A stretch of 35,536 nucleotides of DNA from assembly GCA_016936495.1 (NCBI GenBank), contig JAFGXT010000329.1, forward strand, positions 1 to 35,536. Direction: 5' to 3'. Positions 1 through 35,536 of this stretch are shown here, piece after piece. The notes beneath the pieces are model-generated. The model had not been told where the DNA came from. It worked only from the letters and a program-made list of their open reading frames with translations, and did no database searches. Made by a program: the position numbers and the translations under genes. The DNA is from Victivallales bacterium (GTDB lineage Bacteria; Verrucomicrobiota; Lentisphaeria; Victivallales; SZUA-371). Each line of letters opens with the position of its first letter. The stretch's first letter is position 1.

Positions 1-931
1 GTTCTTTTTCCAGTCCTTGACGAAGCGGCATGAAATTTTCCTGTTTGAGTCCAGCCACCCGGAGGATTTTGGAGTTGTCCACGACGCGGTCAAACAGTCT
101 GTCATAAGCGAGCTGGTAACGAGCGCCCTGAGTTCCGCCCATGATTTCCAGATAATCTTCGGTGCTTGCCGCCACATATTCAAGTCCGATAATTTCCTTG
201 TAGTATTCTGCGATTTCACCCCAAGTGCGATGTTCGGCGGTTGCCAGGGTGAAGGCTTCTCCATAAGCGCCGGGATTAAGCACCAACCCCGCAAACATTT
301 GCGCCACATCCCCCGCCCAGCTCATGGTAGCCTGTACGGAAAGCGCTGCTTCAGGAAGCACTAGCGGCAAGCCTTTTAAAGCCCGTGCCACAACGACCGG
401 CGCTTCCAGAGTCACCAGTTGATAACGGAATTTTGAGTAGGTGATAGCCGGTCTGACAATCGTCCAGTTATTGTATTTAGAATTCCGCAGGACATCTTCA
501 CCACGTGCTTTGAACAGGGAATAGTCATCGGTGGCAAGAAAATCTTTATCCTTGGAATTATCCAGCAAGCGGGGCGATGTTTCGGTAATCGGTATTTCCA
601 CCCCGTCATATACGCGGTAAGTAGACAAATAAAAGTAATGATTGGTATTTTGAAGCAGCAGTTCATAGCGTTCGTTGAACTCATTACCCGGATACATCAG
701 GAAGTCGACGATCACGTCAAATCCTTCTTTCAGTAATTCCTTAAGATATTCAATATCTTTGCCATTGGCTTTGACGTAGCTGATAAGCGGATTGTTGGAA
801 ACGACCTCATCCCAGGAGATGACTTTGACTTCATAACCTCTGGCGGCGAGTTCCGGCACCAGATATACGCCCATTGCGCCGGTGCCGCCGAGCACTAACG
901 CTTTACGCCCGTTTGATTCAATTTTGCTCAT
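1..931 (-). CDS. NAD-dependent epimerase/dehydratase family protein (3' end truncated by window edge)
   Basis: Open frame on the minus strand from ATG (complement of cat at 929-931) to the window start, absent from the ORF track because no stop lies inside the window. Hand translation begins MSKIESNGRKALVLGGTGAMGVYLVPELAARGYEVKVISWDE, a Rossmann GGTGxxG motif, and later includes STYRVYDG and WTIVRPAITYS. Confidence 0.85.
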   Translation of the reverse strand, partial: MSKIESNGRKALVLGGTGAMGVYLVPELAARGYEVKVISWDEVVSNNPLISYVKANGKDIEYLKELLKEGFDVIVDFLMYPGNEFNERYELLLQNTNHYFYLSTYRVYDGVEIPITETSPRLLDNSKDKDFLATDDYSLFKARGEDVLRNSKYNNWTIVRPAITYSKFRYQLVTLEAPVVVARALKGLPLVLPEAALSVQATMSWAGDVAQMFAGLVLNPGAYGEAFTLATAEHRTWGEIAEYYKEIIGLEYVAASTEDYLEIMGGTQGARYQLAYDRLFDRVVDNSKILRVAGLKQENFMPLRQGLEKE

Positions 932-957
932 GGTAATTTTTCCTGTAATATTTCAAC

Positions 958-1977
958 TTATTTGATTTTACGCCAGTCAAAGACAATGCCTAGTGGTGGA
1001 TTGTTGTTTTCGGCGAGACGGGCATAGACGTCATGCGCCGCTTCCGGGGAAACTATTTCTGAAATAAGCGGACGGGTCTGGATCTTACCTGCCGCCACCA
1101 GTCTGAGAAAAGTACGATAATCGTCATGCTCAGTCCAGCGTCCGGGAGCGGATTCCTGTTTGGCGCGGGTGGAAGTATGAGCTCCAATCAGCGATACGCC
1201 GCGGCGATGAACATATTTGTAAAAATCTATCGGTACATCGGATATCCGGGTGCAACCCAGCAGTGAAATACGCCCTTCCCAGGCAATGTACTCCAATGCC
1301 TGCTGCAACGCCGCAGCCGAACCGGTTACCTCCACCACCGCATCCGGTCCCCTGCCGCCGGTCGCCGCTTTGACCTTGTCAATAAACCCGTCCTCGGCTG
1401 GAGAGAATGCCGCCGAAGCTCCCAGCTTCAATGCCAGTTCACGCCGAACCGGATCAAGGTCTGACACTACCACCGGAACGGCTCCAGAAAGATTTGCCAG
1501 CTGCAACGCGAAAACGCCGAGAATTCCCATTCCCGCTATCATAACCGATTCACCCAGCTCTATCTTCAGCTTGCGTACTCCCAGCAATGAAAACGATACG
1601 ATATTAGCAAACGCCGCGTCAAGTGAATCTATGGAATCGTCTTCTATTTTCAGTACCGATGGCGCTTTCTTCACCAGATGAGAACGATGTCCGCCCCACG
1701 CGATGACCGCGCGGTCGCCTATATTCAGATTGGTAACGGCTTTGCCCATGGCGACCACCCGTCCGGCTCCGCAGTAACCGGGATAATGCGGAAAACTTCC
1801 TCCTTCTTCTCCGGTCTGAGTGTTGGGCATACCCATCAAATTGGCGCGCTCCGTGCCCGCGCTGACGACGCTGTAATCGGTTTCCAGCAGCACTTCATCA
1901 TCTTTAAGCTGTGGTATTTCAAACTCTTTCAGCACGGCATTGCCGACGGACTCGAATTCGATATAGTAACCAGTCAT
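958..1977 (-). CDS. Zinc-type/MDR family alcohol dehydrogenase-like oxidoreductase
   Basis: 339 aa ORF; GDRAVIAWGGH, AGMGILGVFALQLANLSGAVPVVVSDLDPVRRELALKLGA (MDR nucleotide-binding fold), DAVVEVTGS. Confidence 0.85.
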   Translation of the reverse strand: MTGYYIEFESVGNAVLKEFEIPQLKDDEVLLETDYSVVSAGTERANLMGMPNTQTGEEGGSFPHYPGYCGAGRVVAMGKAVTNLNIGDRAVIAWGGHRSHLVKKAPSVLKIEDDSIDSLDAAFANIVSFSLLGVRKLKIELGESVMIAGMGILGVFALQLANLSGAVPVVVSDLDPVRRELALKLGASAAFSPAEDGFIDKVKAATGGRGPDAVVEVTGSAAALQQALEYIAWEGRISLLGCTRISDVPIDFYKYVHRRGVSLIGAHTSTRAKQESAPGRWTEHDDYRTFLRLVAAGKIQTRPLISEIVSPEAAHDVYARLAENNNPPLGIVFDWRKIK

Positions 1978-2084
1978 TATGACTTTCTCCTGTTCATTGT
2001 TGCATTACCTTGATTATAAGGTCTGATCGCGCCTCTGACAAGCCCGATTACATATGAATAATGAAAAGCTTAATGAAAGATATA

Positions 2085-2113
2085 TTGATTTTCTACAATT
2101 ATTGCGTTATATT
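2085..2113 (+). promoter_or_regulatory. Putative sigma70-type promoter of the LacI-family gene
   Basis: TTGATT (2085-2090), 17-nt spacer, TATATT (2108-2113), 32 nt before the ATG at 2146. Confidence 0.5.
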
Positions 2114-2145
2114 GGAAATGAATCAATTTAAGGGAAAGTCTCAAC

Positions 2146-3102
2146 ATGAAGTTACAGGAAATAGCCGCGTTGGCGGGAGTGTCTCCGGCGACGGTGTCGC
2201 GGGTGTTCAGTCATCATCCGAATATCAGAAGTGAAGTAAGGGAACATGTTTTTGCCATTGCCCGTAAGCATGGTTATCATCCGCGTCTGTCCACCAAGCA
2301 GCGCAATGTGGTCATAATCATGCCGGGAGATCAGATATACCCTATTCGCAATTGTCTGGAAATGGTGATGATGGCTTTGACGCTGGTGTTGCCCCGGCGT
2401 GGTTTTCGCATCGAGGTTCTGCCGCAGGACAATATTGAACGTTTGGACAGCATTCAATTTTGCGGCGCGGTAGCCATTGGTGCGGAGCCAGGCGATTTCA
2501 AACGCTGGTCGGAGCGTTTTTCCGCCCCCTTGGTAATGATTGACCGCGAGGCTCCGCCACATTGCTCAAATGTTTACTCAGTGCGTTCCGATGAAACTCA
2601 GGGCATGGAGCTGGCAATTAATCATTTTTATGAACGCGGTTGCCGTAGAATCGGTTGCATCGTCTATGGCGCACCCGGCGTCGGCAATGCCGACGTCCGC
2701 CGCGCGGCGATCGCTCATGCCCTGCGCTTGCGGAAACTGCCGTATTCCGATTCTTTGATCCAGCTGGGCTCCGATGAATCTTATGTGGAGATAATCGGCA
2801 AGTTGCTTAAACAGAATATCGATGGTCTGTTTTGTCCGGGTGGCAACGCGGGAATAGTAACCGCCTATGCGTTGTCTTTATTCAACCGACGGGTGCCGGA
2901 AGACATTTCGCTGATCGCGTCGGAGCATAAACTTTTTTCCCGCTATGCTACACCGCCGCAGACGACGATAACACAGGATCACATCGGACTGGCGGAACTC
3001 ACCGCCGACGTTATCGAGACTTTTCCAGAAAGACCAGACCCGACGCGACGTTCCGTTCTGCCCTACAGCTTGATTGTCCGCGACAGCGTAAAATCCAACT
3101 GA
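2146..3102 (+). CDS. LacI family transcriptional regulator
   Basis: 318 aa; N-terminal HTH MKLQEIAALAGVSPATVSRVFSHHPNIRSEVREHVFAIARKHGYHP followed by a periplasmic-binding-like domain (NVYSVRSDETQGMELAINHFYERGCRRIGCI). Confidence 0.93.
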   Translation: MKLQEIAALAGVSPATVSRVFSHHPNIRSEVREHVFAIARKHGYHPRLSTKQRNVVIIMPGDQIYPIRNCLEMVMMALTLVLPRRGFRIEVLPQDNIERLDSIQFCGAVAIGAEPGDFKRWSERFSAPLVMIDREAPPHCSNVYSVRSDETQGMELAINHFYERGCRRIGCIVYGAPGVGNADVRRAAIAHALRLRKLPYSDSLIQLGSDESYVEIIGKLLKQNIDGLFCPGGNAGIVTAYALSLFNRRVPEDISLIASEHKLFSRYATPPQTTITQDHIGLAELTADVIETFPERPDPTRRSVLPYSLIVRDSVKSN

Positions 3103-3274
3103 CGTTATTTTCTGGTTAAAGACGGACTGTCTGCATGCGAGGCAAGCGCGAATTTTATCAAAAAGTCGTAAAATTACCGACGGCATAAGGGTTTTTCATT
3201 TGAAAAATACAAAAAATGGTGTATTCCTAAAAGGCTTATTTTTACGTTAAATCATTATATTTACAGGAGTTAGT

Positions 3275-3841
3275 ATGTTCAGTACATCAGATTTGAGAAA
3301 AGGTTTAAAAATAGAGATCGACGGTCAGCCCTGGGTCATCACCGAATTTGAATTCTGCAAACCCGGCAAAGGTACCGCTCTGTATCGTTGCAAAATGAAA
3401 AACATGATCACTGGCGGCGGCTCAGAAAAAACATACCGTCCATCCGATAAGATCGACAAGCCTGATCTCTCAGAAAGCGAAACTTATTATTCATATGCCG
3501 ATGGCGATTTCTTTGTTTTCAGTGATTCCGAAACTTATGAAGAGCTCCGTGTACACAAAGAAAAAATGGGCGATAAAGCTTATTTCCTGCTTGAAGAATC
3601 CATGTGCAAAATTCTTTTCTTCAATGGCGAACCTATTGACATAGAACTGCCAAACTTTATTGAAAAACAGATCATTGAAACAGAACCCGGCGCGCGTGGC
3701 GACACCGCCACCAATGTGACCAAACCCGCGACTTTAGACAATGGCTATGAATTACAGGTGCCGCTGTTCATCAATCAGGGCGATGTCATCAAGATCGACA
3801 CTCGAACAGGAGATTATGTCGAGCGTGTCAATAAAGCCTGA
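3275..3841 (+). CDS. efp: Translation elongation factor P
   Basis: 188 aa; MFSTSDLRKGLKIEIDGQPWVITEFEFCKPGKGTALYRCKMKNM, with the conserved modification-site lysine in KPGKG, and C-terminal GDVIKIDTRTGDYVERV. Confidence 0.97.
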   Translation: MFSTSDLRKGLKIEIDGQPWVITEFEFCKPGKGTALYRCKMKNMITGGGSEKTYRPSDKIDKPDLSESETYYSYADGDFFVFSDSETYEELRVHKEKMGDKAYFLLEESMCKILFFNGEPIDIELPNFIEKQIIETEPGARGDTATNVTKPATLDNGYELQVPLFINQGDVIKIDTRTGDYVERVNKA

Positions 3842-4760
3842 TATAATCAGACGGCTTGAAGCAGTGAGACCTCGCCTGGCGATTCGGGCGGGGCTTATTT
3901 CCACGATCAGAGCTTTTTTTTCCGCTAATGGCTTTCTTGAGCTGAACACCCCTGTGGTGATAAAAGCTCCCGCTCCCGAAGAATACATAGAAGCTCCTCC
4001 CGGTGGAGGAGGTTTTCTGCGCAGTTCACCTGAACTTGAAATGAAATGTATGCTTGCCGCCGGATACGAAAAGATATTTCAAATAGGCGCGTGTTTCCGT
4101 CAAGGCGAATATGGTCGTAAGCATCGCCCTGAATTCACCATGCTTGAATGGTATGAATGCGGTGCCGGTTATATGGATTTGGCGCGTTTTACTGAAAACA
4201 TGTTATGTTCCGTGGCGCATACCCTGTGCGGAGGTTCCAGCTTGCAATTCAACGGGCATAACGTGAATCTGACCGGTGCGTGGGAGTACCTCAGTGTCGG
4301 CGATGCCTTTAATAAATATGCCGGCACTGACATGTATGAAGCACTTAAAAACGATTCTTTTGACGAGCTTATGGTACTTGAAATAGAACCGCGCCTGGGC
4401 TTGGACAGACCTGTTTTCCTGTTTGACTATCCTGCCGAAAGAGCCGCATTGGCCCGGTTGAAACCTGATAATGAGAACGTGGCGGAGCGCTGGGAGTTGT
4501 ATGTCGGCGGACTTGAACTGGCAAACGCGTTTTCGGAACTTACCTGTCGGGAGGAGCAGCGTCGACGTTTTGCCGCCAGCCGCACCTGGCGCGCCGCCGA
4601 AGGCTATGCTGAATATCCGCAGAATGATGATTTCTTTGCCGCGCTTGACTATGGAATACCTGAATCTTCAGGTTGCGCTCTGGGCATTGACCGCCTGGCA
4701 ATGGTTTTTTGCGACGCTGATGATATTTCAGAAGTAACATTCCCCGTCGATCAAACTTGA
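3816..4760 (+). CDS. epmA: EF-P--(R)-beta-lysine ligase / EpmA (PoxA/GenX-like class II lysyl-tRNA synthetase paralog)
   Basis: Frame 3741..4760; likely start is the internal ATG at 3816 (MSSVSIKPDIIRRLEAVRPRLAIRAGLISTIRAFFSANGFLELNTPVV). Class II aaRS motifs FRQGEYGRKHRPEFTMLEWYE and GCALGIDRLAMVFCDADDISEVTFP; no N-terminal anticodon-binding domain. Confidence 0.9.
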   Translation: MSSVSIKPDIIRRLEAVRPRLAIRAGLISTIRAFFSANGFLELNTPVVIKAPAPEEYIEAPPGGGGFLRSSPELEMKCMLAAGYEKIFQIGACFRQGEYGRKHRPEFTMLEWYECGAGYMDLARFTENMLCSVAHTLCGGSSLQFNGHNVNLTGAWEYLSVGDAFNKYAGTDMYEALKNDSFDELMVLEIEPRLGLDRPVFLFDYPAERAALARLKPDNENVAERWELYVGGLELANAFSELTCREEQRRRFAASRTWRAAEGYAEYPQNDDFFAALDYGIPESSGCALGIDRLAMVFCDADDISEVTFPVDQT

Positions 4761-4804
4761 ATTAAATCACTTTACCAAGTACATTTATAAGGAAATCATC
4801 ATAT

Positions 4805-5512
4805 ATGGACGAATTTATTATGGAACAGAACTCCTATCACGCAGTCATTGATCTCTCTGGTGCAGAAGCGGCTTTCGCCGTTAATACCGGAGCCGGTACT
4901 GCACCGCTACTGCTCGAATATAAGACTATGCGTGGCAGGAGCGCTTCATTATTGCTGGAATGGATACAGCAATGTCTGGCTCAGCACCAGCTTAAGCCCG
5001 GTCATATCAGTCGCTGGACTGTTGGTTCCGGTCCAGGAAGCTTTACCGGATTGAGAATAGCCGCCTCATTGGTCGGCGGGCTCATTTTTAACAAGGACAA
5101 TGTGAAGGCGCGTTCTCTGCCCTCGGCTCTTGGTCTTGCTGCCGGGATAAATCCCGGCATCGGAGAAAAGACGGCGTTGCTGTTTGACGGCAGAAATAAC
5201 GAGATGCTGCTTTTCGGTACCGTCAATGAAGACGGACAGCTCAAGGCCGACGGTGCAACTGAAGTATTGGACGGCAGTTCCGCAGCCGGATATTGTGCCG
5301 GATATGACCGTCTTGCCGCTTTGGAGCATGACCGCCAGGCGTTGGAAAAGTTGTTGGACAAAGATTTGTTCGGTCGGGTGGAGTTTCTTGAACGGTTGCC
5401 TGTTGAACAAATGTTGGATATTCCATCTGATAACTGGGATAATGATCTTACCGCGCTGGTATATATCCGGCAGGCGGTATTTGTCAAGCCGCTGATGGCA
5501 AATACACTTTAG
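4805..5512 (+). CDS. tsaB: tRNA threonylcarbamoyladenosine biosynthesis protein TsaB
   Basis: 235 aa; TVGSGPGSFTGLRIAASLVGGLIF plus YHAVIDLSGAEAAFAV. Alternative start at 4820. Confidence 0.88.
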   Translation: MDEFIMEQNSYHAVIDLSGAEAAFAVNTGAGTAPLLLEYKTMRGRSASLLLEWIQQCLAQHQLKPGHISRWTVGSGPGSFTGLRIAASLVGGLIFNKDNVKARSLPSALGLAAGINPGIGEKTALLFDGRNNEMLLFGTVNEDGQLKADGATEVLDGSSAAGYCAGYDRLAALEHDRQALEKLLDKDLFGRVEFLERLPVEQMLDIPSDNWDNDLTALVYIRQAVFVKPLMANTL

Positions 5513-5537
5513 ACCCGGCAGAGGGTAGGGCAGGAAA

Positions 5538-6263
5538 ATGGAAACTCAGAAGGAAAATAAAGAGCCGGAAGTTAAACCCGGTTCAAAAGCCCGTAAAATC
5601 ATTTTTTGTTTTTGTGCGCTGATCATACTGCTTATTCTCACCGCGCTGGTGTTGGCGTCGGTTATTTCCGCTAAGGTGATCTCCCGGACTCCGGTTGGCA
5701 ATAAAAACGTTTTTGAGCCTGACATGCGGTTGTTCATCGCTTTGCAAAAGAAGCTCAACCCTTTGCAGGATATGATATTCACTTGCAAGCCGGAAGATCA
5801 TTATGAAATCACTCTCAGTGACGCCGAGGTTAACTTTATAGTCAATAACGTGAAGCTTATGGGGGCTGGCAGCGGCGCTCTTTCCGCATTGGCAGGCGCT
5901 TCCAAGGTCAAATGGCCCGAGTCATTAAACATTGTTTTTGTCGATGGCTGGTTTAATTGCGAATACTCGTACAAGATGCCAGTGAACAGTCCTTTCGGGC
6001 AATTCGTGAATATTTCCGGGCGTGTTCAGCCGCAGATGAAAGACGGAGTCATTGATTTTTATCTGGAGGATATACGCACCGGAACTCTGGGCTTTCCGCG
6101 GGATATGATCAAAGACAGTATTTCAGACGTTTTGGAGGACAAGCTCAGGGCGGTGGAATTATTCCGTTCAATAGTTATGGATCTGTATGTGAATGACGCA
6201 GGGATGTTGACGGTAAAAATCCGTCCTTATGCCATTCGTGAATACCTGACCGGACGCCTTTAA
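5538..6263 (+). CDS. Hypothetical membrane-anchored protein
   Basis: 241 aa ORF with one N-terminal TM helix (IIFCFCALIILLILTALVLASVI), downstream of tsaB. Confidence 0.65.
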   Translation: METQKENKEPEVKPGSKARKIIFCFCALIILLILTALVLASVISAKVISRTPVGNKNVFEPDMRLFIALQKKLNPLQDMIFTCKPEDHYEITLSDAEVNFIVNNVKLMGAGSGALSALAGASKVKWPESLNIVFVDGWFNCEYSYKMPVNSPFGQFVNISGRVQPQMKDGVIDFYLEDIRTGTLGFPRDMIKDSISDVLEDKLRAVELFRSIVMDLYVNDAGMLTVKIRPYAIREYLTGRL

Positions 6264-7048
6264 TTCAATTTCAGAAGTGCGGCAGCATTGTTGCAGGTGA
6301 TGTTGGCATATTCATCGTCGGTTAATCCCAGTTCGCCTACTTTTTTCAGGCTCTCGCTTTGATCGCGCCAAGGGGCATCGGTGCCGAAAAGCACTCTCTC
6401 CGAACCATGCCGCCGGATGAGTTTTACCAGTAGCGCGTCATCGACCAGTCCCGGTACAAAAGACATATCCAGATATAACGGCAATCCGATAAGATGCCGC
6501 TCCACTTCATCCCAGAGCCCCCAGGATCCCATATGTGCCAGCACCAGGGTCAAGTCCGGGAAACGACGGTGGAATGCCGCCAGTGACGCCGGATTGGATT
6601 TTGGCGGCGGTTTAAATGCAATGTCTTCGCCTGCGTGAGTGAGCAAAAACAATCCCTGTTCTATACAAGCCTCCCATATCGGTTCAAGGCGTGTTTCATC
6701 AAAGGAAAAAGACTGATATTCCGGGTGCATCTTGATGCCTTTGAGTCCCAGCGATTTTATCCATGCCAAGGTCTTTGCCGGATCCGGGTCATCGGGATGT
6801 ATGGAGCCAAGCGAAAATACAGGCGCAGAGTTGTTTTTTGCCGCCCAGGCGTTTACTCCACGGGTATTATCGGGAGAAGTGACCAAAGGCAAGTTCAACG
6901 CAAGGTCGATTCCCGCGGTTTTCATGGAAGCGCATAACCCGGATATGGTTCCATCAAAAGAACAATCCAAGCCCAGCGGGCCGACTGCGTCGATAGCTCT
7001 CGACGCAATCTTATCCGGGTAACAATGAGTATGGAAGTCAATAATCAT
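6260..7048 (-). CDS. Amidohydrolase / metal-dependent hydrolase (TIM-barrel)
   Basis: 262 aa; MIIDFHTHCYPDKI (HxH), GIKMHPEYQSF, LLTHAGED, LVLAHMGSWG, VLFGTDAPWRD. Confidence 0.88.
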   Translation of the reverse strand: MIIDFHTHCYPDKIASRAIDAVGPLGLDCSFDGTISGLCASMKTAGIDLALNLPLVTSPDNTRGVNAWAAKNNSAPVFSLGSIHPDDPDPAKTLAWIKSLGLKGIKMHPEYQSFSFDETRLEPIWEACIEQGLFLLTHAGEDIAFKPPPKSNPASLAAFHRRFPDLTLVLAHMGSWGLWDEVERHLIGLPLYLDMSFVPGLVDDALLVKLIRRHGSERVLFGTDAPWRDQSESLKKVGELGLTDDEYANITCNNAAALLKLN

Positions 7049-7075
7049 AATTATCCGGTTGCAGGCGCTCCGGGA

Positions 7076-8206
7076 TCAGAGCTTTTGAAGCCATTCCACA
7101 TTCGGGAAGAATGATTTGAGGAATTGTTTCATAATGATGCCCAGATGCTCATCATCGAAATCCCAAGCGATAAATTCCTCACCGAGTGCTTCTATGACAT
7201 TGCTCTGGTCAAAAGTTATCTGAGAGGAATAGTAAGGCAGCAGATCGCCGATCATTCTGCCGATAAGTTTTTCATCGGGAGTGAGGTCGTTTGCCTTGTC
7301 AACCACGCTTATCCCCTTGATTCTCAGTGTGTCGCCGATGTTCTTCGCGATGGAATGTACTGATACAGGGCTGTTGCCGGTGAGGTGGTAAGTCTTATTG
7401 CATACCGGCTTGAAAAATAGCTTGCAAATCGCTCGCTGCACGTAGTCAATCGGTACAAAATAGATGCGCTCAGAGGGGAAAGTCTGGAAACGTATCTGCA
7501 TATCCATCCAATCAAGCGGATCAAGATTGTGTTTTGAGCACTGATGTTTTTTTACCTTTGCCAGAAATTCAAGAATGCGGTAAAATGCCAGAGGACGACG
7601 GACTTTGCCATCTGAGAGTCTGCCCACGATAATCGACGGACGATAGATGGTATATTTGAAACCGGAGTCTCTAACCAGACCTTCGGCATTGAACTTACTC
7701 ATTTCATAATTGTTGTTGAAACCAGAATCAACCAGCTCATCTTCTTTGGCTACGCCGATCTTCTTCCCTGCTACATAAGCGGTGCTTACATAGTGGAATT
7801 CCCTGACATTGAGCCGCTTTGCCAGCTCAATCATGTTTTTGGTGCCCTGGTAATTGATGTTGTAAGTACGCCTGTCAGCATCTTTTCCCAGATTCACGTC
7901 CGCGGCGCAATGGAACATAATGTCCACATCCTGCATGAAGTCCAGTTGCATCAGTTCATCAATGTTGCCATCAAGCACATTGCCTTCGATCACGTCGATG
8001 CGCGACAGCACTTCGTCGGCTCTTTCCGGAACATGATCAAAAGCGCATTGTTCTCTGATTACCGCTTCAATACGTTCTCTCGCGGAAAACGCGGAATTAG
8101 GGCGGCACAACGTTACAATTCTATAATCTTTCTTGTCTGATAAAATCGTAGTTGTAAAGGCACTACCCACCAAACCGGTCATTCCGGTCAAAAATATTTT
8201 AGTCAT
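7076..8206 (-). CDS. SDR / thioester-reductase-like NAD-binding (male sterility-type) protein
   Basis: 376 aa; MTKIFLTGMTGLVGSAF, MFHCAADVNLG, FHYVSTAYVAG, YEMSKFNAEGLV, YTIYRPSIIVG. Confidence 0.83.
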   Translation of the reverse strand: MTKIFLTGMTGLVGSAFTTTILSDKKDYRIVTLCRPNSAFSARERIEAVIREQCAFDHVPERADEVLSRIDVIEGNVLDGNIDELMQLDFMQDVDIMFHCAADVNLGKDADRRTYNINYQGTKNMIELAKRLNVREFHYVSTAYVAGKKIGVAKEDELVDSGFNNNYEMSKFNAEGLVRDSGFKYTIYRPSIIVGRLSDGKVRRPLAFYRILEFLAKVKKHQCSKHNLDPLDWMDMQIRFQTFPSERIYFVPIDYVQRAICKLFFKPVCNKTYHLTGNSPVSVHSIAKNIGDTLRIKGISVVDKANDLTPDEKLIGRMIGDLLPYYSSQITFDQSNVIEALGEEFIAWDFDDEHLGIIMKQFLKSFFPNVEWLQKL

Positions 8207-8444
8207 TATTACTCCGGTTTACACTCGTTCCTAAAAAAAATTGTCTGCAACTTACAGCCTTGTCAAGTTTTTAAAACCAATATGGTTTATACATGCAAAT
8301 ACAGAAGCTATATTTTAGTGCTCCAAATGGGATTTACAAATCCGCAACGGCAATTTTAAGGCTTTTAATCATAATTATCTACAAATCAGTCTCAAAAAAC
8401 ACATTCATCGTTTAAAATAAATGTTTTGCCGGAAGCTTTTTGAT

Positions 8445-10067
8445 TCATTTTGCGTCCATCATGGCTTCTGCTTTAGAGTATGCCTGAAAGCGGACATTAG
8501 CTTTAGTCTCATTTTGAAGCTGCTGTTTGACTGCATCGGCCTGTTGCTGAGTCATGACCGTCAAACCGATGATTTCAGCGACGACTATCCAGTTCCCGTT
8601 ATCCCTGACTGCTTTTATTGACTGCGGGTTCAATCCGGTTTGTTCTTTTATGATTTTTTCCGCCGATTGCGTAACACGGTTGGCGGAAGCATCCACATCG
8701 GCAGCTGTTGAAACATTGATCCCGTCCGCCGTAACCTCATACGATTCGATATAACGCGATACCAGTCGCAAGTCCGGCTCATTGAGCTGTATGCGCAGAT
8801 CATTTTCTATTTTTCTTATCCCATCGGGGAAGGGGCGGATTATGCCTTGTACTGTGGTGTAAATTATTTTTTCTCCCTTTCTGCCATAGCGCAGTTCGGT
8901 TCCGGCTACGCTCATACCGGGGATCTGCTCCAGTCTCTCGCGAATGATCTGATCCGCAAGATTAAGTTGCTGCACATCTTTGCCCGGACGGTGTATTTTC
9001 TCTATGCCATCGGCGCTGCGGTAGAAGCTTACGAGCTGATTACGTGAGGACGAGACACTTTTGGTTATACGGGTCTGCATCAGAATATTTATTGATTTGC
9101 CAGTTTCCCGTTCCAGTGATGCCTCGATAGCTTTTATGTGAGACGGCGCCGGTTCGCGGGGTGCGTCCACTATCACCAGAGCATTCATGCTTTTCCCGGA
9201 CTTGCTTTTATCTACAATAATTTCTTTTATATTGATATTTTGTATCCCCGACAATTCGGTCATTACGGCATGACGGATACTTTTCTGGGCATTTTTGATT
9301 TCAATGAGTTTTATCAGGGCATGAGTCAAAAACAGTATCAGAAAGCACATCGAAACCGCCGCCAGAAAGAAACGTTTGAACAAGGCATTTCTATGTTCGC
9401 CAAATCTGCCTTTTATAAATCCTGCCGCCATAAAAGTGATGCTGGCTACAAGCAGAATGGTTACGAAGTTGGCAAAAAACAGAATAAAAGCTCCCATCCC
9501 TCCCTCAAACGCCCCCAGCGCGCAACACAGTCCGCAGGCAGCCAGCGGAGGCGTCAGCGAAGTTGATATGGCGATTCCCGGCAGGATAGGGTTTATACGT
9601 TCGTCGATCATAGCCATGCATCCGGCAAAACCGGCGAGCAGAGCCACAAACAAGTCGAGTAGGTTCGGACTTGTCCGGTTAAGTATCTCCTGAGTCATTT
9701 CGAATGTCAGCGGGGACATTCCCAGAATAAAAGACGCGAGCACCGCCAGTATTATTCCTCCGGCTTCCGCCAGTAGGGACTGGCGCAGCAGGACTGTATC
9801 TCCGGACACCAGGCTGATGGAAATACCAAAAATAGGCGTCATCAAAGGACTTATCAGCATCGCCCCGATTACCACCGCCGGGCTGTCGGCAATGAGTCCG
9901 AACGCGGCGATCAAGGCGGACAGCAGGAGTAATACATAATAATTGAATTTGAGATTGCACCCTTGCTGGATGTCGGCATAAATCACGGACTTGCGTTGAT
10001 CACTGACTTCAAATGATAATTTTACCTGTTTACGTAATTTATTACAGATATTCCTGAAAACGTTCAA
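8445..10067 (-). CDS. DUF389 (TIGR00341-like) integral membrane protein
   Basis: 540 aa; YYVLLLLSALIAAFGLIADSPAVVIGAMLISPLMTPIFGISISLVSGD is a family signature. TTG start with AGGAG upstream. Confidence 0.85.
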   Translation of the reverse strand: MNVFRNICNKLRKQVKLSFEVSDQRKSVIYADIQQGCNLKFNYYVLLLLSALIAAFGLIADSPAVVIGAMLISPLMTPIFGISISLVSGDTVLLRQSLLAEAGGIILAVLASFILGMSPLTFEMTQEILNRTSPNLLDLFVALLAGFAGCMAMIDERINPILPGIAISTSLTPPLAACGLCCALGAFEGGMGAFILFFANFVTILLVASITFMAAGFIKGRFGEHRNALFKRFFLAAVSMCFLILFLTHALIKLIEIKNAQKSIRHAVMTELSGIQNINIKEIIVDKSKSGKSMNALVIVDAPREPAPSHIKAIEASLERETGKSINILMQTRITKSVSSSRNQLVSFYRSADGIEKIHRPGKDVQQLNLADQIIRERLEQIPGMSVAGTELRYGRKGEKIIYTTVQGIIRPFPDGIRKIENDLRIQLNEPDLRLVSRYIESYEVTADGINVSTAADVDASANRVTQSAEKIIKEQTGLNPQSIKAVRDNGNWIVVAEIIGLTVMTQQQADAVKQQLQNETKANVRFQAYSKAEAMMDAK

Positions 10068-10086
10068 TTAATATACTCCTGTTAAA

Positions 10087-11862
10087 CTATAATCCGACCG
10101 TCGTCTTGCGTCGAAATGCGACGCATTCGCGTCGTCCGAGCGAACCAGTCATCAATTCTTCAAATTGCTCACGGTACTTTTCCGGCATAGTCCTGAAATG
10201 TTTTTCCCTAGCCAGAAAAATGGTTCCGGCAGGAGCTTCGAGCATTTCATGAAAACCGCCATGAAAAACAAATATCGGGTGCAATGGAGCATCTGCATGA
10301 CGTTCCGGCAACAACGCCAGAATCCTGTCGACCAGACGTTTTCTGCCGCTGTCCTTTTCTTCCGGTTTGGTTATGGTCTGCTCCTGCTGCGCTTGAGTGG
10401 GTACGCGGGCTTCGGTTGCGGAAAAATACTTCCCGGTAAAACGGCGTTCGGGCGGGATGTTTACCAGATATTTAAGTTCATCTCCATCCGGACCAAGTCT
10501 GTAAAAGTATAATTGGTCATTGCCGCGCAAAGTATCCAGTTTAAGGGAGAAGTCGCGTGCGTTTTCCCTATGGTTTTCCACCGGATCGAGGGTTATCCGT
10601 ACCGTGATCATACATCCGGCACAGACCGCCAGCAGTATCTTGCGCTGCCACTCGCCGTTCATATTTTTATGCACGTATATAACCACCACGCACAACGCCA
10701 CAAACACCAGCGCCGGAAATAACACCGGCAATCCGGAATCGATATTCAATAAGCGCAGCACCAATGCGGCTATCAGTAAAGTAGCCAAACCCAGAAAAGG
10801 CATTATCCGGCTGACTATAAAAAATATTTTTTGCAGTATAGTGAAGAATTTGAACCGGTCAGGATTGAAAAATATCCAGCCGCAAAGCAATGCCATCGGT
10901 GGAACTGACGCGATCACATAGCGTAAATGTTTACTGCCGGGAATACTCATGCCCAGCAATATAAGCAACGCCCAGCAACAGAGCATACGCATAAAGACCA
11001 GCTCGCCGGAGTCAGTCTTTTGCGGACGCGCGAATATCCTGTTTCCGTAAAACACTCCTACCGCTATCGCCAGCGGATAAGTAACCGAATATGATCCTAC
11101 CGCATTAGTGAAGTAATACCATATAGGATGCGCTTTGCCCATCCGGCCTATGACCTGATTGAATAGAAACAGTTCCACCAGCTCTTTGCCGCCGGCTTCC
11201 AGGCATAGCCATATCGAGACCACCACGCATATAAAACCGGTCAAGCCGCAGATCGCGCCCCATAACAATATCCGCTTCCAGTCCAACCGCGCAAGATGTA
11301 TCGCTATTACCGCCGCCGCCGGAATCGCTATTCCTAACGGTCCGCGGATGGAATAACTGCCGATCAGCAACAGCGGAATCCATAACAGACGTTTACGTCC
11401 GTCGCCTTCCGCTGCCGTATAAGCGACATACACACTCATCACCGCCGCCGCCGCTACAAATACATCCAGTCCAGGAGCCCGGATTATTTCCAGATACTGA
11501 AACGACAGAAAACACATCACCACTCCGTAAAAGCCGAGATCCTTTCTAAAGCGTTCTCCAAGCAGATAAGTGAACACCAGCATCAATACCGTCGCGATCG
11601 CGGTGGGTAGTGTTGCCGTAAACATATTTATATAAGCGCCACCCAGAGAGGTGATATACATCATTATCATCATGGTCGAAGGATAATCTGTATAGGGCTT
11701 GCCGTAAATGGTAGGAAACAGTCCGACGCCATATTGTTCCATTTCCGCGACAAACAGCGCGAACCGGCTGTTTATGCGAATAAATTCCAGACCATACAGA
11801 CCGCTTAATGACGCTATCAGCCCAATAAGCACAATAAGTGTAAGCGCATGACTTTTTTTCAA
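10087..11862 (-). CDS. Glycosyltransferase family 39 / ArnT-like multi-pass membrane protein
   Basis: 591 aa, many TM segments; EQYGVGLFPTIYGKPYTDYPSTMM (GT39-like loop), SIPGSKHLRYVIASVPPMALL. Confidence 0.78.
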   Translation of the reverse strand: MKKSHALTLIVLIGLIASLSGLYGLEFIRINSRFALFVAEMEQYGVGLFPTIYGKPYTDYPSTMMIMMYITSLGGAYINMFTATLPTAIATVLMLVFTYLLGERFRKDLGFYGVVMCFLSFQYLEIIRAPGLDVFVAAAAVMSVYVAYTAAEGDGRKRLLWIPLLLIGSYSIRGPLGIAIPAAAVIAIHLARLDWKRILLWGAICGLTGFICVVVSIWLCLEAGGKELVELFLFNQVIGRMGKAHPIWYYFTNAVGSYSVTYPLAIAVGVFYGNRIFARPQKTDSGELVFMRMLCCWALLILLGMSIPGSKHLRYVIASVPPMALLCGWIFFNPDRFKFFTILQKIFFIVSRIMPFLGLATLLIAALVLRLLNIDSGLPVLFPALVFVALCVVVIYVHKNMNGEWQRKILLAVCAGCMITVRITLDPVENHRENARDFSLKLDTLRGNDQLYFYRLGPDGDELKYLVNIPPERRFTGKYFSATEARVPTQAQQEQTITKPEEKDSGRKRLVDRILALLPERHADAPLHPIFVFHGGFHEMLEAPAGTIFLAREKHFRTMPEKYREQFEELMTGSLGRRECVAFRRKTTVGL

Positions 11863-12084
11863 ACCGATCTCTCTGCTTGTTACGTTTGTTTATCTTGTTT
11901 TGCCAACGATTCTTTATCGTTCGCGAATCCCCTTTTTTCAAAATAATCCGCAAACTGATTAAATCAAACAGCGCTTCAAAATTTGTCTGTAAAAACCCCC
12001 TCGGCAGAGCGGCACTTTGTCGTCTTTTTGTTAAGATTCTGTAATTGCCGTGTCTATAATGACTTATGAAAAAGATTAAAAAAA

Positions 12085-12100
12085 ACACTATATATTGTGT
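12085..12100. promoter_or_regulatory. Putative NrdR box upstream of the anaerobic RNR operon
   Basis: acactatatattgtgt fits the NrdR-box consensus acaCwAtATaTwGtgt; a degenerate second copy (acactgcaatattgtgt, 12113-12129) lies about 29 bp downstream and overlaps a TTGACA -35-like hexamer (12110-12115). Confidence 0.7.
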
Positions 12101-12263
12101 TTTTTTTGTTTGACACTGCAATATTGTGTGTTAATGTTAACTTATATAACGGGGACACGGCAAATACAGAAACGGGATTTTTCGCCGCTGATCTGCCGCC
12201 GGGACGGATGATAGTCATCACTGGTTTTAAAGCGTCAACTTCTTTATCGGGGACTGAAAAGAA

Positions 12264-14270
12264 ATGCCAAAAACAGACACTACTGTAATGAAACTCAAGA
12301 AGCGGGATGGAAGACTTGTAGACTTCGAACCGGAACGTATCGCCATCGCGGCCGGCAAAGCTCTTAAAGCGTCAGGAACGGAAAACAGCAAGCTCGCCAC
12401 CACCATTTGCAATGATGTAGTGAGATTTCTTGAGAAAAAAGGCTTTACTGGCAATACCCACCCCGATATAGAACTGGTTCAGGATTTGGTGGAAAAATCC
12501 TTCATTAAACGTGGTTTGTCCAAGGCCGCCAAATCATATATCATTTACCGCGCCCAGCACGAGAAAATACGTGAAGGCAAAAAGATCATGATGGACGTTC
12601 AGGATCTGGTCGCCTCTTACCTTGACCGTGCGGACTGGCGCGTCAACGAGAACTCCAACGCTGGATATTCCTATGCCAGTCTGCTCAATCATGTCAGTGG
12701 TACGGTTGTGGCGCGTTATACCTTGTCAAACATTTATCCTGCGGAAATAGCCGAAGCGCATACCAGCGGGGATTTTCATTTACATGACTTGTCTTGCGGT
12801 ATCGTCGGTTACTGTGCTGGCTGGAGTTTGCGTCAATTGTTGACCGAAGGTTTCCGGGGGCGCGAAGGTCGTGCCAGTGCCGGACCGGCAAAACATTTTG
12901 ACACTGCGCTGGGGCAGATCGTCAATTTCCTGTCTACCCTTCAGACTGAGTGGGCGGGGGCACAGGCATTCAGCTCATTTGATACTTTGCTGGCGCCTTT
13001 TGTTCGCGAAGATAATCTTAATTATATCGAGATCAAACAGAACATCCAGCAATTTGTTTTCGGGTTGAACATTGCAAGCCGCTGGGGTCAGACTCCGTTC
13101 ACCAATTTGACTTTTGACTGGGTGGTGCCGGAAGACTTGAAAAATCAGGCGGTGATTATCGGTGGAAAAGTTCAAGAAGGCAAATACTATCGCGATTATC
13201 AACCGGAAATGGAACAGATCAACCGTGCGTTCCTCGAAGTGATGAGCGAAGGCGATCGCGACGGCAGGATTTTCACCTTCCCGATTCCTACCTATAATAT
13301 AACCAGCGACTTTGACTGGGATAGCGATAACGCTAAACTCTTGTTCAGCGTTACCGGGAAATACGGCTTGCCGTTTTTCCAGAATTTCATCAATAGCGAT
13401 CTGAATCCCGGCGACGTCAGAAGTATGTGCTGCCGTCTGCAAATGGATATTCGTGAGCTGCGTAATAAGACCGGCGGACTTTTCGGTGCCGGGGAACAGA
13501 CCGGTTCAATCGGCGTTGTTACCATCAATATGCCGCGTTTGGGTTACATCTCCAAGGACGAAAAAGAATTTCTGGCACGTCTTGCCGGGCTTATGGATAT
13601 GGCGAAAGAATCTCTGGAAATCAAGCGCAAGGTCGTACAGCGTTATCTCGAAGGCGATTTGCTGCCATATACTCAGACTTATCTGGGAACGTTGAAAAAT
13701 CATTTCAGCACCATCGGACTGGTTGGTCTCAATGAAGCCTGCCTGAACTTCAAGGGCTGTTCGATTTTTGACAAGGAAGGGCTTGAGTTTTCAGAACGGG
13801 TACTGGTGTTCATGCGGGATCGCATCGCCGACTACCAGGAGCAGACCGGGCATATCTACAATCTCGAAGCAACTCCGGCGGAGGGGACCAGTTTCCGTCT
13901 GGCGAATTTGGACAAAAAGAAATTCCCGGATATTATCACCGCGGGAGATTCCAATCCGTATTACACTAATTCATCTCAGTTGCCAGTGGGCTATACCGAT
14001 GATATTTTCGAAGCGCTTGACCTTCAGGAACCGCTTCAGAACAAATATACCGGTGGTACAGTGTTCCATGGCTTTATGGGAGAACGCATCGAGGATCCGG
14101 ATCAGGTGGCGTCTATGGTCAAACGCATCGCCGAAGGCTATAAGATACCGTATTTCACCATTACGCCGTCGTTCAGTATCTGTCCGGTTCACGGATATAT
14201 TCCTGGAGCTCATGAAGAATGTCCGCATGAAGTTCCGGGTGCGGATCAGTTTAAAGTAGTTAACGGATAA
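12264..14270 (+). CDS. nrdD: Anaerobic (class III) ribonucleoside-triphosphate reductase, large polypeptide without the glycyl-radical tail
   Basis: 668 aa; N-terminal ATP-cone (KLKKRDGRLVDFEPERIAIAAGKAL), catalytic domain (FHLHDLSCGIVGYCAGWSLRQLL; PFFQNFINSDLNPGDVRSMCCRLQ), ending YFTITPSFSICPVHGYIPGAHEECPHEVPGADQFKVVNG* before any RVxGY motif. Confidence 0.93.
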   Translation: MPKTDTTVMKLKKRDGRLVDFEPERIAIAAGKALKASGTENSKLATTICNDVVRFLEKKGFTGNTHPDIELVQDLVEKSFIKRGLSKAAKSYIIYRAQHEKIREGKKIMMDVQDLVASYLDRADWRVNENSNAGYSYASLLNHVSGTVVARYTLSNIYPAEIAEAHTSGDFHLHDLSCGIVGYCAGWSLRQLLTEGFRGREGRASAGPAKHFDTALGQIVNFLSTLQTEWAGAQAFSSFDTLLAPFVREDNLNYIEIKQNIQQFVFGLNIASRWGQTPFTNLTFDWVVPEDLKNQAVIIGGKVQEGKYYRDYQPEMEQINRAFLEVMSEGDRDGRIFTFPIPTYNITSDFDWDSDNAKLLFSVTGKYGLPFFQNFINSDLNPGDVRSMCCRLQMDIRELRNKTGGLFGAGEQTGSIGVVTINMPRLGYISKDEKEFLARLAGLMDMAKESLEIKRKVVQRYLEGDLLPYTQTYLGTLKNHFSTIGLVGLNEACLNFKGCSIFDKEGLEFSERVLVFMRDRIADYQEQTGHIYNLEATPAEGTSFRLANLDKKKFPDIITAGDSNPYYTNSSQLPVGYTDDIFEALDLQEPLQNKYTGGTVFHGFMGERIEDPDQVASMVKRIAEGYKIPYFTITPSFSICPVHGYIPGAHEECPHEVPGADQFKVVNG

Positions 14271-14381
14271 TAATTAAAAGCAATAAGTTGTATTCACAAT
14301 AATAATAACAAGAAGCTTGTTCCTGACCAACCACCCGTGGGAAGCTACAAGGGGAAACAAAACCAAAAGGAGAATGGGAAA

Positions 14382-14540
14382 ATGGCAAAGTGCGGAGCAA
14401 AAACAGAGATCTATAGCAGAGTGACCGGTTATTTCAGACCCGTATCCAACTGGAACAAAGGAAAAAAAGAAGAGTTCAAGGACAGAGTTACCTTTCTTGT
14501 TCCCGCTGAACAGGCTGATTCCAGAGAAGCTGTAGCTTAA
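14382..14540 (+). CDS. Separate glycyl-radical C-terminal segment of NrdD (52 aa)
   Basis: MAKCGAKTEIYSRVTGYFRPVSNWNKGKKEEFKDRVTF... matches the canonical NrdD C-terminus (RVxGY glycyl-radical motif). AAGGAG at 14367-14372, 9 nt before ATG. Same frame as nrdD, separated from it by TAA TAA. Confidence 0.88.
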   Translation: MAKCGAKTEIYSRVTGYFRPVSNWNKGKKEEFKDRVTFLVPAEQADSREAVA

Positions 14541-14555
14541 GTTGGTCGTCAAATA

Positions 14556-14597
14556 GTGCCTTTTCGCTTGCTCCGCGGGAAGGCGCTTGATTTTTTT
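14556..14597 (+). terminator. Putative intrinsic terminator/attenuator between the small glycyl-radical ORF and nrdG
   Basis: GTGCCTT...AAGGCGC stem (one G-T wobble) followed by TTGATTTTTTT. Confidence 0.55.
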
Positions 14598-14628
14598 ATA
14601 AACATAAATTAAAAGACGGAAAGAAAAA

Positions 14629-15345
14629 ATGAATATTCGCGGATTACAGCGTTTTTCTCTGGTGGATTATCCGGGCAAACTCGCGTGTATTGTATTTGTC
14701 GGCGAATGCAACTTCCGTTGTCCTTACTGTCATAATCCATGCCTGGTATTCGATCCCGAAAGCCAGCCGCTTATTACCGAAACAGAATTTTTTGATTTTC
14801 TGTCCAGGCGCACAGGCAAGCTTGATGGCGTGGTCATCAGTGGCGGTGAGCCCTCTCTGCGCAACGCATTGGAAGATTTTGCCCGCAAAATCAAAGAAAT
14901 GGGATTTTTTATCAAACTGGACACCAACGGCAGTACCCCCGACCGGGTCATTGAGATGCACCGCAAAGGTTATATTGATGCTTTCGGCATTGATTACAAG
15001 GCGCCGACGGAACTGTATAATTCAATTTCCCGCAACAATGCCGTGGATCTTGCCGCCAAAGTCCGCAAACTTATAAAATACGCAATCGACAACAATATTC
15101 CCACGGACATCAGGACAACGGTGCACAAATCGCTCCTGTCTGAAGATCACCTCCGGGAAATGCGTGTAGAGCTCGACACGCTGGGTGTCAGGCAGTGGAC
15201 ATTGCAGCAATTTCACCCGGTGGACATCATCGACGATAACCTGCTGGAGCAGGAAACCTATTCTGACCGGGATTTGCTCAATATCTCCCGCAACCTGGGT
15301 TCCGACACTAAAGTGCGCGGCCTCACCGGTATCCATATCCACTAA
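14629..15345 (+). CDS. nrdG: Anaerobic ribonucleoside-triphosphate reductase activating protein (radical SAM)
   Basis: 238 aa; CNFRCPYCHNPC (CxxxCxxC), VVISGGEPSLR, immediately downstream of nrdD. Confidence 0.93.
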   Translation: MNIRGLQRFSLVDYPGKLACIVFVGECNFRCPYCHNPCLVFDPESQPLITETEFFDFLSRRTGKLDGVVISGGEPSLRNALEDFARKIKEMGFFIKLDTNGSTPDRVIEMHRKGYIDAFGIDYKAPTELYNSISRNNAVDLAAKVRKLIKYAIDNNIPTDIRTTVHKSLLSEDHLREMRVELDTLGVRQWTLQQFHPVDIIDDNLLEQETYSDRDLLNISRNLGSDTKVRGLTGIHIH

Positions 15346-15351
15346 AACCGC

Positions 15352-15537
15352 TCAGCCTGAGTTTACTTGTCCGTATTTTACCATAGCCTGAATGATGGCT
15401 TTATTGCCATTGGCATTGACACATGCCACGGGGCTGCTGAAGGGCTGCCAGCCATGTTTGAGAAGTTCCTGTACTTTGCCGCTAAGGCTCGATGGTGACG
15501 AGCCTTCCACAATCCGGTAATCCGTCACGTTTTTCAC
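15352..15537 (-). CDS. DUF1737-like small protein
   Basis: 61 aa; MKNVTDYRIVEGSSPSSLSGKVQELLKHGWQPFSSPVACVNANGNKAIIQAMVKY resembles the DUF1737 pattern (YrIVe...V...L..GWqp...QAMVK). Confidence 0.7.
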   Translation of the reverse strand: MKNVTDYRIVEGSSPSSLSGKVQELLKHGWQPFSSPVACVNANGNKAIIQAMVKYGQVNSG

Positions 15538-15785
15538 TTTTCATCTCCTGACGCAAGTTGCGACAATCGCGTCAATTTGCTGATAAGAAACACTGTGTCA
15601 ATTCAATATAAACACTTTACGGCAAAAGGCAAATTTACTTTGAAGATTTTCTTCAAGGGGGGATAAAAATAGACCACGTTGCCAGCCGTAACATTTTTTC
15701 TTCCGCATCGCTTCGCCCGCTCAGAAAAAGTGTTACTGATATGTCAAACTTTAGCGAGTTACAATGCGTTGCAGGTAATACATTT

Positions 15786-15836
15786 CGCCTTCGGCGACCA
15801 GCGTCCCGGCGCTGGATCCCGTCCCGGCACTGCCGG
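15786..15836. other. Cluster of three short GC-rich hairpins in an intergenic region
   Basis: CGCC-TTC-GGCG (15786-15796), CCAGCG-TCCCGG-CGCTGG (15798-15815), CCGGCA-C-TGCCGG (15824-15836). Confidence 0.5.
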
Positions 15837-15979
15837 TTGAGTTTGTGCGGCTTCGCTGATTTTTTATTTTTTTATTTTTTGCAATACAATCGTAAATAGC
15901 GGATTTTTATCATGATGCAGATGCAATTATTGTTTACAGACGTTAAATTGTTTAAAGACCGGAAAATTACAGCGTCTGC

Positions 15980-17461
15980 ATGGGAGAAAAAGTGGTAAAG
16001 AAAAATAAAGATCAGTTCCGTCCGGGTGATGTCCCGGCGAAACCAGGAGTATATGTATATCGCGACCGCTTTGGCAAGGTCATATATGTGGGCAAAGCGT
16101 CAAATCTGCGCCGCAGGATGTCTCAGTATTTCCAGCCCTCGCGGATGAATACCGCCGACCCCAAACTGCGTTCGTTGATAAAATCCATTTATTCCTGGGA
16201 GTTTTACGCGGTGAAAAATGAAGACGAATCGCTTATTCTGGAATCCCGTCTTATCAAGGATTATGCGCCCCGCTATAATGTGCTGATGCGTGATGACAAA
16301 CGCTTTTTGATGTTGAAAATAAATCTTAATGAAAAATTCCCTCGTCTGACTCTCGCCCGGGTCAGAAAAGATGATAATGCTTTGTATTACGGCCCTTTCC
16401 CTAAGGGAACCGCGCTTAAGGCGGCGGTGGAATATCTGAATCGCCATTTTGGATTGCGGGTATGCCGTTCGCTTGATCCGGGTGAAGAGGAACACCGCCA
16501 TTGCCTTGCCAGCATTATCCGCGATTGCTCCGAGCCGTGTATCGGCAAGGAAAGTCCAGAGGGGTATATGGAGCGAATTGAAGCGGTTAAAAAAATATTT
16601 TCTGGCGATCTCAAGACCGTACGCGAAGAACTTACCGCGAAAATGTCTCAGGCGGCACAGGCGCAACGCTATGAGCAGGCCGCAAAGTGGCGCGATATCA
16701 TTGAGGTGTTGGATACCGCTTTCGGCGACAAAAACCGTTCTTTCCGCTTCGCTTCGATACCCGCGATGACCGGCGAAGAATCCGTATTTGATCTTCAGTC
16801 CGCGCTGAAATTACCATCTCCGCCTGTTTTGATAGAAGGTTTTGATATTTCAAATATCGGCGGTACGTTGGCGGTTGCCAGTCTGGTTTGCTTTGAAAAC
16901 GGTAAACCCTGCCGGAGCCGTTATCGGCGGTACCGCATAAAAACGGTTGACCATAGTGATGATTTTGCCATGATGAGCGAGGTAATAGAACGATGCTATG
17001 GACGCCGCCTTAAAGAAGAGCGTCCGCTGCCTGATCTGATAATGGTGGACGGTGGCAAGGGACAGTTGAGTTCTGCAATCGACGCGCTTGTCCGTACCGG
17101 AGTTCCGCCGCTGCCGGTCATCGGCCTGGCGAAAAAGCACGAGGAGATTTTTCTGCCTGGCAGATCTGAACCTGTCGTGCTCGATCATTCACGTCCGGCA
17201 TTGCGATTGCTTCAGGCATTGCGCGACGAAGCTCACCGTTTCGCGATAAGCTATCATCGCATGTTGCGTACCCGCCGACTTCAGGAATCCATCCTTGACG
17301 AATTGCCCGGGATCGGCGGGGAACGTAAAAAATCATTGCTGAAAAGTTTTGGTTCTCTACGGGAATTGCGTAAAGCGTCGCCGGAGCAGATAGCGGAAAA
17401 AGTCCCTGGAATCGGCATGAATTTTGCCATAAAGATCCATGATTTTCTGAAAAAGAAATGA
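15980..17461 (+). CDS. uvrC: Excinuclease ABC subunit C (short form)
   Basis: 493 aa; GIY-YIG (KPGVYVYRDRFGKVIYVGKASNLRRRMSQYF), four-Cys region, UVR motif (YEQAAKWRD), RNase H-like domain (IEGFDISNIGG; LIMVDGGKGQLSSA), C-terminal HhH (LDELPGIGGERKKSLLKSFGS). Confidence 0.95.
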   Translation: MGEKVVKKNKDQFRPGDVPAKPGVYVYRDRFGKVIYVGKASNLRRRMSQYFQPSRMNTADPKLRSLIKSIYSWEFYAVKNEDESLILESRLIKDYAPRYNVLMRDDKRFLMLKINLNEKFPRLTLARVRKDDNALYYGPFPKGTALKAAVEYLNRHFGLRVCRSLDPGEEEHRHCLASIIRDCSEPCIGKESPEGYMERIEAVKKIFSGDLKTVREELTAKMSQAAQAQRYEQAAKWRDIIEVLDTAFGDKNRSFRFASIPAMTGEESVFDLQSALKLPSPPVLIEGFDISNIGGTLAVASLVCFENGKPCRSRYRRYRIKTVDHSDDFAMMSEVIERCYGRRLKEERPLPDLIMVDGGKGQLSSAIDALVRTGVPPLPVIGLAKKHEEIFLPGRSEPVVLDHSRPALRLLQALRDEAHRFAISYHRMLRTRRLQESILDELPGIGGERKKSLLKSFGSLRELRKASPEQIAEKVPGIGMNFAIKIHDFLKKK

Positions 17462-17487
17462 TGATCATTGGAAGAATAAAAAAGAAA

Positions 17488-17563
17488 TGGCATCCCCAGG
17501 GGGATTCGAACCCCCGTTGCCGGGATGAAAACCCGGTGTCCTAGGCCTCTAGACGATAGGGAC
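17488..17563 (-). tRNA. tRNA-Glu (UUC)
   Basis: Complement: GTCCCTATCGTCTAGAGGCCTAGGACACCGGGTTTTCATCCCGGCAACGGGGGTTCGAATCCCCCTGGGGATGCCA. Cloverleaf, anticodon TTC, encoded CCA. Confidence 0.96.
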
Positions 17564-17610
17564 GCGTCTTAAAACAACTGATTTCTGTTCTGTCCATAGA
17601 TACCATAAAA

Positions 17611-17686
17611 TGGCATCCCCAGGGGGATTCGAACCCCCGTTGCCGGGATGAAAACCCGGTGTCCTAGGCCTCTAGACGATAGGGAC
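17611..17686 (-). tRNA. tRNA-Glu (UUC), second identical copy
   Basis: Same 76-nt sequence as 17488-17563, 123 bp away. Confidence 0.96.
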
Positions 17687-18059
17687 GTCAGAACTCAGTC
17701 ATTCGCTCTTTGGGAGCGAGGAGCCATTAATTTACATTGACGCTTGAGCTTTTCAAGCCCGAAAATAAAAAAAATCAAAAATATTGTTTTCAGTAGTAAA
17801 GGTTCAGGTTTTTTCTCAGGAGAGCCATGTCCGATTTGTACGATAAGACTCTCTCTTGTGCTCACCGGATTTCATTCCGTTTGGCGCGCTTTTTACTGAT
17901 CTTCAGCTTGTATTCTTCTTTAATATAACCGCTCCCCCTCTGGAAATAGACCTTTAATTTATATATACGTTGTTGCAATTTTAGCTTTGAGCATTTAATT
18001 TCTAGAGTATTGTGGTAAGTTTTAACAGAAGTTGTAAGAGGTTCCGTCAGGAGAAATAA

Positions 18060-21000
18060 ATGCCGGTAAAAGTCAGTAAACGGTCGAAACTGATATATGT
18101 AAATAAAGAAAAATGTGTCAATTGCTATTCGTGTATCTCCGTTTGCCCGGTGAAATATTGCAATGATTGCAGTGAAACGCATATTCAGCTCAATGCGAAC
18201 ATGTGTATCGGTTGCGGGAGTTGTATCCGGGCTTGTCCGCACGAGGCAAGATATTATAATGACGATTTGGAAAATTTCCTTTACGACCTCAACAGCAATA
18301 AGACCATAGCGGTGGTGGCGCCATCAGCGGCTGCGAATTTCAAGGATGATCTGCTTCGTCTTAACGGCTGGCTGAAAGCCGCCGGCGTCATGGCTTGTTT
18401 CGACGTCAGCTTCGGCGGAGAATTGTGCGCCATGAGCTATGCAAAGTATATCCAGGAGCACAATCCGGGAACTCTTATTGCCCAGCCCTGTCCGGCGATA
18501 GTCGATTATATTCGCGTTTTTAAGCCGGAATTGCTGAAATATCTTGCTCCAATTGACAGTCCGTTAGGACATCTTGTTAAATTCATTCGCAAACATTATC
18601 CGCAATATGGTGATCACCGTATCGCATTCATATCGCCCTGCTTGTCCAAGAAAAGAGAGATTCATGACGCGGGACTGGCGGACTATAATATTACTTTCAA
18701 ATCAATTGACACCTTTTTGAAAATAAACGCCATGAAATTGTCAGAACACCATGCGGTGGAATTTGAAAGCCCTGCGCCCGGTGAAGCAGTGGTCTTGCCC
18801 GAACCTGGCGGACTGTTGCGTGCGATAGAAAAATATCTGCCGGAAATGCGCGGTATGACCAGGACTATCTCCGGATCTGAAAACGTTTATGCGTATTTGG
18901 ACAACCTGGAAAAATCGATTAAGGCGGGCAGGGCGCCCAGGCTCATCGACTGTCTGAGCTGCATTGACGGTTGTTGCTCCGGTCCCGGAGTAATCAAATC
19001 AGGAGACACTCCGGATGAAGTGAAATACTGGTTGGATAAAAGACACGCTGAAGCTTTGCGCCATTATAGTGATGGCAGATCCGGTTCTCTCGACGCAATC
19101 CTGACAGAATATCATGACGCCGAACTATTTCGGTGTGAGCATACCGATATTTCCGGCAATAATCAGCTTAAGACTCCAGACAGGATGGAGAAGGAGCATA
19201 TACTTTACTCCATGAATAAGTTTTCAGAGGAAGATCAGTTTAATTGTTCCTCCTGCGGCTATGGCACTTGCCAGAATATGATCAAAGCCATATTTAACGG
19301 GCTTAACCGACCCGAAAATTGTCATCATTTTCTTATATCGGAAATGAAAAATGCTCGTATGAAAATAAAGGAGGAGGAAGAAACTCTGCGCAAAATCCTC
19401 CTTACGTCAGTTGAGGGCTTTGTTCAGCTTGACCGTAACAGCGTAATAGTACGCACAAATCAGTCAATGGCAAAACTCCTTCATATCACGGTGGATGAAC
19501 TTAATGGCAAAAGTTTGTTTTCGTTTCTTGACGTTAAAAACGCGGACATTGCCATGGAGCAGTTAAAGCTGCGTCATCGGGGGTACAGCAGTTCTTACGA
19601 AATAGAACTTATTCCGCCAGGAGGACAAGCCAGCGTAGTATGCCACTTCAACGCTACGCCACTGTTTGATGAAAACAGGGAATATCAGGGCTCCTTTGCC
19701 ATGGTCAGCGATATAACCGAAAGAAAAAAAGCCGAAGAGGAATTGCGTGAATACCGTACCCACCTTGAGGATTTGATCCGGGAACGAACCAAGGAACTTG
19801 TCGATAACAATCGTATGCTGGAAATGGAAATCAATGCCAGGAAAAAAATTGAAAGCGCCCTGCGTGAAAGCGAGGGTCGCGCAAAAGGTTTGCTTAATAC
19901 CATTCATACCGGCATAATTCTCATTGATTGCCAGAGCGAGATTATTATTGAAATGAATAACATTGCCGCTGAAATGCTTAAAACTAAAGTGACCGAAGTC
20001 ATCGGGAAGCCTTATTTCCGGTTTTTTCAGTGCGCCGGAAGCTCTGGCGGAAAAGTTTCCAACTGCCAGAACCATACCCACGAATGTCGGCTTGTCGACG
20101 TCGAAGGTAATGTAGTCCCGGTATTGAAGACTTCGGTTAAAGTGTCCATGAATGGCAGGAACTGCATGCTGCAGAGCTTTATTGACATCACCCGCCAGAA
20201 AGAAGTCGAAAACGGTCTGCGCAAAGCCAAGGCGGGCGCAGAACACGCCACCCGCAGCAAATCCATGTTCCTTGCCAATATGAGCCATGAAATACGAACC
20301 CCGCTAAACGCCATCATCGGTATGAGCGACTTGCTGTTAAACTCAAAACTGGATAAGCTCCAGCAGGAACATACCTCTATTATTCACGAAGCGGGCAATC
20401 ATCTGCTCTCGGTCATCAACGATATTCTGGACTTTTCCAAAATCGAGGCCGGAAAACTTGAATTTGACAATATCGACTTCCCTTTGCTTAAATGCGTTGA
20501 GGAAGTTGGCGATATCGTTGGAGCTAAGGCTAATGATAAAGGTCTTGAGTTTATCATTGACTTTGACCCGGTTTTGCCTGCGATGCTCAAAGGCGACCCG
20601 ATGCGACTCCGGCAGATCCTGGTGAACCTTTGCAATAACGCTATAAAATTTACTGAAAAGGGACTGGTCAAGGTCAAGGTCAGCACTGAAAGTATGCTGG
20701 ACAGTAAGGTAAATATACGCTTTTCGGTCATCGATTCAGGCATAGGCATACCCGCAGACCGCCTTGATAGACTGTTCAAAAGCTTTTCTCAAATTGATGC
20801 TTCCACCACGAGAGAATATGGCGGCACCGGACTGGGGCTGGCAATATGCAAGCAACTTGTAGAGATGATGGGCGGAGATATCACGGTAGAATCAAAGGTG
20901 GACAGAGGCTCAACATTTTCTTTTCACGCAGTATGGGAATTGGTGAAAATGCATCAGGAACCACATGATGTTTCCGCTGGAGACATTTCCGGTAAAAGAA

Positions 21001-22220
21001 TCATGGTCATTGATGATGTATACGAAAGTTGCGAATACCTCCGCACCAGACTTGAATCTTATGGCTGTTTTGTCAGTTGTTTCACTCAGCCCCTGGAAGC
21101 TCTTGAAGCTCTGCATATGGACGCGGAAAGTGGAGAACCCTTCGATCTGGTTATGATTGATTATCAGATGCCGGTCATGGACGGCATAAGCTTGACCAGA
21201 TATATTAAGGCTGACGCTAAACTCAAGAATATTCCGCTGGCGCTGATGTCCTCTATTCCGGAAGCCAACATAAACAGCATGGAGGAACTTGGCTTTAACG
21301 CATTTATTCTTAAACCGCTGAAACAGTCAAATCTCTACAATACCGTTGTCGAGGCCTTCAGCACTCGCCATGGCGGACGCAACGCCAAGACCGTCGCTCG
21401 GGAATGCAATCTGCTGCTGTCCGAGGCGGATAGCCATAAGGTCAAAATATTGGTGGTCGAGGACAACCCGGTCAACCGTAAAGTGGCGTCCTCCATTCTG
21501 GGACGACTTGGGCTGTCATGCGACCTCGCCACCGATGGACTGAACGCGCTCGATATACTTCGCCATAATCATTACGACATAATCCTTATGGATTGCCAGA
21601 TGCCGAAACTCGACGGCTATGAAACCACCCGTAAAATACGGGGACGGGAAAAGACCTCAAATTCTTCCCCTGCACTGATAATCGCCATGACCGCCAATGC
21701 CCTCAAAGGCGACCGCGAAAAATGTATGAACGCCGGAATGAACGACTATATCAGTAAACCCGTCAACGTGGACAATATGCATAAAACCCTGTTCAAATAT
21801 CTCAAAGACATAATCGGAGAAGATCAAGATTTGAGCACGCCGATGGCGGATGACGCTTCTGCACCGAAAAGCCCACCCGCGCAGCCCGATGCTGACTCCT
21901 CACCGGTGCTCCAGCCCAAAACGCTTGATGCCGTTACCGGTGGCGATGAAATGTTGCGTCAGGAAATAGTCAATCTTTTTTATGAAGCCTGCGACGCCAA
22001 TCTGGAAGAATCCCGCCGGTGCATGGATGCCGATGATTTCGGCCAGCTTCATAAAGAGGCTCATTCCTTGAAAGGCGCGTCGGGAAACATCGGCGCGATC
22101 AAAATGTATAATACCTCTGTGGCACTTATGGCGGCGGCGGATGATAATGACAAAGCCCTGTGTGAAACCCTGTTTTCTCAACTGAAGAATCAGTACGAAG
22201 AAGTAAAAAGTCTATTGTAA
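18060..22220 (+). CDS. [FeFe]-hydrogenase-like (HydS-type) hybrid sensor histidine kinase: 2x4Fe4S - Fe_hyd_lg_C - FeS - PAS - PAS - HisKA - HATPase - REC - REC - HPt
   Basis: 1386 aa; [16 protein letters not shown] and [15 protein letters not shown] ferredoxin motifs; H-cluster loop equivalents [43 protein letters not shown] FeS motif; [17 protein letters not shown] (HisKA); [19 protein letters not shown] (HATPase); [19 protein letters not shown] (REC1); [24 protein letters not shown] (REC2); [14 protein letters not shown] (HPt). Confidence 0.93.
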
Positions 22221-22374
22221 ACAGCGATTGCATGTTCGTTATTCTCTGCATTGAGTCGCAGGTATATTTTTTCAGGCATAGCATTGAAATTTTTTTACCA
22301 CGAAGAAACGAAGAACGCGAAGAAAAATTAATGATTGTTTGGTGTAAAATCTTGTGGCATTTACATTTTTATAC

Positions 22375-22403
22375 TTGCACATGGCGAGCTCATGGCATAT
22401 TAT
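22375..22403 (+). promoter_or_regulatory. Putative sigma70-type promoter of the Ser/Thr kinase gene
   Basis: TTGCAC (22375-22380), 17-nt spacer, TATTAT (22398-22403). Confidence 0.55.
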
Positions 22404-22444
22404 ATAAAATAGTGGAGTGAGTAACCCGGAGGAGTTTTATTCCC

Positions 22445-24190
22445 ATGAGCGATAATCTTACGTTCAGATGTCCCGGCTGCGAGGCGGAATTTGAGGCGGA
22501 TCTGAGCCTGATCGGAGCGGAATCGGAATGTCCCGATTGCGGTATGCATTTTATCATACCGATACCCGAAACCCGTGAAAATATGGAAATCGGTGGTTTT
22601 GTTTTAAAACGCAGACTGGGGCAGGGCGGGATGGGAGAAGTCTGGCTCGCCACACAGACCGCGATGAATCGCGACGTTGCCATAAAAATACTCTCTCCAA
22701 CTCTGATAAAAGACAAAAGCTTTATAGATCGCTTTATGCATGAAGTGAAAATAGCCGGACAGCTCAGCCATAGTAATATAGTATCCGCTTTTGACGCCGG
22801 GCATATTCAAGGACTGTATTATATGGTCATGCAGTATTGCGACGGCGTGGAACTCAGCGATCGGCTTAAAATCGACAAAGTCATACCGGAAGCCGAAGCG
22901 CTGAAAATCGCCAGGGATATTGCATGCGCTCTTCAATACGCCTGGAATAATCGCAAAGTCCTGCATCGCGACGTAAAACCCTCAAACATTATGCTCGACG
23001 GCGAAGGCAATGCGTTACTTATGGATATGGGGATTTCCAAGTGTGCCGATGAAGACACTTCCATGACCATGGAGGGAACTATGGTAGGAACCCCTTACTA
23101 TATAAGCCCGGAACAGGCGAAAGGCAGACGCGATGTGGATTGCCGTTCGGATATATATTCGCTGGGAGCGACGTTGTATCACATGCTCACTGGACAGGTT
23201 CCTTTTGACGGCGACAATTCCATGGAAGTCGCCACCAAACAAGTAACTGAAAAACTTATCGAGCCGATATGTGTAAACCCGGCGATATCCAGTCCCGCCA
23301 ATACTTTGGTAGTAAAAATGATGGCTAAGCTTCCCGATGAACGGCAGGCCTCCTGGAAAAATGTTATTTCCGATATTGATCTGGTATTGGCAGGCAAGCA
23401 CCCAACCCGGGGGCCGGGCTTGCAGGAGAAAGACCTCAGCATCAGCCCTTCGCCCGGATCGCTTAAAATAAATCTGCCGGGAGCGGCAAAAGAACAAAGT
23501 AGCAAATCCGCTCCTCAAATACGTATAGGCGTGAATGCCGGCAAGCCCGTCGGCGGTACGGAAGCGCCCGCGACGGATTACAGACCTATTGCTCCGCCGG
23601 ATAGCAAGGAACGGAAAAGCTCTCTTAAAATAAAAGGAGCATCATCCACGACTACACCGTCAGTTTCAGAACCGGAGGTAACGAAGAAGGCATCCGCTTC
23701 TGAACCGCAGCGCACGGAACAGCTGGCGGCCGTAACCCCGGAACCTGCCCCTAAAACGCCACAGCTCGCGTTTAAGTCTACTACCACGCCAGCAGCAGCA
23801 GCAGAAGAAGAACACTATCCACGGAAACCTGTAAAAAAACGTGGTTTTGCGTTCCCATGGTCAATGCTTGTTAATGCGCTTGTGGCGATTATGCTTGTTG
23901 CGACATTGTTCACCGTTTTTAGGTTGGCAATGAACATAAAAAACAAACTGAAAGTCAATATTTCGCAGAAAGATTCCGGCGACATTAACCGCGCCATGGT
24001 AAAGCTCTACTTTCAGGCGGAACAGCTTGCGGATAAAGACCCTCAGGCGGCGGCGGAACTACTCACCGGATACGAGGGTGAATTTGCCAAACAAACTGCT
24101 TCACGTCGTGAATTCGAGGCAAAGCGTCTGTTGAAAAAATTCACCGCCAAGCCCGAAGCTCCCACCACTCCAAATGAACCCAAAAACTGA
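22445..24190 (+). CDS. Zinc-ribbon Ser/Thr protein kinase with C-terminal TM segment (Hanks/PknB-type)
   Basis: 581 aa; N-terminal CPGCEAEFEADLSLIGAESECPDCG; kinase motifs RRLGQGGMGEVWLA, HRDVKPSNIMLDGEG, DMGISK, GTPYYISPEQAKG; TM WSMLVNALVAIMLVATLFTVFRLA. Confidence 0.95.
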   Translation: MSDNLTFRCPGCEAEFEADLSLIGAESECPDCGMHFIIPIPETRENMEIGGFVLKRRLGQGGMGEVWLATQTAMNRDVAIKILSPTLIKDKSFIDRFMHEVKIAGQLSHSNIVSAFDAGHIQGLYYMVMQYCDGVELSDRLKIDKVIPEAEALKIARDIACALQYAWNNRKVLHRDVKPSNIMLDGEGNALLMDMGISKCADEDTSMTMEGTMVGTPYYISPEQAKGRRDVDCRSDIYSLGATLYHMLTGQVPFDGDNSMEVATKQVTEKLIEPICVNPAISSPANTLVVKMMAKLPDERQASWKNVISDIDLVLAGKHPTRGPGLQEKDLSISPSPGSLKINLPGAAKEQSSKSAPQIRIGVNAGKPVGGTEAPATDYRPIAPPDSKERKSSLKIKGASSTTTPSVSEPEVTKKASASEPQRTEQLAAVTPEPAPKTPQLAFKSTTTPAAAAEEEHYPRKPVKKRGFAFPWSMLVNALVAIMLVATLFTVFRLAMNIKNKLKVNISQKDSGDINRAMVKLYFQAEQLADKDPQAAAELLTGYEGEFAKQTASRREFEAKRLLKKFTAKPEAPTTPNEPKN

Positions 24191-24199
24191 AAGTTTAAG

Positions 24200-26290
24200 T
24201 TAGAATATTGCGGATGAGGCTCCAGCAAGCCGTTCCATATCCTGTTCAGATATAGGCTGAAAACCATGTGGTTCCATGCTGAAGCTTGCACGTCCGCCAG
24301 AGAGTTGCGGTAGAGATTTACTGAATCCGAACATTTCCGCCAGGGGTACTTCGCAACTTAAGCGTTTGCCTGAGGGAATATTGCCGATATGGTGGATGAC
24401 GGCGCGGCGCGCCTGAAGATAACCGCTGATTTCCCCGATGCACTCTTCCGGCGCGCTGATTTCCAGCTTCATCAGTGGTTCAAGCAGTATTGTGCCATGG
24501 CTGACGGCGCGACTTACCGCGTCGAGTACTGCTCCGGCGACGGCGGCGTCAGTAGTTCTATCCTGAGTCCCCCGCAGATCTTTTAGAACGGCGCGCACGT
24601 AAGTCAGGGAATAACCTTTGACGCCTCCGGTTCTGACGCCCGCCTCCAGCGCGGTTTCGGCACTATGTATCCACGAGCTCGGAATGTTTTTTGACTTTAT
24701 CAGATTTTCAACCTTATGTCCGCAATCGAGCTTTTCGACAAAGAAATCAACATCGACTTCACAATACAATTCTTTGTCGCCGATCAGCCGGTCAAAAATT
24801 CCGGTTGTCGAACAGGATTCCGGCAAAGTCTCACGGAATGTCACTCGGGGCTGACCGCATCTCGATTCAATATGAAATTCGTCTTTGATGCGTTTGAAAT
24901 TGATTTCCAGGTGGAGCTCGCCCATGCCAGACAACAGCATCTGCCCGGTGCTTTCATGACGATCCAGAAATAAAGTCGGGTCTTCGCGGCATAAGAGTTC
25001 CAGCGTATGCTTCAACTTGTCTTTGTCGGCGGTCGAGCGGGGTTCTATCGCCATGGATATGACCGGCTCGGGAAAACTTATTTTTTCCAGCAGCATCGGC
25101 TTATTCACGCAGCAGAGCGTATCCCCGGTAATAAGGTCAAAAGTTCCCATGACGCCGATGATATCTCCGGCTTCGGCTATTTCCCGCGCTTCCACGTTAC
25201 GGGCGTAAAGACGCAGCATTCGTTTGATTTTTATCTTCTCACGCGTTCGCGGATTTACCACCACGTCATTCAGTTTCAAAATCCCGTTGTAAATACGCAT
25301 ATAATACAGGTCGGCGTTAGTACCGGCGACGACTTTGAACACTAGTGCGTAGAAATTATCATCTCCGGCATCAAGCACACTTTCTTCTCCGCTTTTGGGG
25401 TCGCAAAACGTTACTTGCGGACAATCGTCCGGGGCAGGCAGATAGTCCGCTACCGCGTCAAGCAAAGGTTGAATGCCGATATTCTTCTTAGCCGAACCAC
25501 ATAGCACCGGACAGATTATATTAGCCAGTACCTGTTGCCGCAACTCCTGCCGGATAAGCGTCGCGGGCACTTCCAGTCCCTCAATATACAGTTCCGCCAG
25601 CTCGCCGGAATTATTCGCCAGTGCCGCGATCATATCATCACGGGCTAGTTCGGCGGCGTCAGTCAGTTCGGCAGGAATATCTTTCCTTATCAGTTCCGCG
25701 CCTTCTTCTCCGGTAAAAAACACCGCCTGCATATTGATAAGGTCGATTACGCCATTCAATTCGGATTCAATTCCTATAGGAATTTGCAGGGCAACGGGAG
25801 TTATGGCGGGAAATTTTTCTTTTATTTCACTGACTGTATTTTCAAAGGACGCGCCGAGACGGTCAAGTTTATTGATAAAAGCTATGCGCGGTAATTTATA
25901 ATGATCGGACTGACGCCAGACTTTCTCACTCTGCGCTTCGACGCCTTCCACGCCGCTGAAAATCACCACCGCGCCGTCGATCACCCGCAACGCTCTTTCG
26001 ACTTCGGCGGTGAAATCAATATGTCCGGGAGTGTCGATAAGGTGAATAAGGCTTTTGCCGTTGACGGTTGTCCATTCAAAGGAGGCAGCCGCCGCACTGA
26101 TGGTTATACCACGACTGCGCTCTTCGTCAAGAAAGTCCATGACCGTATTGCCGCCGTCAACGTCCCCGATACGGTGGGTCTTGCCCGAATAAAATAAGAA
26201 ACGCTCAGTAACGGTGGTTTTTCCCGCGTCGATATGAGCGATAATACCAATGTTTCTGATACAGGTGGACGCAGGCGCACGGTAAGTCAT
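24200..26290 (-). CDS. Elongation factor G-like translational GTPase
   Basis: 696 aa; IGIIAHIDAGKTTVTERFLFYSG, DFLDEERSRGITI, HLIDTPGHIDFTAEVERALRVIDGAVV, FINKLDRLG, GMGELHLEI. Confidence 0.93.
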   Translation of the reverse strand: MTYRAPASTCIRNIGIIAHIDAGKTTVTERFLFYSGKTHRIGDVDGGNTVMDFLDEERSRGITISAAAASFEWTTVNGKSLIHLIDTPGHIDFTAEVERALRVIDGAVVIFSGVEGVEAQSEKVWRQSDHYKLPRIAFINKLDRLGASFENTVSEIKEKFPAITPVALQIPIGIESELNGVIDLINMQAVFFTGEEGAELIRKDIPAELTDAAELARDDMIAALANNSGELAELYIEGLEVPATLIRQELRQQVLANIICPVLCGSAKKNIGIQPLLDAVADYLPAPDDCPQVTFCDPKSGEESVLDAGDDNFYALVFKVVAGTNADLYYMRIYNGILKLNDVVVNPRTREKIKIKRMLRLYARNVEAREIAEAGDIIGVMGTFDLITGDTLCCVNKPMLLEKISFPEPVISMAIEPRSTADKDKLKHTLELLCREDPTLFLDRHESTGQMLLSGMGELHLEINFKRIKDEFHIESRCGQPRVTFRETLPESCSTTGIFDRLIGDKELYCEVDVDFFVEKLDCGHKVENLIKSKNIPSSWIHSAETALEAGVRTGGVKGYSLTYVRAVLKDLRGTQDRTTDAAVAGAVLDAVSRAVSHGTILLEPLMKLEISAPEECIGEISGYLQARRAVIHHIGNIPSGKRLSCEVPLAEMFGFSKSLPQLSGGRASFSMEPHGFQPISEQDMERLAGASSAIF

Positions 26291-26393
26291 ATCGCCTCCT
26301 TTGCATAGATTCTACCAAGCTCATGCGAAATATGGTTCATTGCCGCCGAAGCGTCAGATAATTTTTGCCAAGCGTAAGAAAGTCAGGCTGAGA

Positions 26394-26825
26394 CTATTTT
26401 TTGCCCCAGACTTTCCACCATTTTTTATCGCTTTTGCCGCTTTCTTCAACTTGTTCTTCGCCTTCCTCGGCGCCGGATTCAGCTTTGAATGCGAACTCTC
26501 CAGATTCAAAGGCTTTACGTAAATTGGTCTTGTCAATCTGCTGATCCACTACACCAAGCTGATAACTGTCCTGAACCGTGGGAACCATGCCGATACTGGT
26601 ACGGCTCATTTTTACTGTGTTGGTACTTTCAGGCTGTTCTCCGCCAGGCGCCGCGACTTCTTCGTCAAGTTCTTCCGCCGTGTTCTGTTCAACCGACTGT
26701 TCAAGCGCCACCACTTCAAAAGCAGTCCCGCATTCAGTACATTCTACCATCTCCCCGATCATTTCTTCGGGAACCTCAAATAATGTCTCACAGTTTGGAC
26801 AGGAAATATTGATTGTATCAGCCAT
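26394..26825 (-). CDS. Small zinc-ribbon protein
   Basis: Frame 26394..26837; likely start MADTINISCPNCETLFEVPEEMIGEMVECTECGTAFEV (two CxxC knuckles), acidic/low-complexity middle, basic Trp-rich C-terminus (KKWWKVWGKK). Confidence 0.75.
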   Translation of the reverse strand: MADTINISCPNCETLFEVPEEMIGEMVECTECGTAFEVVALEQSVEQNTAEELDEEVAAPGGEQPESTNTVKMSRTSIGMVPTVQDSYQLGVVDQQIDKTNLRKAFESGEFAFKAESGAEEGEEQVEESGKSDKKWWKVWGKK

Positions 26826-27029
26826 AAAAAACCTCAATTATGGAATGCTTTCAAACTTTTTATCTAAGATAACATTTTAATTCGTCTTAAGCAAATAATA
26901 TTTAAGCTTTGAAACGTTTTTTTTTAACTTTTTGTGTTTTTTTACTGGCATCTGCACATTGCGGACTGGAATTTATGTTATATTAGAACTTTATTAAGAT
27001 AAAATCAAGCTCTAACTATAATATAACAT

Positions 27030-27701
27030 ATGAGTCAAATGTTGAATATATATTTTGCCGGAGAACTTTTCGATCATAAACATCTTTCTGGAAACATGCT
27101 GCTTGCGGAGTACATTGAACATGCCGGGGCAGGCAGGTACAATGTGATTCTGCCACAAACCGTCGAACATGCCGAAAATCGCTTCGTCGACATAAGAAAT
27201 AAAGACCTTGAAATGCTGTTTTCATGCGATGTGGCATTGTTTAATTTTGACGGTTGCGATTTGGATTCAGGAACCGTGGCTGAATTTATTTACGCCAAGA
27301 TGCTGGATATTCCCTCCGTACTCATCAGAACCGACGTTAGAATAGCCGGAGACCAGGGTGAGCATGGCGACCCATGGAACCTGATGTGTTCCGGTTACCC
27401 GCGCACCGAAAGGCTGCACTTTAACGCCATGGCTGAATTTCATAAAAATCGTCGTTCAAAAACCTCTGATTGTACCGCCAGAAGCATAATTGCTGGGGTA
27501 TACTCCTTTTTTGCGGAGGAAATAATTGCCAGTCTTGACCGGGTCGTCGCCATGCCTGGACAATTCAACGGTGATTTAAGCATGGCGGCACAGATATATA
27601 ACTGGGCGGCAAAGTGTTCCGGTTCCGGTTTAGATAAGCTTTTAACCCCGGAGAAGATCGACCGGATCATCCGCGCAAAATCCGCCCGGAACCTGATCTG
27701 A
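27030..27701 (+). CDS. Nucleoside 2-deoxyribosyltransferase-family protein
   Basis: 223 aa; MLNIYFAGELFDHKHLSGNMLLAEYIE, CDVALFNFDGCDLDSGTVAEFIYAKMLDIPSVLIRTD. Confidence 0.8.
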   Translation: MSQMLNIYFAGELFDHKHLSGNMLLAEYIEHAGAGRYNVILPQTVEHAENRFVDIRNKDLEMLFSCDVALFNFDGCDLDSGTVAEFIYAKMLDIPSVLIRTDVRIAGDQGEHGDPWNLMCSGYPRTERLHFNAMAEFHKNRRSKTSDCTARSIIAGVYSFFAEEIIASLDRVVAMPGQFNGDLSMAAQIYNWAAKCSGSGLDKLLTPEKIDRIIRAKSARNLI

Positions 27702-27707
27702 ATCGCC

Positions 27708-27947
27708 TTATACCGCAAGGAATATCATCCCACCAAGCAACAAGAACAGCCCTGTCGCTTCCGACATGGAGCAGCTTTCTTTGCGAAAAACCAAGCAGTA
27801 ACCGAAAAATAAAACAATACAGCAACCGACGGCAAGCGGGAATTCGTCTTTACTGTCTTTAAAAAGATTAGTCATGACGGTGGTAAAGCTGCCAGTTATC
27901 TCCAGATCATGACCATTCGGGAAAATAAAGTAAATCTGGAATAACAC
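27708..27947 (-). CDS. Small hydrophobic protein (tentative)
   Basis: 79 aa frame with two predicted hydrophobic segments (LAVGCCIVLFFGYCLVF; ATGLFLLLGGMIFLAV); start codon uncertain. Confidence 0.35.
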   Translation of the reverse strand: MLFQIYFIFPNGHDLEITGSFTTVMTNLFKDSKDEFPLAVGCCIVLFFGYCLVFRKESCSMSEATGLFLLLGGMIFLAV

Positions 27948-27978
27948 ACACAGAGATTAGATGAGACAAATACAAGAT

Positions 27979-28326
27979 TTATTTCCCATTCCCTTTATAT
28001 GTCTTGCCGGAGTGGAGATTTATGAATGCTGACGATTGAACAAGTTCGTATTTTTGCTCAATGATATTTTTGAAAGCGTCAGAGCATGAGTGCCAGTCAA
28101 TAACGTCAATGCGAAACGGGAGTTCGCACATCTGGAAAGCTTCACGTAATTTTCCCAGAACCCGAATAGAAAGCTTCTCTTTTCCAATGACGGCCAGATC
28201 AAGATCAGAATAAAGTTTTGTATTTCCGTTAACGCGCGAGCCAAACGCCAGCACCTCACATTCAGGAACAAACCCGGCAAGAATATCATTTATGATTTTT
28301 AATTCCCGGTCACTGACGTCAATCAT
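27979..28326 (-). CDS. MNT-family nucleotidyltransferase (MntA-like antitoxin)
   Basis: Frame 27979..28413; likely start at 28326 (MIDVSDRELKIINDILAG). GSRVNGNTKLYSDLDLAVIG matches GSxxxGxxxxxSDxDL. Confidence 0.88.
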   Translation of the reverse strand: MIDVSDRELKIINDILAGFVPECEVLAFGSRVNGNTKLYSDLDLAVIGKEKLSIRVLGKLREAFQMCELPFRIDVIDWHSCSDAFKNIIEQKYELVQSSAFINLHSGKTYKGNGK

Positions 28327-28741
28327 TGCGTGCTTCCAGTTGTTGCAACAAAGTTTTTGCGTCGGCAATGAATGCCAGAGCCGCGTTGAACACTTCATCC
28401 GCCGTATCCGCATTATAAGTGTGGCTGGTCATGTTGCGGGCACGATGATAATCCATCCAACGCTGAACATCGGTAATAAGTTTATGTTCAGCGGCATAGC
28501 GAAACAGCTCATGCCGGGTGACGCCGTCAACATAAGTTGATCCCAGATTGTGCTCAAGCCAACGTTTAATGAACTTCCAGCACAGCTCATAAGTAAATTC
28601 GAAGTTCTGAATGACTCCGGCTCGCAATCCGTTGCGCAGCACTTCGTCAAACGACGCCATCAACACAGGATCGTTAACCCGTGTTATTATGTCGCTTAGC
28701 GAGGCCGTCGCCTTTTTCAAGCTGTCCAGCTCCAGTATCAT
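28319..28741 (-). CDS. HEPN-domain protein (HepT-like toxin / HI0074-family)
   Basis: Frame 28319..28831; likely start at 28741 (MILELDSLKKATASLSDII). Contains RNMTSHTY = RX4HXY; overlaps the downstream MNT start by 8 nt. Confidence 0.88.
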   Translation of the reverse strand: MILELDSLKKATASLSDIITRVNDPVLMASFDEVLRNGLRAGVIQNFEFTYELCWKFIKRWLEHNLGSTYVDGVTRHELFRYAAEHKLITDVQRWMDYHRARNMTSHTYNADTADEVFNAALAFIADAKTLLQQLEARND

Positions 28742-29015
28742 AGTTCGACTCCTTATTCCACATCGCCTTTTATTTGCATTATTTGCGCGAAGACTCTGAC
28801 TTACTATAAAACGACTGACTGCCGATTGCAAGTTGAATTATGAGCAAGGTCTCATTCTGCCCGGATATCATCCAGCAATTCCGAATGAATGGAACTGAGA
28901 TCATTGGGCGATGCAGGCACCAAAAATCAGGCAATGCGGTAGCAGCACCTGCGTGAGAGGGTGTAAGTGGTTTATGGTTTTCAGGACGATTTAAGGGGTT
29001 TGTAGGTGTGTGGTG

Positions 29016-29114
29016 AAAATGCTCTAACGGCTTATTAATGCGCATTCTTTCCATACATCAAGCTCAAAAACTCAGCAAAATCATTCCTTAAGTTGTCTGA
29101 CCTCAGATTTCAGA
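29016..29114. repeat. 99-bp direct repeat, copy 1
   Basis: aaaatgctctaacggcttattaatgcgcattctttccatacatcaagctcaaaaactcagcaaaatcattccttaagttgtctgacctcagatttcaga; two mismatches to 31080-31178. Confidence 0.95.
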
Positions 29115-29295
29115 GTATGCGGACAACGTGTTGTATATCATATCAACATTCATCGGTGGGCATCATTCGGTACTCGCCTGGTACACCTCAATGCGATACT
29201 TGCAATCGGTAGTCAGAGGTTTATAGTAAGTAAAGGAGAGTGTAGTAGTCCCAGCTAAGCGCAAATGTGGTCAATAATCAGTTAGGAGGAATCAT

Positions 29296-30234
29296 ATGTG
29301 CAAGGTAATGTTTTTTTGTATTGCGTTATGTTCGTTTCCTTTTATCGTAAGCGCCGATGATCTGTCGCAAATTATTAAAAAAATCCAAGCGACAGAAACA
29401 GTAGAAAAAGGAGATGCCTCCATTGGTGCAATTGAGTTTGCGCAAAAAAGATTCTATGAAGAATTTTTTATGACAATGTTTGAATCGTTGCCTTTATTAT
29501 CAAAAGAGAAGCAAAAAATATTGATAAATCGCGAAATAGCTATGGCGCAGAGGTTAAGATATGCAATCTGGGAGATGTGTCCCCAGGAATGGACTATTTT
29601 TAAGAATAGGTATGCAGATGAAAAATTAGTTTTATTTGAAAGTGTGAACTGCTTAAGTAATAATGATTTTATTTTAGGTTATACTGTCGGGATTGGTTCT
29701 GTTTCAGGAGATAAAATTAATCTGGCAATACGTCTTTATGATTCAACGAATGCTTTCAGCATCACTACGATGGCTCTAGAAAAATCTTATGACTTTATTA
29801 AAGATTGGAATAGTTTTGTTGATAAAACAAATGCAGAAAGTTCAAAAAATGTAGATTACACTGTTTTTGATCTTGAAAAAGTCAGGATAATAGGTGAAAT
29901 TTCTATTCCGTTTATGGAATTTATATGTGATAATTTTTATGCAATCCAACATCATGTTTTGGCTGAACTCGCGAAAGAGTCAGGTAGCCCCAATATGAGA
30001 AATAAGATATTAGATATTAAAAGAATTTATATTGATGCTCCAATTACGAGGAATGAATATGAATGGGATTTTTTGAAGGCAAAACAAGGTAAATTACTTT
30101 TTTATTCCAGAAAAGTGGATAAAGATAGAATACCACTCTACTATGAGAAGGGGTTTATTCTTAAAACTAGTGCTGATGTATCAATAAAAATGCCTGTTTC
30201 TGGTGCATATATAAAATATGATACAATTGATTAA
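29296..30234 (+). CDS. Hypothetical secreted protein, AT-rich
   Basis: 312 aa; N-terminal signal-like segment MCKVMFFCIALCSFPFIVSADD; GGAGG 6-7 nt before ATG. No family recognised. Confidence 0.75.
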   Translation: MCKVMFFCIALCSFPFIVSADDLSQIIKKIQATETVEKGDASIGAIEFAQKRFYEEFFMTMFESLPLLSKEKQKILINREIAMAQRLRYAIWEMCPQEWTIFKNRYADEKLVLFESVNCLSNNDFILGYTVGIGSVSGDKINLAIRLYDSTNAFSITTMALEKSYDFIKDWNSFVDKTNAESSKNVDYTVFDLEKVRIIGEISIPFMEFICDNFYAIQHHVLAELAKESGSPNMRNKILDIKRIYIDAPITRNEYEWDFLKAKQGKLLFYSRKVDKDRIPLYYEKGFILKTSADVSIKMPVSGAYIKYDTID

Positions 30235-30454
30235 ATAACTAGGCCGAAAAAATGAAATCATATAAAGTTTTGATAGCGTATTGCTTAAGAATAAAGCGCA
30301 ATACCGCAGTTTGTACTGATTCTAAATCAAAGTGGTAAAACCGTCCACTCCGTGCGACTTTTTTGCTAAACCGGAATTTCCCCGGCTTAAGTCGCCGATT
30401 AACCATTCAACTTTAAATCTATTTTTCGCCACAGCTCAAGCTAAGAATTAAAAA

Positions 30455-30688
30455 TTAAACGCATCCTACCCCACGTCCTAAACGCCGTCGCTGCAGTAAG
30501 TGAATCACCAACACGACCACAAATGCTCCCAGCACCGGCAGACCAAGAAGCAGCGCGTAGAAAGTAGCCGCGAACGCATCCTCGTAACGACCGGGGAAAT
30601 AGTAGTCGGCACGAATCACATAAAAATAGGACAGATAGAGGGCATCGGCTGCGAGCAAGCTGCCAAGAACCCAGAGTGATGTCTTCAT
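30455..30688 (-). CDS. Small membrane protein
   Basis: 77 aa with two TM segments (MKTSLWVLGSLLAADALYLSYFYVI; ATFYALLLGLPVLGAFVVVLVIHLL); GAAGGA upstream of ATG on the minus strand. Confidence 0.55.
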   Translation of the reverse strand: MKTSLWVLGSLLAADALYLSYFYVIRADYYFPGRYEDAFAATFYALLLGLPVLGAFVVVLVIHLLQRRRLGRGVGCV

Positions 30689-31079
30689 GCTGTGTGGTTC
30701 CTTCGATTTGACGAGTTACATTGTTTTCGTTTCATTGTGGTTATCAGGTGTGCATAATTTTATTATCCAAGCTCAATTCAATATACTTTTTTGCTGTTTA
30801 CCTTTGTTGAAGTTATTTTTTTTGTGCCATTTTTTACTTCTGGGATATTTTACGTTACCGGTGTCCTGAATATGCATTTTTTCAATCTGTTCCACAAGCA
30901 TAACGCCGATGTTCATGCCCGTATAACGCCCCTTGAATCCGCTGTCGGAATAAGTCCGATTAATTGTTTTTGTATATATACCCTTGATCTCCTCTGATGT
31001 CAACTGAAAAACCGGATTATAAACAGAAGACCGGGAGCGAATCCCTCTCAATCAGCTTAAAACTATTTTTCGCCACTAA

Positions 31080-31178
31080 AAAATGCTCTAGCGGTTTATT
31101 AATGCGCATTCTTTCCATACATCAAGCTCAAAAACTCAGCAAAATCATTCCTTAAGTTGTCTGACCTCAGATTTCAGA
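31080..31178. repeat. 99-bp direct repeat, copy 2
   Basis: 97/99 identical to 29016-29114, same orientation. Confidence 0.95.
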
Positions 31179-31280
31179 TTTACTCCAGATTCCTGACCCC
31201 AGATTCTGCCAGATTCTGTTATCCGGCAGCTGTCTCTATATCGGATTGAGTCGGATGTAACGTTTAATAAACCTGATTGT

Positions 31281-34200
31281 TTATTCTGTTTCTGTTTCTA
31301 TTTCTATTTTTATCTGTATGCTTCCGTGCTGTGTTGCTTCCAGTGGGATAGTTATGTTTACTATGCCATTATTATTTTGGGAAAAATTAAGACCTCCGGC
31401 ACTCTTTACTTTCCGTGGTTCAATGATTTTTAATTCGGATGGGGATAACAGTACGCATTCAATACTATCCCTATGTCTTTTTACAAAAGAGCTGACTGGG
31501 AATTCCACTTCTGCCGAACCGAAGTGAAATCTGAAAGGGAAAAATTTCTCTGTCAATAGATGGTCTTTGCTATTGAATGAAAAGCCTATCTCACGGCTGA
31601 AAATTATTTTTGCACGACGATTGTTTTCTTTAATAATGTATTTTACCTGTAACCACCATGCTGATTGTCCTGCTTGTTGGAAACATATCCATCGTCCTGC
31701 ATGTGGCTGATGTCTCGGATTGTCTGGATACGAACTCAGATCTCCATGAACGAGCAGATAATCTTCTCCTTGTTTGTGTTGCCCTGTGGAAATCGCTTTC
31801 AATCTAGGCCAGTTGGATGTCTCTAAAGATAAATATTCTGAACTTGTATTTCCTGCTCCGACTATATCTAGATATTGCAGATTGCCAACCCGCCGCCATA
31901 CTGCGATGTCCGCATCTGTTGCATATTCTCCATGTATAACGCTTTTCCGGTTGCCAGATGTACGGCAAATCAGCACAGCGGAGTTACCATTGCCTTCAAT
32001 TTTTATTCCGCTACCGGAATCATCTGGAATGTCATTGCATTTTTCAACTTTATTCATCCATGGCTTGTTTGAAAACGGTTCATATACCGCAGTAAATGTA
32101 CTGTCCAGTATCATGCCTTTACGTCTGATTATGATTTTTGGCATGACATTTGATGACCATGTTTGACGTTGTTCTTGTGTATGAATGGATTCATGAAGGA
32201 AACGTTGGCGTGGCGCTTCTCCGATAAAAACGCTTCCGTCAAGGGGGGATAGATAATGCAATCTGAATCCGGCCGATGGTTTTCCTGAAGCAGCTCGTTT
32301 TCCGATGCCTGGAATATCGGCGGAAAGTTTGTCCGGGTTAACTGTAATTGACCAAGGGGCGCAGTTATGGTATTCATTCAGGTTTCGAAACGCTCCGTAA
32401 TGTGGACTTTTTTGACCACGGCGCTTGAGCTTATGGGATGTGGAAACTGCTTTGCCGTCTTCGGCTAGATTATCTAGATATTTGCCGTTTTTTAAAGTTG
32501 AGGTAACGGTCTGGGGATAATCAGCAGCTCCATGTACCATATAATCGTGACATTTTCCACCTTTTACGCAGAAGAAGTCTGCCACTGCCGCTTGTCCTGG
32601 GGAAAATGGAATAGAGATTAATGTGCGTAGATACTTGGATGCTTCTTTGTAGACCGGTTCGGCGGGGTTTTGTCCGGCTCTCTGAAATTTTACCGCCAAT
32701 GGATGCAGATCACTCCATATTTGTAAATCGCCGCGATCACTGGGCAGCTGGATTTTAGAGTCCACCACCACCAGATTATGTGCGGCGCTATCCTTGCGAT
32801 AGTCATTGAAACGGGTATATCCGAGGTCAGATATGATTTCATCACCATAGGCCCATATACCAAGGTTGAGCAAATCAAAATGTGCATGGTTACCGAATCC
32901 AGAGTACTTCAGGAGTGTTTCTACCTGATTCGGATTTTCCCCCCATCCCTGCGCGGAAAATCCGAAATCTGGAACAAGTAGTGAATCGTTGTTTTCCCGC
33001 CGGAATAAAGACAGATCGGGACGATAGGTGAAGGGAATACGTGGACATGACTCCGCGTAAGTGTCGTTCAGCACATAGCGGGTGCCGTCTGGAAATGTCA
33101 GGCGTTTAAGCAGTTCATACCCGCGTGCGGTTACAGGCGGAATGCTGGCATCCCATTTTTCTTTCGCATAGCCGTCCGGCTGCTTGTAATCCTTGACCTC
33201 ATTGATGAATTTAGCGAATCCCCCTTCGAAATACTCGATGAAGTAACCGATGCTTTCTGGAAACATGCCATCGGCCATCAGAATTTTTGTCGAGGCAGCA
33301 GAAAATTTTTGCCAGGCATAAAATGCTAATTCCGGGCATCCAATGGCGTCGGCGACTTCCATGAACGTGCGGATTTGACCTCCTATGGTATTATGATACA
33401 GCGCCCAGGGGTTTGAGCGCTGATAAGCGTCGCGAAGTAGCGATTGGCGGGTCACATCAAGTATATTTTCTGCAATATTAAGTTGGGGATGATTGCTGCC
33501 TACTGCGGTGGCAACCTGTTCCCACACTTCTGCCGGTGCCGGCTTGAGCAGCGAGAGGTTGCGTGTTGGCAGTTTGAGCCCGGACGTGGCTGGGATATAC
33601 CAGCCTTCGGAAAAACCTCCGAGCACGGATGAAAACCAGTATTCATAACTGTCTGGTGGAAAGAATACCTCCGGTTTGATGTTGTGACCGCGACGACCAT
33701 AGACAGGCCAGTTGCCGGCATTTTTCCATAATTCATGCAGTAGCGCGGCTGAACGTACTGCATACTCCTGTTTTCCTGTGATTCGGTAAAGTTCAGCCAT
33801 TGCCATGGCTACCTCTGAGAGTTTGATGAATTTCGCGGTGTCAAGAAAACAAGCATGGTAAACCTTGCCTTGGGCTCCGTCATGGTAATCTAAATACCAT
33901 ATTCGTCCTTTTAGTCCAGTAACTTCCTCGGTTCCAGTCTTTGGATATTTAGCTTTGAAATCAAAATGCCCTCCTTGTTTATCAAGCAATACATCAGGAG
34001 TAGCGATGTCCCAATCGTATTGATAATCCCCACGCCGCCATTCAAAGGAAAGTTCTGGAACATAGCGGAGCAGTTCGATAAGCGGTATTTGCATATATGG
34101 ATCAATGAGCGTCATAAACTTTTTTTTGTTTGCCGTGTCGGGTTGTTGCGTTCGCATTTTTCCAGCGTATCTGAGGTTCGGGCGTAAGCTCATAATCCAA

Positions 34201-34649
34201 TCCACATATGGTGCCGGGGGGAAGATGGCGTTAGGTGGATATCCTCCTTTTATAATTCTAAAATTGCGGATTTTCGCCTTTCCTCCTCTGGATAGTCGTA
34301 TAACGATCCTGAGGCTGTGCCAGTCGTCCTTGCACAGAAGTTCAGCCTGCGCCTTTCGCCAGTCTGTTGTCGCAATATGGCTTACTTGACCGAAACGTCG
34401 GTCAAATTTGGAAGAGGGTAATACTATTTTTTCTCCTTTGTTATTGAAGGGCTGATAGCTTTCCGCGTTGACTACGCTCTTTCCGTCTCCGCAGTATTCC
34501 CATTCTATTCCGTATATATCAAGACCGCTTCCGGGCAGTTCCATTATCGGCATGACATTCAATCCTGGTTTCAACGTGATTGAATCATTTGCCACTGTTG
34601 TTATCGACAATAGAACTACAGTCATAAAAAAAATGTTTTTCATAGTCAT
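31281..34649 (-). CDS. Heparinase II/III-family polysaccharide lyase, secreted
   Basis: 1122 aa; signal-like MTMKNIFFMTVVLLSITTVANDS; FGNHAHFDLLNLGIWAYGDEIISDLGYTRFNDYRKDSAAHNLVVVD typical of heparinase II/III lyases. Confidence 0.85.
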   Translation of the reverse strand: MTMKNIFFMTVVLLSITTVANDSITLKPGLNVMPIMELPGSGLDIYGIEWEYCGDGKSVVNAESYQPFNNKGEKIVLPSSKFDRRFGQVSHIATTDWRKAQAELLCKDDWHSLRIVIRLSRGGKAKIRNFRIIKGGYPPNAIFPPAPYVDWIMSLRPNLRYAGKMRTQQPDTANKKKFMTLIDPYMQIPLIELLRYVPELSFEWRRGDYQYDWDIATPDVLLDKQGGHFDFKAKYPKTGTEEVTGLKGRIWYLDYHDGAQGKVYHACFLDTAKFIKLSEVAMAMAELYRITGKQEYAVRSAALLHELWKNAGNWPVYGRRGHNIKPEVFFPPDSYEYWFSSVLGGFSEGWYIPATSGLKLPTRNLSLLKPAPAEVWEQVATAVGSNHPQLNIAENILDVTRQSLLRDAYQRSNPWALYHNTIGGQIRTFMEVADAIGCPELAFYAWQKFSAASTKILMADGMFPESIGYFIEYFEGGFAKFINEVKDYKQPDGYAKEKWDASIPPVTARGYELLKRLTFPDGTRYVLNDTYAESCPRIPFTYRPDLSLFRRENNDSLLVPDFGFSAQGWGENPNQVETLLKYSGFGNHAHFDLLNLGIWAYGDEIISDLGYTRFNDYRKDSAAHNLVVVDSKIQLPSDRGDLQIWSDLHPLAVKFQRAGQNPAEPVYKEASKYLRTLISIPFSPGQAAVADFFCVKGGKCHDYMVHGAADYPQTVTSTLKNGKYLDNLAEDGKAVSTSHKLKRRGQKSPHYGAFRNLNEYHNCAPWSITVNPDKLSADIPGIGKRAASGKPSAGFRLHYLSPLDGSVFIGEAPRQRFLHESIHTQEQRQTWSSNVMPKIIIRRKGMILDSTFTAVYEPFSNKPWMNKVEKCNDIPDDSGSGIKIEGNGNSAVLICRTSGNRKSVIHGEYATDADIAVWRRVGNLQYLDIVGAGNTSSEYLSLETSNWPRLKAISTGQHKQGEDYLLVHGDLSSYPDNPRHQPHAGRWICFQQAGQSAWWLQVKYIIKENNRRAKIIFSREIGFSFNSKDHLLTEKFFPFRFHFGSAEVEFPVSSFVKRHRDSIECVLLSPSELKIIEPRKVKSAGGLNFSQNNNGIVNITIPLEATQHGSIQIKIEIETETE

Positions 34650-34653
34650 ATGT

Positions 34654-35406
34654 TCACCATTGTATCAGCATGTGGTAACGGATATGGTTGGGTTGAGTAT
34701 AGCCGGTTGTCAGACCGGACATTCCTGTAGCATGCCCGTCCAAGAACAGCATGTTGCAACTTTTGTTACGTCCATGCCGCAGTGCCGGGATGTTGGGCGT
34801 GGTTGAACTGGTCTGCATCACTTCACGGGAACCGGAGTCAACTAGAAATCCGAGTGTGCTGGTTTTGGGGATTTTGGAAATTTTTCGGGTTTTATTGCTT
34901 GCTGTAACCTGTATACTTTGTTCCGTCCATCCATCTGATGGATGTGAATACAAAAGTGCATAGGCACTTGGAAGGCGGGTCTGATATGAATTCAGATTGC
35001 TTGTCATAACTGATGGACAAAGCAAGGTAGGGATCTCCAACGCATTGCCGCTAGTCGGTTGTGGAGTTGAAGAAATATAATCAAGTAGTTTTGCCTGCCA
35101 TGAGCGAATTGGAGAACTCATTTCAAAAAAAGGTAGATAATCATTATAGTCGGAACAGTAAAATTTGACAGCAGTATCTATTTGTTTGAGATTGTTTAGG
35201 CAAGATATCTTTTGCGCCTGATCCCTTGCCGCACTTAACGCGGGAAGCAGTAATGATGCCAGGATCGCAATGATGGCTATAACAACCAGGAGTTCTATGA
35301 GTGTAAAAATTTTTCCGGAATAAAGTGTTGGCATCTTAACGTTTATGCCTCTGGGAAATTCCGACCTTTGGGGGGGTATGTTGCGTGGGTGTTTATAACG
35401 TCTCAT
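34654..35406 (-). CDS. Prepilin-type N-terminal cleavage/methylation domain protein (type II pseudopilin, H-X9-DG-like)
   Basis: 250 aa; [46 protein letters not shown] prepilin motif; C-terminal [20 protein letters not shown] upstream of ATG. Confidence 0.93.
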
Positions 35407-35536
35407 TTTGGCAGACCTCCTTGAATGTGTTTTTGCATTAACAGTTTTTTATTAATATGTATCATTTTTTACTATTATTTAAATGACTTCAAAATCAAAC
35501 GGAACCCGATACAAGCAAGGGGTAGAATTGTTACAA

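Follow-up and report, generated by a model that had tools for sequence, protein, structure and literature searches.

How does a class III ribonucleotide reductase (RNR) work when its catalytic chain ends before the glycine that should carry its radical? The locus that raises the question lies in a 35,536-nucleotide stretch of DNA (the window) from a Victivallales bacterium, where a 668-residue NrdD core ending in ...SICPVHGYIPGAHEECPHEVPGADQFKVVNG, followed by TAA TAA, stops inside the second zinc-knuckle motif and contains no RVxGY motif on inspection of its sequence, and where a second ORF in the same frame, beginning MAKCGAKTEIYSRVTGYFRPVSNWNKGKKEEFKDR, encodes a tail of 52 residues. The first-pass annotation had described an NrdD lacking RVxGY, a separate tail ORF with Gly16 and its own Shine-Dalgarno (SD) sequence (AAGGAG, 9 nt 5′ of the ATG), and a break inside CP/KC (the slash marking the break); the sequence confirms each of these, the core retaining three candidate zinc ligands and the tail contributing a single Cys.

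Profile searches place the two ORFs in one family. The core matches positions 1-526 of the 562 in PF13597 (E 2.6e-169, 565 bits) and the tail only 526-562 (E 5.7e-12), so that the two chains tile the family once. By the usual features of a class III RNR, i) the NRDD catalytic core is present, as judged from PF13597, from NCBIfam PRK08270 (1018.8 bits), and from a fold match to NrdD structures; ii) the glycyl-radical domain is absent from the core chain and is found on the separate ORF; and iii) the radical-SAM activase partner NrdG is encoded immediately 3′ (Table 1), as it is close to 27 of the 31 host loci checked. We conclude, with a probability of roughly 85%, that core and tail together form a two-chain class III RNR in which the radical subunit acts in trans, and that phages carry this subunit alone, much as YfiD and T4 Y06I serve pyruvate formate-lyase (PFL). 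The supply of the radical glycine in trans, proposed in the first-pass annotation, is strongly supported computationally by the order-wide split, its separate origins, the lack of a second intact NrdD in the assembly, and the single coverage of the family; the tail may also serve in repair and share a zinc site with the core.

Table 1. Features of the split nrdD locus (window coordinates)
Feature	Position	Strand	Basis
NrdD core: ATP-cone and 10-stranded barrel, 668 aa, lacking the glycyl-radical motif	12264..14270	+	PF13597, PRK08270, PF03477, AlphaFold model
ATP-cone domain, residues 10-100	12291..12563	+	PF03477, E 5.6e-15
Candidate core share of Zn ribbon: Cys640, His643, Cys653 (CPVH...ECP)	14181..14222	+	Sequence; kept in split relatives; Zn binding inferred from NrdD structures
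Core-tail spacer, 111 nt, SD AAGGAG at its end	14271..14381	+	Sequence; no credible Rfam element
Glycyl-radical subunit (tail), 52 aa: Cys4, radical Gly16 in SRVTGY	14382..14540	+	PF13597; solo ORF conserved in relatives and phages
Radical Gly codon (tail Gly16)	14427..14429	+	Sequence; invariant in 38-row alignment
Terminator-like hairpin between tail and nrdG, then TGATTTTTTT	14555..14587	+	13-pair stem, z -2.3
nrdG, radical-SAM activase, NrdG2 type	14629..15345	+	TIGR02495, 183.5 bits, cutoff 131

Given the hairpin that follows the tail, transcripts of core and tail may be more abundant than those of nrdG; similar hairpins lie 3′ of 13 of 28 host tails, although the pattern scan overall did not exceed shuffled sequences.

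The window belongs to a metagenome-assembled genome (MAG) of 4.5 Mb in 401 contigs, estimated to be 88.8% complete, and a fragmented assembly of this kind is where a decayed or mis-assembled nrdD might be expected. The whole assembly contains one NrdD core and two tails (that of the window and a second on contig C144), and no second intact nrdD, the presence of which, with this locus decayed, the first-pass annotation had named as fatal to its proposal; one class I/II-type RNR gene is also encoded, so NrdD need not be essential in this organism. The radical loop is missing from the NrdD core in 30 of 60 relatives of the order, nearly all of them with a separate tail ORF 3′ (in the few others the contig ends after the core or no tail was detected), and fused forms are also present. 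The split recurs in the single-contig genomes G002, G173, G141, and G073, the cores are 77-82% identical across families, named relatives putting the window among the Lentisphaerae/Victivallales, and core-adjacent tails have a pN/pS of about 0.21, indicating purifying selection. Recurrence of the same split in about 30 relatives, together with selection on the tail, excludes chance, and conservation on this scale already refutes decay or mis-assembly, to which we assign next to no probability. The first-pass annotation had also conceded that a split confined to this genome would count against it; the relatives provide the opposite result. Three genomes have two tandem tail matches directly 3′ of the NrdD core or adjoining each other (G226:C395, G301:C153, and G344:C159), and two others, G295 and G024, have six tail matches each.

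Might core and tail nonetheless be made as one protein, through stop-codon readthrough, frameshifting, or RNA processing? The shared frame in the window would allow it, and 15 of 28 core-tail pairs in relatives are likewise in frame, more than the one third expected (p 0.03); however, the remaining 13 are out of frame, the gaps span 15-181 nt, an SD is clearly recognizable for most tails, translation of the tail has its own start, and tails occur alone in phages. An intron, intein, or other intervening element at the break is not apparent either: the spacer is short and there is no large ORF between core and tail, and a search of Rfam found no credible intron or recoding element in it, the two weak matches both falling far below the gathering score. 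We therefore regard a single translated or spliced product as very improbable; as general causes of the split, assembly error, single base error, and readthrough are all ruled out by the 13 out-of-frame pairs and the varying spacings.

The two-chain organization extends well beyond the order, to spirochaetes (Treponema and others), Halomonas, Alloalcanivorax, Marinobacterium, Anaerolineae, Diapherotrites, Nanoarchaeota, and Akkermansia-type genomes, whereas Desulfovibrionaceae, Clostridia, and Actinomycetota have fused NrdDs. Three anatomies can be distinguished: i) in the window type, the cut falls inside CP/KC; ii) in Halomonas and Akkermansia-type genomes, the full CPxC knuckle stays on the core, and the tail begins ...RCEVWTRVMGYHRP or ...RCTVYTRVMGYHRP; and iii) in spirochaetes, a coil after the ribbon remains on the core and the tail has long extensions. 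Cut points differ among Akkermansia-type, Halomonas, spirochaete, and certain archaeal genomes, which implies that splitting arose several times, and a core tree built by a quick method requires seven changes between split and fused states, at least five of them forced by strong branches. Splitting may also be reversible: nested in a split clade, the NrdD of locus L090 (genome G010), ...ECPMAQCKIKCEIYSRVVGYMRP, appears to have been re-fused at the old start codon (ECP-MAQC...), but farther upstream its core is interrupted by an in-frame TAA. In this order the fused NrdDs (L012-L029) have a C-terminal glutaredoxin-like domain (TCPNCK/R), to which the long C-terminal extension of the spirochaete tails seems similar.

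An AlphaFold2 model of a read-through product (TAA replaced by G) was built on a 58-row alignment. The core is confidently predicted, the artificial linker joining the chains (662-704) is disordered, and confidence recovers in the tail to a pLDDT of 75-83, where Gly16 (model residue 722) occupies the turn that joins strands 715-720 and 723-726; every one of the best 36 PDB matches listed is an NrdD. Docking of the tail in this model is partly built in, because the chain is linked and homologous fused rows are present in the alignment. In a sequence alignment the break corresponds to CP/KCG of Prevotella copri NrdD, whose glycyl-radical domain including the Zn site spans residues 676-739. The alignment thus predicts a candidate Zn site completed across chains by core Cys640, His643, and Cys653 and tail Cys4, and the candidate core ligands are conserved among split relatives.

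We envisage that the core and the 52-residue glycyl-radical subunit are translated separately, as gene layout and conservation indicate; that NrdG would generate the glycyl radical on the tail; that on association the tail Cys would complete the Zn ribbon with the three core ligands and the Gly loop would insert into the barrel; that the glycyl radical would produce a thiyl radical at the active site of the core, if established NrdD chemistry applies; and that a tail damaged by O2 could be replaced in place of the 75-kDa core. Replacement is conceivable because glycyl radical enzymes are inactivated by O2 through cleavage of the chain at the radical glycine (PMC8683613). Glycyl-radical domains are also described as flipping out of the barrel when the radical-SAM activase acts on them (PMC12662201), and a detachable domain fits both flip-out activation and O2 cleavage.

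Tails also occur where there is no core. The second tail of the window genome, MAKCGLRTEIYSRVTGYFRPVNFWNPGKKEEFKDRLPYKAPESKG, lies on the minus strand of C144 (1268-1405) inside a prophage with a serine integrase, a DnaB-like helicase, and a RecT-like protein (PHROGs), to which CI-like repressor, exonuclease, and RusA-like genes can be added by reading of the sequence. This tail adjoins a small ASCH-like gene (prophage L004:1-18400), and a GC-rich hairpin with a T-run directly follows its stop codon. Altogether 17 of the 60 relatives have extra tails away from any core, and these orphans are concentrated in split-core genomes (15/30) as compared with fused-only genomes (2/26, namely G029 and G032; Fisher p 0.001, genomes being counted as independent despite kinship). 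Their neighbors include terminases, a phage primase, helicases, tail fibres, integrases, and ParB-like proteins. One orphan (L045) has no obvious prophage around it and is found just 3′ of an mraZ-like gene where an apparent cell-division cluster begins. In some prophages (L037:5642-6160, L042:1601-2155, and L040:796-1308) the tail frame runs without a stop into lipoprotein-like sequence with a lipobox (LSGC or LCGC), which looks like a fusion of the radical tail to a phage protein anchored in the membrane. Apparent inteins can be read in phage-like helicase and ATPase genes in the vicinity of orphan tails (L053:7524-10313 and L059:3165-4970).

Viral genomes yield the same picture on a larger scale. 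A scan of IMG/VR returned 80 loci, comprising 76 solo tails and 4 fused NrdDs; only 3 of the 76 have a core in the same locus. Across 73 viral solo tails that we analyzed, the median length is 52 residues, an SD precedes 57, and in 35 the radical glycine follows exactly 15 residues, as in the window. Sixteen neighboring viral proteins that we checked include terminases (L101 and L132), Mu-type transposases (L100 and L119), a serine integrase (L122), helicases, and several without a match. Since NrdG-like genes are near only two of the viral tails, the others would for the most part depend on the NrdG of the host. Core and separate tail are both present on viral contigs L112, L149, and L171, two of which also have an NrdG-like gene; these are apparently phages with a split NrdD of their own. 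Isolate phages (INPHARED) gave three matches, of which two have an NrdD annotation and one has none; the best of the three (MT835493) is a fused 810-residue NrdD, so prophages and metagenomic viruses are the source of the solo tails. No plasmid-borne tail was found in PLSDB with one tail query. The libraries scanned hold no dedicated model for a window-type solo tail, and in PHROGs we found no family for the tail itself, only the ends of full NrdD families and weak matches to unnamed families.

Phages of these anaerobes thus carry the tail alone. What it does for them can be read in two ways. We think it probable that phages of anaerobes widely carry a 45-55-residue NrdD radical subunit that plugs into host cores, whether obligately split or single-chain and damaged by O2, and so restores or hijacks anaerobic dNTP synthesis; this would be the first cartridge system beyond PFL, and one spread across unrelated phage types. 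During infection such a tail would most likely keep up or raise dNTP synthesis from host NrdD cores. Alternatively, with the split host enzyme taken as real, phage tails could poison or divert the dNTP synthesis of the host by acting as decoys, competitors for NrdG, or inhibitors, an idea that draws on the frequent advantage to phages of controlling host enzymes and on the additions seen in some tails, such as the lipoprotein-like C-terminus (L037 and L042) or N-terminal extensions. But a decoy would not need the exact host boundary, the pN/pS of orphan tails (about 0.24) matches that of host tails, and the invariance of the radical glycine and surrounding contact residues in orphan tails better fits a working radical subunit; we consider the decoy unlikely. 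Returning to a working subunit, a separate tip in many unrelated anaerobes and spare copies in phages suggest a replaceable part. The first-pass annotation had proposed just such a cartridge by analogy with YfiD/GrcA; the multiple orphan tail genes and the tails in many phages now lend support to what is still a proposal.

Comparison with known systems indicates what is new. Single-chain NrdDs (P. copri, S. thermophilus, T. maritima, and T4) share with the window system the core fold, ATP-cone, Zn ribbon, RVxGY loop, and NrdG activase, but in the window the radical loop is on a separate 52-residue chain and the Zn ribbon, to judge from its candidate ligands, is divided between chains. The PFL spare parts YfiD/GrcA and T4 Y06I (PMC8683613) are likewise small stand-alone glycyl-radical domains, phage-encoded too, that provide the radical in trans; they serve a different enzyme and belong to a different family, however, and at about 14 kDa they differ in size from the tails of about 50 residues. 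The window tail falls outside the PFL glycyl-radical domain family, a Pfam scan returning NRDD only, and since many host cores lack a tip the tail is, unlike YfiD and Y06I, an obligate subunit as well as a possible repair part. NrdJa/NrdJb of Pseudomonas aeruginosa (PMC4520616) provides a precedent for a functional two-chain RNR, but is a class II, B12-dependent enzyme without a glycyl radical. Fragmented phage nrdD genes are also known (phage 949, c-st, and phiAS4; PMC3653736), but these are full nrdD genes with intron, intein, or unexplained breaks, not radical tails encoded apart from any core. Andorfer et al. (2021, PMC8683613) list only YfiD and T4 Y06I as validated spare parts, both for PFL, and allow that others may exist for other glycyl radical enzymes. 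In the open-access full-text literature (subscription papers being outside this scope) we found no earlier description of a two-chain NrdD of the window kind or of an NrdD spare part. The two-chain NrdD and its replaceable tip thus appear undescribed, the phage-borne tails being the most novel part, and the sequences themselves are already in public databases.

Anaerobes obtain DNA precursors from class III RNR, an enzyme that O2 attacks at its most vulnerable site, the glycyl radical. A split NrdD offers a clean two-chain system for studies of radical installation; the solo tail represents a type of small phage gene that is easily missed; and split NrdDs with exchangeable tails, one of them apparently in cultivable Akkermansia, make the spare-part question directly testable.

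Indirect evidence that the two-chain enzyme functions comes from genome G141, apparently, to judge from its length, that of A. muciniphila ATCC BAA-835. This single contig of 2,664,102 bp encodes one split NrdD and one class II-type RNR in two hits, and a search of the genome found no class I small subunit. A. muciniphila does not synthesize cobamides without a precursor, and its robust growth is restored by methionine or a cobamide in a medium otherwise without added cobamides; the authors of that work expected NrdDG to make NrdJ dispensable (PMC7733943). Trace corrinoids being the caveat to this argument across sources, growth without added cobamide, taken together with the RNR genes of G141, implies that in A. 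muciniphila the two-chain NrdD works in vivo.
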